Shown: positions 1-64,000 of the stretch, one piece after another
How the letters are laid out: each line of letters begins with the position of its first letter
Position numbering within the stretch: the first letter of the stretch is position 1
Assembly: GCA_903933815.1 (NCBI GenBank)
Contig: CAIZLN010000057.1
Span: 1-64,000 of the forward strand
Length of the DNA: 64,000 bases
Origin: an uncultured Solirubrobacterales bacterium
GTDB taxonomy: Bacteria > Actinomycetota > Thermoleophilia > Solirubrobacterales > 70-9
Direction: 5' to 3'
The notes under the pieces: model-generated
What the model was told of the DNA's origin: nothing
Seen by the model: the letters and a program-made list of their open reading frames with translations, nothing else
Database searches by the model: none
Translations under genes and position numbers: made by a program

Positions 1-41
1 CGGACACCGCATCGACGAAGGCCCCGCTCAGGCCGTCGCAG

Positions 42-1259
42 ATGCTCGCCGCGTACTTCATCCCGGCGTTGGTTTTTCTGGTGGCCGGGGGGTTCGCGGC
101 AGTCCTGAACGCAGTCGCGGGCTCGGACTGGGCTCGCTGGCTTTCACTCCACCTGCTGCTGCTTGGTGGCGTATCGCAGCTCGTCCTCGGTGCCGCCCAG
201 TTCTTCGCCGCAGCCTTTCTGGCGACAGATCCGCCACGCCGCACGCTGATCCTGGCTCAGCTCACCACTTGGAACGCGGGTGTACTGCTTATCGCCGTCG
301 GCCGACCGACCGATTTCACCGCCGCGATCCCGGTCGGAGGCCTGCTGATCCTTGTCGGCTTGACGCTGTTCGTCGTGGGTCTGCTGGACATGCGGAAGCG
401 TTCGCTTCAGAGTAACCCGTGGGCGGTTCTCTGGTACGGGACGGCGGCACTATCACTTGCGTTTGGTGCCCTGGTCGGAGTACGTCTCGCCGAGGGTCCT
501 TCTGGCGACTACGCCAGCCTGCTTTACGCCCACCTGATCCTCAACCTCGTCGGCTGGCTCGGAACCGCGATCGTCGGCACGCTGCACACATTCTTCCCGT
601 CCCTCACCGGAACCCGCCTCGCCTTTCCGCGCCTGGAACGACTTACGTTCCTCGCCTGGGTAACGGGCGTCGCCCTGGTTGCCATCGGGTCGGCCTTCGG
701 TTCGGCGCTGCCAGCCGCCCTCGGATGGCTCTCGCTGGTGTTGGCTGCGGCGCTACTGATGGTCAACCTCGCGACCTCGCTTTATCGGAGAACGACACGT
801 CCCGGGCTGCCCGTGCGCCTGGTCGCGACCGCGCAACCCTTTCTCTTTGTCGCCGTGTCAATCGGCTTCATCACGACGCTGAGCGGCGGGTCTTCGGGTC
901 CGTTCGAAGGTGCGGCGGCGTCGCTCATGTCGACGCTGGTCCTGGCCGGCTGGATCGGCCTCACCGTTGCCGGCTCCCTGCTTCACCTGCTGGCGATGCT
1001 CGCTCGCGTCCGCAGTGGCTTTGCTTTCGCAATGCCTTCTCCCGAGCCGGCACGTGACCGTCTCGTGACCGTTGCCGCGACCCTCGGTGTCTCCGCTCTG
1101 GCCGCGTCGGTGCTGGTCCCCTCCGATGTTCTGGTGGCCGCCGGCCGCCTGCTCATGCTTTCGGCGGCAGTTCCGGTGGTCATCGTGCTGGCGCGCTGTG
1201 CGGCCACCGTGATCAGTCCGGGGTTACCACGGTCTGCCGATCCGGAAGCGATCCGCTAG
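42..1259 (+). CDS. Polytopic membrane protein, heme-copper oxidase subunit I-like / NnrS-like (possibly 5' partial)
   Basis: 405 aa, many hydrophobic helices with His-containing segments (LSLHLLLLGG, YAHLILNLVGW, GTLHTFFPSLTGTR); frame is open to the window start, so the true start may lie upstream. Confidence 0.55.
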   Translation: MLAAYFIPALVFLVAGGFAAVLNAVAGSDWARWLSLHLLLLGGVSQLVLGAAQFFAAAFLATDPPRRTLILAQLTTWNAGVLLIAVGRPTDFTAAIPVGGLLILVGLTLFVVGLLDMRKRSLQSNPWAVLWYGTAALSLAFGALVGVRLAEGPSGDYASLLYAHLILNLVGWLGTAIVGTLHTFFPSLTGTRLAFPRLERLTFLAWVTGVALVAIGSAFGSALPAALGWLSLVLAAALLMVNLATSLYRRTTRPGLPVRLVATAQPFLFVAVSIGFITTLSGGSSGPFEGAAASLMSTLVLAGWIGLTVAGSLLHLLAMLARVRSGFAFAMPSPEPARDRLVTVAATLGVSALAASVLVPSDVLVAAGRLLMLSAAVPVVIVLARCAATVISPGLPRSADPEAIR

Positions 1260-1301
1260 CAGGCGGTGAGCAGGCGCGATCGCATCAAGTGCGACTTCAG
1301 T

Positions 1302-2012
1302 TCAGTTGTCGTCGGGGTCGGAACCGCTAACCATCGGACCCTGGACAGTGACCTCGCAGCCGGCCTTGACCGGGTCCTTGATCTTGAATCCGGTCATCGT
1401 GGTCTCCGGAGAGATCGAACTGAGGATCCCCGATGTGATGCCCTTGTGGAGGGCGCAGACCACCGACTGCTTCTCGAGGGCGGCCTCCCGGTAAGGGCAG
1501 TTCTCGAGGCAGTAGGTCATCTCACCGTCCTTGCCCGGCTTGCGGTTAGGCTGGAAGCCCATCGCTGAAAGCGCATCGAAAAATCGGGTTTCAGGATCCG
1601 TATGCCCGCCTGCGTCGGCAAGGCCGATGCCCATGTCGCGGCCTCTCTCCTCGATCTTCCGGGGATCGACCGGGCCGCCGTCGATCGCCTTGATCAGCCA
1701 GCGGCTTAGTTCTGCGTAGCCGGTCGGGGCGTGGCCCCCCGGTTTCGCATTCGGATCGATTGCCCAGACATCACGAGGTCGTCCGCGGCCGACTTTTTCC
1801 TTTTCTCGTATCAACAGTCCGGCCTGGGCCATGGTCTCCAAGTGTTGCCTGATCCCATTCGGATGAAGATCGAGAGTCTTCGCGAGTTCGTCGGTCGCAG
1901 CCGCCCGCTTCAGTGACGAGAGCAGGCCGAACAACCTCGCCCGTGTGGGCTGGCTCAGCACATCGTCGATTGCCACTGCGAAATCCATCCTTTGATTATC
2001 CCGCGATTCCAC
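1302..2012 (-). CDS. ArsR/SufR-like HTH transcriptional regulator with C-terminal Cys cluster (putative Fe-S binding)
   Basis: N-terminal winged-HTH (SQPTRARLFGLLSSLKRAAATDELAKTLDLHPNGIRQHLETM) and C-terminal CLENCPYREAALEKQSVVCALHKG...AGCEV. Confidence 0.8.
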   Translation of the reverse strand: MESRDNQRMDFAVAIDDVLSQPTRARLFGLLSSLKRAAATDELAKTLDLHPNGIRQHLETMAQAGLLIREKEKVGRGRPRDVWAIDPNAKPGGHAPTGYAELSRWLIKAIDGGPVDPRKIEERGRDMGIGLADAGGHTDPETRFFDALSAMGFQPNRKPGKDGEMTYCLENCPYREAALEKQSVVCALHKGITSGILSSISPETTMTGFKIKDPVKAGCEVTVQGPMVSGSDPDDN

Positions 2013-2048
2013 CGGGTCCGCAGTCCTCCCGGCTGCGCTTCCCGCTAG

Positions 2049-2072
2049 TTTATACAGCAGTTATGTAATAAA
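2049..2072. promoter_or_regulatory. AT-rich imperfect inverted repeat between SufR-like gene and ferredoxin (candidate operator)
   Basis: TTTATACA-N8-TGTAATAAA; arms are reverse complements with one base missing; AT-rich in a GC-rich divergent intergenic region. Confidence 0.45.
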
Positions 2073-2091
2073 GGCAAGGGAGTCTGCGGCG

Positions 2092-2358
2092 ATGACGTAT
2101 GTGATCAACGAGCCCTGCATCGGCGAGAAGGACGCTTCCTGCGTCGAGGTCTGTCCGGTGGACTGCATCCACCCGACTCCCGGCGAGCCCGGATTCGACG
2201 CGGCCGAACAGCTCCACATAGATCCCGAAGAATGCATCGACTGCGACGCCTGCGTGGAGGCATGCCCGGTGGACGCGATCACCGCCGAGGACTCCGTGCC
2301 CGATCAGTGGCAGAAGTACATCGACATCAACGCCAACTACTACAAGGAGCCAAAATGA
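2092..2358 (+). CDS. Ferredoxin (bacterial 7Fe/8Fe type)
   Basis: CIGEKDASCVEVCPVDCIHP and CIDCDACVEACPVDAI Cys motifs. Confidence 0.93.
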   Translation: MTYVINEPCIGEKDASCVEVCPVDCIHPTPGEPGFDAAEQLHIDPEECIDCDACVEACPVDAITAEDSVPDQWQKYIDINANYYKEPK

Positions 2359-2377
2359 AGTCCCGAGGACTCAAGCC

Positions 2378-2812
2378 GTGAAGCGCTCTGAACAGTTGAA
2401 ATCGCTTTCGCACGAACATCACCACGCGCTTTTCATCGCCAAGCGGCTCCGGGACGAGGGGAGCCAGGCCGGTGAAGCCTTCGTCGAGTTCTGGAGGGGC
2501 GAAGGTGAGGCCCACTTCAGGATCGAAGAAGTGGTTCTGCTCCCGGGTTCCGGCCTGGAAGGTCCGGGTAGCGACCCTGATGTCGCGCGCATGCTCGACG
2601 AGCACCTCGATATACGCCGTAGGGTGCGCCGGGTTCTCGACGGCGATGCCTCGGAAGACGAATTCGGTGGACTGGGCGTCGCCCTGACCAGTCATGTCAG
2701 ATTCGAAGAGCGCGAGCTCTTCCCCCGAATCGAAGCACTGCTCGACCAGGCAGGACTTGACGATCTGGCCTCCCGGATTGCGAAAGCCGAATCGTCTGAC
2801 GCAATGCCGTAA
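2378..2812 (+). CDS. Hemerythrin-domain protein
   Basis: Spaced His/Glu pattern LSHEHHHALF...HFRIEE...LDEHLDIR...HVRFEERELFPRIE. Confidence 0.85.
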   Translation: MKRSEQLKSLSHEHHHALFIAKRLRDEGSQAGEAFVEFWRGEGEAHFRIEEVVLLPGSGLEGPGSDPDVARMLDEHLDIRRRVRRVLDGDASEDEFGGLGVALTSHVRFEERELFPRIEALLDQAGLDDLASRIAKAESSDAMP

Positions 2813-3145
2813 AGAACGCCGTGTCTGGAGATGGGCCTCACAGCAGTTGCCCGGTCGGTTACGAGCTATCGATTCTTTGTGTTCCTACGGCAACGAAGGT
2901 CGATGAGTATCTCCCCTGATCTCAGCCATGAATCTGGTCGACGTGCGACCAGTCATGACGAGTTCAAGTTTTCCGGATCGAGCGACCCAGCCGATCTTCC
3001 CCGCGTTCATCGGGGAGGTGCTCAGACCTTCCCGAGAAGCGTGGTGCCGGCTGAGGTACCCAACCAAGCGAATCTCATCTCACCTCAGAGCACCCGAGGC
3101 CGCACTGGAAAGCGGTGCGATGCCCAACAGACCAGCCCGAAGAGA

Positions 3146-3189
3146 TCTCATAATCCGAAGGTCGCAGGTTCGAATCCTTAGGGGCAACA
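3146..3189 (+). other. tRNA-Met-like 3'-end fragment (putative att site/remnant) next to integrase
   Basis: CTCATAATCC (CAT anticodon loop), GGTCGCAGGTTCGAATCCT (T-arm) and AGGGGCA acceptor-like end; no 5' half found and T-stem 3' strand degenerate. Confidence 0.6.
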
Positions 3190-3225
3190 CTTGAATAGCC
3201 AGCTAAACCAAGCTAAACAAACGGG

Positions 3226-4443
3226 GTGCCAAAGACTCCGAACGACACGAACTGGCGAAACCCACGAAACAAGCATCCCAAACGCGCCCGTACCCTCGAG
3301 ACCGGCATCTACCTCCGTCACTCCTCCAGGTGTAAAGGTGGCTTCGACGGCCCCTGCGATTGCCACCCCACCTACCAGGCGCAGGTCCACTCGGCCAAGG
3401 ACAGAAAACCGGTCCGAAAGACTTTCCGCACCCTCGCTGAGGCAAGGCGCTGGCGCCACACCGCAAAGGAGAGGCTCAGAAAAGGAGAGCTCAGCGCACC
3501 GAGCTCGGTTCTCCTCCGTGATGCCGCCGAGCAGTGGATAAGGGACGCCGAGGCAGGAATCGTCCGAACCCGCTCCGGCGAGACTTACAAGCCCTCAGCC
3601 ATCCGCGGCTACGAGGCAGCCCTCCGGCGCTACCTGATCCCCGAGCTCGGCAACCTTCGCCTCTCGGCGATCACCAGAAAGCTCGTCCAGGAACTAGTCG
3701 ACAAGCTCGCCCGAACCGAGATGGCCCCGGCTACAGTTGCCAACTCGATAGCCCCGCTTCGCGTGATCTATCGCCAGGCAATTGACCGCGAGCAGATCCA
3801 CTCAAACCCGACCGAGCGCCTGAGGCTTCCCCGCGACCGCAGATCACGCGAGCGCATCGCCGAGCCACGGGAGGCCGAAGCCCTGCTAGGTGCCCTCGAC
3901 GAAAGGCATCGCCTGATCTGGGCCTTCGCTCTCTATACAGGCCTCAGGAAGGGAGAGCTTCAGGCGCTGAAGTGGCAGAACATCGATCTCGAGGCGGGCA
4001 TCCTCAAGGTCGAGCACTCGCTTGACCCGAAGGCAGGGCTCGTTGCACCGAAGAGCGAATCGGGCCGGCGCCGGGTACCGATCCCGGAAGTCCTCTCACC
4101 AGAGCTTGTGGCCCACATGGCTCGCCAGAGCGAAGACACCGAGTTCGTCCTGGCCAACACCAAAGGAAAGCCCTTCAACGCCTCAAACGTCTACCGCGTC
4201 TCACACCGGCTCTGGGGTACGGCAGGCCTTACGCCACTCGGCTTCCACGAAGCACGGCACACCTACGCCTCCTTCATGATCGCGGCCGGGGTAAACGCCA
4301 AGGCTCTCTCTACCTATATGGGCCACTCCTCGATCACGGTCACGATCGACCGCTATGGGCACCTCATGCCTGGCAACGAGAAGGAGGCGGCGAAGCTTCT
4401 GGATGCCTTTGTCGGGAAGCACTCCTCGGCTGGAGCATCATGA
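3226..4443 (+). CDS. Tyrosine recombinase / phage-type integrase
   Basis: TGLRKGEL, HEARHTYASFM and YMGHSSITVTIDRYGHL catalytic boxes; GTG start. Confidence 0.95.
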   Translation: MPKTPNDTNWRNPRNKHPKRARTLETGIYLRHSSRCKGGFDGPCDCHPTYQAQVHSAKDRKPVRKTFRTLAEARRWRHTAKERLRKGELSAPSSVLLRDAAEQWIRDAEAGIVRTRSGETYKPSAIRGYEAALRRYLIPELGNLRLSAITRKLVQELVDKLARTEMAPATVANSIAPLRVIYRQAIDREQIHSNPTERLRLPRDRRSRERIAEPREAEALLGALDERHRLIWAFALYTGLRKGELQALKWQNIDLEAGILKVEHSLDPKAGLVAPKSESGRRRVPIPEVLSPELVAHMARQSEDTEFVLANTKGKPFNASNVYRVSHRLWGTAGLTPLGFHEARHTYASFMIAAGVNAKALSTYMGHSSITVTIDRYGHLMPGNEKEAAKLLDAFVGKHSSAGAS

Positions 4444-4643
4444 GGCTGCCCTGGCGAAGGCAGGGAAGAGAGCAGACCGACGAGTACCGGTACCCGCCCT
4501 ACGTGAGGACAGAGGCCGAGCGTCACCGCTGGGACATGGCCGGCCGATGGGCTGTGTGGGTTTCTGAGGAGATCGGTGGTGACGCGACTACGGTCTGGCT
4601 TGCCACCCGGAGCCTTTACCGGTCAGACATCCCTACGGAGTAG
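4440..4643 (+). CDS. Small hypothetical protein overlapping integrase stop
   Basis: 67 aa ORF with 4-nt ATGA overlap with the integrase. Confidence 0.45.
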   Translation: MRLPWRRQGREQTDEYRYPPYVRTEAERHRWDMAGRWAVWVSEEIGGDATTVWLATRSLYRSDIPTE

Positions 4644-4769
4644 CGGCGCCGGGTCCGGCAAGAGATCCGGCTCGCCAGATAGCTCGCCAACGCTGGCGGG
4701 CGCGCCTCGCGCCGGGACCATCCCGAAAAGCAAAAGTCATTCCGTAGGGTCGGTGAAATCTCGTGCTGG

Positions 4770-4787
4770 AATTGGTCGTGCCCAATT
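4770..4787. promoter_or_regulatory. Perfect 6-bp-arm inverted repeat upstream of HTH gene (candidate operator)
   Basis: AATTGG-TCGTGC-CCAATT, 6 nt upstream of the 4794 start codon. Confidence 0.4.
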
Positions 4788-4793
4788 TCAACC

Positions 4794-5336
4794 ATGAAGC
4801 GAGGTATTCAGTTGAGACAGAAAGAGAGAACAGAGCGCAACATGCGAATCGTGCTGATGCGAATCAGGCAGGTTCCGGTCAAAGACATCGCCGAGATGAT
4901 GGACCTGACTGACCGCCAGGTCCGGCGCATCATGTCCGACTGGCGAAAGGGCGCTCTGAAAGAGGACACCGAGCGCGCGGCTGAGGCCGCCCGGCTGATC
5001 ATCGAGACGACTCGTGATGACATGAAGGCACTGAGCATCGCCGCCGCGAAAGCGTCACCCGCGGATCAGGTCATGATTCACGGAATGCGAACGGACCTGG
5101 TGCGAAAGAACGCTCAGGTCCTGCGCGACACCGGCGTCTCCTTCGAGGGGCTCTCGGGGGAGCGATTCAACGACCCCGATCTGATCCGGGATGTCAATAC
5201 GGCGATCCGCTCAACCCTGGTCGAACACGGCGTCGCGTCCGAGGTAATCGAGGCCTCGATTGATGCCTCAATTGGTGCCTTTGCCGCCTGGGGTTACGGG
5301 CTCGAAGGCCAACCGGACATTTACTACCCGGTGTAG
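4794..5336 (+). CDS. HTH (homeodomain-like) protein of mobile element, possible phage-type DNA-binding protein
   Basis: VKDIAEMMDLTDRQVRRIMSDWRKG helix-turn-helix near N-terminus; adjacent to integrase. Confidence 0.6.
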   Translation: MKRGIQLRQKERTERNMRIVLMRIRQVPVKDIAEMMDLTDRQVRRIMSDWRKGALKEDTERAAEAARLIIETTRDDMKALSIAAAKASPADQVMIHGMRTDLVRKNAQVLRDTGVSFEGLSGERFNDPDLIRDVNTAIRSTLVEHGVASEVIEASIDASIGAFAAWGYGLEGQPDIYYPV

Positions 5337-5390
5337 GGGTCGGACATTATTCTCAGGGAATATGTCCGCCTATTGCATCCTGGCGGACAT
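5314..5390. repeat. CGGACAT motif cluster (three direct copies, one inverted)
   Basis: CGGACAT at 5314, 5341 and 5384 and ATGTCCG at 5362; the 5341 and 5384 copies continue as CGGACATTaTTCTCAG / CGGACATTTTTCTCAG. Confidence 0.6.
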
Positions 5391-5490
5391 TTTTCTCAGA
5401 CCAGGCAAGTGGGGAATCGCCCAAAGAAGACCTTGGCCTGAGGGCTTCGAACAAAGCCGTCAACCACGCCGAACCTGCCTCCAGGTGGAG

Positions 5491-5535
5491 CAACTACGAA
5501 ACCGAAGGTCACTGGTTCGAATCCAGTCGGGCGCA
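5491..5535 (+). other. tRNA-Arg(ACG)-like 3'-half fragment
   Basis: CTACGAA anticodon loop, ACTGGTTCGAATCCAGT perfect T-arm, CGGGCGCA acceptor end; no matching GCGCCCG 5' acceptor upstream. Confidence 0.6.
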
Positions 5536-5659
5536 CTCCAGATCTGGCTGAGCAATTGGGATCGCGGTCAGCCCGCCTTATCGGAGCGCTCCGAAAGGGA
5601 CAGTCAGACCGACCGTCATTCCAGGTCAGGGGCCGGAAGTTCGGCTCCTCGGTTGACCG

Positions 5660-5700
5660 GCCCTCTACGAAACCGGACCCCGCAGGTTCGAAAGCCGAGC
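5660..5700 (+). other. Degenerate tRNA-like 3' fragment
   Basis: CTCTACGAAACCGGACCCCGCAGGTTCGAAAGC resembles the 5491-5535 fragment (ACTACGAAACCGAAGG..GGTTCGAA). Confidence 0.35.
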
Positions 5701-5750
5701 GGGTCCATTGCGCGGTTCGGGCGGGTAGCCGGGAACCGGATTGCCGAACA
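5691..5750. repeat. Imperfect direct repeat copy A (upstream of M14 peptidase)
   Basis: AAAGCCGAGCGGGTCCATTGCGCGGTTCGGGCGGGTAGCCGGGAACCGGATTGCCGAA matches copy B at 8114. Confidence 0.75.
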
Positions 5751-5945
5751 GGGCGACCAGGAATCTTGCCACGGAGGCGAGGGAGGACGTTCTTGCCCTT
5801 AATAGGAGCCGAGGTGGCGTTCCGGTAGGCCCGGAAGAGGGCTTCTTGCCCACAACTCCACGTCGTCGCCCGTGTTACATTGGGCATCTGAGGGCAGCCG
5901 TCATGCCTCCGAGCTATTCACCCAGCTACCAATACGGAAGGGAAG

Positions 5946-8081
5946 ATGACCCGCAGGCTCCGCCTCGCCCTCGCTTCGATTCTCACCCTCGCCTCCGCAG
6001 TCGTCGCGACCCTCCTTCTGGGGGGATCGGCCCCGGCGGCGGAGCCGGTTCGGGTCGAGGTCGAGACCCCGACCCGGCAGGCGGTCGAGGCCCTGGTCGA
6101 GGCGGGGCTCGACGTAGCCTCGGGCGACCTACCCGAATCCGACGTGCTCCTCTGGTCGAGGGAGGACCGTCTCGCCCTGCGGGAGGCCGGACTCGAGTGG
6201 CGACCCCTTCCCGACCCGAGGCCCGGGACCCGGACCGAGCTCCCCACCCTCCCCTCCGGCGGGACGACCTACCGGGTCTGGGAGGACTACGAGACCGAGA
6301 TGCGGAGGCTCGCCAGGCGCTACCCGTCCCTGGTCCGGCTCCGCTCGATGGGAAAGACGCTCCTCGGGGAGCCAATGCTCGGCCTGGAGATCGCAAGGAA
6401 CGTCTGGGCGAGCGACGGCAGGCCGGCCTTCGTCCAGTACGGACTACACCACGCCCGGGAGTGGCCCTCGGGCGAGTGGGGCATCGAGTACGCGATCGAG
6501 CTGCTCGAAAATCGGGACCGGCCCCGCTACTCGAGCCTGCTCAGGAACACCCGCCACTTCATCTTCCCCGTGGTCAACGTCGACGGCTTCCAGGCCTCCC
6601 GGGGCGCTGGCCCCAGCCCGATCGGGGCACCGGAATCGCCCAACCCCCGGCTCGGGGCAGGGAGCAACGAGTACCGGCGGACGAACTGCCGGCCGCTCCC
6701 CGGCGAGGCCCAACTGCCCTGCAGTGCACTTGACACGCGGGCCGGGGTCGACCTGAACCGTAACTACGGCTTTTACTTCGGTGGCACAGGGACCGAAGGA
6801 ATCCCGACGAGCGAGATCTACCGCGGACCGGCTGGCTTCTCCGAGCCCGAGAGCGAGAACGTCCGCCTGTTCACCAGGCGGCTCCAGCCGACCGTCGTCC
6901 TCAGTCACCACACCTACTCGGAAGAGGGACTCTGGCTGCGCCAGCCCGCTTTGGACCCCGCGCTACCGCCCGGCGACATCACACCCGACCAGTCCGAGTT
7001 CACGGCTATCGGGGACTTGCTGGCGATCGCCACCGGGTGGGCCTCCATTCCTGCCTTCCAGCTTTACCCCGTAGCCGGTGCGACCGACGACTGGAACTAC
7101 CATGCCCAGGGGGCAATTGCCTTCACCAGCGAGAGCCGCGGCCCCAACTTCCACTCCTACTTCAACCAGATGGTCCGGGCCGAGTGGCCGGGGATGAGGG
7201 AGGCGATCCTCCGTGCGGCCGAGGCATCGGTAAGGGAGGGCTCACGGATTAAGGGTACGGCGCCACCCGGATCGATCCTTCGGATCACCAAGACGTTCTC
7301 GATCCCCGTCTGCCAGGGATTTACCGAGGAAAACCAGTGCATCTCTCCCACCCCGACCATCCCCGAACGACTCTCGAGCGAGATGGTCGTGCCGGCCTCC
7401 GGAGAGTTTTCCTGGCGGGTCAACCCGTCCTCGCGCCCACTCTTCCCGGGGGAGACCTGGCGGCTTACCTGCGAGGCCCCCGGCGGTCAGCCGGTCAGCC
7501 GGGAGGTCGCCGTCGAAAGGGGCGAGTCGGCAACTGTAGGCCTTGCCAACTGCAGGCCGGGGTCTGCCGGGCGACCGGTGGCCAGGTTCGGGCTGATCGA
7601 GCGGGCCTTTGCGGGCCGGAGGGTCGGCCTGGTCTCCAGGAGTACCGACCCCGACACCTTAATCGTCTCGAATCGGTGGGACCTCGACGGCGACGGCGCC
7701 TTCGACGATGCCTCCGGTCGGGTCGCGGCCCGTATCTGGCGGAGGTCAGGACCGAAGAGGGTGGGCCTCAGATCGGTCGATCTGGACGGCCGGGTCGCCG
7801 TTACGCGCAGGCGGATCCGGGTGGCGCCAAGGCCCTCCGGCAGACCCCCCCTCTCCCTCCGGATCATCACTTCGACGGGCGACACCAACATCGTCTTCCT
7901 CGCCTCCGGGCCGCTAGGCACCTACCGGTGGGACCTCGACGGCGACGGCGCCTTCGACGATGGCCGGGGATCAGAGCTCTCCCGGACCTACCGCCAAGCC
8001 GGTAACTATCGGATCCGGGTCCGCCTGACCGACACCTTCGGTCGAGTCGCCACCCGTGGATCCTCGGTAACGGTCGGCTGA
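5946..8081 (+). CDS. Secreted M14-family zinc carboxypeptidase with C-terminal PKD-like repeats
   Basis: Signal peptide, YGLHHAREWPSGEW (HxxE), GVDLNRNYGF, and two DGDGAFDDxxG PKD-like repeats. Confidence 0.92.
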   Translation: MTRRLRLALASILTLASAVVATLLLGGSAPAAEPVRVEVETPTRQAVEALVEAGLDVASGDLPESDVLLWSREDRLALREAGLEWRPLPDPRPGTRTELPTLPSGGTTYRVWEDYETEMRRLARRYPSLVRLRSMGKTLLGEPMLGLEIARNVWASDGRPAFVQYGLHHAREWPSGEWGIEYAIELLENRDRPRYSSLLRNTRHFIFPVVNVDGFQASRGAGPSPIGAPESPNPRLGAGSNEYRRTNCRPLPGEAQLPCSALDTRAGVDLNRNYGFYFGGTGTEGIPTSEIYRGPAGFSEPESENVRLFTRRLQPTVVLSHHTYSEEGLWLRQPALDPALPPGDITPDQSEFTAIGDLLAIATGWASIPAFQLYPVAGATDDWNYHAQGAIAFTSESRGPNFHSYFNQMVRAEWPGMREAILRAAEASVREGSRIKGTAPPGSILRITKTFSIPVCQGFTEENQCISPTPTIPERLSSEMVVPASGEFSWRVNPSSRPLFPGETWRLTCEAPGGQPVSREVAVERGESATVGLANCRPGSAGRPVARFGLIERAFAGRRVGLVSRSTDPDTLIVSNRWDLDGDGAFDDASGRVAARIWRRSGPKRVGLRSVDLDGRVAVTRRRIRVAPRPSGRPPLSLRIITSTGDTNIVFLASGPLGTYRWDLDGDGAFDDGRGSELSRTYRQAGNYRIRVRLTDTFGRVATRGSSVTVG

Positions 8082-8113
8082 CAGCCCGAACATCTCAGTC
8101 CGGGGTCGGGGCC

Positions 8114-8172
8114 CCAAAGCGAGCGGGATCATTGCCCGGCTCGGACGGCTGGCCGGGAACCGGATCGTCGAA
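8114..8172. repeat. Imperfect direct repeat copy B (downstream of M14 peptidase)
   Basis: AAAGCGAGCGGGATCATTGCCCGGCTCGGACGGCTGGCCGGGAACCGGATCGTCGAA; inner CGAGCGGG...CCCGgCTCG can form a hairpin. Confidence 0.75.
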
Positions 8173-8389
8173 GTGCGGAGTACCGGGACGATCCGTACGG
8201 CAATGATGGCGACAGACCATCGGCCCCTGTTTCCTTCGCCTGACCGGCAACCAGGTCGCAGCAGAGACCTTGCTTGATTGCAGGGCCGTCTCGGAGGGCA
8301 CAGGAAGGAAGGACCCGACGCCTGGTAGCCCCTCCACTGCCGAGTGGCGGCTCTGAAAGACCGTCCTGCACCGTCGTTACTGTGGCGGA

Positions 8390-9160
8390 ATGCGGACTCT
8401 GCTTGCCTCGATCTCGCCTTGGGTGCTGATGCTGGTGCTGTTCGTGGTCTTCCTCACCGTGGCGCTCACCTGCCGGGAGATCGTGATCCGCCGCTGCAAG
8501 AAGAAGCGACTGAAGGAGCTCGCCGATCAGGCGACGAAGCTCCTCACCGGTGTGGCCGCTGCGTTTGCATTCTTCGTCGGCTTCTCGATCACCATCACCT
8601 GGGGGGCGGTTGCGGCAGGGCAGTCGGCGGTGGAAAACGAGGCCGCACAGGCACAGCAGGTGATCTGGACCTTCAACAACACCCCCGACCGAGAAGCAGC
8701 CGAGACGATCCTCGATCAACTGGAGACCTACCTCCGCACCGCAGCCGACGAAGATGGGCCCTACCTGCAGAAGGGCGATGTCAACAATCTGCCTTCGGCC
8801 AAACCGCTCGACAGGCTTCAGGACTCAATCCACCGTTATGCCTACGGCTCGGAAGTGCCGGGAGCGGAGGTGTCGAGCATCGTCTCAAGTGCGGCCAGCA
8901 TGAATACCGCGGCGGCACTCGTATCAGCCGAGGCACAACGCTCCCTGCCTGTGCTGCTGGCGGTGCTGCTCCTGGTGTCAGGCTTACTGCTCGCAGCGAT
9001 CACCGGCATCTCCAACGCGGCAGTCACCAGACCGATCCTCCTGCCGGTCTGGTGCCTGATCCCTGCCCTCTCGATCGCCGTCATCCCCGGGCCGGGAGGG
9101 ATCGCTGTCGACCTCTCGCCCCTCGGGTTAGTAGCCGAGCGCCTGGCCCAGGGTTGGTAA
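8390..9160 (+). CDS. Bestrophin-like/DUF4239-type membrane protein
   Basis: Four hydrophobic segments, AAAFAFFVGFSITITWGAVAAGQSAVENEAAQ motif. Confidence 0.65.
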   Translation: MRTLLASISPWVLMLVLFVVFLTVALTCREIVIRRCKKKRLKELADQATKLLTGVAAAFAFFVGFSITITWGAVAAGQSAVENEAAQAQQVIWTFNNTPDREAAETILDQLETYLRTAADEDGPYLQKGDVNNLPSAKPLDRLQDSIHRYAYGSEVPGAEVSSIVSSAASMNTAAALVSAEAQRSLPVLLAVLLLVSGLLLAAITGISNAAVTRPILLPVWCLIPALSIAVIPGPGGIAVDLSPLGLVAERLAQGW

Positions 9161-9190
9161 TCACCGCAGGGCACCAGATAGGCTGAGCTC

Positions 9191-9535
9191 ATGTACACCG
9201 TGAAATCCACCTCCGAGCTCACAGTCTCGGAAGGTATCTCACGGTTCGAGGGCGGCGACACGCCGATTTCCGTTTTCGTCACCGAGTTTGCGCCGGGGAA
9301 CGGCACCACGCTTCACCGCCATCCCTACGACGAGGTGTTCCTGGTCGAGTCGGGGATTGCCCGCTTCGTGGTGGGCGAAGAGTCCATCGATGTCGAGGCC
9401 GGAAACTTCGTCACGGTGGCGGCAGACACTCCCCACGGATATGGACCCGTCGGCGATCAACCGCTGCGAGTAATCGGGATCCATCCGGCCGGCACCCCTG
9501 TGCAGGAGAACCTGCGCGAGACCTTCGACGGCTGA
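9191..9535 (+). CDS. Cupin-domain protein
   Basis: GNGTTLHRHPYDEVFLVESGIARFVVGEE...DTPHGY cupin motifs. Confidence 0.9.
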   Translation: MYTVKSTSELTVSEGISRFEGGDTPISVFVTEFAPGNGTTLHRHPYDEVFLVESGIARFVVGEESIDVEAGNFVTVAADTPHGYGPVGDQPLRVIGIHPAGTPVQENLRETFDG

Positions 9536-9589
9536 GCCCTGCTGGATTCCTAGCTCGGCCCCTCGAAGCCCAATAACACCTGACCTCGA

Positions 9590-9633
9590 GGCGACGAAAC
9601 CGAAGCACTCAGGTTCGAGTCCTGTCGGGCGCG
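9590..9633 (+). other. tRNA-Arg-like 3'-half fragment
   Basis: GACGAAACCGAAGCACTCAGGTTCGAGTCCTGTCGGGCGCG, similar to 5491-5535; no intact 5' half. Confidence 0.5.
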
Positions 9634-9659
9634 TTCCCAGCGGACCATGACCGGTAACT

Positions 9660-9692
9660 GAACCTGCCGCGAGCGGTGCCCGCGGCAGGTTC
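9660..9692. terminator. Strong hairpin (candidate terminator)
   Basis: GAACCTGCCGCG-9 nt loop-CGCGGCAGGTTC, 12-bp perfect arms, just downstream of the minus-strand gene ending at 9708; no clear U-tract. Confidence 0.6.
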
Positions 9693-9707
9693 TCACCAGG
9701 CGATCGA

Positions 9708-10115
9708 CTACTTCTGGCCCTGTGCTCCCTCCTCGGCCGGGCCGTACCCGGCATCCTCGGCTCCGTATTCGCCCTGGCCTTCCATTTCTTCGCCCTTCTC
9801 GTCTTCTCCGCGCTCGACTCCGGCGACCTTGAAGGACTTGTCGAGGTAGACCTCGGCCTCAGAGCCGTCCTTCAGCTGCATCTCGACCTCGTAGCCTCCT
9901 CCGTAGTCCTCCTCGTACTCGACGTAGAGGACCCGGCCGTCTACCTCACGGGCTGCGGCTGCCTCGGCCTTCTGGGTCTCGGCCGTCGTCAGGGTCTTCT
10001 CCTTTTCTTTCGGTCCGTCTGCGATCGCGTAAGCGCCACCGCCGGCCGCGATCGCGAGTACCGCCGCACCGCCGATGATCAAGTTCCTCGTTCTGCTCGA
10101 CTTCATTTCTGTCAA
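9708..10115 (-). CDS. Membrane-anchored/exported PepSY-like acidic protein
   Basis: N-terminal hydrophobic segment, then GRVLYVEYEEDYGGGYEVEMQLKDGSEAEVYLDKSFKV, and an acidic/Gly tail. Confidence 0.65.
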   Translation of the reverse strand: MTEMKSSRTRNLIIGGAAVLAIAAGGGAYAIADGPKEKEKTLTTAETQKAEAAAAREVDGRVLYVEYEEDYGGGYEVEMQLKDGSEAEVYLDKSFKVAGVERGEDEKGEEMEGQGEYGAEDAGYGPAEEGAQGQK

Positions 10116-10337
10116 ATCTCCTTCTTTTCGTCTCCCGGGAAGTCCCGGACTGCGAGTAGGATTTCGGGCAGTGCGAAGAGAGGGATAAGGGGACCGTTAG
10201 AAGACTCTGAAGTTCGGGTTGGTGAGTCGATATCTGCAGGCCGGGGTGACCGTCAGGGCCGCGGCGACAGGGCTTGGGGGCATCGTGAAGGAGGTTTGCC
10301 AGCTAATAGGTCACCTCCCGCCGCGAGGGGAGGAGAG

Positions 10338-11213
10338 CTACTTCTTGGCCGACTTCTTCTTTTTCTTCACGGAGGCCTTTTTCGACTTGGGCTTTTTCGC
10401 CGGTTCACCGGGAAGCGGCGCGTCGGGGTCGGATACCTCGGTGTCGATCGTGCCCTGGGCGGCGCGGGAGCCGTAGAACCCGCCGCCCGGTCCCCTGAGG
10501 ACGAAGGCGAAGAGGACGGCCGCGATGGCACCGAGCAGCGGTCCGGCCGCGTAGACCCAGATCGCGGTCAGGTCGCCGCCGACGAGGTCGGGCCCGAAGG
10601 TCCGGGCGAAGTTCATCGAGGCTCCCGAGAGCGGTGCGGCCCAGAGGCCGGCGAGGGCGATGTAGGCGCCGACCCCGATCGCGCCGATGACCCCGATGTT
10701 CTGGGCACCGGAGGCCGTCCCGAGGATCACCGAGACCAGTCCGAAGGTGAGCACCGCCTCGGTCCCGAAGGCCGCGAGATCGGAGGTAGCGACGCCGGGG
10801 TAGCTGCCGCCATCAGAGGCCGAGAGGCCGACCAGGGCTTCGAGCAGCAGGGCCGCGACGATCGCACCGGTGATCTGGACGACAATGTAGCCGGGCACCC
10901 GGTTCCACGGGAAGTCACCCCTGAGAGCGAAGGCGATCGAGACCCCGGGATTCAGGTGGGCGCCCGAGACCTTGCCCATGAACATGATGATCGCCATCAC
11001 CATCATCCCTGGGGCGACGACGGCGGCGGCGAGGCTGACCGTTCCGGGGTAGGCCTTGGCGACCATTGCGGCGCCGGCGGCCACGAGGACCAGGAAGAAA
11101 GTCCCGACGAACTCCGAGATCAGTCGCCGCCACTCCTGCTTCGGGTCCTGGAAATTGGTTATTGCCTGGTCGAGGTCCAGGGCCTTTTCGCCGATGAAGC
11201 TTTCGTCAGTCAC
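10338..11213 (-). CDS. Aquaporin/MIP-family channel with Lys-rich C-terminal tail
   Basis: EFVGTFFLV, HLNPGVSIAFALRGD (first NPA box, NPG) and GASMNFARTFGPDLV (second box, NFA); tail KKPKSKKASVKKKKKSAKK. Confidence 0.9.
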   Translation of the reverse strand: MTDESFIGEKALDLDQAITNFQDPKQEWRRLISEFVGTFFLVLVAAGAAMVAKAYPGTVSLAAAVVAPGMMVMAIIMFMGKVSGAHLNPGVSIAFALRGDFPWNRVPGYIVVQITGAIVAALLLEALVGLSASDGGSYPGVATSDLAAFGTEAVLTFGLVSVILGTASGAQNIGVIGAIGVGAYIALAGLWAAPLSGASMNFARTFGPDLVGGDLTAIWVYAAGPLLGAIAAVLFAFVLRGPGGGFYGSRAAQGTIDTEVSDPDAPLPGEPAKKPKSKKASVKKKKKSAKK

Positions 11214-13150
11214 AGGTCCTTTCTACCTGAACGCTCGGCGGCTTCGGTCTGGGCCGGAGGGATCCGGGGTGTCGGAGGCCGGGAGGTCGGGAGAGTTCGG
11301 TCGCCGCCATTCGAGGCGGTGATGCCCTCGAGCATGAAGCAGCCGATCGCCGCGTACCAGGCTTCCTCCAGTGCCAGGACTGCACCGTCGGCTTCCCGGT
11401 CGGTACCCCGGAGTCCCTCGAACCCGGCCAGGCCCCACTCAGTCGACCAGACCGGGTAGCCCACTTCCACCCCTCTTGACTGCAGGTCGGAGGACCAGTA
11501 GCCGACCGTCGAGGTTGCACCCTGGACGGCGGTTGGAAGCAGCTCCGAGCCCCGGTTGGCAGCGACTTCCTCACCGATCCCGAAGTTCTGCAGGCCGAGG
11601 ATCGAGTCGCCCTCGACCAGGATCGCTCCGATCACGAAGAACGAGATCGCACTCGAGGCCTGGGTCATTTCCTCCTCGATCGAGTCGGTTCCAACCGGTA
11701 TCCGGGCTGCCACCCTTCCGAGGGCCCGGAAGGCCGGGTAAATGTAGTCCGGGATCCCACCGAGACCGGTTGCTTCGACCACCTTGTCGAAGTACTCCTC
11801 GCTCGCCCGGCCACCTCTGATCAGGAAGTTCGTGTAGCCGGAGAGAAAGGCTGAGACTTCATCCCGGCCGGGTCCGGCGGCCTCCCCGGAGGCACCGGCC
11901 AGCGCGGCCTCGATCGCATCCGGGCCGAACACCTCGATTGCTGCTCCGGAGTCGGCAACGACGCCAGCCCGCTCGACCAGCCCGTCTCGGCCGATCTCAC
12001 CTTTGAGGAGGTCCTCCTGAACCGCCTGGAGAAGCGCGGTCGAGTAGGTAATCCAGCCAAGGGCCACGGGGATGAGCAGCTGTTGTTCGAAATTCCTGCC
12101 GCCGGCCCGTTTCACAGCGCCGGCCGTGGTCTCCCCGGCCTTCTTCTCAAGGGCAGCGATCCGTTCGCGGAGCAGGCCGATTGCCGCAGCGCGCCCGGAG
12201 TCGCTGAGGACGGACTCGACCTCGGCCCGAAAGGCCTCGCGACTGGCCGCCTTCAGCGCGTCTACCCCGAGAGCGTACGAGAGCGCGAGGTCACCGTTTG
12301 CCAGGGCATCGGCTGCGGCCTCAGAGCGATCGATGGTCGTGGCGCTGATCACCCCGGGGTTTGCGGTTTCGATCAACTGCCCTAGGCGGTCGTTCAGGCG
12401 TTCCGTGGTCCTGCTGGCGACGGCATCCACTTCGGCGCCGCGCCTGGGTGGGTCACCCGAGCCGGGAGCGATGTTGTTGCCGGTGAAGGCCCTGTAGGCG
12501 GTACCGATGTTCGGCGCGACCCTTACCTCGATCCCGAGCGAGCGGCCCAGTTCGGTCATCTGGATCTCCTCGCCGGTATCGGGGTCGGCTTCACGCTCGG
12601 TGCCGACCGGGATCAGGACCGTCCTGTAGCCGTCCTCGGCCGCCGCCCTGACTTTGGTCGCGACGTTGGTCACCGGCCCGATCGAGCCGTCGGGATTGAC
12701 CGTGCCGGTCATCGTCACCCCGGACCTGAGCTCATCACCCCTGATCGCGGCCAGGACACCGACGGTGAGTGCCGCACCTCCGGACGGGCCGTCGATCGGC
12801 CCGGTCACTTCGAAGCTCACGTCCACATCGTTTGGATCCGCACCGCTCAGGAGAGTTCCGACTGCCGCCGCCGAGGAGGAGGCTGCCTGCCACTGCTCGC
12901 CAGCCCCCTCTGCCGCGATGTCCTCGAGGCTCAGCGTGAAGCCGGGCTCCCCGACCGATTCGACCTTGACCTTTGCCGGCTCGATACCCCCGGCGATCGT
13001 GCCGTCGCTCTGCGGGGCCGCCCAGAGCACCGGGACGGTTCGCGATCCGTCAGAGCCGCAGCCGGTCAAAGCGATCGCGACCAGAAGCAGGAGTCCCGGG
13101 GTTGCGAGCAGACCGGTCCCTCGTCTCCTGGCTCCACGCTCAGCCACCAT
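11210..13150 (-). CDS. Lipoprotein with Lon-type S16 peptidase domain (no AAA+ module)
   Basis: Lipobox ALTGC; GPIDGPSGGAALTVGVLAAI (catalytic Ser) and GPVTNVATKVRAAAEDGYRTVLIP (catalytic Lys). Confidence 0.88.
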   Translation of the reverse strand: MVAERGARRRGTGLLATPGLLLLVAIALTGCGSDGSRTVPVLWAAPQSDGTIAGGIEPAKVKVESVGEPGFTLSLEDIAAEGAGEQWQAASSSAAAVGTLLSGADPNDVDVSFEVTGPIDGPSGGAALTVGVLAAIRGDELRSGVTMTGTVNPDGSIGPVTNVATKVRAAAEDGYRTVLIPVGTEREADPDTGEEIQMTELGRSLGIEVRVAPNIGTAYRAFTGNNIAPGSGDPPRRGAEVDAVASRTTERLNDRLGQLIETANPGVISATTIDRSEAAADALANGDLALSYALGVDALKAASREAFRAEVESVLSDSGRAAAIGLLRERIAALEKKAGETTAGAVKRAGGRNFEQQLLIPVALGWITYSTALLQAVQEDLLKGEIGRDGLVERAGVVADSGAAIEVFGPDAIEAALAGASGEAAGPGRDEVSAFLSGYTNFLIRGGRASEEYFDKVVEATGLGGIPDYIYPAFRALGRVAARIPVGTDSIEEEMTQASSAISFFVIGAILVEGDSILGLQNFGIGEEVAANRGSELLPTAVQGATSTVGYWSSDLQSRGVEVGYPVWSTEWGLAGFEGLRGTDREADGAVLALEEAWYAAIGCFMLEGITASNGGDRTLPTSRPPTPRIPPAQTEAAERSGRKDL

Positions 13151-14168
13151 CGCGGACCGGCCGGGTGCTCTCGCGTTCGATCAGCCTGCCGTCGATCACC
13201 ACTGGCCCTGATGGCTCTTCACCCCTGATCCGGGCCATCAGGAGCTTGACCGCCGCCTCGGCCTGGGCAACCGGGTCGAGGTCGAAGCAGGTGATCGCCG
13301 GATCGCCGTCCCTCAGCGGTGCGCCGTCGACCAGGCCGGCTATCTGGAGGCCCTCGGGTACCTCGATACCTTCATCCTGGGCGGCCTCCAGGGCGCCGAT
13401 CGCCGAATCGACGGTCAGGGCGAGCAGGGCATCCGGGGGGTCTTCCCCGGTGAGCAGGTCTGCCGTTGCTGCCCGCGCGCCATCCCGGTCGCCTGGCCCC
13501 GCGCTCAGCACAGTTGTCACCATCTCGACCTCATTGGCCCAGCCACGGTAGGCAGCCTCGTTTCCCAAGAACCAGCCCCATGGCTCGTCGCTGCTGATCA
13601 GGACTATCCGTCTGGCCCCGGAGGCCCGAAGCCGGTCGAGCACCGAGCGGCAGTTCCCCTCGTTATCGGCGATTACCGCCCAGGGATCGCCGGGGAGCGA
13701 GGGGTCGGTCCCGATCGTGACTACGGGCGTCCCCTCCTTCCGCAGCCGTTTGACCGATGGGTCCCGGCGGGGGGGATCGATCACGATCACACCGTCGGCG
13801 AGTTCGGCTCCGGTCGAGTCTCCGTCGATCTCGGGTAGCAGGACCAGGCCGAGGTCCCCGGCAACCGCGGCGCGTGACGCTCCGATCAGTGCCGACACGT
13901 AGTACTCGTGGGCCAGCACCTCGACGCCCCCGGCGGAGGGGAGCATCAAGGCGATCAACCCACTCTGGCCGGTCCGGAGTCCCTGTGCCACCCGGTTGAC
14001 CCGGTATCCGAGGTTCCCTGCCGCCCGCTTGACCCTCTTGCGGGTCTCCTCGGTGACCCGATCAGATCCGCGCAGGGCATCCGACGCAGTCCCCTGAGAG
14101 ACCGAGGCCTCCCGGGCTACATCGATGATGGTGGGCTTCCTGCCTGCTTCGCTCGTCACTCGATACAC
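13140..14168 (-). CDS. LacI-family transcriptional regulator
   Basis: TIIDVAREASVSQGTASDALRGSDRVTEETRKRVKRAAGNLGYRVN HTH plus periplasmic-binding-like domain. Confidence 0.93.
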   Translation of the reverse strand: MYRVTSEAGRKPTIIDVAREASVSQGTASDALRGSDRVTEETRKRVKRAAGNLGYRVNRVAQGLRTGQSGLIALMLPSAGGVEVLAHEYYVSALIGASRAAVAGDLGLVLLPEIDGDSTGAELADGVIVIDPPRRDPSVKRLRKEGTPVVTIGTDPSLPGDPWAVIADNEGNCRSVLDRLRASGARRIVLISSDEPWGWFLGNEAAYRGWANEVEMVTTVLSAGPGDRDGARAATADLLTGEDPPDALLALTVDSAIGALEAAQDEGIEVPEGLQIAGLVDGAPLRDGDPAITCFDLDPVAQAEAAVKLLMARIRGEEPSGPVVIDGRLIERESTRPVRDGG

Positions 14169-14232
14169 CCCTGATCAGACAGTTGGATGACACCGGAAGA
14201 GGGTCCTTCGGAATGTCACGATATCGGCCGAC

Positions 14233-14267
14233 CTGATGCGGTCCCCCGATGAAGGGGTCTGCATCAG
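14233..14267. promoter_or_regulatory. Long imperfect inverted repeat upstream of LacI gene
   Basis: CTGATGC...GCATCAG with inner TCCCC/GGGG pairing, about 65 bp upstream of the LacI start. Confidence 0.45.
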
Positions 14268-14292
14268 ACCGGTTTGAACCCTGCGGGCGCCG

Positions 14293-14332
14293 ATCCCCGG
14301 GGAGCGTCTGCGGTGGACGCAGCCCCGGGGAT
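14293..14332. terminator. Long hairpin downstream of minus-strand lipoprotein
   Basis: ATCCCCGGGGagCGTC...GACGcagCCCCGGGGAT, adjacent to the stop at 14343. Confidence 0.65.
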
Positions 14333-14342
14333 TACCCGCCCC

Positions 14343-15038
14343 CTAAAGGGCCTCGATCGTGAACCGCTTGAACTGCTTGCTGTCGCCGAGTCGAGTGATC
14401 TTCAGATTGAGCTGACAGAAGGTGTCATCGTCGGTGAGGGTCTGTGACTTGTTTTCGCCCAGGGCGACGACGCGATCCCGGTTTCCGTACTCCAGAAAGC
14501 ATTCATTCCCCGCTCCGGACTGGATGGTGAACTTGGGCTTGCCGATGGTCGGGTTGGTGATGGAGAAGTTGAGCCGACCGAGGATGCCCCCGCCTTCCCT
14601 TTCCTCCGGATCGGGCCAGGTGATGGTGCTCTCGAACTTACCCAGGCGGTTGGCATCCACGGAGAACAGAACCTCCCCGTTGTAGGACTCCCACTTCCCG
14701 TACTCGTTGGACGGGATCGCCCGGGGAGACATTCCTCCCTCACGGGTGTAGCAGGGGTTATCCCTATCCGGGTTGTCCGGGCAGGACTTGCCGTAGCCGG
14801 CGACCCCGACCTCGATCGGCTGCTTCTTGTACCTGTAGCTGTTGACGAAGTCGACCTCGATGCCCCTGAGGTCACCGAACGAGTTTCCGATCGATTCAGA
14901 CCAGGCCTGTGTCTTGCCCCCGGATGCCTCGCGATCCGGTTCCTCGTCGCTACTGCCACAGGCGGCAAGCGTCAGGGAAGAGGCAGCGAGAAGTGAAACC
15001 AGGGCGAGCGGGATGAGGCGTGAACTTCGCTTGAACAT
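14343..15038 (-). CDS. Hypothetical lipoprotein
   Basis: Start at MFKRSSRLIPLALVSLLAASSLTLAACGSS (lipobox LAAC). Confidence 0.75.
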   Translation of the reverse strand: MFKRSSRLIPLALVSLLAASSLTLAACGSSDEEPDREASGGKTQAWSESIGNSFGDLRGIEVDFVNSYRYKKQPIEVGVAGYGKSCPDNPDRDNPCYTREGGMSPRAIPSNEYGKWESYNGEVLFSVDANRLGKFESTITWPDPEEREGGGILGRLNFSITNPTIGKPKFTIQSGAGNECFLEYGNRDRVVALGENKSQTLTDDDTFCQLNLKITRLGDSKQFKRFTIEAL

Positions 15039-15337
15039 AAAATTTATCCTTTTTTCGAAACGATTCGATTTCAGTATGGCCGGAAGGTACCATATCTTCA
15101 TGTGGGAAACCCGGCCCTCTGGTCCCGAACCCGCAAAACGGACTTCGGACGGGAGCGAAACAGAGGCAGGGTTGATCAGGGTTCCCGGGTGTGATTGCTC
15201 GTGAGCGGGTCAGCGGGGGACTAAGCATTGAAACGGCAGGAGATGAAGGGTCGCTGGTCCGGCTCTTTGTTCCCGCTTGTTGTCGGCAGGCCTTGAAGCC
15301 GGGGCCGGAGAAGTCGCCCGCCGGGTAGGTTTCAGCG

Positions 15338-15724
15338 ATGGATCCGCCCGATTCGAGCAGGTCGATCATGAGGCTGACAGGCGTCTACGATGCCAACGGC
15401 TCCCTTTCGGGTGAGCTTGCCTACTGGGTAGGGGCCCGGTTGGGGCGCCGGCACTGCGCCCTTTGCGACATCACCCACGGCCTGATCAGGGAGAGGCCGG
15501 AGTGGCTTCGTCTGCAGGGTCAGCTGCCGGTCGAGTTCACTGCCGTCCACCTGGACGAGCGTGAGCCGGTCGTTGCCGATGCGAGCCACGGCAGGGCGCC
15601 CTGCGTGGTCGCCGTTTTTGACGACGGCTCCGCAGAGGTTGTGATCTACCGGGACGAACTGGAAGCCTGTGGGGGAGACCCACAGAGCCTCTTTGAGCTT
15701 CTGTCGCAGGTCTCCGGAAAGTGA
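15338..15724 (+). CDS. Conserved hypothetical protein with HCALCDITHG motif
   Basis: 128 aa; RLGRRHCALCDITHG CxxC motif. Confidence 0.65.
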   Translation: MDPPDSSRSIMRLTGVYDANGSLSGELAYWVGARLGRRHCALCDITHGLIRERPEWLRLQGQLPVEFTAVHLDEREPVVADASHGRAPCVVAVFDDGSAEVVIYRDELEACGGDPQSLFELLSQVSGK

Positions 15725-15776
15725 GCGGGTATATTCCCTTGGTGGCCATGTCATCAGCCTCGATCGGAAACCAACC

Positions 15777-17846
15777 GTGAGCGCGATTTTGGCCTCGGCC
15801 AGGGAGAGGTATTCTGCCTCAAAGCTGAAGTTCTTTGCCGGGAGGCTACTTCTCACCGCGGTGCTTGTTTTCGGCTCCTTTGGTCTGTTTGCTACGGCTG
15901 CGACGGCACTCTCGCCCCCGGTGGTTGACCCTGCGGCCTTTCTGTTTGATCCAACCAAGGTCGTTGAAATCGAAATCGATCTTTCCGAGGATGCGATTAC
16001 AGCGCTAAACGACGCCCCCTACGAGTACGTGAGCGCGACCTTCACCATGGTCGACGGAGCAACTGTCTACGGCCCCTGGCCTGTGAAGGTGAAGCTGAAG
16101 GGGAAGTACGGCTCGTTCAGGCCCCTGAGTGGCAAGAGTGCCTTCAAGCTCAAGTTCGGAAACTCGGGCCAGCGGGTGGGCGGCCTGAAGAAGATGACCC
16201 TCAACAACATGGTTCAGGACGGAACCAACGTCCACGAGGCGATCGGGTATGAGCTCTTCCGCGCGATGGGGGTTCCGGCTCCCCGGACGAGTTACGCCGT
16301 GGTCTCGGTGAACGGGGTCGACTACGGCCTTCATCTGAATATCGAGACCCTCGACGATGTGTTCCTGGAGAAGTGGTTCGGGCCGTCGAACACCACCCAC
16401 CTCTACGAAGGAAACTACGGCGACTGGCTGGGGAGCGTTTTTGACCCCTTCAGTGCCCATTACGAGGTTGATGAGGGAAACGAGGAGCAGCGGGACGACC
16501 TCGCGGCGCTCCTCGTCGCATCCCAGACTGAAGGGGACGGCTGGCTGGCCGCCGTGGACGCGGTGGCTGACCTCGATCAGATGATCAAGATGTGGGCGGT
16601 TGAGCACTACATCGGCCATTGGGACGGCTACGCCCATGGTCTGACCAACAACTACTACCTGCACAGCAATGCGGCAGGCGAGTTCACGGTGCTTCCCTGG
16701 GGGATCGATCAGACGAGCAATGACGTCAACTTTCAGTTTGGTGTGCCCTCGGGTGGCTCCATCTGGGTCCGGTGCGTCACCGACGATCGCTGCCGGAGCA
16801 GATACATCGACGCTCTGGCCGCTGTGAACGTGAAGGCCATGGAGCTCGATCTCGGCACGAAGGCCGTGACTCTCTGGAACAACATTTCCGACGAAATCGA
16901 GGCCGACAACCGCCGGGAGTACTCCTTCGAGGATTCCGCCTCCTGGATCAACTCGGTTCCGGATTTCTATACAGGCCGACCGGCCGTGCTCCAGGCCTGG
17001 CTTGCGGTCGCCAATGCTCCGGTCAATACCGCCCAGCCCTTCATCTCGGGGACGGCCGAGGTCGGCCAGACACTGACTGCCGATCCCGGACGCTGGACGG
17101 GCGAGCCGGACCCGACCTTCACCTTCCAGTGGTGGCGGTGCGAGGCTGATGGTTCGGCCTGCACCGATATCGGATCCGACCTAAGCACCTACACCCTCAA
17201 GCCTGATGATTATTTGAAGGTGATCGAAGTCTCGGTCACCGCCTCCAACGGGCTTGAACCCGATGCCACGGTGGCCAGCCAGCGCACCGTTGAGATCGTC
17301 GGTCTGGCGCCGCTAAATGGCGATTCACCGGAAAACCGACCGTCGGTGAGCGGGGTGGCCAGAGCCGGCCGGACGCTGACCGCCGATCCGGGTGCGTGGT
17401 CCGGTGTGCCAGCTCCGACCTTCTCCTTCCAGTGGTGGCGGTGCGAGGCCGATGGTTCGGCCTGCTTTGAAGTCGGCTCCGGCGAGAGCACCTACGCCCT
17501 CTCTGCCGCTGATATCTCAAAGAGGATTGAGGTGAGTGTCACGGCGTCCAATCCGGTCGGCTCTGAAGCCTCGACGAGCCTGCCGACCGAGCGCATCTAC
17601 CCGGCTCCCGTCTCGCTTCTGACTACGCCCTCGGCCTCGACCAGGGCCAGAAAGGCGACCTTTCGCTTTTCCACCTCGGCCCCGGGGCCGATCTTCAGGT
17701 GCAGGTTCGGCTCGGCCGCCCTGAAGCGCTGCGGCTCACCGAAGACCTATCGCAACCTCAAGCCGGGAAGGCATGTCTTCAAAGTCACCGTAACCTCAGC
17801 CGGACTCACCAGCCCGCCGGTTACTTTCCGCTGGAGGGTGAGGTAG
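15777..17846 (+). CDS. Secreted CotH-family protein (atypical kinase fold) with two Ig-like repeats
   Basis: GKSAFKLKFG...KKMTLNNMVQDGTNVHEAIGYELFRAMGVPAPRTSYAVVSVNGVDYGLHLNIETLDDVFL; two GxAxxGxTLTADPGxWxGxPxPTFxFQWWRCEADGSAC units. ORF track opens at 15669; start near GTG 15777 is inferred. Confidence 0.85.
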   Translation: MSAILASARERYSASKLKFFAGRLLLTAVLVFGSFGLFATAATALSPPVVDPAAFLFDPTKVVEIEIDLSEDAITALNDAPYEYVSATFTMVDGATVYGPWPVKVKLKGKYGSFRPLSGKSAFKLKFGNSGQRVGGLKKMTLNNMVQDGTNVHEAIGYELFRAMGVPAPRTSYAVVSVNGVDYGLHLNIETLDDVFLEKWFGPSNTTHLYEGNYGDWLGSVFDPFSAHYEVDEGNEEQRDDLAALLVASQTEGDGWLAAVDAVADLDQMIKMWAVEHYIGHWDGYAHGLTNNYYLHSNAAGEFTVLPWGIDQTSNDVNFQFGVPSGGSIWVRCVTDDRCRSRYIDALAAVNVKAMELDLGTKAVTLWNNISDEIEADNRREYSFEDSASWINSVPDFYTGRPAVLQAWLAVANAPVNTAQPFISGTAEVGQTLTADPGRWTGEPDPTFTFQWWRCEADGSACTDIGSDLSTYTLKPDDYLKVIEVSVTASNGLEPDATVASQRTVEIVGLAPLNGDSPENRPSVSGVARAGRTLTADPGAWSGVPAPTFSFQWWRCEADGSACFEVGSGESTYALSAADISKRIEVSVTASNPVGSEASTSLPTERIYPAPVSLLTTPSASTRARKATFRFSTSAPGPIFRCRFGSAALKRCGSPKTYRNLKPGRHVFKVTVTSAGLTSPPVTFRWRVR

Positions 17847-17920
17847 CCCGGCTAAGCACGGGTATTGTCTCTCCGTTTCCAAACGAAAGGCATTGAGCGT
17901 TCAAAGCACCTGTAGTTGTC

Positions 17921-18343
17921 TTGTCCCTGATGGCCGCTGGCGCACTTGCGCTGGGCGGATGCAGTTCCGATTCAGATTCGGATTCAGACTCGGTCCCAAC
18001 GGCTTCTTCGCTGGTTGGAACCTGGAATGCTTCCCAGGTTGGCTACGGCAACGGTGTTCTGGAGGGTCCGTACCCGTCGACCTTCATCATCAAAAAGGCC
18101 GATGACGCAAGCCAGTCATTCACCGGGGAGAGGGTCGTCACCCCCGAGGACGCAAAGAAGTTCGACATTCCCGCAAAGAGCGTGAAGATAGACGGCGTGA
18201 TCACCGACTGGGGAGAGATTTCCATCGTTCACTCGGACGGCACCTGGACTCTGGAGCTTGACGACGATGAGATGAACGGTCGCTACCTGGAGAACGGGAG
18301 CGATCTGGCCGCGAAGTCACTGACACTGACTCGCGAGCAGTAA
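17921..18343 (+). CDS. Hypothetical lipoprotein with Ser-Asp repeat after lipid-Cys
   Basis: TTG start; ALALGGCSSDSDSDSDS, then a compact globular domain. Confidence 0.6.
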   Translation: MSLMAAGALALGGCSSDSDSDSDSVPTASSLVGTWNASQVGYGNGVLEGPYPSTFIIKKADDASQSFTGERVVTPEDAKKFDIPAKSVKIDGVITDWGEISIVHSDGTWTLELDDDEMNGRYLENGSDLAAKSLTLTREQ

Positions 18344-18439
18344 CCCCTGAGGTCCAGCCGGGTCCGGCTGAGATCTGGCCAAGAGAAGCTGCATGCTCCC
18401 GGAGAGTGGGAGTCTGCGGCTAGCTTGCCTTTGGGCCCG

Positions 18440-20032
18440 CTAGCGCAGCCTGGCGCTGGCGCTCACCGGGTGACCAAAGCGGTCGTTTCCGGAGATGCTC
18501 ACCCTGGCGGGCCGGGGTCTGACGGCGATGTTCCGGCAGGCTGGCGTCCGCGAGAGGCTGATCGCGCTGACCTGCCCGGCGGCTTTGATCTTTGCCCGCG
18601 GCACGTCACCGCCAAGAGTGCTGGCGCAGACTGTCAGCTTCCCGGCCCTCCAGGTGCTCCTGGTTATCCGGATTACCGCGTGGGGGTTCAAGGTCACGGT
18701 GCGCCTGCGCATCGTTGTGGCAGATCCGGGGGTGTACTGCTGGACCGTGTTCGCTCGCCCGAGATCGACCACAAAGCGCAGGCGGCCGTCGGACCCGGGC
18801 TGCCTTGGCTTGCCGCCGGCATCGACCAGTTTCAGACCCCGGTAGCGGGGCGGCGTGGTGATCGCGGTCCGGCCGGAGCCTTCGAGAGTCAAGCTGCGGC
18901 CATTGACACCAATCCGCATGAACTCGAGGGCACGCCCGCGGTCAGTGGCGACCTCCCAGCCGTAGATGTCGAAATCCGGCTCGATCGAGCGGTAGTCGAA
19001 TCGGGTCGGGGCAGCAGGCGGGTTGGAGAAGAAGCCTTCAAACGAGGCGAGGGTGTCGACCACTTCGCGCCGAAAGTTCTGGGCGCTGTGGCAGCCGTTT
19101 CCGTAGTCCTGCCAGACATGGGGAACTCGCAGATCGCTGAAGGCTTCGTGGAGGTTGACGCTGGCGGCATAAACACCCGCCTCGACGGCGCAGGAGAGGT
19201 TGTCGTTTGGATCTCCGCCCTCCCCGATTTCCGGATTGAGCGTCCCGTTGGCAGACCGTACCTGCAGCGCAAGGCCCCTCAGGTTGCTGGCGAGATCGGT
19301 CGGGTTGTGGCCGCGCCAGCGAATCTCCTGAGTTCTTCTGGGGCCGTAGATTGCGTCCGGCTCTCCTCCATCAAAGGTCGAGCTGATTGACAGAACGGAT
19401 CCATTGACTGGCAGGTTGCTGTCGACTGCTCCGGAGAGGGTGGCGGCTGCTCCGAACAGGTCGGGGTGTCGGGCGGCGAGCATCATCGCGCCGTACCCGC
19501 CCATTGAAATGCCGAAGATCGCGCGTTGAGAACGGCTGGCGACTGTGCGGAAGCGCTCGTCGATCAGCGCGATCAGTTGCCGGGTGACGAAAGTCTCGTA
19601 CATCGGCCGTCCGAAGTTGCCTGCGTTGTACCAGTCGCTCCAGTAGCCGCTGTTGGCATCGGGCGAGACCACGATTGAGGGATAGTTCGCCGTGAGCTCC
19701 TCTCCGCCGAGCGCGTCGTTGAAGGCGCTGTAGCGGTTCATCGTGCCGGCTGTGAAGTAGGTAACCGGCCAGCGGCGACCCGGCTCGGTGTCGTAGCCAG
19801 CCGGAAGGTTCACGTGGAGCTTGGTTGGCGCGGCAAATGCGGGGGTATCCACAGTCAGTTCAAGTACTCGAGCCGAAAGTTGCTGCTCGTCAATCACCTC
19901 TGCCTGGGTGGCCCCGGGAATACCCGCGTGTGCCGGCGAACCACAAAGAAGCACGACTGGTGCTGCGAGCGCCAATGCGGCCGCCAAGCCGATTCTCCTG
20001 AGCGCTCCCTGCGCCTCAAGCCCTACTCCCAT
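18440..20032 (-). CDS. Secreted esterase-family alpha/beta hydrolase (antigen 85/esterase D-like)
   Basis: Signal peptide; AIFGISMGGYGAMMLAARHPDLFGAAATLSG nucleophile elbow; C-terminal beta-rich extension. Confidence 0.82.
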   Translation of the reverse strand: MGVGLEAQGALRRIGLAAALALAAPVVLLCGSPAHAGIPGATQAEVIDEQQLSARVLELTVDTPAFAAPTKLHVNLPAGYDTEPGRRWPVTYFTAGTMNRYSAFNDALGGEELTANYPSIVVSPDANSGYWSDWYNAGNFGRPMYETFVTRQLIALIDERFRTVASRSQRAIFGISMGGYGAMMLAARHPDLFGAAATLSGAVDSNLPVNGSVLSISSTFDGGEPDAIYGPRRTQEIRWRGHNPTDLASNLRGLALQVRSANGTLNPEIGEGGDPNDNLSCAVEAGVYAASVNLHEAFSDLRVPHVWQDYGNGCHSAQNFRREVVDTLASFEGFFSNPPAAPTRFDYRSIEPDFDIYGWEVATDRGRALEFMRIGVNGRSLTLEGSGRTAITTPPRYRGLKLVDAGGKPRQPGSDGRLRFVVDLGRANTVQQYTPGSATTMRRRTVTLNPHAVIRITRSTWRAGKLTVCASTLGGDVPRAKIKAAGQVSAISLSRTPACRNIAVRPRPARVSISGNDRFGHPVSASARLR

Positions 20033-20070
20033 GAAGTAGAAGATAGAGCATCGAACGGGGTTCGGTTCGT

Positions 20071-20607
20071 CTACCAGCCTTCGCTTCCGGGCGTGCCCTT
20101 GATCGGCCCCGTGATCTCGTCGGTGACCCAGCCACCGTAAAAGCCTCCGGCCTGGGGTCGCACCAGCTCGTCACCGAGGTGGCACTCGACCAGGGCCGGG
20201 TAGAAGGAGATCAGCCCGGCGATCGGCTCGAACCCCGGTGACGGCGACCGGTAGGTCCAGGCGGCGTTGGGGACTAAATGGCCATCGGCTGTGAGGTCAA
20301 AGTATGTGGCGGCGCCCTTCCACTCGCAGTAGCTGCCGCGTCCGGCGGAGTCAGCGAGCAGACCTGGTGTGAGGTCCTCCGGGGGTATGTAGATAACTGG
20401 TGCCCCGGCGGTTTCACAGACCTTCAGCGCCCGCTTGCTCAGGGCAACCTGGGTGTCACCAAAGTTGACGCTCACCGTTCGGGATTCCGGCCTGATTTCC
20501 GGCGGACGCGGGTAAGACCAGACTGATTCGTACGGCAGGCCGTTGGGCGCGGTCCCGGACCTGTGTTCAGGCTCAGGATGGGGGAGGCGTGTGAACCTGG
20601 GCTTCAT
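20071..20607 (-). CDS. DUF427-domain protein
   Basis: ESVWSYPRPPEIRPESRTVSVNFGDTQVALS...YIPPEDL...GSYCEWKGAATYFDL...AWTYRSPSPGFEPIAGLISFYP. Confidence 0.85.
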   Translation of the reverse strand: MKPRFTRLPHPEPEHRSGTAPNGLPYESVWSYPRPPEIRPESRTVSVNFGDTQVALSKRALKVCETAGAPVIYIPPEDLTPGLLADSAGRGSYCEWKGAATYFDLTADGHLVPNAAWTYRSPSPGFEPIAGLISFYPALVECHLGDELVRPQAGGFYGGWVTDEITGPIKGTPGSEGW

Positions 20608-20657
20608 TCAACTGAGCCTAGAGAAACGGACAGGTGGGCCAGAGGGGAGGTTGCAGA

Positions 20658-21146
20658 TCAGCTGCCTTCTTCGGCAGCCTGCGCTACCCGGCGGGCGATC
20701 AGGTTGACCACCGGCGCATAAGCCAGGGCGGCCGGAGTCCAGAGGGTGCCGTTGGGTTCGACGGACATCACCAGCCGTGAGCCGCCCGGGGCCGGGGTCA
20801 CGATGTGGTGGACGACGATTCCCCCTACCTGCCATGACCACGACCGCCCGGGGCTCACTTCCAGGATCTCCGCCGGGACCCTGATGCCGCCTCGAAGTAG
20901 CACTTTGCCTCTGGCCCCCTGCTCGACCTCTGGTGAGCCAAGGCCTTCAGCCCCGCGCACATACGGTGACCACCGGCTCCAGAGGTCGGGCCTGGCCACC
21001 AGTTCCCAGAGTCGCGCGGGCGTTGCCGTGCATTCGACCGGCCGGTCATTCACCGGAGTGCTCCCGCTCGGGAGGCGGTCCGGGTGCGGCCCTTCGCGGA
21101 CATCGAATACCTGGCTGATCCACGCCGCCAGTCTAGGCTGACGGGC
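20658..21146 (-). CDS. SRPBCC-family protein (start approximate)
   Basis: ECTATPARLWELVARPDLWSRWSPYVRGAEG...SWSWQVGGIVVHHIVTPAPGGSRLVMSVEP; ORF opens at 21308 but the upstream part overlaps the divergent gene. Confidence 0.7.
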   Translation of the reverse strand, partial: ARQPRLAAWISQVFDVREGPHPDRLPSGSTPVNDRPVECTATPARLWELVARPDLWSRWSPYVRGAEGLGSPEVEQGARGKVLLRGGIRVPAEILEVSPGRSWSWQVGGIVVHHIVTPAPGGSRLVMSVEPNGTLWTPAALAYAPVVNLIARRVAQAAEEGS

Positions 21147-21677
21147 ATGTCTTTGTGGCCGGATCGGATCTACAACTGGGGCACTACCGAGGCTGAGCGA
21201 TCGCGCCGGTTTCCCTGCGACCTGCTTCTTCCCGACCCGGATGAAGCGATGTACCGGGCCGTCGACGTCGACGCGCCGCCGGCGACGCTGTTTCGCTGGC
21301 TGTGTCAACTCAGGGTTGCTCCGTACAGCTACGACTGGATCGACAACTTCGGCCGTCGCAGTCCGCAGCGGCTGACCCCCGGGCTGGATGAACTGGAGCC
21401 GGGGCAGGAGTTCATGAGGATTTTCAGACTCGATTCGTTCGAGTCGGGCAGATCGATCACGATCAGCACGAAGGGTTCCGGCCCGGTTGCCGCGGCGGTC
21501 ACCTATCTGGCCGAAGAGCGGACTCCGGGCGGCTCACGCCTGCTGGTCAAGTTCAACTGTGACTACAACTCCCGGATCGTGGCTTTGCTGGGGCGGATCG
21601 GAATGGCGCCGGGGGACCTGGTCATGATGCGCAGGCAGCTGCTTCAGATTAAAAGGCTTGCCGAAGCGGCTGGCTGA
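21147..21677 (+). CDS. SRPBCC-family protein
   Basis: MSLWPDRIYNWGTTEAERSRRFPCD...RAVDVDAPPATLFRWLCQLRVAPYSYDWIDNFGRRSPQRLTPGL. Confidence 0.8.
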   Translation: MSLWPDRIYNWGTTEAERSRRFPCDLLLPDPDEAMYRAVDVDAPPATLFRWLCQLRVAPYSYDWIDNFGRRSPQRLTPGLDELEPGQEFMRIFRLDSFESGRSITISTKGSGPVAAAVTYLAEERTPGGSRLLVKFNCDYNSRIVALLGRIGMAPGDLVMMRRQLLQIKRLAEAAG

Positions 21678-21689
21678 AGCCGCTTCGGC
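21660..21689. terminator. Hairpin overlapping stop codon between convergent genes
   Basis: GCCGAAGCGGCT-GGCTGA-AGCCGCTTCGGC, 12-bp perfect arms. Confidence 0.65.
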
Positions 21690-21711
21690 GCCTTTGAAAC
21701 CTTGGGACCTC

Positions 21712-22875
21712 TCAGTAAGGGGCGTCTACTGCGGTGGCCCACTCGCTGTCGACGCGGAAGTTGCCTTCCTTGTCGACCGAGGTCACCACCACCGTCGCCG
21801 GGTCACGATTTCCAGTGGCGGGGTCGATCGTCACTTCGCCGGTCCAGCCCTTCCAGCCGTCGACCTTCCCGAGGAAGGTGTTCAGCGCGTCGGCGTCAAA
21901 ACCGTCGGTCTCTTTCACCGCTTCCGCGAGAAAGTTCACCGAGTCATAGGTGTAAGGGCTCCAGGTGCCGGGAGCAGTGTCGAACTCCTCCTGGAAGTCC
22001 TCCACGAAAGGCTCCGAGCCCTGGAAATCGTTCGGAGCGGGAACACCGACCACGGGACAGGACATGGCGGCTTCGATTCCGGCATCGGTGACGAAACCGG
22101 TGTCGTAGGAGGCGTAGTCGGCCAGGCACTGCGCCTTGACGTTCTGATCCAGCATTGACTTGGCGATCTTGGCGCCTTCCGGGTAGTAGACCGCGGCGTA
22201 GACGACTTCGGCGTCGGTGCCTGCCAGCTGCTTTACCTGTGCGTCGTAGCTGTCGGCACCGGGCTTGATCGCCTCGTAAGCGACGACTTCAACATTGGCG
22301 CTCTCAAGTTCGTCCCTGATGGCTGCGGCTACATTCTTCGTGTAGGTCTCGGTCTGGTCGAAGACGATCGCGACCTTCTTCGCCCCCAGCCATTGACTCA
22401 TCGCCTGACCGGCTACCGGAGCGATCTGATTGGTCATTGGCTGGAGCGTGAAGCCCAGTCCGTCGGTCTCGTTGTCTGAGGTGAGCCGGATCGGTACGAG
22501 TCCGGCCTTGATGTAGAGGGGGAGCGTCTCGATTCCTACGCCGGAGTTGTATGGCCCGACTACGCCGTCAAGTCCTGCCTCGATGGCTTCATTGGCTGCC
22601 ACGACTCCGGCGTCCGCGTCGGCTTCGTCATCGATCGGGACGATCTCGACATCCTTGCCGAGCAGGCCGCCGTCCGAGTTCAGCTGCTCGGCTGCGAGCT
22701 GGGCACCCTGGAGCATGCCCTCTCCGAGAACCGACTGGTCACCGGAAAGCGGGGCTTCGAGTCCGATCCTCCAGCTGTCGCCTTCGCCGGATTCATCGGA
22801 GCCACCACAGGCGATCACCACCTGGGAAGACAGGAGAACAAGTGCGAGACCAAGCAGTACTAGCGGACGAGGCAT
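21712..22875 (-). CDS. ABC transporter substrate-binding lipoprotein (branched-chain amino acid type)
   Basis: MPRPLVLLGLALVLLSSQVVIACGGS lipobox; IGLEAPLSGDQSVLGEGMLQGAQLAAEQLNSDGGLLG. Confidence 0.92.
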   Translation of the reverse strand: MPRPLVLLGLALVLLSSQVVIACGGSDESGEGDSWRIGLEAPLSGDQSVLGEGMLQGAQLAAEQLNSDGGLLGKDVEIVPIDDEADADAGVVAANEAIEAGLDGVVGPYNSGVGIETLPLYIKAGLVPIRLTSDNETDGLGFTLQPMTNQIAPVAGQAMSQWLGAKKVAIVFDQTETYTKNVAAAIRDELESANVEVVAYEAIKPGADSYDAQVKQLAGTDAEVVYAAVYYPEGAKIAKSMLDQNVKAQCLADYASYDTGFVTDAGIEAAMSCPVVGVPAPNDFQGSEPFVEDFQEEFDTAPGTWSPYTYDSVNFLAEAVKETDGFDADALNTFLGKVDGWKGWTGEVTIDPATGNRDPATVVVTSVDKEGNFRVDSEWATAVDAPY

Positions 22876-22991
22876 TACTTCCCTTCGTTGGTGATCAGGT
22901 GGTGTGACCCTACACGTGAGATCGGCGATCGTGGGTGCCACCAATCAATCTTTCGCTCGGCACCATCTGTGGTTTTGGCTAGGTTTAGTCG

Positions 22992-24167
22992 ATGAGATTT
23001 TCTCCTGACCGTCCGCTGGGCGTGGCCCCGGCCAGTGTGTCTGACTACCGGGAGCTGGCCCGCCGCCGACTTCCCCGCCAGATGTTCGACTACATCGACG
23101 GCGGCGCTTATGAAGAGGCGACGATGAGAAACAACATCGGCGACCTCGAGAAGGTTTTGCTGCGACAGGTGGTGATGAAGGATGTTTCTGTCCGGGAGCA
23201 GTCCTGCGAGGTTCTCGGCCAACCGCTTTCGATGCCGGTGATCCTTGGCCCGGTCGGCCTTGCCGGGATGTTTTCCCGGCGGGCGGAGGTGCAGGCGGCG
23301 CGAGCGGCCGGGTCGGCGGGCATCCCGTTTGTGGAGTCGACTGTCTCGATCTGCGGACTGGAAGAAGTAGCGGAAGCGGCCGGGACGCCGCCGTGGTTTC
23401 AGCTTTATGTAATCCGGGACAGATCCTTTGCTGAGGGTCTGATGGCCAGAGCGACCGAGGCAGGCTCACCGGTGCTCGTCCTCACCGTGGACCTGCCCGT
23501 GGTCGGCGCCCGGCACAGGGACACCCGCAATGCCATGGTCGGCAGTCCTTCGGGGTGGGCAGGGGTTCGGCGGGGTCTGGATCTGCTCACTCACCCGCGC
23601 TGGATCAGGGATGTCGCGATCAAGGGCAAGCCGCTTACCTTCGGCAATCTCGCTGAGGCTGTTCCGGGTGCCCGCAGTCCCCGGGACTTCAAAAGCTGGG
23701 TTGATTCCCAGTTTGATCCAAGCGTCACCTGGGAGGACATCAGCTGGGTTCGCCAGCACTGGAGCGGCAAGCTGGTGATCAAGGGGATTCTCGATGCCGA
23801 AGATGCCCGGCGCGCTGCTGATTCAGGGGTGGACGGCGTGATCGTCTCCAATCATGGGGGCCGCCAGCTCGACTCGGTGCCGTCTTCGGCCAGGGCGCTT
23901 GCGGCGGTGGTCGATGCGGTCGGGGATCAGATCGAGGTGCTCGCCGATGGTGGGGTGCGGACAGGACTGGACGTCTTCAAGCTGATGGCGCTGGGTGCGC
24001 GGGCTGTGCTGATCGGCCGGGCCTGGGCCTTCGCGGTTGCCGCCGATGGTGAGGCTGGTGTCTCCAATGTGATCGAGTTTCTGCGGGGCGACATCGATAC
24101 CGCACTCGGTCTGACCGGCCTCAATTCGGTCACCGATATCGACGGCGCAGCGCTTTACCAGCGCTAG
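22992..24167 (+). CDS. FMN-dependent alpha-hydroxy-acid dehydrogenase (lactate dehydrogenase/oxidase-like)
   Basis: DYIDGGAYEE, GPVGLAGMFSRRAEVQAARAA, VIVSNHGGRQLDS, DGGVRTGLDVFKLMALGARAVLIGR. Confidence 0.95.
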   Translation: MRFSPDRPLGVAPASVSDYRELARRRLPRQMFDYIDGGAYEEATMRNNIGDLEKVLLRQVVMKDVSVREQSCEVLGQPLSMPVILGPVGLAGMFSRRAEVQAARAAGSAGIPFVESTVSICGLEEVAEAAGTPPWFQLYVIRDRSFAEGLMARATEAGSPVLVLTVDLPVVGARHRDTRNAMVGSPSGWAGVRRGLDLLTHPRWIRDVAIKGKPLTFGNLAEAVPGARSPRDFKSWVDSQFDPSVTWEDISWVRQHWSGKLVIKGILDAEDARRAADSGVDGVIVSNHGGRQLDSVPSSARALAAVVDAVGDQIEVLADGGVRTGLDVFKLMALGARAVLIGRAWAFAVAADGEAGVSNVIEFLRGDIDTALGLTGLNSVTDIDGAALYQR

Positions 24168-24880
24168 CGGGTGACGGCGACCTTCTCGCGGATCTCAGCC
24201 AGAAGCCTGCGGGCCAGATCTCCCGGGTCCTCACCTGGCTTTGCCTGGCCGCCCTGCGGCTGGAAGAACTCGATCTTTACCCGGGGCCGCCTGGGAAAGC
24301 GCTTGACATCGGTGCCACCCTGGACCGCGACCAGAACAACGGGCGTTTCCGGGCAGGCGAGGGCAAGCCTTGCGACTCCGCGCCGGGCCCGGAGCTCCTG
24401 CCCTCTTGAGAGCGTGCCCTCGGGAAAGATCCCGATCGCCTCGCCATCGGCCAGAGAGTCGACTGCGGATTCAATGGCTGCCAGATCACCCTCGCCTCTG
24501 CGGATCGGGATCTGACCGGCACCGTCGAGCACCCAGGCAAAAGGCTCGAACTTCCAGAGCGAGGCTTTCGCCAGGAAGCGAAGCTGGCGGCCTTTCCACA
24601 TCATCGACTCGAGGATCACCAACGGGTCGAGCCAGGCGTCATGGTTTGAGACGATCAGGATCGGTCCCCGGGCCGGAAGGTTTTCGAGCCCACGTACTTC
24701 GAGTCTTACCCACCAGCGCAGCCATCGCAACAGGAGGCGAACCGTCTCGTAGAGCTTCCAGCCCTTCCTCCGGGGTCGAGTGCGGACCCGCGCATGAGCT
24801 GTCCACCGATCACCAGCTTGGCCGTCCAGAGAGGTCGATTCGCTACTGATGCCCGATTTTGCTCTCGCCGCTTCCCGCAT
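24164..24880 (-). CDS. 1-acyl-glycerol-3-phosphate acyltransferase-like (PlsC)
   Basis: SNHDAWLDPLV and FPEGTLSRGQELRARRGVARLAL. Confidence 0.9.
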   Translation of the reverse strand: MREAARAKSGISSESTSLDGQAGDRWTAHARVRTRPRRKGWKLYETVRLLLRWLRWWVRLEVRGLENLPARGPILIVSNHDAWLDPLVILESMMWKGRQLRFLAKASLWKFEPFAWVLDGAGQIPIRRGEGDLAAIESAVDSLADGEAIGIFPEGTLSRGQELRARRGVARLALACPETPVVLVAVQGGTDVKRFPRRPRVKIEFFQPQGGQAKPGEDPGDLARRLLAEIREKVAVTR

Positions 24881-24964
24881 CCGGTCAGACTAAACCCACG
24901 GCAGCCGATGTCAAGACTGCGTTGGCATTCGGTAAAAAGGCTCCAGTTCTGATTGACTCGGCCC

Positions 24965-25399
24965 ATGCAACGACTCACTTTTGAGAGGGATTTCGACCTG
25001 CCGGCCGATCAGGTCTTCGAGTTCTTTGCCGAACATGAAAACCTCGATCCGATGTTCGGCGCCAAAGTCACGAGGCTGAGCGATGGCGATGATGGCAGCC
25101 GGAACGGTGTGGGTTCCTGTCGTCGCCTTCAGATCGGCCCTTCGCCCGGGTTTGAGGAAACCGTTACCGCGTTTGAGACCAACAGGCTGATCGACTACCG
25201 GGTTACCAAAGGGTCCCCGCTCAAGAACCATCTCGGCGAGCTGCGCTTCACCGAGATCCCGGGCGGCACTCATCTTCAGTGGCGGATCTCTTTCGACACG
25301 ACCTTGCCCGGCCTTGACCGCTTGCTGGCAGCCGTTCTCAGAAGGCGGATAAGCCAGGCACTCAGCCAGGCAGATATCGCCGCTCTTTCCTCGGCCTGA
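24965..25399 (+). CDS. SRPBCC-family protein
   Basis: RDFDLPADQVFEFFAEHENLDPMFGAKVTRL...FEETVTAFETNRLIDYRVTKGSPLKNHLGELRF. Confidence 0.82.
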   Translation: MQRLTFERDFDLPADQVFEFFAEHENLDPMFGAKVTRLSDGDDGSRNGVGSCRRLQIGPSPGFEETVTAFETNRLIDYRVTKGSPLKNHLGELRFTEIPGGTHLQWRISFDTTLPGLDRLLAAVLRRRISQALSQADIAALSSA

Positions 25400-25406
25400 C
25401 TTTCTC

Positions 25407-27185
25407 CTAGGGCTTGACCCGGAATGCTCCGCGCATCAGCGGGTGGATTCGGCAAAAGAAGGTGTGCGTTCCCACCGGGAGGTTGGCCGGGGTAGACCAG
25501 GTATCGCGACCAACGGTCGGCTCACCGCCCATGCCGAGCTGCCCGGAGTCGAACTGGAACTCCCCGTCGGGGATCGGGTAGGAGATTCCGGTCGAGCGGT
25601 TACACGGGGCCTTGCAGGAAGTCACCGAATGCCATATCTCCTGGCTGGCGTCTCCGGCGGCAAGCTCGAAGGTGAACGATTCACCCCTCCTGATCACCGG
25701 CGGACGGCCGAGGCTGCCGGGCAGGCGGAAATCACCAGCCTCATAGGAGTATCCACCGATCGTGAACGGTCCACCTGACAGGAGGCCGTCCGGCAGAGTC
25801 CTCGGGTCCGGGCCGACCAGAGGGGCCTTGCCTCCGTGGTCGCTGTTTTCTTCGTACTGGCCGTGGTTGAGCACGCCTTCGTAGTCAACCCGGGTCTCGT
25901 ACGGGTTGTCGCCGCCATCTTCGTCCGCCATGTAGATGACATTGATTCCCATCGACTCGAACCAGGAGGCGATTTCCGTTTCGTAGGTCGTCTGAATTTC
26001 GAGCACGTCCCCGGCCTTGACCGCCACTCGCCAGTCCTCGTCGGTGCTGTACATCGCCATGTCCCAGGAGACCGGTCCGGTGTCATGGAAGTAGCGGGCC
26101 TTCGAGTTGAAGAGATGGACTCGATTGCCCTGAACCGAAGGCTGGGTCGAGCGACAGGCACGGTAGGAACGGTTCGCTTCTGCGGCCATGCCCCGGACCT
26201 TTTCCAGGCTCCTCGCGATCGCCCGGTGCTGCCCCTCCAGCGCCGGGTTGCCCCGCCCGCTTCTGCTTCGGGCCGATCTCAGCCTGGACGAGAGACTCTC
26301 CTTTCGCGCCTGAAGCTTGCGCAGTTGCTCGGTGAAGTTCCTGGGTGCCGGGCATTCGGGTCCGGCATAGCCCGCCCCGCTGCGCTTCAGGTAGAGGTTC
26401 GTCGAGAGGCCGCCGGTGTGGACATGACCGGTGGTGGCCAACAGCACGCCATCTGTGGTGATCAGCTTCTCGTTCTTCCGGGTACCCCCCTGATAGGGAT
26501 CGTCTGCATCCTGGGGGTAAGTGAACTCGCCGTCCTCGCCACCCGAGTCCCTCAGCACGTCAAAGACGGGGTAGTTTCCGCTTTCGACATCCATCCAGAT
26601 CGGCCGCACTGGCTCGATGCCGGCGGCAGCCGGTGAGGTGTCAGGAATGAAGTCGATCGTGTAGGTGATGTAGAGAGTCATCGGGTCCGGCACAAGGTTG
26701 TGGATCATGTGGTTGAGCAACCAGTTGTCGGTAGCCCGATAGCGCAGGCCGTAGCCGTCGGGAAGCTCGACGTTCGTCTTCTCTTCTCCGGTTGCGAAGA
26801 AGAGTTGGGAGTCGCGTGGTGCCGACTGGTTGATCCAGACACCGTGGTGGAACATGACCCGGCTGGATTTGGGAATGGAGCCATCTTCATTGACCAGATT
26901 GGGCACCATCCGGGTGATCCAGCCATTGACCGGCGGCTTTTCCGAACCGGTTATCGGCTTGTACGAGATCCGGTTCTGGCCAGTGGTGACTGCCAGTGGG
27001 CCGATCGAGTAGGTGGTGCGCTGGACTCCGTTTTCCAGAATCTCGGTCTGGCTCACGCCCGCCTTGCCTTCGACCACCGGTCCGAGCAGACACAGCGCCA
27101 TCACACCCAGAAGGGTGGCCACGCTTCGAAGCCCGCGGCCGGTATGCCCGCCGTAGCCCTCTTCCTCATGAGCTGCTGATGTCAT
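25407..27185 (-). CDS. Large secreted putative copper protein, C-terminal cupredoxin-like (paralogue 1)
   Basis: VMFHHGVW, NHMIHNL, TTGHVHTGGLST; C-terminal THTFFCRIHPLMRGAFRV (C..H...M type-1 Cu-like); extensive similarity to 31059-32795. Confidence 0.75.
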   Translation of the reverse strand: MTSAAHEEEGYGGHTGRGLRSVATLLGVMALCLLGPVVEGKAGVSQTEILENGVQRTTYSIGPLAVTTGQNRISYKPITGSEKPPVNGWITRMVPNLVNEDGSIPKSSRVMFHHGVWINQSAPRDSQLFFATGEEKTNVELPDGYGLRYRATDNWLLNHMIHNLVPDPMTLYITYTIDFIPDTSPAAAGIEPVRPIWMDVESGNYPVFDVLRDSGGEDGEFTYPQDADDPYQGGTRKNEKLITTDGVLLATTGHVHTGGLSTNLYLKRSGAGYAGPECPAPRNFTEQLRKLQARKESLSSRLRSARSRSGRGNPALEGQHRAIARSLEKVRGMAAEANRSYRACRSTQPSVQGNRVHLFNSKARYFHDTGPVSWDMAMYSTDEDWRVAVKAGDVLEIQTTYETEIASWFESMGINVIYMADEDGGDNPYETRVDYEGVLNHGQYEENSDHGGKAPLVGPDPRTLPDGLLSGGPFTIGGYSYEAGDFRLPGSLGRPPVIRRGESFTFELAAGDASQEIWHSVTSCKAPCNRSTGISYPIPDGEFQFDSGQLGMGGEPTVGRDTWSTPANLPVGTHTFFCRIHPLMRGAFRVKP

Positions 27186-27321
27186 CGGCTCCCCTTCAAG
27201 TAGGCCTGAGACCGTGTGGTGGCCCGAAGGGCGATGTTACTGCCCGCCGGCAGGGCATTCGGGAATCGGCCCCGGCGGGATTTTGATTTAGCAGAGCAGA
27301 TGCCGGGCGTATGCTGAATGT

Positions 27322-28041
27322 GTGAGTCCGGCTCAGGCAATGAACCACACGGATGCCGCATGGCTGCACATGGACCAGCCGACCAACCTGATGGTCATCA
27401 CCGGCGTGCTCTGGTTCGAGGAAGTCCCTGACTGGACCCGGGTTCGCAGACTGATCGAAGAGCGCTTCGTTGGTCCGTACCCGCGCTTCAGACAGCGGGT
27501 CGTCGAGGGGCACCCGCCCCTGAGCGGCCCTCACTGGGAGGACGATCCGAACTTCAACCTGGATCTCCACCTCGTTGACGGCTACGGCGGCGGCGCCGCC
27601 GCGATGATCCAGCGCATTCATCACTGCATTGCAGATGGCATTGCGCTCGCGCGCGTTCTGCTCTCCCTGGCCGACGATGCGCCCGACAATGACGTTCGTC
27701 CGATCGAGGCCCTGACCGCCAACATCGAGCGATTCTTCGAGGGCAAAGACCTGGAAGGCAGCTACGACGGGCACGCCAACTGTTTTGTCGAGACCGGCTT
27801 CCACAAGGCTCTGCGGATCGACTTCAACTACGAAGTCGAGCCGCTTCCAGGCCGGTATCCGACAGCTCACGCCGGGTTGCCCCTGCTGCGTGAGTCACGC
27901 CTCAACCACATGGCCAAACTGGCCTTCCAGCCTTTCTACTGGCATGCTCTGCTGCCCGGCAGGGATGTGCCGGGAATAGGAGCACAGATGTCAATGGCCG
28001 GCAAACAGCCAGCCCCGAGCAAGCAAGGAGCATCGGAATGA
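27322..28041 (+). CDS. Chimeric ORF: internally shortened WS/DGAT acyltransferase N-terminus fused in frame to sulfide:quinone reductase-like C-terminus
   Basis: HTDAAWLHMDQPTNLMVITGVLWF...IHHCIADGIALARVLLSL (WS/DGAT HHxxxDG), then IEALTANIERFFEGKDLEGSYDGHANCFVETGFHKALRIDFNYEVEPLPGRYP...LRESRLNHMAKLAFQPFYWHALLPGR (SQR C-terminus). Confidence 0.7.
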   Translation: MSPAQAMNHTDAAWLHMDQPTNLMVITGVLWFEEVPDWTRVRRLIEERFVGPYPRFRQRVVEGHPPLSGPHWEDDPNFNLDLHLVDGYGGGAAAMIQRIHHCIADGIALARVLLSLADDAPDNDVRPIEALTANIERFFEGKDLEGSYDGHANCFVETGFHKALRIDFNYEVEPLPGRYPTAHAGLPLLRESRLNHMAKLAFQPFYWHALLPGRDVPGIGAQMSMAGKQPAPSKQGASE

Positions 28042-28355
28042 GCACCGTCACCTACGCCGGTACCCCGGTCGAAGTAGACAGCGAGGGCTTCCTCGAAGAC
28101 CCGGCGCAGTGGAATGAAGAGATTGCCGCACAGATCGCTGCCGAAAACGGAGTGGGCGAACTCAACGAGCGGCACTGGATGGTCGTCAACTACATGCGCG
28201 AGTCTTTTCTGGAAAACGGTGAGGCGCCGTCGATCCGCACTCTCGGCAAGGCCTCCGGAGTGCAGATCAAGGAACTCTATGAGCTGTTTCCCAAGGGCCC
28301 GGCCAAGCTCGCCGCGAAGGTAGCGGGCATACCCAAGCCTCGCGGCTGCATCTGA
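28038..28355 (+). CDS. DsrC/TusE-family sulfur-relay protein
   Basis: DSEGFLEDPAQWNEEIAAQIA...HWMVVNYMRESFLENGEAPSIRTLGK...LYELFPKGPAKLAAKVAGIPKPRGCI; C-terminal-penultimate Cys kept, upstream Cys replaced by Ala. Confidence 0.92.
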   Translation: MSTVTYAGTPVEVDSEGFLEDPAQWNEEIAAQIAAENGVGELNERHWMVVNYMRESFLENGEAPSIRTLGKASGVQIKELYELFPKGPAKLAAKVAGIPKPRGCI

Positions 28356-28372
28356 GACAAGGAGATGAACAA

Positions 28373-28879
28373 ATGACCCAGACAATGGAACAGACGGAAA
28401 CCCCGACCAGGTCGCATGAGCCGATAGAAAAGGTCTCGATCGTGATCTCAAAGGGCTCGCTCGAAGGCATCTACCCTGGACTGATCATGGCCAACGGTGC
28501 CCGCATGGAAGGGATCGAGGCAAATGTCTTCTTCACCTTCTTCGGTCTCGACGCGATAACCAGAGGCAAGCAGGCAAAGGTGAAGGTGGCAACCGTGGGC
28601 AACCCGGGCCTCCACATGCCAACCCTTGCCGGTGCGATCCCCGGCGTCTCGGCTCTGGTGACGAAGAAGTTCGCCAGTGAGATGGAAAAGATCGACATCC
28701 CGCCGATCCCGGAGTTCATCGAGATGATCTCGGACTCCGGTGGAGCCCTCTACGGCTGCCAGGCGACCGTTGACATGTTCGGCCTCGACCTTGAGGATTT
28801 CGTGCCGCAGGTTGATGAGGTGATCACTGTCGGTGAGTTCTACGAGAAGTCGGCCGGCGGCCAGATCATCTTCACCTGA
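28373..28879 (+). CDS. DsrE/DsrF/DrsH-like (DsrE2-type) protein
   Basis: VSIVISKGSLEGIYPGLIMANGARMEGIEANVFFTFFGLDAITRG...SGGALYGCQATVDMFGLDLEDFV. Confidence 0.9.
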   Translation: MTQTMEQTETPTRSHEPIEKVSIVISKGSLEGIYPGLIMANGARMEGIEANVFFTFFGLDAITRGKQAKVKVATVGNPGLHMPTLAGAIPGVSALVTKKFASEMEKIDIPPIPEFIEMISDSGGALYGCQATVDMFGLDLEDFVPQVDEVITVGEFYEKSAGGQIIFT

Positions 28880-28935
28880 GGCCGGGGCGAATGCCTGAGG
28901 CTGGTCACCCAGGCGTTCTGCCGTAGGCTCAAAGC

Positions 28936-30147
28936 GTGGCGAATCGGAGCATCGACCCGGAGGAATCCGGAGCAGGGAGGGGCCAGGAAGGGCCGCCGGC
29001 CCAGCTCGCAGAGCTCGTTGCCCGTTTCGATCCGGATGTGATCGACATCCCCGGTGGCTCGGCCCGGATCCGGCTCGGGGTCGAAGGCCTTCCGGAATGG
29101 GACGCCGTGATCACCGACCACGGGGTTGACCTGTCACCGGCCGGCGGGGAGCGCTTCGATGCGGAACTGGTGGCCGATGAAGAAACCTGGAAACAGATCG
29201 CCGCAGACATCGGTTTTGGCATGTCAGCCTTCAGTGACAGTGCCCTGCGGGTCCGCCGAAACCTTCATCTCGGGATCGGCTTCCTCGCTGCGACGAGCGG
29301 CATCGTGGACCCGGGAAGAATGGAGTTCGCGGCTGTCGACACACCTGCCGGCAGGATCTCCACCCTGACCGCCGGCCAGGGGGATCCGGTCGTATGTCTT
29401 CACGGGCTGGGGGGGACCAAGGCCTCCTTTCTGACCACTATCGAAGCACTGTCTGCGGAGCATCGGGTGATCGCAGTCGACCTGCCCGGGTTCGGTGATT
29501 CGGACAAGCCGCTGGATGCTCCCTACGACGCCCCGTGGTTTGCGGAAACCGTGATCGGCCTGCTTGATGAACTGGGGATAGACCAGGCTCATCTCGTGGG
29601 CAACAGCATGGGCGGCCGGGTGGCGATCGAGGCCGGACTCCTCTATCCCGAGCGGGTCCGGAGCATGGTTTTGCTCGCTCCCGCTCTGGCCTGGCTGCGT
29701 GACCGGCGTTGGCGTTGGCTGCTGCGTGGGCCGTTGCCGAAACTCGGCTTGATACAGCCTGCCCCGAGGGTCATTACCGAGCCTCTGGTCAGAGGTCTCG
29801 TTCCCGGTGGCAGCGAGGGCTGGACAGCTGCCGGCATTGACGAGTTCCTGCGCTCCTTCCTGACCCCGCGCGGTCGGGTCGCCTTCTATGAATCCGCCCG
29901 CAACATCTACATGGATGAACCACACGGGGAGCAGGGCCTCTGGACCCGGATGGAGTCGCTGACGCCGCCCGCCCTGTTCGTCTGGGGCAGAAAGGACACC
30001 CTGGTTCCGATCGGCTTCAGAAAGCATGTTGAGAGGGTGCTGCCCCAGGCATCCCAGCTTGAGCTCGATTGCGGTCACGTTCCCCAGATGGAGGAACCGC
30101 GGACCACCCATGAAGCGATGGCCAGCTTCTACGCTTCGCTCGGTTGA
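28936..30147 (+). CDS. SCP2-like domain fused to alpha/beta hydrolase
   Basis: N-terminal IPGGSARIRLGVEGLPEWDAVITDHGVDLSPAGGERFDAELVADEETWKQI, then VVCLHGLGGTKASF...LVGNSMGGRVAIEAGLLYP...CGHVPQME. Confidence 0.85.
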   Translation: MANRSIDPEESGAGRGQEGPPAQLAELVARFDPDVIDIPGGSARIRLGVEGLPEWDAVITDHGVDLSPAGGERFDAELVADEETWKQIAADIGFGMSAFSDSALRVRRNLHLGIGFLAATSGIVDPGRMEFAAVDTPAGRISTLTAGQGDPVVCLHGLGGTKASFLTTIEALSAEHRVIAVDLPGFGDSDKPLDAPYDAPWFAETVIGLLDELGIDQAHLVGNSMGGRVAIEAGLLYPERVRSMVLLAPALAWLRDRRWRWLLRGPLPKLGLIQPAPRVITEPLVRGLVPGGSEGWTAAGIDEFLRSFLTPRGRVAFYESARNIYMDEPHGEQGLWTRMESLTPPALFVWGRKDTLVPIGFRKHVERVLPQASQLELDCGHVPQMEEPRTTHEAMASFYASLG

Positions 30148-30239
30148 CGGCCGCCGTTGACGGCTGCTGCTGCCGGTCTCGTGGGCGGGTTCAAGCCGGA
30201 TGGCGCGCGCCGGCTTGACCGACAGGTGCCTGATGCGCC

Positions 30240-30962
30240 ATGATTCAACCCATGAAGACGCGAGGCGGGGTTTTCGGGGTTGGGATGGTTGCTGGTCTGA
30301 TTCTGCTTTTTCCGGGTGCGGTGAGCGCCGGTCCGGCACCGCCGCCACCCGCGGTGACAATCACGGCTGACGACTCCTGTTGCGAATTCGATCTCGATTT
30401 TTACGAGCAGAGTCGCGGTGAGGTAGCGACCTTTGAGAACCCGGCTGGCGCAGATGCCCCGCACAACGTGGTCTCGACCGTGCGGGGCCCGGATGGCGGC
30501 CCGCTGTTTCGCTCGGAGACGATCGCGGCCGGCAGCACTTCACCCGTTGAGGGAACCCAGTACCTCGATGATGGCCTCTACCCCTTCTACTGCACCCTTC
30601 ACGGGAGTGGTATGAGCGGGGAGCTCGAAATCAGCCCGTTGGGCGTCGCTTTGCCAAGGCCGGCAGTCAAGGCCGTGATTGCCCCTCAGAGCCTGCGAGG
30701 AATTCGCCGGTCGGGAATCGTCAGGGTGTCTCTCAGGGCCGTTACCGGAAGCCCTGCTGTCAACCTCGAGCTCAAGAGCGGCCCGCTCGCGGCAGCCTAC
30801 GCAGGTGGCATAAAGCTTGGTTCCGGCAGTACGAGGGTCGTCTCACTGAGGCTCAACCGGGCTGGCCGCAAGGCCGTCAGCAAGGGCCGTCAGGCTGTGC
30901 TCTCGGTCAGGGCCTCGGTTGCCTTTGGCAGCCCTGCTTCGGCGAAGCGAACGGTTCGCTGA
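30240..30962 (+). CDS. Secreted cupredoxin-domain protein
   Basis: Signal peptide; APHNVVS...YPFYCTLHGSGMSGEL (H, C, H, M type-1 copper ligands). Confidence 0.85.
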   Translation: MIQPMKTRGGVFGVGMVAGLILLFPGAVSAGPAPPPPAVTITADDSCCEFDLDFYEQSRGEVATFENPAGADAPHNVVSTVRGPDGGPLFRSETIAAGSTSPVEGTQYLDDGLYPFYCTLHGSGMSGELEISPLGVALPRPAVKAVIAPQSLRGIRRSGIVRVSLRAVTGSPAVNLELKSGPLAAAYAGGIKLGSGSTRVVSLRLNRAGRKAVSKGRQAVLSVRASVAFGSPASAKRTVR

Positions 30963-31058
30963 CCCTTGAGTTCGCATGCCGATCTTTTACATGAAGTATT
31001 TTTCCTGCAGGGAGTAGCGGGTTTCCGTCTCCTGTCAACTTTTGAACGGGGAGCCTGA

Positions 31059-32795
31059 ATGAAGCAAGGGTTCAAGTCCGGTCCTGCCGAGGCCAGCGCT
31101 AAAGCTGCGTCTCTGGGTATCGCCACAGCGATCTTTTTCGTCCTCCTCCTCGGCGCTGCCTCGAGCACCCGGGCCGCAATCCCGCCGCCCGAAACGGTGA
31201 TTCTCCCCAGTGGAGTCGAGCGCACCACCTACTACGTCGGCGAAAAGACCAACCGGGTCGACGGCCCCCTGAAGGTGACATCCGGACAGAACCGGATCGA
31301 CACCGACCCGATTTTCGGCCTGCAGAGGCCTTCCGAGAACGGCTGGATCACCAACATCTATCCGAACATGGTCCGGCCTGACGGCTCGATTCCGAAGTCC
31401 AGCGAAGTGATGTTTCACCACGGGGTCTGGCTGAACTCCAGCCGGGACGACGCCACTGACGCCTCGGTGAGCGCCAACTTCCCCGAGCGCTTCTACGCCA
31501 CCGGGGAAGAGAAGACGGCGATGAATCTTCCGCCCGGCTTCGGCTACCGCTACCTCAAAACCGATATCTGGAATCTCAACCACATGATCCACAACCTCAT
31601 TCCAGAGCCGATGGATCTCTACATCACCTACACCGTTGATTTCATCCCGGACAGTTCGCCGCTTGCCGAAGGGATCGAGCCCGTCCGACCGATCTGGATG
31701 GATGTTGAAAACGGCAGCGGCTACCCGGTGTTCGATGTGAAGCGTGGATCGGGAGGCCGGGACGGAGAGTTCACCTACCCTGCCGACGCCAACCTGCCTT
31801 ACGGAGCCGGCCCGGTGCGAAACAAGTGGACGGTGGATCAGGACGGGGTTCTGGTTCACACAACCGGCCATGTTCACACCGGCGGGCTGTCCACCGAGCT
31901 CTACCTCAACCGTGACGGCGCCAGCTACCAGGGCCCGGTCTGTCCGAAGGCCCGGAGCCTTACGCCCCAGCAGCGGCGGAACTGGAATGCCAAGCGCAAG
32001 CGGTCGTTTGCGGCAGCTCAGAAGCGAGCCCGTGCCTGCCGCGCCACTCAGCCCTCGGTGGCCGGCGACCGGGTCGAGCTGTTCAACTCGAAGGCGCATT
32101 ATTTCGGCAACCGCCCACCGGTTTCCTGGGATGTCGCGATGTTCAGCACCAGTCCGGACTGGCGGGTTGAAGTCAAGGCGGGAGACACCCTTGAGCTTCA
32201 GACCACCTACGAGACGAAGATCGCCTCCTGGTACGAATCGATGGGCCTGCAGGTCGTCTACATGGCTGATGCCGATAGCGAGGGTGCGAATCCCTACCGG
32301 AAGAAGGTCAGCTACAGCGGCAAGATCAATCATGGCCGACTTGAGGAAAACAACGACCACGGCGGCACCGGACCGGTTGTCGGGCCTGATCCGAGGCAGC
32401 TTGCGTCCGGCCTGATCCCCACCGGGCCACTTTCAATCGGTGGCTACAGCTACGAAGCCGGAGATTTCCGGATACCCGGTGTGACCGGGCGCCCACCGGT
32501 TGTCGAGCAGGGTGAGCAGATCACCTTCCAGCTCAGCTCGGGCGATCAGGCAAATCAGATCTGGCATTCGCTCACCTCATGCAAGGCGCCCTGTAACAAG
32601 TCGACTGGTATCTCCTACCCGATTCCGGATGGCGAGTTTCAGTTTGATTCCGGCCAGCTCGGGCTCGGCGGTGCGCCCACTGTCAACCGGGGAACCTGGT
32701 CGACTCCGCGCAACATGCCGGTCGGAACTCACACCTTCTTCTGCCGGATACACCCGCTGATGCGCGGTGCGGTCCGGGTAGTCAGGCCGGACTAG
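31059..32795 (+). CDS. Large secreted putative copper protein, C-terminal cupredoxin-like (paralogue 2)
   Basis: VMFHHGVWL, NHMIHNLIPEPMDLYITYTVDFIPD, TTGHVHTGGLSTELYL; C-terminal QIWHSLTSCKAPCNKSTGISYPIPDGEFQFDSGQLG...THTFFCRIHPLMRGAVRV. Confidence 0.78.
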   Translation: MKQGFKSGPAEASAKAASLGIATAIFFVLLLGAASSTRAAIPPPETVILPSGVERTTYYVGEKTNRVDGPLKVTSGQNRIDTDPIFGLQRPSENGWITNIYPNMVRPDGSIPKSSEVMFHHGVWLNSSRDDATDASVSANFPERFYATGEEKTAMNLPPGFGYRYLKTDIWNLNHMIHNLIPEPMDLYITYTVDFIPDSSPLAEGIEPVRPIWMDVENGSGYPVFDVKRGSGGRDGEFTYPADANLPYGAGPVRNKWTVDQDGVLVHTTGHVHTGGLSTELYLNRDGASYQGPVCPKARSLTPQQRRNWNAKRKRSFAAAQKRARACRATQPSVAGDRVELFNSKAHYFGNRPPVSWDVAMFSTSPDWRVEVKAGDTLELQTTYETKIASWYESMGLQVVYMADADSEGANPYRKKVSYSGKINHGRLEENNDHGGTGPVVGPDPRQLASGLIPTGPLSIGGYSYEAGDFRIPGVTGRPPVVEQGEQITFQLSSGDQANQIWHSLTSCKAPCNKSTGISYPIPDGEFQFDSGQLGLGGAPTVNRGTWSTPRNMPVGTHTFFCRIHPLMRGAVRVVRPD

Positions 32796-32797
32796 CC

Positions 32798-33589
32798 ATG
32801 GCTGACCGTGCCACCGGGTCAGATGGGACCGGGGAAGCTGTGAAGCTGTCCCGTCTGCGTCGGCTCAACCTGATCGCGACGGTTTTCTTTGCCGCACAGG
32901 TGGTCTTGATCCTGGCCCTGGCTGGCCCCGCGACGCTCCCGGTTATCGGTTCCTTTCTGACCGACGCCCCAGGCAGCGGGCAGTACGGCTCGACCGAGTT
33001 GTTCGGTCTGAGGATCGACGTGATGGTTGCGCTGTTCCTCGGCCTGGCAGCGGTTGACCATCTCGTGGTCGGAACATTTGCGAGGGGCTGGTACGAGAAG
33101 AACATCTTGCGCGGGATCAACCCTGCCCGGTGGTGGGAGTACTCGATCAGCGCCTCGATCATGGTGGTTCTGATTGCGATGCTGGCCGGGGTCAGCGATG
33201 CCGTCGCTCTGATCGCGCTGTTCGGCGTCAACGCTTCGATGATTCTCTTCGGCCTCGTAATGGAGCGGGCAAACCTTGGCCGTGAAGAGGTTGACTGGTC
33301 GCCTTTCATCTACGGCTGTGTGGCCGGTGCGGTGCCGTGGATCGCCATCGCCATTCAGCTTGCGCTTTCCCAGAATGAGGGCGATGGAGTACCCGGTTTT
33401 GTCTTCGGGATCTTCGTCTCGCTGTTCATCCTCTTCAACGGCTTCGCCCTGAACATGTGGCTCGGTTACCGTGGGAGGGGGCGCTGGGCAGACCCCCTGT
33501 TCGTTGAACGCACCTACATCGTGCTCAGCCTCGTCGCCAAGACGATCCTCGCCTGGCAGGTCTACCAGGGCGCTCTGGCCGGCGCCTGA
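32798..33589 (+). CDS. Heliorhodopsin
   Basis: Seven hydrophobic segments; NPARWWEYSISASIMVVLIAML (TM3 Glu counterion motif) and ERTYIVLSLVAKTILAWQVYQG (TM7 retinal Lys); VDHLVVG in TM2. Confidence 0.9.
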   Translation: MADRATGSDGTGEAVKLSRLRRLNLIATVFFAAQVVLILALAGPATLPVIGSFLTDAPGSGQYGSTELFGLRIDVMVALFLGLAAVDHLVVGTFARGWYEKNILRGINPARWWEYSISASIMVVLIAMLAGVSDAVALIALFGVNASMILFGLVMERANLGREEVDWSPFIYGCVAGAVPWIAIAIQLALSQNEGDGVPGFVFGIFVSLFILFNGFALNMWLGYRGRGRWADPLFVERTYIVLSLVAKTILAWQVYQGALAGA

Positions 33590-33594
33590 CAGAA

Positions 33595-35088
33595 ATGTCT
33601 GGCAGGACAGCCTGGGTCCTGGCTGATCAGCTTTCGCCTTCCAGCCCGGTGCTCGAAGGTGCCGACAGGGTTCTGCTGATTGAGTCCGTCGCCGGTGCGG
33701 GTCGGCTTGTTTTTCACCGCCAGAAGATTCATCTCGTCTGGTCGGCGATGCGGCATTTCGCCCGGGACCTGGAGCGTCGCGGGATCGAGGTCGACTACCG
33801 GCGAGCGTCGAGTCTCCGGGAGGGGTTGCTGGGACACATCGACGACCTCGGCCCGAGCCAGGTTGTGCTTCTCGAGCCTTCGACGATCGGCGCTGGAGAA
33901 AAGCTGAGTGCACTGGATCCGAGGGTCGAAGTGCTGGAGGACGGGCTCTTTCTCACCTCTCCGGTTGAGTTCGCCGATTGGGCATCGGAACGCAAGCAGC
34001 TCCGCATGGAGGATTTCTACCGCCGTCAGCGTCGGCGCTTCGGGTTGTTGATGGATGGCGACGAACCGCTGGGTGGGGCCTGGAACTTCGACGCCGAAAA
34101 CCGCAAGCGACCCCCGAAGGACAGCTCACCCCCGCGGCCCTACCGCCCCCGCGAGGACGAGATCGACCGCCAGGTGCGAGCGGACCTTGACGAACTGTCG
34201 GGCAACCTCCCGATGTCCGGCGTCGATGGCCCACGGATATTTCCCGCGACCCGGGCAGAGGCGCAAAGGGCGTTGAAGTCCTTCTGCGAGCAAAGACTTC
34301 CGGACTTTGGTCGCTACCAGGATGCGATGCTCGGTGGTGAACGGTTCATGTGGCACGCTCTGATTTCGAGCTCGCTCAACCTCGGCCTGCTGAGCCCGCT
34401 CGAATGCGCCCGGGCGGCTGAGGATGCCTACACGGCGGGCCGGGCACCGATCAACTCGGTCGAAGGTTTCATCCGCCAGGTCATTGGATGGCGTGAGTAT
34501 GTGTGGGGTGTGTACCGGCTGCGTGGCAGGGTGCTGGCCGGTGAAAACGCCCTCAATGCCCACGCACCCGTCCCGAAGGCCGTCACCGAACTGGATCCCG
34601 AGGCAACGGACATGGCCTGCCTGAAAGATGTCCTCACAGGCGTACGAGACACCGCTTACGCGCATCACATCGAGCGGCTGATGGTCCTGGGGAATCTGAT
34701 GCTCCTGCTCGGAGTTGAACCGCGGGCCGCCACCGAGTGGTTTCACGGTGCCTTCATCGACGGCTACGAGTGGGTGATGGCGCCGAATGTTGCCGGGATG
34801 GCTCTCTGGGCCGATGGCGGAAAGATGATGTCCAAACCGTATGCAGCATCAGGGCGCTACATCGACCGCATGTCCGATCACTGCCGCGGATGCAGGTACT
34901 CACTCGAAGATCGCACAAGCGAGGACGCGTGTCCGTTTACCGTGCTCTACTGGGACTTTCTGGATCGAAACCGGGAGATCCTTGCAGGCAACCGGCGGAT
35001 GTGGATGCCGATGAAGAACCTCGACCGGATTGAACCGGCCGAACTCGATTCCATACGGACTCGCGCTGCGCAGATTCGCGGGCTCTAG
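33595..35088 (+). CDS. Cryptochrome/photolyase-related protein, FeS-BCP (PhrB-like, (6-4)-type) class
   Basis: WVLADQLSPSSPVL start; HRQKIHLVWSAMRHFA; FIRQVIGWREYVWGVY; TDMACLKDV and HCRGCRYSLEDRTSEDACPF (four Cys; CxxC-x12-C); MWMPMKNLDRI. Confidence 0.93.
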   Translation: MSGRTAWVLADQLSPSSPVLEGADRVLLIESVAGAGRLVFHRQKIHLVWSAMRHFARDLERRGIEVDYRRASSLREGLLGHIDDLGPSQVVLLEPSTIGAGEKLSALDPRVEVLEDGLFLTSPVEFADWASERKQLRMEDFYRRQRRRFGLLMDGDEPLGGAWNFDAENRKRPPKDSSPPRPYRPREDEIDRQVRADLDELSGNLPMSGVDGPRIFPATRAEAQRALKSFCEQRLPDFGRYQDAMLGGERFMWHALISSSLNLGLLSPLECARAAEDAYTAGRAPINSVEGFIRQVIGWREYVWGVYRLRGRVLAGENALNAHAPVPKAVTELDPEATDMACLKDVLTGVRDTAYAHHIERLMVLGNLMLLLGVEPRAATEWFHGAFIDGYEWVMAPNVAGMALWADGGKMMSKPYAASGRYIDRMSDHCRGCRYSLEDRTSEDACPFTVLYWDFLDRNREILAGNRRMWMPMKNLDRIEPAELDSIRTRAAQIRGL

Positions 35089-35139
35089 ACTCAAGGTGTC
35101 CGCACCCCGAGGGTGCACCGAGGAGAGGAGCCGTGCCAG

Positions 35140-36501
35140 ATGGACAAGCAAGTCAAGTACCTGCTCGACGAATCGCATATCCCTGATCACTGGGTCAACA
35201 TCGCTGCCGACCTTCCCGGGGAACCACTGCCTCCGCTCAACCCCGGCACTGGCCAGCCGCTCGGGCCCGAGGACCTCGCTCCGCTCTTCCCGATGGGCCT
35301 GATCGAACAGGAAGTCTCGATGGAGCCGGATATCGGCATCCCCGAAGAAGTGATCGACGCCTACCGGCTCTGGCGCCCGACGCCGCTGATCCGGGCCCGC
35401 CGCCTGGAGAAGGTGCTGGACACCCCGGCCCACATCTATTTCAAGTACGAAGGGGTTTCGCCGGCCGGTTCGCACAAGCCGAACAGCGCCATCCCCCAGG
35501 CCTGGTACAACCGCCAGGAGGGTGTGAAGAAGCTGGCAACCGAGACAGGGGCAGGCCAGTGGGGCTCTTCACTTGCGCTGGCATGCGAAATGTTCGGACT
35601 CGAGTGTGAGGTCTTCATGGTCGGCGTGAGCTATGACCAGAAGCCTTATCGCCGGGCGATGATGGAGACCTGGGGTGCCACGGTGCATCGCAGTCCTTCA
35701 CAGCTGACCGAGGCCGGCCGCGCACAAGCCGAACATGTCACCGGCAGCCTCGGGATCGCGATATCGGAGGCGGTCGAAGTGGCCGCTTCGAACGAGGACA
35801 CCAAATATGCCCTCGGCTCGGTGCTCAACCATGTCTGCCTGCATCAGACGGTGATCGGGCAGGAGGCGATCGCCCAGCTCGAGATGGCCGGGGAGTATCC
35901 GGATGTCGTGATCGGCTGCGTTGGTGGCGGATCCAATTTCGCCGGTATTGCCTTCCCTCTGCTCCGCAAGAAGCTGAAGGAAGGCCTGAACACACGCTTC
36001 CTCGGAGTCGAGCCTGCAGCCTGTCCGACCATGACCCAGGGTACCTACGCCTACGACTTCGGGGACACAGTCGGGATGACACCGTTGATGCCGATGTACA
36101 CGCTCGGCCATGACTTCGTTCCGCCACCCGTACATGCTGGCGGCCTGCGCTACCACGGCGTCGCACCGGTTCTGGCGGCGCTGGTCAAGGAGGGGCTGGT
36201 CGAGGCCCAGGCGATTCCCCAGACCGAGGCTTTCGCTGCGGCGATCACTTTCGCCCGGGCTGAAGGAATCATTCCGGCTCCGGAGCCGACCCACGCCATC
36301 CGGGCGGTCTTCAACGAAGCCGAAAAGGCGAAGCAGGAAGGTGACGAGCGGGTGATTCTGTTCAATCTGTGCGGACACGGTCATCTGGATCTGGCCGCCT
36401 ACCAGAGCTACCTGTCCGGCGAACTGGTCGATCTCGAGTTCTCCGAGGCCGAGATGGATCGGGCTCTGGAAGGTCTGCCGGAGGCTCCTTCAGTGGCCTG
36501 A
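35140..36501 (+). CDS. TrpB2-type tryptophan synthase beta-like PLP enzyme
   Basis: [77 protein letters not shown]. Confidence 0.93.
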
Positions 36502-36987
36502 ACGCCTTGCCAGGCCGGCAGCGGTCTGGCCGAGTACATGCTGGTACCTCACAGTCGGCTGCTGATCCCACTTGACGACCTTGACCCAAGGGATGCCGCA
36601 CCGCTCTCCGATACAGCCCTGACTCCTTACCACGCGATAAAGCGGTCTCTCCATCGCCTGACCCCGGGTTCGACCGCAGTCGTGGTCGGCTCCGAGTCTA
36701 CGCTCGCTCTCGCAGGGCAGGCCCTCGCCTTTGAAGGTGACCTGACTTTGCTGGGGCTGGCGGGCGGCACGATCGAATACGGGGCCATGACGCTGCCTTG
36801 GGGTGCCCGGATCGCAACTACTTACTGGGGAACTGCTGCCGAGTTGATGGAAGTACTCAACCTGGCTCAATCGGGGAGCATCGAAATAAGGACGGAGAGG
36901 GTCCCCCTTGAAGGTGTTGCCGATGCTTACGCCCGGCTGGCCCGGGGCGAGGTAGAGAGTCGAATCGTTGCCTGGCCGTCAGGCTGA
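36502..36987 (+). pseudogene. Remnant of zinc-dependent alcohol dehydrogenase (N-terminal truncation, Rossmann-region deletion)
   Basis: GLAEYMLVPHSRLLIPLDDLDPRDAAPLSDTALTPYHAIKR...GSTAVVVGSEST, then jumps to the late catalytic-domain part; GroES-like zinc-binding domain absent; begins right after the trpB2 stop. Confidence 0.65.
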
Positions 36988-36988
36988 G

Positions 36989-37195
36989 TCAGGCGCGAGG
37001 CAAAACCATTACCGGACAGTGGACTTCGCGCATCAGTTCGGAGGTGACTGAACCGAGCAGTACCCGGCGCAGGGGTCCGTAGCCACGCGATCCGACACAG
37101 AGCATGTCCAGCCCGTTGGCAGACTGTCGACGCAGCTCTTCGGAGGCCGCACTCAGGGATGTCTCATACGCCAGGCAGCAGTTGCCGGCCCGAAG
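36989..37195 (-). pseudogene. Universal stress protein (UspA) C-terminal remnant
   Basis: GLDMLCVGSRGYGPLRRVLLGSVTSELMREVHCPVMVLPRA; upstream part of the ORF is out-of-frame sequence overlapping the next gene. Confidence 0.65.
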
Positions 37196-37209
37196 GAGTC
37201 CCCGGGGGA

Positions 37210-37782
37210 TTAACCGGTGCCCGGCGCCTTCACCCGGGCTGCTGGTCCGCCCGGACGCTGACCCAGTCTCATGCCCAGGAGCACGAGTGCCGGCAGCGAT
37301 ACCAGGGCTACCGGAATCTGAAGCCAGAGTTCGCCGGCATCGGTGCCGGCACCGAATGTGTGAAAGATCCCGAGGATCCAGAAAAGCGCGGTAAACCGGT
37401 GGGCGGTTCGCCAGCGGGCCGGTCCGATCCATTTGCGGGCGTAGTAGCTCAGCCCGAGCAGGACCATGCCGTATCCGGAAATAATTCCGACTCCGGTCCA
37501 GAAGGGCCGATATGAAAGCTGAAACGGGATGGCAATGCCCGCGAGTCCGGGGTTCAGCCAGGGATCCCAGAGCAGAAGCAGTCCGTGGGCGACAATTGCC
37601 ACGATCGTTGCAATCGAAAGCGCTTCATGGAGGGGCTTCATCTCACCGAACCTGCCCAGCTTGATCAATCGCCCTCTTCCGGCAAGAAGCCCCGAAGTGA
37701 CGGATAGGCCAGCCAGGAGAATTGCGGCGATTCCGGTTCCCCGGCTGAGGATCCACCAGATGTGTAATCCGTTACCGCTCAT
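37210..37782 (-). CDS. Ferric-reductase-like transmembrane (YedZ/FRD-type) protein
   Basis: IWWILSRGTGIAAILLAGLSVTSGLL...LHEALSIATIVAIVAHGLLLL...WRTAHRFTALFWILGIFHTFGAG, paired His on several helices. Confidence 0.82.
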   Translation of the reverse strand: MSGNGLHIWWILSRGTGIAAILLAGLSVTSGLLAGRGRLIKLGRFGEMKPLHEALSIATIVAIVAHGLLLLWDPWLNPGLAGIAIPFQLSYRPFWTGVGIISGYGMVLLGLSYYARKWIGPARWRTAHRFTALFWILGIFHTFGAGTDAGELWLQIPVALVSLPALVLLGMRLGQRPGGPAARVKAPGTG

Positions 37783-38741
37783 CGCTCCACCTCCTGAAGT
37801 TCCACGCAGTCTCCAATGGCGATCAGGCGGCCGTCTGCGAGAACGGCCAGCCCTCCGTGAACCAGCCAGTCGGCGGCGGCCTCCGGACCGGCCAGCAGCG
37901 CCGCCTTCGCACGGATCTCAGCCTCTACGCCGGTCGGGGCAATCGCCGTCACCTGCACTACGCCGGTGTGCGCCGGCCTGCCCGACGACGGATCAATCAG
38001 ATGGTGAGCAGCCTGGCCCTTGTCGTCTGTCCAGGAACGCCGGGTGATTCCGCTGGTTGCGATGGCGCCCTCTGCCAGGCGGATGGTCGCCAACGACCCA
38101 CTGTCTTCGTCGGGTGATGCGACCAGGACATCGCGAATGATTCCCGCTGTTCCGCCGAACCGGATGTCACCGACGCAACTGACGGCGAATGATTCGAGGT
38201 TCTGTAGTGCTTCGGCTCCGATGTCAGCCGCGAGTCCCTTGCCTATACCCCCGCTGTCGAGCCTGACTCCGGGTGGCCTGACGACCGTTCCGGAATCCTG
38301 ATCGACCGAAACCTCACGCCATTTCGAGGCGGGGTCTGCGCCCCCTTCCCGCCTCCCGATCTCGGTTGCCTGAAGGCCTTCGGGGGCTGCCTTACGCTTC
38401 CTGGAATCGAATGATTCGTTGTAGCCGGCCTGCTCCACCGCGCCGATGCAGGTTGCGTCGACCAGGCCACCGCTCAGTTCGCCGGCGTAGCCGACCAGGT
38501 CGGCGAACCGCAGCATGAGGGGACTTGAAGGCACGGCTGGACGCGGGTCCCGGTTGAGCCGGCTGAGCTCGCTGTCCGGTTCGAATCTGGTCAGGCGACG
38601 ATGCAGCTCACCGATGGCGCTTTCAGCACTGTTGATCGCCGACTGCCCCCCCGCACCGGTCGCCCGGATGTCGACAGTCCCGCCGAGCGCCGGGAACTGG
38701 CGGGCTGTCTCAACTGCCACAGCAGGCTCGGTCTGGTTCAT
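37779..38741 (-). CDS. apbE: FAD:protein FMN transferase (ApbE family)
   Basis: ALGGTVDIRATG, RRLTRFEPDSELSRLNR, GVRLDSGGIGKGLAADI, CVGDIRFGG, DPSSGRPAH-like motif. Confidence 0.9.
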   Translation of the reverse strand: MNQTEPAVAVETARQFPALGGTVDIRATGAGGQSAINSAESAIGELHRRLTRFEPDSELSRLNRDPRPAVPSSPLMLRFADLVGYAGELSGGLVDATCIGAVEQAGYNESFDSRKRKAAPEGLQATEIGRREGGADPASKWREVSVDQDSGTVVRPPGVRLDSGGIGKGLAADIGAEALQNLESFAVSCVGDIRFGGTAGIIRDVLVASPDEDSGSLATIRLAEGAIATSGITRRSWTDDKGQAAHHLIDPSSGRPAHTGVVQVTAIAPTGVEAEIRAKAALLAGPEAAADWLVHGGLAVLADGRLIAIGDCVELQEVER

Positions 38742-38787
38742 GGGATCACTGGAGCTTTCGATTGCCGTGTCGGATTGAAAGAGGTTC

Positions 38788-39165
38788 TCATGACTGGCTC
38801 GTTTCAAGTGGCGTCGTCGAGGTTGAAGTTGAGCTGGAGCTCGAGCTTGAGTAACCCTTGTTGTATTCATCGTCTTCATCGCTCGTCAGTGCGGTGACTG
38901 CGCCGAGCGCCAGCGTAACGATCATCTCGGCTGTTCCGAGTTTTTCGGGCTCACTGTCGGCCGAGGAAGAGTTGACCAGTGCTATCTGATCTCCCTGCGG
39001 ATCTGCTGGCTGGTCGAGCTGGGTGCGGGCAAGTATCACTCCGCTGAATACTGCCGTCAGGGTGGCCGCCGCGATCGCCACGCGGCGACGGATGTTCCTG
39101 ATTCGTGCGGCTCTGGCCTGCATCTTGGCGTTGGCAAGTTCTCTGGGTGTCAGTTCTTCGTTCAT
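38788..39165 (-). CDS. Small membrane-anchored protein with acidic and Ser/Thr-rich tail
   Basis: MNEELTPRELANAKMQARAARIRNIRRRVAIAAATLTAVFSGVILA...TSDEDDEYNKGYSSSSSSSTSTSTTP. Confidence 0.6.
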   Translation of the reverse strand: MNEELTPRELANAKMQARAARIRNIRRRVAIAAATLTAVFSGVILARTQLDQPADPQGDQIALVNSSSADSEPEKLGTAEMIVTLALGAVTALTSDEDDEYNKGYSSSSSSSTSTSTTPLETSQS

Positions 39166-39267
39166 GGAAGAAAGGTTGACTGCGCCGACACTGGCCAAAT
39201 TAAGAACTGCGTGAGAGTCTTCTTATCTTTGTGACCCGCATCTTCTTTGCCTCTAGCATGCCTCTCG

Positions 39268-39942
39268 ATGCGAATCCTGGTGGTTGAAGACGAACGTGCG
39301 ATCGCCGACTTTGTCGGGCGCGGACTCGAGTCCGAGGGTTACGCCGTTACCTGTGTTCACGATGGCGCGGAAGGTGAAGCACTCGCCCTGACCGGGCGGT
39401 TCGACCTGCTCGTGCTCGACCTGATGCTCCCGGGGCGGACCGGAATGGAAATTCTCCAGTCCTTCCGGGTCGCCGATCGGGAAACGCCGGTGATACTCCT
39501 CACCGCCAGGGCAGAGGTGTCCGACCGGGTGGCGGGTCTGGACAGCGGCGCAACCGACTACGTGACCAAGCCCTTCGCCTTTGAGGAACTGGCTGCCCGG
39601 ATCCGGACCCACCTTCGTCGCCCGGGTCAGGAGAAGCCAACCGCACTGAAGGTAGGCAGCCTTGAGATCAATCTGCTCAAACGCTCAGTGAGCCGTGGGG
39701 GACTCGACATCAGACTCTCGGCCCGCGAGTTTGACCTGCTTGCCTTCCTGATGAGGCATCCCGGGCAGGTGCTTTCGCGGGAGCAGTTGCTGAATGGCGT
39801 CTGGGGGTACGACTATGACCCGGGCACGAATGTGGTCGGTGTTTACATCGCTTACCTGCGCCGAAAGCTTTCGGTCGACGGCCTTGAGGACCCGATCGAG
39901 ACCCTGCGTTCAGTCGGATACCGGCTGCTGGAGGAAACTTGA
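39268..39942 (+). CDS. OmpR-family response regulator
   Basis: MRILVVEDERAIADFVGRGL...LLVLDLMLPGRTGMEIL...TKPFAFEEL; winged-helix C-terminus. Confidence 0.96.
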   Translation: MRILVVEDERAIADFVGRGLESEGYAVTCVHDGAEGEALALTGRFDLLVLDLMLPGRTGMEILQSFRVADRETPVILLTARAEVSDRVAGLDSGATDYVTKPFAFEELAARIRTHLRRPGQEKPTALKVGSLEINLLKRSVSRGGLDIRLSAREFDLLAFLMRHPGQVLSREQLLNGVWGYDYDPGTNVVGVYIAYLRRKLSVDGLEDPIETLRSVGYRLLEET

Positions 39943-41456
39943 TCCGGCGCCTTCCGGGGGTCGGGCTTCGAGGCCGGCTGGCTATCTCGATCGCGCTGAT
40001 CATTCTCGTCGCTCTCGGGATCACCTACCTGGCCGTTTACAGAGGCACCGGGGCAGACCTCCGCCAGCAGACCGACACGGACCTTGAGCGCGAGGCGGGC
40101 AATCTGGCACGGACACTCACTGCCGGTGAGCCGCTTGATCCATCTGAGTACATTGTTCGCGCCAGGCAACTTGTTGATTCCCAGCCGTTTGCCGCAACCT
40201 CGCGCCTCATTGCCATCTCGATCGGCGATCAGATCGTGACCAATCAGCCGGAGTTGCTCGGGCTCGCCGTGGCGTCCGGTGATTCGGACGATGAGAGCCG
40301 GAACGAACCGGGGGAGGATGAAGGCTCTGAAAGCCCCGATGAGTCTGAACAGGAAGACGAGTCTGACGACCGGGAAAGTGCGCGGAGACTGCTGACCGCG
40401 GATTCAGGCTTTTCTACAGTCGAAGTACACGATGTGGGGGATGTGAGGCTGCTGGTCAGCCCGGTTGCCCTGCCTGATGAAGGTGTGGCTGCCATAAGGG
40501 TCGGGCAACCGCTCGAATCGGTGGAACGTGCGCTGGACGGGCTCAGCCGGACCTTTCTGGTCGTTGGGCTGTTGACGCTGGTTGTGGCAGCGATTGCCGG
40601 CTGGCTGCTGGCCAGTCGCACGGCCGCACCGCTGCGGCGGATGGCTGGTGTCGCCGAGGGGGTCGACGGTGGTGACATCTCCGCCCGTATGCCGGTCGCG
40701 GAGCACAGCAAAGACGAAGTCAGCCGGCTTTCGGGGTCGTTCAACCGGATGCTGGACCGGCTGGAGGAGGCGTTTTCCCGTCAACGCGCCTTCGTGGCTG
40801 ACGCATCCCACGACCTTCGCACTCCGCTGACGATCATCAAGGGGCAGCTGGAGGTTCTGGCGCGAAATCCGGATCCTGATGCGGATGAAGTCCGGCGGGT
40901 TACGGCTCAGGTGACGGCCGCAACGGCCCGAATGGATCGCCTGATCAACGACCTGCTGCTGCTCGCCAGAGCTGATTCAGGAATTGAGGCGACCAGGGAA
41001 CCAGTCGAGCTTGCCCCGTTGCTGGCGGCCGAGGTCGAAGGAATCCGTGATGCCAGCGGGCGCGAAATTGAGGTTGGGGAGATCAGCGGTCGTCGGGTGG
41101 ATATAGACCGGGACGAGATGGCACGCGCCATCTCGAACCTTGTTTCGAATGCGGTGGCTTATGGCGGAAAAGATGGTCGGGTCCGGATTACGGCGGTGGA
41201 CCAGGGACCGAACGTGGTGATCGCCGTGGAAGACGACGGCCCCGGCGTGCCTGCCGCTATGCGGGGCCGGGTGTTTGACCGGTTCGCCCGCCTTGAGAGC
41301 TCCCGCTCCAGCGAGAGTGGTGGCTCGGGTCTGGGCCTGGCAATCGTGAAAGCGGTCGTTGAGTCACAGGGTGGGACTGTCGGCTGCTCGGCTTCGTCAC
41401 TCGGTGGGGCCCGATTTACGATCACCCTGCCTGCGGCCCGAGGGTTCCTTGCCTGA
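39939..41456 (+). CDS. HAMP-domain sensor histidine kinase with acidic extracytoplasmic loop
   Basis: FVADASHDLRTPLTIIKGQLE H-box, N/G boxes; DSDDESRNEPGEDEGSESPDESEQEDESDDRES in sensor region; 4-nt overlap with regulator. Confidence 0.95.
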   Translation: MIRRLPGVGLRGRLAISIALIILVALGITYLAVYRGTGADLRQQTDTDLEREAGNLARTLTAGEPLDPSEYIVRARQLVDSQPFAATSRLIAISIGDQIVTNQPELLGLAVASGDSDDESRNEPGEDEGSESPDESEQEDESDDRESARRLLTADSGFSTVEVHDVGDVRLLVSPVALPDEGVAAIRVGQPLESVERALDGLSRTFLVVGLLTLVVAAIAGWLLASRTAAPLRRMAGVAEGVDGGDISARMPVAEHSKDEVSRLSGSFNRMLDRLEEAFSRQRAFVADASHDLRTPLTIIKGQLEVLARNPDPDADEVRRVTAQVTAATARMDRLINDLLLLARADSGIEATREPVELAPLLAAEVEGIRDASGREIEVGEISGRRVDIDRDEMARAISNLVSNAVAYGGKDGRVRITAVDQGPNVVIAVEDDGPGVPAAMRGRVFDRFARLESSRSSESGGSGLGLAIVKAVVESQGGTVGCSASSLGGARFTITLPAARGFLA

Positions 41457-41478
41457 GCGGTCAGGAATACTTCAGTCG

Positions 41479-42630
41479 ATGACAGATAACCCCACTCAGA
41501 CAATTTCTGGCCGTGTCGGCATGGTCGGCGCGGGCCAGCTGGCCCGCATGACCCAGCAGGCCGCTGTCGCTCTCGGAGTGGAGCTGACTGTGCTGGCTGA
41601 GTCGGCTGAAGATCCGGCCGTCCTTGCGGGCGCGCGTTTCAGGCAGGGCAGTCCGGCAAATATCGAAGACCTGAGACAGCTTGCCTCCCTGGTGGATGTG
41701 GTCACTTTCGATCATGAGCAGGTGGATCCGGAGCTGCTGAAGGAACTCGAGGCCGAAGGTGTGAAGCTGGCCCCGGGCGCGGCAGCAAAGCTTCACGCTC
41801 AGGACAAGCTCCACGCCCGGCGGGCTCTGGCCTCCCACGGCTTCCCGATTCCCGGCTTCGCCGAGGCTTCGACCATCGGGGAGTTCGATCAGTTCGCCGC
41901 TGAGCAGGGGTGGCCAGTGGTCGCCAAGGCACCTCGTGGGGGCTACGACGGTCGCGGAGTCTGGATGCTGGAAGACCGGGGACAGGCCGAGGAGCTCCTT
42001 GATTCGGCTTCCGGCCCGTTCTTGCTGGAGGCAATGCTCGACATCGAAATGGAGATCGCCGTCATGGTCGCTCGCTCGGCTGTCGGTGAGCTGGCCGTCT
42101 ATCCGGTAGTCGAGACCGTGCAGCGGGAGGCCATGTGCAGGGAAGTGAAAGCGCCCGCTGCGATTGACAAGGGACTGGCCGAGGAGGCCGCAGGGATCGC
42201 CACCGAAATCGCCGGTCGGATCGGACTGGTCGGGGTGATGGCGGTCGAGCTGTTCATCACACCGGGTGGACTTCTGGTGAACGAACTTGCCCTGCGTCCT
42301 CACAATTCGGGTCACTACTCGATTGAAGGCTGCGTGACCTCCCAGTTCGAGCAGCACCTGCGCGCGGTGCTTGACCTGCCGCTGGGTGAGACCTCACTGA
42401 CCGCCCCTTCGGTCGTTACGGTAAATGTGGTCGGCGGGGATTCCGAGGATGGACCTGAATCCAGACTGGCCGATGCCCTGGCGGTACCCGGTGCCCACGT
42501 TCACCTGTATGCCAAGCAGACCCGCCCAGGTCGTAAGCTGGGCCACGTTACGGTCTGCGGTCAGGATGCCGACGCCACCGCAAAGGCGGCCCGGTCAGCG
42601 GCATCCGCTCTTGAGGGGGGTTTCAGTTGA
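41479..42630 (+). CDS. purK: 5-(carboxyamino)imidazole ribonucleotide synthase
   Basis: [24 protein letters not shown]-grasp [46 protein letters not shown]. Confidence 0.96.
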
Positions 42631-43139
42631 ATCAGTTCCGAGTCGGCATTGTCATGGGCAGCGATTCAGATCTGCCCGTCATGGAAGAGGCCGCGAAGGC
42701 GCTCGAGGAGTTCGCCGTCGCATATGAGGTGAGGGTGGTATCGGCTCACCGCACCCCGCACGACATGCTTGCCTGGGCAGCAGCGGCAGCGGGTGAGGGA
42801 TTCGGCGTGATCATTGCCGGTGCCGGCGGAGCGGCCCATCTCCCGGGGATGATTGCCTCGGCGACGCCGTTGCCGGTTGTCGGGGTGCCCGTTCCCCTCA
42901 AGTACCTGGACGGACTCGACTCGCTGCTGTCGATCGTTCAGATGCCGGCAGGGGTGCCGGTCGCGACCGTGGCGGTAGGTGCCGCCAGGAACGCGGGACT
43001 GCTGGCCGTCAGGATCCTCGCGGTGGGTGACCCCGCTCTCACTGAAGCTGTGAAACAGGCCCAGGCTGAGCTCGCTGAGTCGGCCAGGGCCAAAGACGAA
43101 CGTGTACGCAGGACCTTTGACCCCGATCCACCCAACTGA
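42627..43139 (+). CDS. purE: 5-(carboxyamino)imidazole ribonucleotide mutase
   Basis: [44 protein letters not shown]. Confidence 0.97.
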
Positions 43140-43150
43140 CAGGAAGAGCC

Positions 43151-43577
43151 TTGCTTAACGACAGCATCGCCTTTTCGGTAGCTGCGAAGGCGCAGCGCTC
43201 CGGTGCCGAGATTCTGTTGACCGCGTTTCCGCGGGACCGCGCTCGAATCGGTCAACCGGTACCTCGCCCGGGACCTCGGGTCTCACGGAATCCGTTCGAA
43301 CCTGATTGCTGCCGGGCCGCTCCATACCCGCGCCGCCGGGGGCATCCCCGACTTCCGCAGGCTGCTTGAGAACTGGGAGGCGCGTTCACCGATGAAGTGG
43401 AACCCGGCCGACCCGGAGCCGGTGGCTGATGCCACCTGTTTCCTGCTCTCGGACCTCGCCCGTGCGATCACCGGGGAGATTCTTCATGTTGACGGCGGCT
43501 ACCACGCAATGGCCGGATCGTTGCGCGAAGTGGAATCGAGCGCTGTGGAGGAAACAGCCACGGCCACTGAAGCCTGA
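43151..43577 (+). pseudogene. InhA/FabI-type enoyl-ACP reductase remnant (large internal deletion plus frameshift)
   Basis: Frame 1 SIAFSVAAKAQRSGAEILLTAFPRDR, then another frame ALESVNRYLARDLGSHGIRSNLIAAGPLHTRAAGGIPDFRRLLENWEARSPMKWNPADPEPVADATCFLLSDLARAITGEILHVDGGYHAMAG. Confidence 0.8.
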
Positions 43578-43659
43578 CAGCCAGTCCACCGGGAATCAAT
43601 CGCTGAGCCTGATCGTATTTTTCGTTTTCGGAACCGCCGCTGTCGGCCTTGAGCGGGGC

Positions 43660-44796
43660 TCAGGCGGGCGGCGTGACCCGCCACTCCAACGAGAAGCGAT
43701 CGAAGCCCTGGAGGAAGCTTCTCGGCTCGAACGCCTGCGAGGGCGCAAGCGCTCCGCTCGCCTCGATGCCCCCGGAGGCGGCGATCAGTGCTCCTTTGAC
43801 GATCAAGGCAGCGGTCAGGCCGTAGACATCCCTTCCGGATATCTCTCCCCGGCTGACGGAGGTTCCGGCGACCGCTTCGCACCCGATCACAAAGCTTGAC
43901 TCGGCCCTGGCCTCGGCGCTCGCCCCTTCGGGCAGGGTGGGGATCAGCTTTGCCGTCAGGGCACGTAACGGTGTGCGCATGGCCAGACTGGCCCCCCGGA
44001 AGATTGCGGGCATTAGATGGGAAGCGGCTCCAGGGGCGAAGGAGTCGGCGCTCAACATCGTCTCGATCCGGCGTGTGTTGACATGACGCGGCACTGTCAC
44101 GTGCTCTCCGGCCGGATAACGCGTCATCTTCAGCTCACCCAGCGGCGGGCCGAAGTCAAAGGTTCCGCGAGAGGCTGTCTGGGAAGCGGGCTCGAAGTGG
44201 CCGTCCCGCCACTCGACATCTCCACCCTTGATCATTTCCAGCGCCGAGAGCATGGTTCCGCGCGTCGGCTGCATCTTTGCCCGGTAGCCCAGTCGCAGGG
44301 TGTCCAGATCACCCATTCCGTCAGCAGTCAGGGAAGCGATCATGTCACCGGGCACATAGTCGAAGCCCATCGCCGGGATGACCGCGACGCCCGCCTCGGA
44401 AGCCGGCCGGTCGTAGCGTTCCCAGGCCAGCCGCATGTACGGCTGCTCGCCCGTCGTATCGAGGTAGTGGGTCCCGGTCTCGACCGCAGCCCGCATCACC
44501 GGCTCGCCGTGGAGGTGAAACGGTCCGGCACAGGCGATCACCGCAGAGCAGCCCTCCAGCAGGGAGTGGAGTCCGGCCTGATCATCCAGCGAAACGGCCT
44601 GCACTTCGACATCGCGTCCCAGCCCGGCTGCCACCTGATCAAGTTTTTCGCGGTTACGACCGGCGAGCACGAAATCGGCTCCTGCCCTTTCGAGTTCGGA
44701 AGCGATCAGCTTTCCGGTGTAACCGGTCGACCCGTAAACGACAATCGGCCCCTTTTGATCAAGACCTGTGGCCACGCTGTCTGATTCGGAGCTCAT
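43660..44796 (-). CDS. Saccharopine dehydrogenase-like oxidoreductase
   Basis: IVVYGSTGYTGKLIASELERAGADFVLAGRNREKLDQVAAGLG; VIPAMGFDYVPGDM. Confidence 0.9.
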   Translation of the reverse strand: MSSESDSVATGLDQKGPIVVYGSTGYTGKLIASELERAGADFVLAGRNREKLDQVAAGLGRDVEVQAVSLDDQAGLHSLLEGCSAVIACAGPFHLHGEPVMRAAVETGTHYLDTTGEQPYMRLAWERYDRPASEAGVAVIPAMGFDYVPGDMIASLTADGMGDLDTLRLGYRAKMQPTRGTMLSALEMIKGGDVEWRDGHFEPASQTASRGTFDFGPPLGELKMTRYPAGEHVTVPRHVNTRRIETMLSADSFAPGAASHLMPAIFRGASLAMRTPLRALTAKLIPTLPEGASAEARAESSFVIGCEAVAGTSVSRGEISGRDVYGLTAALIVKGALIAASGGIEASGALAPSQAFEPRSFLQGFDRFSLEWRVTPPA

Positions 44797-44966
44797 GCGG
44801 CCATTGTAGGTCGCCGGGCCGAGCCCCGTGAAAAGCGCTGGCCCTTTGCTAGATTTCGCTGTGAGGAAGGGTGCGGAAGAGGACGCAACTAACCGCTGGA
44901 ACGAGGGTTTCAGTGGCATGGGTGTCAACCGCCGGGCCGCCGGAGTATCTGGAGAGAGGGAAGTAA

Positions 44967-46940
44967 ATGAAGCTTCGTAGCTTTTTCGCAATTATCGCTG
45001 TGGCCGGTGGGTCACTTCTGGTTGCCGGTCCCGCGTCTGCCGTGGCTCCCGCCGTGCCAGTGCCCGATGTCACCGGACCAGTCGCAGTGACCGAGGACTC
45101 CTATCCCTTTCTGTCAACTGATGTCGACCTCGCCAAATACGGGTATGTCGAGGAGGAGTACTTCCTGACCGGAAGGGGCTTCCGCTACAACACCACCGGT
45201 GAGGTCGGCCAGACCGGAGTTCGCCTTGAAACCGGTGGACTCCTCGACGACGGCAGCTATCCCTTCAAGACAAGAATCGTGGTCCGGCGCCCGGCCGATC
45301 CGGCTGATGCCAACGGAACCGTCGTGGCCGAATGGAACAACGTGACCGCATTCCGTGACATCGAGTGGAACTGGTTTGGCGATCCGGAGTTCATGCTGAA
45401 AAACGGCTACACATTTGTAGGTGTCACGGCCCAGAACGTCGGCATCACCGGGCTGAAGGCCTTTGACACCGCCCGCTACGGGAGCCTCGAAGTCCGCTGG
45501 GATACGACCGCATCTTCAGGTTCGTCGATTGACGATCTCTCCTACGACGTCTACGGCGCCGCGCTGAAGGCAATCAGGGGTGAAGGAACCGGCGTTGATC
45601 CGCTCGGCGGAATCGAAGCTGAAACCGTGATCGCCTCTGGTGAGTCGCAGTCCTGCGGCCGACTTGCGACCCACTACAACAAGGTTGAGCCGCTGCAGAA
45701 CATCGCCGACGCCTACCTTCTCACCGTCTGCGGCACCGTCTTGAGAACTGACCGCCCGGAGAAGGTGGTCCGGATCCTCACTGAAACCGAGAACCAGACC
45801 GAGCGCACAGTCGAGAATTTCCCTGACACAAACTCGATCCGTCACTGGGAAGTCGCCGGCTCCTCGCATCTGCCGCGGCTGGCCTGGGACAACGCCGGTG
45901 GCCTTCTCAACCGCGACTTCCTGGCCATTACTGTCGGCTGCCAGAAGTTCCCACTCTCCCTGGTTCAGTGGTCTTTTACCGCCAACCGGGCGATCGCGGG
46001 CCTGGCTGACTGGGTCAGGGACGACGTCGCTCCACCGATCGCTCCGCGCGGTCAGTACGAAGGTGGTGTTCTGGTCCGGGATGAGTTTGGGATCGCTGAA
46101 GGTGGCATCCGCTACCCGGAGTTGACCGTGCCGACAGGCGTCAACGATGGCGTCAACTCACCGGGGACCGGTGGAAATCCGTTGTTCAGCAGCTTCTGCT
46201 TTCTGCTTGGCTCAAACACCCTGTTTTCCTCGGAGCAGCTCCACGGGCTCTACACCGACTTCGCTGACTATGTCGGCAAGTATGCGGCGGCGACCGACGA
46301 TTTCCTGGAATCCGGCTTCATCCTCGCCGAGGACGCTGTTCGACTGAAGGGGTTCTCCCGTCAGTTCGCCCATCTCCGGCCTACCGCGCCGATGATGGCC
46401 GGAAAGAAGCAGAGCACCGGAAGGGTTGTGCTCAACTGGATTGGCTCGGAAGCACCGGCGACCTCGGTCACGATTCAACGCAAGCCTTCAGCAGCGGGTG
46501 GAGTGTGGGCTGGTGTCAGGGGCACAAAGCTTGGCACCAGGGCGACTATCGCCAGGGAAAAGGAAGGCACTCACCGCTACCGCGTAAGAACAAGCACGGT
46601 GATTCCGGCCAACAACATCGCACCGGCCCAGACCGTCACGACACCGTTTTCGGCTGAGCTCGCAAACGTCAAGGTTGACCGCTCCGGCCCGGCCAAACCC
46701 CGCCTCGTCATCAGCGGCAGGAAGGCTGCTGGTGTCTACTCCGGTCCGGTGCGGGTGACGGTGCTTGCTCAGCCCGACGGCAAGCTGCCCGACGGCAGCT
46801 CCGGAGCAGGACTGGATCCGCGGTCAGTGCCAAAGGCAAAGACAATCACCCGCAAGGGCCGGACGGTAATCAGCGTTCAGACCCGCGACAAGCTCGGCAA
46901 CAAATCGAAGCCGGCCAGGGCGGTCATCACCATCCGGTAG
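44967..46940 (+). CDS. Secreted alpha/beta hydrolase-domain protein (Abhydrolase_10-like)
   Basis: Signal peptide; VVRRPADPADANGTVVAEWNNVT; VIASGESQSCGRLATHYN; WEVAGSSHLPR. Confidence 0.82.
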   Translation: MKLRSFFAIIAVAGGSLLVAGPASAVAPAVPVPDVTGPVAVTEDSYPFLSTDVDLAKYGYVEEEYFLTGRGFRYNTTGEVGQTGVRLETGGLLDDGSYPFKTRIVVRRPADPADANGTVVAEWNNVTAFRDIEWNWFGDPEFMLKNGYTFVGVTAQNVGITGLKAFDTARYGSLEVRWDTTASSGSSIDDLSYDVYGAALKAIRGEGTGVDPLGGIEAETVIASGESQSCGRLATHYNKVEPLQNIADAYLLTVCGTVLRTDRPEKVVRILTETENQTERTVENFPDTNSIRHWEVAGSSHLPRLAWDNAGGLLNRDFLAITVGCQKFPLSLVQWSFTANRAIAGLADWVRDDVAPPIAPRGQYEGGVLVRDEFGIAEGGIRYPELTVPTGVNDGVNSPGTGGNPLFSSFCFLLGSNTLFSSEQLHGLYTDFADYVGKYAAATDDFLESGFILAEDAVRLKGFSRQFAHLRPTAPMMAGKKQSTGRVVLNWIGSEAPATSVTIQRKPSAAGGVWAGVRGTKLGTRATIAREKEGTHRYRVRTSTVIPANNIAPAQTVTTPFSAELANVKVDRSGPAKPRLVISGRKAAGVYSGPVRVTVLAQPDGKLPDGSSGAGLDPRSVPKAKTITRKGRTVISVQTRDKLGNKSKPARAVITIR

Positions 46941-46945
46941 CCATA

Positions 46946-46967
46946 CAGGTGCCGATGCCGGCACCTG
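46946..46967. terminator. Hairpin between convergent genes (bidirectional terminator candidate)
   Basis: CAGGTGCCG-ATGC-CGGCACCTG. Confidence 0.6.
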
Positions 46968-46970
46968 CGG

Positions 46971-48623
46971 TCAGTCCCGGACGAGTTTTTTGTACGTGAT
47001 GCGGTGAGGGCGGTCGGCCTCCGGGCCGAGCCGCCGTCGCCTGTCTTCTTCGTAGGCGTCGAGGTTGCCTTCAAACCAGACCACTTCCGAATCACCCTCG
47101 AAGGCCAGGATGTGAGTTGCGACCCGGTCGAGGAACCAGCGGTCGTGGGAGATGACCACGGCACATCCGGCGAAGCCAAGCAAAGCTTCTTCGAGGGCGC
47201 GGAGAGTGTCCACGTCGAGGTCGTTGGTCGGCTCGTCGAGCAGCAGCAGATTGCCGCCTGAGCGCAGCAGCTTGGCCAGGTGGACGCGGTTTCGCTCACC
47301 GCCCGACAGCACTCCGACCTTGCGCTGCTGGTCTGAGCCTTTGAAGTTGAACCCGCCGACATACGCGCGTGAATTCATCTGGCTGCCACCCACGTCGATG
47401 GTCTCGTCTCCGGAGGAGATCTCCTCCCAGACCGACTTCTCCGGGTCGAGCGTGTCCCGGGACTGGTCGACATAGGCCAGCTTGACCGTCTCGCCCAGTC
47501 GGAGGGTGCCGCTGTCGGTTTCTTCGTCGCCGACGATCATCCGGAAGAGGGTCGTCTTTCCGGCGCCGTTGGGCCCGATTACCCCGACGATCCCGGCCGG
47601 TGGAAGCTTGAAGGAAAGATCCTCGACCAACAGCCGGTCGCCGAACCCCTTTTTCACGTGGTCCGCCTCGATTACCACGCCTCCGAGCCGCGGACCGGCC
47701 GGGATATGGATCTGGACTGCATCGAGCTTTACGTTCTTGTCCTCCGCCAGCAACTCTTCGTAGCGCGCCAGCCGGGCCTTCGACTTCTTGCGGCGGCCCT
47801 TGGGGTTTTCTCGAACCCACTCGAGCTCGGCTGCGATGGTGCGTGAGCGAGCCGTTTCCTTGCGCTCCTCCTGTGTCAGGCGTTCCTGCTTTTGCTCAAG
47901 CCAGGAGGAGTAGTTGCCCTCAAAGGGAATGCCGCGGCCACGGTCGAGTTCAAGGATCCAGCCGGCGACATTGTCGAGGAAGTACCGGTCGTGGGTCACG
48001 GCGACGACGGTGCCCTTGTATTCCTCAAGGAAGCGTTCAAGCCAGGCGACCGAATCGGCGTCGAGATGGTTGGTCGGCTCGTCGAGCAGCAGCAGGTCGG
48101 GAGATCTGAGCAGGAGCCTGCAGAGCGCCACCCGGCGCCTCTCGCCACCGGAGAGCTTTGTCACATCGGCGTCGGCGGGCGGCAGCCGTAGCGCATCCAT
48201 CGCGTTGTCCAGCATTGTGTCGAGGTTCCAGGCATCGGCAGCGTCGATCTTCGCCTGCAGGCGGCCGAACTCCTCAGCAGTCTCGTCGGAGTAGTTGGCT
48301 GCCAGCTCGTTGAACCGGTCGAGCAGGTCCTTGGTTTCCCGGACGCCATCCTCGACGTTGCCGCGTACATCCTTGGTTTCATCGAGCTGAGGTTCCTGTT
48401 CCAGCATGCCGACGGTTGCGCCGTCGCGAAGCTGCGCCTCGCCACGGTACTCGTTGTCGGTCCCGGCCATGATTCTGAGCAGGGTGGACTTGCCAGCGCC
48501 GTTGTAGCCGAGGATGCCGATCTTGGCGCCGGGCAGGAAGTTGAGCGAGATGTCGACCAGCACTTCCTTGTTCGGCGGATGCGAACGGGACACTTTGTGC
48601 ATCGTGTAGATGAAGTCAGCCAT
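46971..48623 (-). CDS. ettA: Energy-dependent translational throttle protein EttA (ABC-F)
   Basis: Two ABC domains; [78 protein letters not shown]. Confidence 0.96.
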
Positions 48624-48634
48624 GTCCGACCACC

Positions 48635-50206
48635 CTAGCTGTCGCCCGGATCCGCGTCTTCCGAGGCGTAGATGGCGAGCAACTCGGCTTCGCGGTCGTA
48701 CTTCGGGAAGTACTTCCAGACCAGAGCCATGCCGAGCAGGATTGCGACAACACCACCGAGATAGGCGAAGTCCTCACCCTTGATGAACGACTGCTTTGCG
48801 GCTTCGATGATCTCCTCGCTGTACTGCGGATACTGCTCTGCGGTATCTGCCGCGCTCGAGAACGAGCGCTCGAGCTCGGCCTCGACGTCGGAAGTTACCT
48901 TTTCCGAGTTCGGTGAGGAGGCGATCAGACGGCTGAACGAGGCCGCATAACCGGCCGTCAGAAAGGCGCCGAGGATCGACTGCATGATCGCTCCGCCAAG
49001 GTCGCGCTGGAGGTCGGCCGTCGCTGAGGCCATGCCGGCCCGCCGGACCGGGACTGACCCGGTGAGTGAATGAGAGGCCGGTGTGCCTGCCAGCCCGACT
49101 CCGACTCCGACCAGCGCGTAGGCCAGCCCCACGACCCAGAAAGTAGTGCTCTCTGTCCAGAAAAGCAGCATCACCATGAATCCCAGGAAGCAGAACAGGT
49201 AGCCGACCAGCAAGGTGAAGCGGGCCCCGCGGGAATCGACCAGCTTCGCTGAGAAAGGCGCGACCATGACCAGCACCAGTGCCGCCGGGAGAATGGCCAG
49301 CCCCGCCTGCCAGGTCGACCAGCCGAGTACGTTCTGCAGGTACTGCTGGCCGATGAACATCGCCGCCATCAACGTGCCGAAAACGATGATCCCGGCGAGT
49401 GCGGCAACCCAGAAGGTACTTCGCGCGGCGACTTTCAGGTCGTAAAGGGGATTGGATGCCCGCCGTTGTCGGATCACGAAGCCGACGGCGGCGGCGATTC
49501 CGATCAAGGCGATGCCGATCGCAGCAGTGCCGGCACCTGGAATGGTTGCGAAGTTGATCGCGAGGACGACACCGGCGATCATGACGATCGAGAGAATTCC
49601 GCCCAGGTTGTCGACCGGATCGCTTGCTTCGTCGACATTTGCGGGCACGTACCGAAGCGCCAGCACCAGAGCAAGTACGGCGAGCGGAAGGGTTATGAGG
49701 AATACGGACCCCCAGTCGAACTTCAGAAGCAGTGCCCCGGCCAGCAGGGGGCCGAGCGCTGCGGATGCCCCTCCGATGCCGGACCACAACGCGATCGATC
49801 TGGTCCTGCCCGGGCCTGACCAGAGTGCGGTGATCAGCGCCAGGGTGGTCGGGAAGGCCATGCCGGCAGCGATCCCTCCACCGACCCGCGCAAGGAAGAG
49901 CATGTCAGCAGAGGGAGCGAATGCCGCAAGCAGTGAAAAAGGAATCGCCAGCGCTGTTCCAAGCACCAGCATCTTCTTGCGGCCATAACGATCCCCCAGG
50001 GCGCCCAGATAGAGCACCGAGGTTGCGAGCCCGAGCGAGTAGCCGACTGCGACCAGGTTGAGCTGGGTCTGACTTGCGTCGAAGGCGGCGCCTATTTCCG
50101 GGAGGGCGACATTGGCGACCGAAAGGTTGAGGTTGGCCACGGTCGCGACCAGGATCAGTGTGCTGAGGACGGCGGCCGGCCGCTTTGGTGCTGCTCCGGT
50201 ACTCAT
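48635..50206 (-). CDS. MFS transporter (DHA2-like)
   Basis: Multiple TM helices; [21 protein letters not shown] motif. Confidence 0.93.
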
Positions 50207-50231
50207 GCCGGGAGGCTCGGGTACGTGGTGT

Positions 50232-51119
50232 TCACAGGGCGGCTATCCACTCGACAATCTTCGAGCCGATCAGGTCTCCCTGATCTTCCTGCAGGAAGTG
50301 TCCTGCGTTTTCGATAACGGTCAGCGGCTCGGCGGTGGGAAAGAGAGTCTGAACCTTGCGCCCTACCGGGTCCAGGGGCAGGGCCGGGTCCGAGTCAGCC
50401 CAGAGCAACAGGGCGGGCCGGGTGTCGGCCTTCAGGTAGTCGGCCGTGGCCTGACCGACGTCTGCGCCGGGCGCGTCCGGAGTGAGCGGAATGAGTGGCG
50501 GGAAGGTGCGTACGCCAGCCTTGGAGTCGACATTGGGAAAAGGAGCCGTGTAGGCGGCGAGGACTTCGTCACTCAGTTCTGTCGCGCAGCCCCCCCTGAT
50601 CGGCATCTCCACCCGCACGTCCCGGTAGGAAGCAATGAAGTCGCGAAAGTGGAGCCAGTTGTCGGTCATCTTCTGGCGGCCGTTGAAAATGCCGGTGTCC
50701 ATTGCGACCAGCCGGGAGAACCGTTCGGGTCGCTCGGTTGTCGCGGCCCTGAGGCCGATCGGGCCGCCCCAGTCCTGACAGACAAGGGTCGTGTCGGTGA
50801 GGTCGAGTTCGTCGATCAGGGAAACGACCGCATCGGTGTGGCGGTCGATCGTGTACCAGTCGTCGTCGACCGGCTTGTCCGAGCGGCCGAACCCCGGCAG
50901 GTCCGGGACCACACAGCGGTAGCCGGCTTCGAGCAGGGGCCCCATCACCTTGCGATAGAGGAAGCCCCAGGTCGGTTCCCCGTGCAGCATGAGTACCGGC
51001 GGACCATCGCCCTCGTCAACGTGGGCGAGCCGCATACCGTCCCACTCCCGGTACTTCGGCTCCCATGGGAATCCGGGAAGATTCCCAAAGCAGTCTTCCG
51101 GGGTTCTGAAGATTTCCAT
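50232..51119 (-). CDS. Haloalkane dehalogenase-like alpha/beta hydrolase
   Basis: MLHGEPTWGFLYRKVMGPLLEAGYRCVVPDLPGFGRSDKP; VCQDWGGPIGLR (Asp nucleophile); NAGHFLQED. Confidence 0.9.
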   Translation of the reverse strand: MEIFRTPEDCFGNLPGFPWEPKYREWDGMRLAHVDEGDGPPVLMLHGEPTWGFLYRKVMGPLLEAGYRCVVPDLPGFGRSDKPVDDDWYTIDRHTDAVVSLIDELDLTDTTLVCQDWGGPIGLRAATTERPERFSRLVAMDTGIFNGRQKMTDNWLHFRDFIASYRDVRVEMPIRGGCATELSDEVLAAYTAPFPNVDSKAGVRTFPPLIPLTPDAPGADVGQATADYLKADTRPALLLWADSDPALPLDPVGRKVQTLFPTAEPLTVIENAGHFLQEDQGDLIGSKIVEWIAAL

Positions 51120-51129
51120 CGGGGCCAGC

Positions 51130-51870
51130 CTACCCGCCTTTCGGCCCGGTCTCAGTCAGGTCACCAGATGCAGGAGCTTCAGTCGGGTCGCGAGTGAGGC
51201 AGTTGTAGAGCGCAGCCGGGCCGACCGCCGTAAGGGGGTTGACTGCGGCCGAAAAGATGAAGGTTCCGATCGCTGAACCAGCGACTCCTGTTCCGAAAGG
51301 AAGGGCGAGCAAAGCACTGATCATCGCAGCGAGGAAGATCATCATCGCGAGAAGCAGCAGGAAGAGAAAGACGCGCAGGCCGTTTCCACGCACCAGTTCG
51401 CGGCTGCGGGCCAGGCTTGCGAAAATTCCATGTTCCTCGACTACGGCAACCGGCGGGGCGACGATCCAAAGGATCAGGATGATGATTCCGGGCAGTATCA
51501 GCAGCAGAAGCCCTGCAGCGACTCCGGCCGCCACGATGAGGCTGACCCAGACCAGCTTCGCCAGCACCGGACTGAGCGCTCGCCAGAGGCCAGGCAGTCC
51601 CTTGTCCTCTGTTTTGGAGCAGAGCACAAGGATCACCATGCCGGCGTACACCACACCGATGAAAATCGAGGCCCCGAAGGCGACGGCCTGCCCGAACGGG
51701 CCGAGGCTCTGAGCGAGTGCCAGCAACGCCGAAGCAGACGCCAGCAGCAGGGTCAGCCGGATCAGGATCGAGCGGTTGGCCAGAGCTTCGACCCTCATCT
51801 CGGTCAACACACCGTCGAGAGATAAGGGCGGGGTGGGTAACACGGGACCCCACCTTACCGTTGCCAGCAC
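51130..51870 (-). CDS. Polytopic membrane protein (glycerophosphoryl diester phosphodiesterase-membrane-domain-like); start may be internal
   Basis: Several TM segments; PGIIILILWIVAPPVAVVEEHGIFASLARSRELVRGNGLRVF. Confidence 0.7.
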   Translation of the reverse strand: MLATVRWGPVLPTPPLSLDGVLTEMRVEALANRSILIRLTLLLASASALLALAQSLGPFGQAVAFGASIFIGVVYAGMVILVLCSKTEDKGLPGLWRALSPVLAKLVWVSLIVAAGVAAGLLLLILPGIIILILWIVAPPVAVVEEHGIFASLARSRELVRGNGLRVFLFLLLLAMMIFLAAMISALLALPFGTGVAGSAIGTFIFSAAVNPLTAVGPAALYNCLTRDPTEAPASGDLTETGPKGG

Positions 51871-51878
51871 CGGTCAGC

Positions 51879-52139
51879 TCAGGGGCAGGGGCGATCCGCG
51901 CGAGGATCCGGAATGAAACCGATGATCGACTCAAGCGATGCTTCCATTGCGGTCGGCCCGATCGCGTTGGATCCACTGAACGGTCTTTCAAAGGCGGCCA
52001 CCAGATACATGGAACTGAGTAGCAGCAGCGCGACCGGGAGTATGTAGATGAACTGACCGAAGGGTCGTTCACGGCCGGCGAGAATGGTCGCGTAGAGGCA
52101 GAGGATCAGTCCACCCAGGACCATGAACAGCCAGAACAT
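51879..52139 (-). CDS. Small membrane protein
   Basis: 86 aa with two hydrophobic segments; FLVMVLGGLILCLYATILAGRERPFGQFIYILPVALLLLSS-like. Confidence 0.5.
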   Translation of the reverse strand: MFWLFMVLGGLILCLYATILAGRERPFGQFIYILPVALLLLSSMYLVAAFERPFSGSNAIGPTAMEASLESIIGFIPDPRADRPCP

Positions 52140-52233
52140 GAATGGCAGGTTGTTGGTACTCGCCTGCAGCCGGGCGGCGCGGGTTTCGCTGAGCTCCCTG
52201 ACCCGGTCCAGCGAGCTGACAAGGGCAGCGGTG

Positions 52234-53415
52234 TCAGCGGGCGCTGCGAGTCAGGCGTACCGATCTGAGCGAGGATGTCCCGTTCGATGTAGTCATGCGG
52301 AAGGTCACCTGGTAGGCGGAGCGTCTGGCGCTGCGGGTGAGACTCAGGCGAAATGAGGCACGCTTCGATCTGCCGGGGGAGATCGTCCCCAGTTGCACGC
52401 ACCTGGTCCCGCGGACCGCCCTCCCGGGGGCCCTGGCACAGACACTGGTCCCGAGGGAAGCCGTTTGTCCCAGGTTTCTGACGGTGAGCCGATACACGCG
52501 GCCTGCACTCGCAGGCGACCCGAAACGCTGCGAAGCTACCGTCATGTTCAGTCTTGCCCTGGATGTCGGCTGGGGGGACTCGTCGACAAGGCGGCTTATG
52601 GTCAGTGAGCTCGGCCCGAGATCAAGCTCGTCGAGGCCTTCAAGCAGGGAACCGAGGTCAAGGCCTCCCAGCGCGCCTCCTCCGATCCCGGACAGCAGGC
52701 CCGGCAGCAGGCTGCGGACAGTTGTGCAGGCATCGATGAACCCCAGGATTTTCGTCTTGCCGGCAAAGGGTCCGAGCTGCGACCATTCCCCGGTCAACGC
52801 CCCCGGCCCGCTCAGGCCCCGCGTGAACCGTTGGCCCTGACCCAGAGAAGTCGACTCGGTCGTGAAGGTGACGTCCATTGGCGAGAATCCGCAGGTCAGG
52901 TTTCTGCCCAGCAAGCCGGTTATCGCGCTGAGTTCCGGCGGCAGCTCGACCCCCAGGCCCCCAAGAGAACCGAGAAGTTGCTGGATGTCGATCGAGACCC
53001 AGAGTCCCGCCTTTGTGGCTATTTCCATCTGGCCGGTCTGGCTGTCAAAGGTCCCGGTGGCGGCCTGTTCAATGCCCATGTAGCCCTGGATTTCAACCGG
53101 AAGCTCGATACCTGCGAGGGACTGGACGATTGTCGACACGTCCAGCACCGGCAGCTGGAACTTGCCCTTCGGGATTTTGATCCTGCCCTCATCGTCGATC
53201 GTGCCTTCAATCGAGGACGGCCCGCTCAACTCTTCGAGGTCGAGATCGCCGACCAGGCCGGTCTCGATGGCACTCCTGTCGAACTCGAGGGTGAAGGGTC
53301 TCTCTGCGGCGGCTGCCGGGCCCGCAAGAGATGCGGCAAGAACCAGAAGGAGGCCCACAAAAAAGCTCATCCTGAACAAGTTCTTCACGGTCAGTCTCTG
53401 GCTCCCGATAATCAA
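52234..53415 (-). CDS. Secreted protein of unknown function with C-terminal CARCAP-type beta domain
   Basis: Signal peptide; repeated Gly/Leu segment LLSGIGGGALGGLDLGSLLEGLDELDLG; RLTVRNLGQTASLGTSVCARAPGRAV. Confidence 0.7.
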   Translation of the reverse strand: MIIGSQRLTVKNLFRMSFFVGLLLVLAASLAGPAAAAERPFTLEFDRSAIETGLVGDLDLEELSGPSSIEGTIDDEGRIKIPKGKFQLPVLDVSTIVQSLAGIELPVEIQGYMGIEQAATGTFDSQTGQMEIATKAGLWVSIDIQQLLGSLGGLGVELPPELSAITGLLGRNLTCGFSPMDVTFTTESTSLGQGQRFTRGLSGPGALTGEWSQLGPFAGKTKILGFIDACTTVRSLLPGLLSGIGGGALGGLDLGSLLEGLDELDLGPSSLTISRLVDESPQPTSRARLNMTVASQRFGSPASAGRVYRLTVRNLGQTASLGTSVCARAPGRAVRGTRCVQLGTISPGRSKRASFRLSLTRSARRSAYQVTFRMTTSNGTSSLRSVRLTRSAR

Positions 53416-53562
53416 AGTCTCTCCCTTTGGTCAGACCCCTGCAGCCGCCATGGAAGGTGGCAATCTGATCCTTTCCTCCAAGCATAGCCGCCACGGGGCC
53501 GCTCTACCGGACGGAGTCATTCTTGCTCTAGCATTGGTTGCCTAAGCAACTGAAAGGTTCAA

Positions 53563-54495
53563 GTGTCGAAAGCACAGTTTCCAGATGAGACCGATGAAAG
53601 TGGCGCTTTCGTCCGGCAGCAGAGTGTGTTCCGCCAGAAAGTAAGTGCTGACGGCTCCTCTTCCTTTCCGGCAGAGTCCGGCCGGTACCACCTCTATGTA
53701 TCGCTGGCCTGCCCGTGGGCCTCGCGAGCGGTCATTTTTCGCAAGCTGAAGGGGCTCGAAGGTGCGATCGGCATGACGGTGGTTGATCCCGTCCGCGACG
53801 ATCGTGGCTGGCGGTTTACCGGTGACGACCCCGACCCGGTCAACGGCTTCGATTATCTGGCCGAGGCCTACGGGCTGAGCGATCCCGGGTTCAATGGTCG
53901 GGTCAGCGTGCCGCTGCTCTGGGATTGTGAGGAGAACACAGCAGTCAACAACGAAAGCTCCGAAGTGATCCGCATGCTGAACTCCGAGTTCAACGAGTGG
54001 GCCGGTGAACCGGGCCTCGACCTGTACCCCGAGGGTCTGCGTGACGAGATCGACCGGATCAACGAGCGCGTCTACGACAGCATCAACAACGGCGTATATC
54101 GCTGCGGCTTCGCTACGACCCAGTCTGCGTATGAGGAGGCCTTCGTCGAACTGTTTGGAGCCCTTGACTGGGCCGATGATCTTCTTGCCGTGCGCCGCTA
54201 TCTGGCGGGCGACCGGATCACCGAGGCCGACTGGAGGCTTTTCGTCACTCTGGTCCGTTTTGATGCCGTCTATGTCGGCCACTTCAAGTGCAACCAGAGG
54301 CGAATCGCCGACTACGAAAACCTGTCCGGCTACCTGCGCGAGCTCTACCAGTACCCCGGCATCCGCGAGACCGTCGACTTCGATCAAATCAAGCGTCACT
54401 ACTACGTCACCCACCCGGGAATCAACCCCACACAGGTCGTGCCGATGGGTCCGGTTCTCGACCTCGACTCGCCGCCCGGCCGCGACCACCTCTGA
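53563..54495 (+). CDS. Glutathionyl-hydroquinone reductase-like (Xi-class GST fold)
   Basis: LYVSLACPWASRAVIFRKLKGLE; VPLLWDCEENTAVNNESSEVIRML; FDAVYVGHFKCNQRRIADYENLSGYLRELYQYPGI. Confidence 0.92.
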   Translation: MSKAQFPDETDESGAFVRQQSVFRQKVSADGSSSFPAESGRYHLYVSLACPWASRAVIFRKLKGLEGAIGMTVVDPVRDDRGWRFTGDDPDPVNGFDYLAEAYGLSDPGFNGRVSVPLLWDCEENTAVNNESSEVIRMLNSEFNEWAGEPGLDLYPEGLRDEIDRINERVYDSINNGVYRCGFATTQSAYEEAFVELFGALDWADDLLAVRRYLAGDRITEADWRLFVTLVRFDAVYVGHFKCNQRRIADYENLSGYLRELYQYPGIRETVDFDQIKRHYYVTHPGINPTQVVPMGPVLDLDSPPGRDHL

Positions 54496-54550
54496 ACCGG
54501 AGCGGGTCGGCAGTCTGTAGTCAGGCCCGTCAACGGTAAGAATGGGACCG

Positions 54551-54907
54551 ATGGCAAGAAAGAAAAAGCGGACCCGGTCCAGTCCGAGGCTGAAGTCGCC
54601 GGTATCCACCTACGCCGACGCCGAGGGAAATGTGCTGGCCCTCCGCCAGGTGATCAGCCAGGGTTCAGTGGCGAAGGTCCGCGAAGAGATGGTCAACCAG
54701 GCCGCCAACGTGGAGGACATCTGGCAGCGTCGCACCGAGATTCTGTTCGAGCGGCTGGCGGTTTCCTGGGAAATCTCCGGGCTGCCGCTTGAAGATCAGA
54801 AGATGCTGCTCGGCCGCTACCGCATGGCCGATCCCGAGACAAAACAGTGGGTCCGGCAGACGATTGCGGAGCACGTACAGGAGTTCATCCCCGAACTGGA
54901 GTCCTGA
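54551..54907 (+). CDS. Conserved hypothetical protein
   Basis: ARKKKRTRSSPRLKSPVSTYADAEGNVLALRQVISQGSVAKVREEM...; compact ORF with coding-like composition. Confidence 0.6.
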   Translation: MARKKKRTRSSPRLKSPVSTYADAEGNVLALRQVISQGSVAKVREEMVNQAANVEDIWQRRTEILFERLAVSWEISGLPLEDQKMLLGRYRMADPETKQWVRQTIAEHVQEFIPELES

Positions 54908-54990
54908 GAAGGTCTTCGCTGGAGCCGGAAACGGCTTCCCGATCTGACAACGGGGCGGCGGGTTGCGCCGATACCCCCTCAGCCGTCACC

Positions 54991-56127
54991 ATGTCTGCCG
55001 TGGGCGTGCTGGACGACATACTCGTAGCCGACTTCAGTCGTGTGCTGGCGGGGCCGCTGGCGGCGATGAACCTCGGTGACCTCGGCGCCGAGGTGGTCAA
55101 GGTAGAGCCGCCAGGAGGTGACGAAACCAGATCGTGGATGCCTCCGGTTGACCAACTCGGACGTTCGACCTATTTCCTCTCGGTCAACCGCAACAAGACT
55201 TCGATCGTGCTTGATCTCAAGGAGGAGGCCGACCTTGACGTTGCCCGTAGCCTGGTGCGAGAGGCCGACGTCGTCGTGGAGAACTTCCGGCCAAACACGA
55301 TGGAAAAGTTTGGCCTTGACTACCGGACGGTTTCGAAAGGTAATCCCGGAGTGGTCTACTGCTCGATCTCCGGGTTCGGAGAGGGAGAGGGTGCGACGCT
55401 GCCAGGGTACGACCCGTTGGTGGAAGCCGTCAGTGGCCTGATGTCCGTAACCGGTCCGGCCAGCGGAGAGGCGAGCAAGGTCGGTGTGGCGGTCGTCGAT
55501 GTGCTGGCCGGGATGAACGCGGTGACGGGAATTCTTGCCGCACTGCTCAGGAGGAATGAGACCGGCCTGGGACAGCGGGTTGAGATCAACCTGCTTTCAA
55601 CCGCTCTGGCCGGTCTGGCCAATCAGTCCGGGTCGTTCCTTGCGACCGGTGTTTCCCCGACCCGCCACGGCAACGCTCACCCGAGCATTGAACCGTTCGG
55701 AACCTTTCGGGCCTCGGACGGACCATTGATGATCTGTGCGGGTAACGAACAGCAGTTCCGCAGCCTTGCCGGGGCCCTCGGACTTCCGGGCCTCCCTGAT
55801 GAAGAGAGGTTCTCTTCGAATCCGGCGAGAGTTGAACACAGGGACGCTTTGCGCTCCTTGATCGAGGAACGGCTTTCTGGCCAGTCTGTTCAGGAGTGGT
55901 CAGCGATCTTCACCCGGACCGGGGTTCCGGCCGGGCCGGTGAATGATGTCGGAGGAGGCTTCGCCATGGCCGAGGATCTGGGACTCAAGCCGGTGGATGA
56001 GTTCGATTCCGTCAGGACAGTCGCCTCCCCGATCGGCCTTTCGGCGTCTCCGGCCTCAACCCGGCTGCCTCCTCCCGATCTCGATGAGCACGGTTCACAG
56101 ATCCGGGAGCGTTTTTCCAGCGGCTGA
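54991..56127 (+). CDS. CaiB/BaiF-type class III CoA transferase
   Basis: VADFSRVLAGPLAAMNLGDLGAEVVKVEPPGGDETR; NRNKTSIVLDLK; RHGNAHPSIEPFGTFRASDGPLMICAGNEQQF. Confidence 0.95.
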   Translation: MSAVGVLDDILVADFSRVLAGPLAAMNLGDLGAEVVKVEPPGGDETRSWMPPVDQLGRSTYFLSVNRNKTSIVLDLKEEADLDVARSLVREADVVVENFRPNTMEKFGLDYRTVSKGNPGVVYCSISGFGEGEGATLPGYDPLVEAVSGLMSVTGPASGEASKVGVAVVDVLAGMNAVTGILAALLRRNETGLGQRVEINLLSTALAGLANQSGSFLATGVSPTRHGNAHPSIEPFGTFRASDGPLMICAGNEQQFRSLAGALGLPGLPDEERFSSNPARVEHRDALRSLIEERLSGQSVQEWSAIFTRTGVPAGPVNDVGGGFAMAEDLGLKPVDEFDSVRTVASPIGLSASPASTRLPPPDLDEHGSQIRERFSSG

Positions 56128-56310
56128 AAGTCAGCCCTTGATTTACGGGAAGGGCTCTGATGCCCTCGCGACACTGAGCACCGCGAGGACGGTCTTTGTC
56201 CCTGTCACAGCCCGCCCCCGCCAAAGTGCTGCCGGGCCGCCACCGGGGAAATCATGTTCCCCCGTGCTGCGGTTCGACGCGGGCGACCGCAAGGGTGCCA
56301 AACTTGGATC

Positions 56311-57300
56311 GTGGATCTGAATGCACTCGACACCTACCTGAGCGAGCACGACTTGCCCTCCTGGCGCACCGACCAGGTCTGGGAGTGGCTGGCCCGGGGC
56401 GCTGGATCCTTTGACGAGATGAGCAACCTTCCAGCCGGTCTTCGGGCCGAGCTGGCCGCAAGACTCCCGATCTCGACACTGGAGGTGGATGCTTCGGCGA
56501 AGTCGGTCGACGGCACCGAGAAGGCCCTTTTTCTGACCGGCGACCGTCGTCCGGTCGAGGCGGTGCTGATGCGCTACCGGGACGGCCGGCGATCGCTCTG
56601 CCTCTCGAGCCAGTCCGGCTGCCCGCTGACCTGCACCTTCTGTGCCACTGGCACGATGAAGTTCGGCCGCAATCTCACCGAGTCCGAGATTCTCGATCAG
56701 GCGCTTCACTTCCGTCGGATCGAACCCGTAAACCATGCCGTCTTCATGGGAATGGGCGAGCCGATGATGAACCTTGACAACGTGCTCGCCGTCTGCGAGC
56801 GGCTGCCCGGGATCGGGATAGCCAACTCCCACACGACGATCTCGACCGTCGGCTGGCTGCCGGGTATCCAGCGGGTGATCACAGAGGGGCCCGCCGTGCG
56901 GCTCGCTCTCTCGCTTCATGCCCCGAACGACGAACTGCGATCAAAGATCATGCCGGTCAACGAGCGCTACCCGATCGCCGACGTGGTCGGTGCCTGCCGT
57001 GAGTGGCGCCAGGTGCGCAAGCGCAAGGTTTTCATCGAGTACCTGATGCTGGACGGGGTAAACGACAGCCGTGAGCTGGCCCACGAACTGGCCGACCTGC
57101 TGCTGCCGAAGAACGACTTCAAGGTGAACCTGATCCCGTACAACCCGAGCGGGAACGAGTACCAGGGCTCCTCACGGGAGGCGATCGAGCGGTTCAGGAG
57201 CACCTTGATGAACCGGGGTATCCACGCCACCGTGCGGCTCACCCGTGGCCGCGACATCGACGCCGCCTGCGGCCAGCTGGCAGCCAGAGCGGCCGCCTGA
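56311..57300 (+). CDS. rlmN: 23S rRNA (adenine2503-C2)-methyltransferase
   Basis: SQSGCPLTCTFCATGTMKFGRNLTESEILDQ radical-SAM CxxxCxxC; FMGMGEPMMNLDNVL; GTG start. Confidence 0.95.
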   Translation: MDLNALDTYLSEHDLPSWRTDQVWEWLARGAGSFDEMSNLPAGLRAELAARLPISTLEVDASAKSVDGTEKALFLTGDRRPVEAVLMRYRDGRRSLCLSSQSGCPLTCTFCATGTMKFGRNLTESEILDQALHFRRIEPVNHAVFMGMGEPMMNLDNVLAVCERLPGIGIANSHTTISTVGWLPGIQRVITEGPAVRLALSLHAPNDELRSKIMPVNERYPIADVVGACREWRQVRKRKVFIEYLMLDGVNDSRELAHELADLLLPKNDFKVNLIPYNPSGNEYQGSSREAIERFRSTLMNRGIHATVRLTRGRDIDAACGQLAARAAA

Positions 57301-57353
57301 CTACCGCTCATCGCTCCGGCCCGGTCCGACGGTAGACCGCCTGGCCTCGATAT

Positions 57354-57863
57354 CTAGCTGGCGGTGGCCCGGGAGAGTGCGTCAAGATCGCGCTGGCGCT
57401 GGAGGGACTCCTCGATCACTTCGAGTGCCGCCTCCTTCGGGTACCAGCCATCGACATCGACGTGCTTTCCTTCGGGCTGCTTGTAGACGGAGAAAAAGTG
57501 GGAGATCTCGTCACGCAGCTGTTCGGGCAGCATGTCCAGCGATGCGACCCAGCTCCAGTTGGGGTCCTCGGCCGGCACGCACAGAACCTTGTCGTCGATC
57601 TGGCCTTCGTCCTTCATTCTGAAGATCCCGATCGGGGTGGCGGGGATGATGCAGCCCGGGAAAGTCGGCTCGGAGACGCAGACCATGGCATCGAGTGGAT
57701 CTCCGTCGGCCCCCATTGTGTTAGGCACAAAGCCGTAATCCACCGGGTAAACCATCGAAGAGAAGAGAAAACGGTCAAGCTTGATCCCCCCGAGTTCGGG
57801 ATCGTATTCGTACTTGTTGCGGCTCCCCTTGGGAACTTCGACAACGATATTGAGGTCACTCAA
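57354..57863 (-). CDS. ppa: Inorganic pyrophosphatase
   Basis: VEVPKGSRNKYEYDPELGGIKLDRFLFSSMVYPVDYGFVPNTMGADGDPLDAMV. Confidence 0.97.
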   Translation of the reverse strand: MSDLNIVVEVPKGSRNKYEYDPELGGIKLDRFLFSSMVYPVDYGFVPNTMGADGDPLDAMVCVSEPTFPGCIIPATPIGIFRMKDEGQIDDKVLCVPAEDPNWSWVASLDMLPEQLRDEISHFFSVYKQPEGKHVDVDGWYPKEAALEVIEESLQRQRDLDALSRATAS

Positions 57864-57902
57864 AGTTGTTTTTCCTGCCCTGTAGTTTGAATTTTCGGCC
57901 CC

Positions 57903-59354
57903 TCAGCCCCCGAGCAGCATACGCTCGGAGGGTCGCTCGACCGGTCGCCAGGGGTCATTCCACTCACAGATGCCTTTGACCAGGCGGTTTGCGGCGGTCG
58001 GACCCCAGCTTCCCTTTTCGTACGGGTCAACCTTGCCGGGGTTGTCGAGCAGTGGCTGAACGATGCGCCAGGTCTCCTCAATCGCGTCGGCGTTGGTGAA
58101 GAGGTCGAACCGGCCGTGAATCGCGTCGTCCAGCAGCCTCTCGTAAGGCTCGGGCTCGGTGCCCGGCTCCTTTTCGAACAGCACGTCCAGGTCAGCCGGC
58201 TCGAAGACATCTTCACCGGCGGCTTTGGCGATGAAGCGCATTCTCGCGCCCGGCTGAGGGTCAATCCGGATCACCATCTGGTTGTGCCCGGGTTTGTGGC
58301 CATCTCCGATGCCGACGCCGGGTGGCCGTTTGAAGACAACCCGGACCTCGGTGTGCTTGACCGGCAGGTACTTGCCTGTCCGCAGGAAAAACGGAACGCC
58401 GGACCATCGCCAGTTGTCGATTTCCAGCTGAAGCGCGGCGTAAGTCTCGACGTTTGAATCATCGGCCACCTCGGGGATGTCGCGGTAGCCGACGTACTGT
58501 CCGCGGACGCAGTGGGCAGGGTCGGCAGCGCTCATGGACTGGAAGAGCTCGAGCTTCTTGGCGCGTATCGAGTCGTGCTGGTTGCTGCTCGGCGGCTCGA
58601 TCGCGATCAACGCCAGTACCTGGAGCATGTGGTTTTGCACGACGTCGCGGATTGCTCCGACATCCTCGTAGAACCGGCCACGGTCTTCGACACCGAAGCT
58701 CTCGGCCATCGTCATCTGGACATATGCGACATGGTCGCGGTTCCAAACCGGTTCGAGGATCGAGTTGGCAAAGCGCAGGTAGGTGATGTCCATGACCGGC
58801 TCCTTGCCGAGGTAATGGTCAATCCGCAGGATCTGGTCCTCGCTCAGGTATCTGGTGAGGTCAGCCTGCAGGGCCCGGGCCGAGGCGAGGTCGTGCCCGA
58901 ACGGTTTCTCGATCACGAAGCGGCCCTTCGCTGTCAGCCCCGCCGCGTTGAGCTGGTGGATGATCGGGGAGAAGAGGACCGGCGGTACCTCGAGGTAGAA
59001 GATCGGCCGCTGGTACGACTCCAGCTCCCCGGCCAGCGTCTCGTAGGTCGAGGAATCGTCGAAGTTTCCGGCGACGAAGCGCATCCGGGCGGCGAGGCGG
59101 GCGAAGACTTCTTCGTCGACTTCACCGAGCGTGTCGATGATTGACTCATGGGCGCGCTGCCGCATCGTCTCGTGCCCCCAGTCGGTGCGTCTGCCGACTC
59201 CGATCACCGGGCAGTCGAGCTTCCCTCGTTTCTCGAGGCGATAGAGAGCCCGGAAGGTCATCTTCCGGGCCAGGTCTCCGGTGATGCCGAAGATGACCAG
59301 GGCGTCGCTGGCCGCCTGATCACCACCATCGTTCGTTTGCCGTTTCTTGCTCAT
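57903..59354 (-). CDS. zwf: Glucose-6-phosphate 1-dehydrogenase
   Basis: VIFGITGDLARKMTFRALYRLEKRG; RIDHYLGKEPVMDITYLRFAN; start at MSKKRQTN (ORF-track extension to 60428 rejected). Confidence 0.95.
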   Translation of the reverse strand: MSKKRQTNDGGDQAASDALVIFGITGDLARKMTFRALYRLEKRGKLDCPVIGVGRRTDWGHETMRQRAHESIIDTLGEVDEEVFARLAARMRFVAGNFDDSSTYETLAGELESYQRPIFYLEVPPVLFSPIIHQLNAAGLTAKGRFVIEKPFGHDLASARALQADLTRYLSEDQILRIDHYLGKEPVMDITYLRFANSILEPVWNRDHVAYVQMTMAESFGVEDRGRFYEDVGAIRDVVQNHMLQVLALIAIEPPSSNQHDSIRAKKLELFQSMSAADPAHCVRGQYVGYRDIPEVADDSNVETYAALQLEIDNWRWSGVPFFLRTGKYLPVKHTEVRVVFKRPPGVGIGDGHKPGHNQMVIRIDPQPGARMRFIAKAAGEDVFEPADLDVLFEKEPGTEPEPYERLLDDAIHGRFDLFTNADAIEETWRIVQPLLDNPGKVDPYEKGSWGPTAANRLVKGICEWNDPWRPVERPSERMLLGG

Positions 59355-59429
59355 GCCGGGCAGCGTACCTGTGCCCGGTCGGCTGGTGCCGGTCGCTTCG
59401 ATGGCCGGTGCCGTGCTTAGTATGCGGGC

Positions 59430-60467
59430 ATGGAAATAGGAATAGTCGGTCTTGGACGGATGGGGGCAAACATCGCCCGAAGGCTCATGCAGGACGGGCA
59501 CAGCTGTGTGGTGTACGACGTCAATCCGGACGCCGCCACCGCTCTGGGGGAAGAGGGCGCTGTCGCGGCCACTGACCTGGCTGATCTTGCGGCGAAGCTG
59601 AGCGCACCGCGCACTGTCTGGGTGATGGTTCCCGCCGGGGAGATAACCCGGAACACTATCTCCGCCGTGGCGTCCGAGCTGGAGTCCGGAGATGCCGTGA
59701 TCGACGGAGGCAACACCTACTACCGCGACGACATCCGGATTGCCGCCGATCTGTCCGAGAGCGGGATCGACCACCTCGACTGCGGAACCAGCGGTGGGGT
59801 GTTCGGGCTTGAGCGTGGCTACTGCCTGATGATCGGCGGACCGGAGTCCGCATATCGCCGCAACGAGCCGATATTCGAGACTCTGGCTCCGGGCGTCGGT
59901 GAAGCTCCGCGTACTCCAGGGCTCACCGGTGAGGTTTCTCCAGCCGAAAAGGGCTACCTCTACTGCGGTCAGGCCGGAGCGGGCCACTTCGTGAAGATGG
60001 TCCACAACGGGATTGAGTACGGGATCATGGCTGCATTTGCCGAGGGGCTGAACATCCTTGAGAACGCCGACGCCGGCAAGGTAAGCCGGGATGGAGACGC
60101 CGAGACCGCTCCGCTCGACCAGCCCGAGTACTACCAGTACGACATTGACATCCCCGAGGTCGCTGAAGTCTGGCGGCGCGGAAGCGTGGTCGGCTCCTGG
60201 CTTCTGGACCTGACCGCTGCGGCGCTGGCCGAGTCGCCTGACCTCAAGGAGTTCTCCGGACGGGTCTCGGATTCCGGCGAGGGTCGGTGGACATCTATCG
60301 CCGCGATCGAAGAAGGGGTCCCGGCGCCGGTTCTGACGGCTGCTCTTTATGAACGCTTTTCCTCCCGGGGATTGGGCGATTTCGGCGACAAGGTGTTGTC
60401 GGCTATGCGCAAGCAGTTCGGTGGTCATGACGAAAAGCCCGCCGATCCTGCTGGCGGAGGAAGCTGA
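59430..60467 (+). CDS. gnd: 6-phosphogluconate dehydrogenase, decarboxylating (short, GndA-like)
   Basis: MEIGIVGLGRMGANIARRLMQDGHSCVVYD; DGGNTYYRDDIR; GAGHFVKMVHNGIEYGIM. Confidence 0.95.
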   Translation: MEIGIVGLGRMGANIARRLMQDGHSCVVYDVNPDAATALGEEGAVAATDLADLAAKLSAPRTVWVMVPAGEITRNTISAVASELESGDAVIDGGNTYYRDDIRIAADLSESGIDHLDCGTSGGVFGLERGYCLMIGGPESAYRRNEPIFETLAPGVGEAPRTPGLTGEVSPAEKGYLYCGQAGAGHFVKMVHNGIEYGIMAAFAEGLNILENADAGKVSRDGDAETAPLDQPEYYQYDIDIPEVAEVWRRGSVVGSWLLDLTAAALAESPDLKEFSGRVSDSGEGRWTSIAAIEEGVPAPVLTAALYERFSSRGLGDFGDKVLSAMRKQFGGHDEKPADPAGGGS

Positions 60468-60473
60468 TCCGCG

Positions 60474-61151
60474 ATGCTGGTCAGGGCAGTCGCTGACGAA
60501 GAGGAGGCCGCCCGCACGGCCGCTGCGCTCATCGAGGTTACCGCCGCCGAGGCGATCGCTGAACGGGGCTGTTTCAACTTCGCGGTCAGTGGGGGCAGGA
60601 CGCCGTGGAAGACCCTGGAGCTTCTGTCGGACGGTGGTATGGACTGGTCACGCACCAATCTCTTCCAGGTCGATGAACGCCTCGCTCCGACTGGCAGCCC
60701 CGAGCGTAATCTCACCCACCTGGTCCTGAGCCTGCCGCTCGCGTGCCAGGTCGCCATCCGGCCGATGCCGGTCGGGGCTGCAGATCCTGATTCAGCTTCC
60801 CTGGAATACGAGGATTCGCTCCCTGAAAGGTTTGATCTGATTCACCTCGGGCTGGGGCCGGACGGACACACGGCATCGCTCATCCCCGGGGATCCTGTGC
60901 TCGAGGTGGACGACCGTGATGTTGCCCTGACCACCGGTGAATATCAGGGCACCCGGCGCATGACGCTTACCTACCCCGCAATCAATCGCGCCCGGAAACT
61001 GCTCTTTTTGGTCACCGGCGACGAGAAGTCAGAGGCCCTCCGGAAGCTGCTGGCCGGAGACCATTCGATACCGGCCGGCCGGGTTACCGGCAAGGTCTCG
61101 TTCCTGGTCACGGACCTGCCGGTTACGGAAGGCGAACTTGCCGGGAGCTAA
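60474..61151 (+). CDS. pgl: 6-phosphogluconolactonase
   Basis: FAVSGGRTPWKTLELL; FQVDERLAPTGSPERNLTHL; HLGLGPDGHTASLIPG. Confidence 0.95.
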   Translation: MLVRAVADEEEAARTAAALIEVTAAEAIAERGCFNFAVSGGRTPWKTLELLSDGGMDWSRTNLFQVDERLAPTGSPERNLTHLVLSLPLACQVAIRPMPVGAADPDSASLEYEDSLPERFDLIHLGLGPDGHTASLIPGDPVLEVDDRDVALTTGEYQGTRRMTLTYPAINRARKLLFLVTGDEKSEALRKLLAGDHSIPAGRVTGKVSFLVTDLPVTEGELAGS

Positions 61152-61155
61152 CCGG

Positions 61156-61842
61156 ATGGCCGGGAGATACGGCGCTGCGCTGCTGCTGCTGATCGTGGCT
61201 CTCGTCTACACGATGGCCGTGCAGGAGGGCGAGTGGCGGGTCATTGCTGCCATGGCGCTGCAAGGACTGGCGCTGGTGGCGGTCCTGCGCGCCTCGCGGA
61301 CCGATTCGAGACTGGTCTGGGCGCTGACAGCGTTTTTTGTTTTCCTTTTTATCGCCGGAGTCGTCGATGCGATATTCGTCGCTGCGGACGAACCCGGTTT
61401 TGTCCGGGTGAGCATTCTTGCCATTGTGCTCGGAACGCTGCCGGTGATCGCGTTCGGGCTTGTGCGGCAGGTAAAGGCCGAGCAAAAAATCACGGTACAG
61501 ACGATGATGGGCGTACTCTGCGCCTACCTGCTGATCACGACCGTTTTCGCTTACTCCTATGCGGTGCTCGGTGAGTTCGGCGACGGGCCGTTCTTCTCTC
61601 AGGGCGAGCAGTGGAACCAGGTAAGCGACTACCTCTACTACAGCCTGATTACGATCACCACGGTCGGCATGGGGGATCTCACGCCTGCCACTCAGGTGGG
61701 TCGCTCACTGACGGCAGCCGAGGCCTTGGTCGGGCAGATCTACATGGTCACCGTGGTTGCGGTGATCGTCTCCAATCTCGGACGCTCCAGCGCCCCGAAA
61801 GTGTCTGACCAGGCTTCCCGGCCGGACAGAGAGAAGGGTTAA
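61156..61842 (+). CDS. Two-pore-motif potassium channel-like protein
   Basis: DYLYYSLITITTVGMGDLTPATQVGRSLTAAEALVGQIYMVTVVAVIVSN pore loop and inner helix. Confidence 0.85.
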   Translation: MAGRYGAALLLLIVALVYTMAVQEGEWRVIAAMALQGLALVAVLRASRTDSRLVWALTAFFVFLFIAGVVDAIFVAADEPGFVRVSILAIVLGTLPVIAFGLVRQVKAEQKITVQTMMGVLCAYLLITTVFAYSYAVLGEFGDGPFFSQGEQWNQVSDYLYYSLITITTVGMGDLTPATQVGRSLTAAEALVGQIYMVTVVAVIVSNLGRSSAPKVSDQASRPDREKG

Positions 61843-61849
61843 TCCGTCG

Positions 61850-63652
61850 GTGGATGAGGTTCTGCTCGGCCTTTCGCTCGTAGTAGTACTTTCGATTCTC
61901 GCCCGGCTCTTCGGCTCGCTGGTCGGTGTCCCAGCGATCATCCCGCTGCTTGTCGTAGGGGTGCTCGCCGGTGTCTCGTTCACCGACATCATCAACCCCA
62001 CCGCATTGCTGGGAGATGCTCTCTCCCCGGTGGTGCAGATCGCCGTCGGCATCATCTTGTTCGAAGGTGCCCTCAGGCTGAAGCGGGAGGAACTGGGTGA
62101 AGGGGTCCGCTCGGCCGTAGTCCGTCTGCTGACCTTCGGAGTCGTGGTCACATGGCTGCTCGGATCTCTCGCCGTAGAGATGCTGTTCGATGTTCCGCTG
62201 GAGATCGCGGTGCTGATCGGAGCGATCCTGATTGTCTCCGGACCGACCGTGGTCCTGCCGATCCTCGACTTCATCGCGCCGGAAGCCAAGGTGCGTTCGG
62301 TCCTGAAATGGGAAGGGATACTGGTTGATCCCATAGGGGCGATCATCGCCGTCGTGATCTTCGGTTCGATCGCAGAGGGAGGCGGTCAGCCGGTCTTCGA
62401 GGTGTTCGAAATGGTCCGTTCGCTTGGCACCGGAATCGTCGCCGGTGTCGCGGGAGCGCTCCTGCTCATGCCCGTTCTCGCCTCGCGGCACCTTTCCGGC
62501 CGCGACAAGGTCGCCGCGACGCTGATGATGGTCGTCGCCAGCTTTGTAGCTTCCGAGGCGCTGTTCGAGGACTCCGGGCTGGTTGCAGCAATCGTGATGG
62601 GCGTCGCCCTGGCCAATCAGCAACGGGTCCGGATCGACTACATCACCGAGTTTCAAGAGACCCTGGTTCCCCTGCTCATCGGGATCCTGTTCGTTTTGCT
62701 GGCCTCCGAGGTGGAGGTCTCCGAGGTGGTCGACCTCGGACTGCCGGTGCTCGCTCTGATTCTGATCCTGGTTCTGGTTGTGCGGCCGATCGCCGTCGCA
62801 GGACTTGCCGGACTGGGCTTCAGCCGTCAGGAGCGGGTCTTCTTTTCCGCGATGGCACCACGCGGCATCGTCGCCGCTTCAACCGCCTCGGCCTTCGCCC
62901 TGAGGCTTGGTGAACAAGGTGTTGAAGGCGCCGGCATGATTGTTCCGATCGTCTTTGCCGTGATCGCCGCGACGGTCTTCATCTATGGCTTCGGCACCCC
63001 ACCGCTGGCTCGCTTTCTCGGCCTGTCTGGAACACAACCACCGTCCCTGCTTCTGGTCGGAGCTCCGCGATGGGGGCTGGCCATGGGCTCGGCTCTCACT
63101 GCGGGCGGTGCGTCGGTCGGGGTCTGGGCTGAAGATGAAGCCACAAAGGTTGCCATCCGGCGGGCGGGCCTGATCACATTCGACGGCCCACTCGACCCCG
63201 AGGCGGTTTCCACGGGGGAAGCTTTCGGCGAACTCGCGGCGGTCGCCCTGGTCAGCGACGACGACACCCTCAATCAGGTTCTCTCCTGGGAGATCACTGA
63301 GGGCCACGAGCCGGTAGAGGTGTACCGGCTGCGAGCATCCTCGGCTTCGACGCCGATTGCTGCGAACCAGGCCAGGCTCCTGTTCCATGACGTCGGGGAT
63401 GCCGCGGAACTCGAGCAGCGCATGGATGCCGGGCAGCAGATGGTCCTGCTCAAGCGGGGAGAGGCCCCACCTGACGGCACGGTCGCCGTGGCTTCCATCA
63501 GGCATGCCGGCAGGAGGGGGAGCTCGACCATCAGGCTTGCGTCCGACCACGGTGGCCGGTTGCACCATCCCGACTCGAGCGTGGTCGCCCTGGGTCCATC
63601 CAGCGCTTTTCGAGACGCACGGACCCGGACAGAGGAGCCGGTTTCAGCCTGA
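61850..63652 (+). CDS. CPA1-type cation:proton antiporter (NhaP-like) with C-terminal TrkA/RCK-like domain
   Basis: Multiple TM segments; ILIVSGPTVVLPILDFIAPEAKVRSVLKWEGILVDPIGA; FFSAMAPRGIVAASTASAFAL; C-terminal LLLVGAPRWGLAMGSALTAGGASVGVWAEDEA. Confidence 0.92.
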   Translation: MDEVLLGLSLVVVLSILARLFGSLVGVPAIIPLLVVGVLAGVSFTDIINPTALLGDALSPVVQIAVGIILFEGALRLKREELGEGVRSAVVRLLTFGVVVTWLLGSLAVEMLFDVPLEIAVLIGAILIVSGPTVVLPILDFIAPEAKVRSVLKWEGILVDPIGAIIAVVIFGSIAEGGGQPVFEVFEMVRSLGTGIVAGVAGALLLMPVLASRHLSGRDKVAATLMMVVASFVASEALFEDSGLVAAIVMGVALANQQRVRIDYITEFQETLVPLLIGILFVLLASEVEVSEVVDLGLPVLALILILVLVVRPIAVAGLAGLGFSRQERVFFSAMAPRGIVAASTASAFALRLGEQGVEGAGMIVPIVFAVIAATVFIYGFGTPPLARFLGLSGTQPPSLLLVGAPRWGLAMGSALTAGGASVGVWAEDEATKVAIRRAGLITFDGPLDPEAVSTGEAFGELAAVALVSDDDTLNQVLSWEITEGHEPVEVYRLRASSASTPIAANQARLLFHDVGDAAELEQRMDAGQQMVLLKRGEAPPDGTVAVASIRHAGRRGSSTIRLASDHGGRLHHPDSSVVALGPSSAFRDARTRTEEPVSA

Positions 63653-64000
63653 TTCGTTCTTTTTGCCGGGCTCGGCTCGGCGGAAGAAATCGACCCATCG
63701 GTCGCAGATCTCCGACATCGGCACCAGCTCGCGAGGACCGGGTCGCGTCAGGGCGATCCGTCCGAGCTTGGTTTCGCGGGAGTAGCCGGTGATCCGCTGG
63801 ATGAACGAGGGCCTCGCGGTGCGTACCGTGAATCTGACCGGACCGGTGCGACTGACCTCCACCTGCCCTGCGGGGCGGAACTGACCGAAGCTGGCGGTAG
63901 ACAGGTTTGAGATCCGCTGGCCATCGATCGATGGTTCCAGCTCGCGATTGAGTCCGGGGGCCTTCAGGGTCAGGCCGTCAGGGGAGAGGTACTGAATCGA
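63644..64000 (-). CDS. Hypothetical protein, truncated by window edge
   Basis: Frame open from 64000 to the stop at 63644: SIQYLSPDGLTLKAPGLNRELEPSIDGQRISNLSTASFGQFRPAGQVEVSRTG... Confidence 0.55.
   Translation of the reverse strand, partial: SIQYLSPDGLTLKAPGLNRELEPSIDGQRISNLSTASFGQFRPAGQVEVSRTGPVRFTVRTARPSFIQRITGYSRETKLGRIALTRPGPRELVPMSEICDRWVDFFRRAEPGKKNESG

Follow-up and report, generated by a model that had tools for sequence, protein, structure and literature searches.

Why should a transcription regulator, a Lon-type protein and an aquaporin-like channel overlap one another on a bacterial chromosome? The initial annotation of a 64-kb stretch of DNA (the window) from an uncultured Solirubrobacterales bacterium (G000) described three such genes, and its coordinates prove exact: lacI (14168-13140), S16 (13150-11210) and MIP (11213-10338) follow in series on the minus strand, all three frames open, with overlaps of 11 nt (lacI/S16) and 4 nt (S16/MIP). 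The family calls hold too, the products matching the Pfam LacI and Peripla_BP_3, Lon_C, and MIP domains. The answer that we consider reasonably probable is that the locus is a young, locally assembled, LacI-regulated cassette without an obligate joint function, in which an exported S16 protein would cleave without ATP, the MIP would be a separate facilitator, and the genes would have been reshuffled beside a tRNA-Arg hot spot. The features discussed below are:

3226-4443, tyrosine integrase gene, downstream of the locus
5494-5534, second tRNA-Arg 3'-end fragment, downstream of the locus
9594-9634, plus strand, tRNA-Arg 3'-end fragment, an att-like scar adjoining the locus
10338-11213, minus strand, MIP (aquaporin-like) channel gene (Pfam MIP, 1.8e-44)
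11210-13150, minus strand, gene for the S16 (Lon-type) lipoprotein, 646 aa (Lon_C, 6e-10)
11213-11299, minus strand, G000-specific 29-codon C-terminal tail of the S16 protein, which creates the 4-nt overlap (from comparison of stop positions)
11312-12436, minus strand, all-helical C-terminal domain of the S16 protein, residues ~239-613 (~375 residues; AlphaFold2 model; no Pfam family)
12482-13045, minus strand, Lon-fold protease domain, residues ~36-223 (dyad, PDB profile and Foldseek)
13058-13150, minus strand, signal peptide with lipobox LTGC, Cys31 at 13060-13058 (Gly-Cys invariant in 18/18 relatives)
13140-14168, minus strand, LacI-family regulator gene (Pfam LacI, 4.1e-11; Peripla_BP_3, 3.7e-21)
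14228-14272, no strand, inverted repeat in the gap separating lacI from the lipoprotein gene upstream (19-nt arms 14228-14246 and 14254-14272, 79% complementary)
14293-14332, no strand, hairpin just past the upstream lipoprotein stop, probable transcript end (z -3.7 in G000, z -5.6 in G016)
14343-15101, minus strand, lipoprotein gene upstream of lacI in both G000 and G016, outside all known families and probably transcribed separately

Gene overlaps and the control region

Do the overlaps signal a shared function? Tight packing on one strand is compatible with a single transcript, and the overlaps and orientation make one lacI-S16-MIP transcript likely; the further claim, that the three genes form a conserved functional association, is not supported by comparison with relatives beyond a single pair of sister species. 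In a rough gene call of the window, 6 of the 40 same-strand neighbor pairs share exactly 4 nt and 8 share 4-14 nt; two successive overlaps are unremarkable because ~20% of same-strand neighbors overlap anyway. Conservation of the overlaps, proposed as a test, gives a split result in G016, a Solirubrobacterales metagenome-assembled genome (MAG): the lacI/S16 overlap is present, in near-identical DNA, and the S16/MIP overlap is not. There, S16 ends at codon 617 with a TGA, followed by an 83-nt gap before MIP; in G000 this codon is CGA (11299), and the frame continues for 29 codons across a nearly identical spacer into a GTGA overlap with MIP. Since the S16 members of a third species (G005) and of the genus g65 terminate at about G016's stop position, the 4-nt overlap looks incidental and peculiar to G000. 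The shared 11-nt overlap lies inside a 378-bp stretch free of differences (13313-12936) and, because this DNA is near-identical and recently exchanged between the two genomes, counts as one evolutionary sample. Gene overlaps by themselves thus say little about function: of the two here, one exists only because a single stop codon of one sister genome is a sense codon in the other.

Where would the transcript begin? The long inverted repeat reported upstream of lacI does exist: as RNA, 14228-14272 folds at -26.8 kcal/mol (z -3.7), and a repeat of equal score appears in 6/300 shuffles of the intergenic region. Its suggested role as the LacI operator, however, is rejected: G016 has no counterpart, and both genomes instead carry the hairpin after the upstream stop. 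The repeat could still take part in regulation in the G000 species. The hairpin probably ends the upstream lipoprotein transcript, in which case the lacI promoter would lie between ~14285 and 14168; a search for the sigma-70 promoter consensus between 9500 and 15700 found none. The lipoprotein gene itself is separated from lacI by this strong hairpin.

As for lacI, its true start is more likely GTG 14159 than GTG 14168 because an AGGGG stands 8 nt ahead of the former but directly against the latter. Its product has the HTH and the periplasmic-binding-like ligand-binding domain of LacI/GalR-family regulators, both over their Pfam cut-offs. It is 98% identical to its G016 homolog, differs from the nearest others in the order (only ~41% identity) and reaches no NCBIfam equivalog cut-off. 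The predicted target of LacI is its own operon: it probably represses lacI together with the two genes packed behind it.

The S16 lipoprotein and the MIP channel

How might a Lon-type protein work outside the cell, away from its motor? The N-terminus has the makings of a bacterial lipoprotein signal: a basic RRR, a hydrophobic stretch and LTGC. The domain behind it scores 39.5 bits for Lon_C (curated Pfam cut-off, 21.1) and matches solved Lon domains in a PDB profile search (5.4e-14); in that match, Ser123 (codon 12784-12782) and Lys166 (12655-12653) align with the Lon dyad, and their spacing of 43 residues equals that of S679/K722 in E. coli Lon. Both are invariant in 18/18 family members, as are the lipobox Gly-Cys, the GPSGG serine motif and several C-terminal residues, at an overall identity of ~40%. 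An AlphaFold2 run on three sequences was useless (pLDDT 42); the model used here, built from 18 sequences, has a mean pLDDT of 80.9, with the helical C-terminal domain mostly above 85. Searched with Foldseek, this model finds the E. coli Lon protease domain (E 1.7e-7, TM 0.70 by target), and all PDB matches listed are Lon-type domains. The Pfam scan shows no match outside the Lon domain, neither AAA+ nor PDZ, and the remainder of the chain is the signal peptide and the helical domain. Lacking AAA+ in the chain, the protein does not classify as an ATP-dependent Lon (LonA/B/C). The early description of a secreted, ATPase-less Lon-type lipoprotein thus appears sound as judged from the lipobox, the Lon_C domain, the intact dyad and the absence of an AAA match. 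We propose that the protein, once exported, receives a lipid on Cys31 that anchors it to the external side of the membrane; that its Ser/Lys dyad would there cleave, with no need of ATP, peptides or unfolded proteins at the surface or outside the cell, the presumed activity and substrates; and that the helical C-terminal domain may stand in for the AAA+ motor in substrate selection.

Which known systems does it resemble? The Lon proteolytic domain (MEROPS S16; E. coli 1rr9/3wu6, Archaeoglobus fulgidus 1z0w, Bacillus subtilis LonBA 8dvh) shares the fold, the 43-residue Ser-Lys dyad and the DGPS motif; unlike Lon, the locus protein is an exported lipoprotein with no AAA+ or Lon N-terminal domain and with a new helical C-terminal domain. 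With SepM/YlbL-type PDZ-S16 proteins (NF041438) it would have in common an ATP-independent S16 domain outside the membrane, but the match is weak (32.7 bits over the S16 part, against a cut-off of 200), PDZ is missing, the anchor is a lipid, and the protease domain is followed by a helical one. In archaea, the ATPase-less Lon-like proteins of COG1750 combine a signal or membrane segment, an S16 domain and a long helical tail, an architecture that the locus protein may resemble. Literature searches on COG1750 found nothing, and those on secreted S16 proteins of this kind found only unrelated papers.

An order-wide search yields full-length S16 relatives only in G016 (80% identity) and G005 (62%). 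The other order-wide matches (E 1e-4 to 1e-11) were rejected as relatives of the lipoprotein and taken as ordinary Lon, since almost all fall in ORFs as long as those of Lon. With a profile built on its C-terminal part, the family is recovered, at ~40% identity, in 12 genomes of g65 (family f5, same class) and nowhere beyond those lineages in a phylum-wide sample of 397 genomes; a search for plasmid-borne relatives found none. In several g65 genomes, S16 paralogs form a head-to-head pair and fall into two well-supported tree groups; in the stretches read, other genes and neither LacI nor MIP lie beside them. The pairs in G242, G310 and G334 (L086, L089 and L090), small-genome members, share a conserved neighborhood and have almost zero intergenic space.

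The lasting content of the locus is this narrow family of putative motor-less, lipid-anchored Lon-like proteases, each with its helical domain, together with the double-variant MIP channel described next. A bolder proposal can be offered only tentatively: that an unnamed family of this type inhabits two distant lineages of the class, in one of them often as divergent paralog pairs; that the helical domain, of ~375 residues, controls substrate access in place of the AAA+ ring; and that strains exchange the mature part. In either case, the family offers a testable example of a Lon-type protease working outside the cell without ATP.

The channel, called an unusual aquaporin at the outset, deserves that name: its MIP domain carries NPG (N88) and NFA (N201) in place of NPA/NPA, and its filter positions, taken at fixed offsets, are Pro68/Gly189/Ala198/Arg204. 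This is not the F-H-T-R filter of AqpZ, and the protein scores 89 against an AqpZ cut-off of 256. Its best solved relative is of the plant silicon-channel type, NIP2-1 (PDB profile match, 1.3e-33). With such NIP/AqpN-like channels (plant NIP2-1, Lsi1: 7nl4, 7cjs) it shares small residues and an Arg in the filter; it differs from them in having NPG/NFA rather than NPA/NPA, Pro at the H2 filter position and a long basic C-terminal tail. The NPG/NFA pair is common to the MIPs of four species, G000, G016, G005 and G015 (81-96% identical), and arose within this subclade because more distant relatives in G009 and G040 (61-66% identical) keep NPA/NPA. Some other MIPs also deviate from NPA, and NPG/NFA is not among the variants seen in the relevant part of a survey that lists those of bacteria (PMC6912568). 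The channel is thus a naturally occurring variant at both copies of the most conserved aquaporin motif. Its likelier substrate is a small, uncharged solute rather than water, for which the MIP would be a facilitator in its own right, probably closer to NIP-like channels than to water-specific AqpZ.

Distribution and mosaic divergence

If the three genes worked together, would relatives keep them together? The trio occurs in 2 of the 18 genomes of the genus, those of the sister lake bacteria G000 and G016, both of which are fragmented MAGs (the G016 contig begins inside the upstream lipoprotein gene). S16 stands alone in G005 and, as in the 12 g65 genomes, lacks LacI and MIP in the neighborhoods read; MIP in turn has neither S16 nor LacI next to it in G005, G015, G009, g9 genomes and others. 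The gene-neighborhood comparison that the initial annotation had called for therefore goes against a conserved lacI-S16-MIP operon, which we reject: the order is kept only in G000 and G016, and the parts are separate elsewhere. The trio is a local arrangement, and no pathway should be inferred from the operon as such; the unusual features are those of single parts, the S16 protease family and the channel, rather than of the operon.

The DNA of the two genomes is a mosaic. Other genes in the window mostly show 64-82% nucleotide identity between G000 and G016 over longer matches; LacI and MIP reach 98% and 95%, respectively. Synonymous divergence (dS) is 0.03-0.06 for the whole of LacI and 0.23 for its first 60 codons, 0 for S16 codons 1-60, 0.6-0.9 for the rest of S16, and 0.14 for MIP. 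The divergent S16 block, from ~12935 to ~11302, has sharp edges, spans nearly the whole mature protein and lies at about the background level. Because LacI and MIP are far closer than this block, recombination acted on both sides of, or within, the S16 gene; because divergence is higher (80-90% identity) in the first ~30 codons of LacI and in the lipoprotein gene upstream, the gene order predates the latest exchange. It counts against the young-cassette reading that the trio is retained in two species whose other genes share ~70-80% DNA identity, and its order may be under selection. We suggest that the trio was assembled next to a tRNA-Arg integration hot spot and was reshuffled by recombination between related lake lineages.

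Could the trio nevertheless be a true functional unit, with LacI sensing a solute (a sugar or peptide product) let in via the MIP and, in a joint response, the S16 lipoprotein processing a substrate at the surface? Tight packing, a lacI/S16 overlap present in both genomes and the same gene order in G016 speak for this idea, as does plant NIP2;1, a relative of the MIP that, besides metalloid acids, reportedly lets some saccharides through (PMC10716587). We consider it unlikely: the S16 family and the MIP are apart, and without LacI, in all other lineages where their surroundings were read; G016 lacks the S16/MIP overlap; and overlapping neighbors are common in the window.

The mosaic also invites the view that mature S16 is an exchangeable surface cassette, in which LacI, the signal peptide and MIP are shared and divergent mature proteins are swapped, like variable surface antigens. 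The block does approximate the mature protein, with a nearly identical flank on the LacI side and a ~95% identical one on the MIP side, and conservation within S16 is lowest in the helical part (59% identity over residues 226-350). But only two alleles are known, the dN/dS of the block stays below 1, and its dS is about that of other genes, so the flanks rather than the block may have moved; an antigen-like exchange strikes us as quite improbable. Hardly credible is a non-catalytic S16 scaffold with the helical domain as the working part: no ATPase feeds substrate to the S16 domain, as this idea would have it, but Ser, Lys, GPSGG and TGT..PDG are invariant or nearly so in 18/18 members that share ~40% identity, and ATPase-less S16 proteases such as SepM are active (PMC11197336).

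The tRNA-Arg hot spot and neighboring genes

A young cassette assembled locally, the reading preferred here, also has a plausible site of origin. The integrase and the two tRNA-Arg(ACG) 3'-end fragments appear to mark tandem integrated islands. An intact tRNA-Arg is present in G000, on another contig, and in G016, in which it and a matching fragment flank a different gene set (ADH, tautomerase, TetR) beside the same locus. The trio thus borders an integration hot spot, in keeping with its patchy distribution. The tRNA-Arg(ACG) positions compared on other contigs are L053:6155-6195 and 9565-9640 and L131:1449-1523.

Several neighbors complete the picture of the region. Between the two tRNA fragments, and possibly as island cargo, lies a gene for a secreted zinc carboxypeptidase (M14) with a PKD domain (5946-8081). 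A PepSY-domain gene (9708-10115) follows downstream of MIP; its G016 counterpart has 93% DNA identity, with an alpha/beta hydrolase gene intervening. On the other side, a CotH-kinase-domain protein with Ig-like repeats is encoded at 15669-17846 and transcribed away from the locus.
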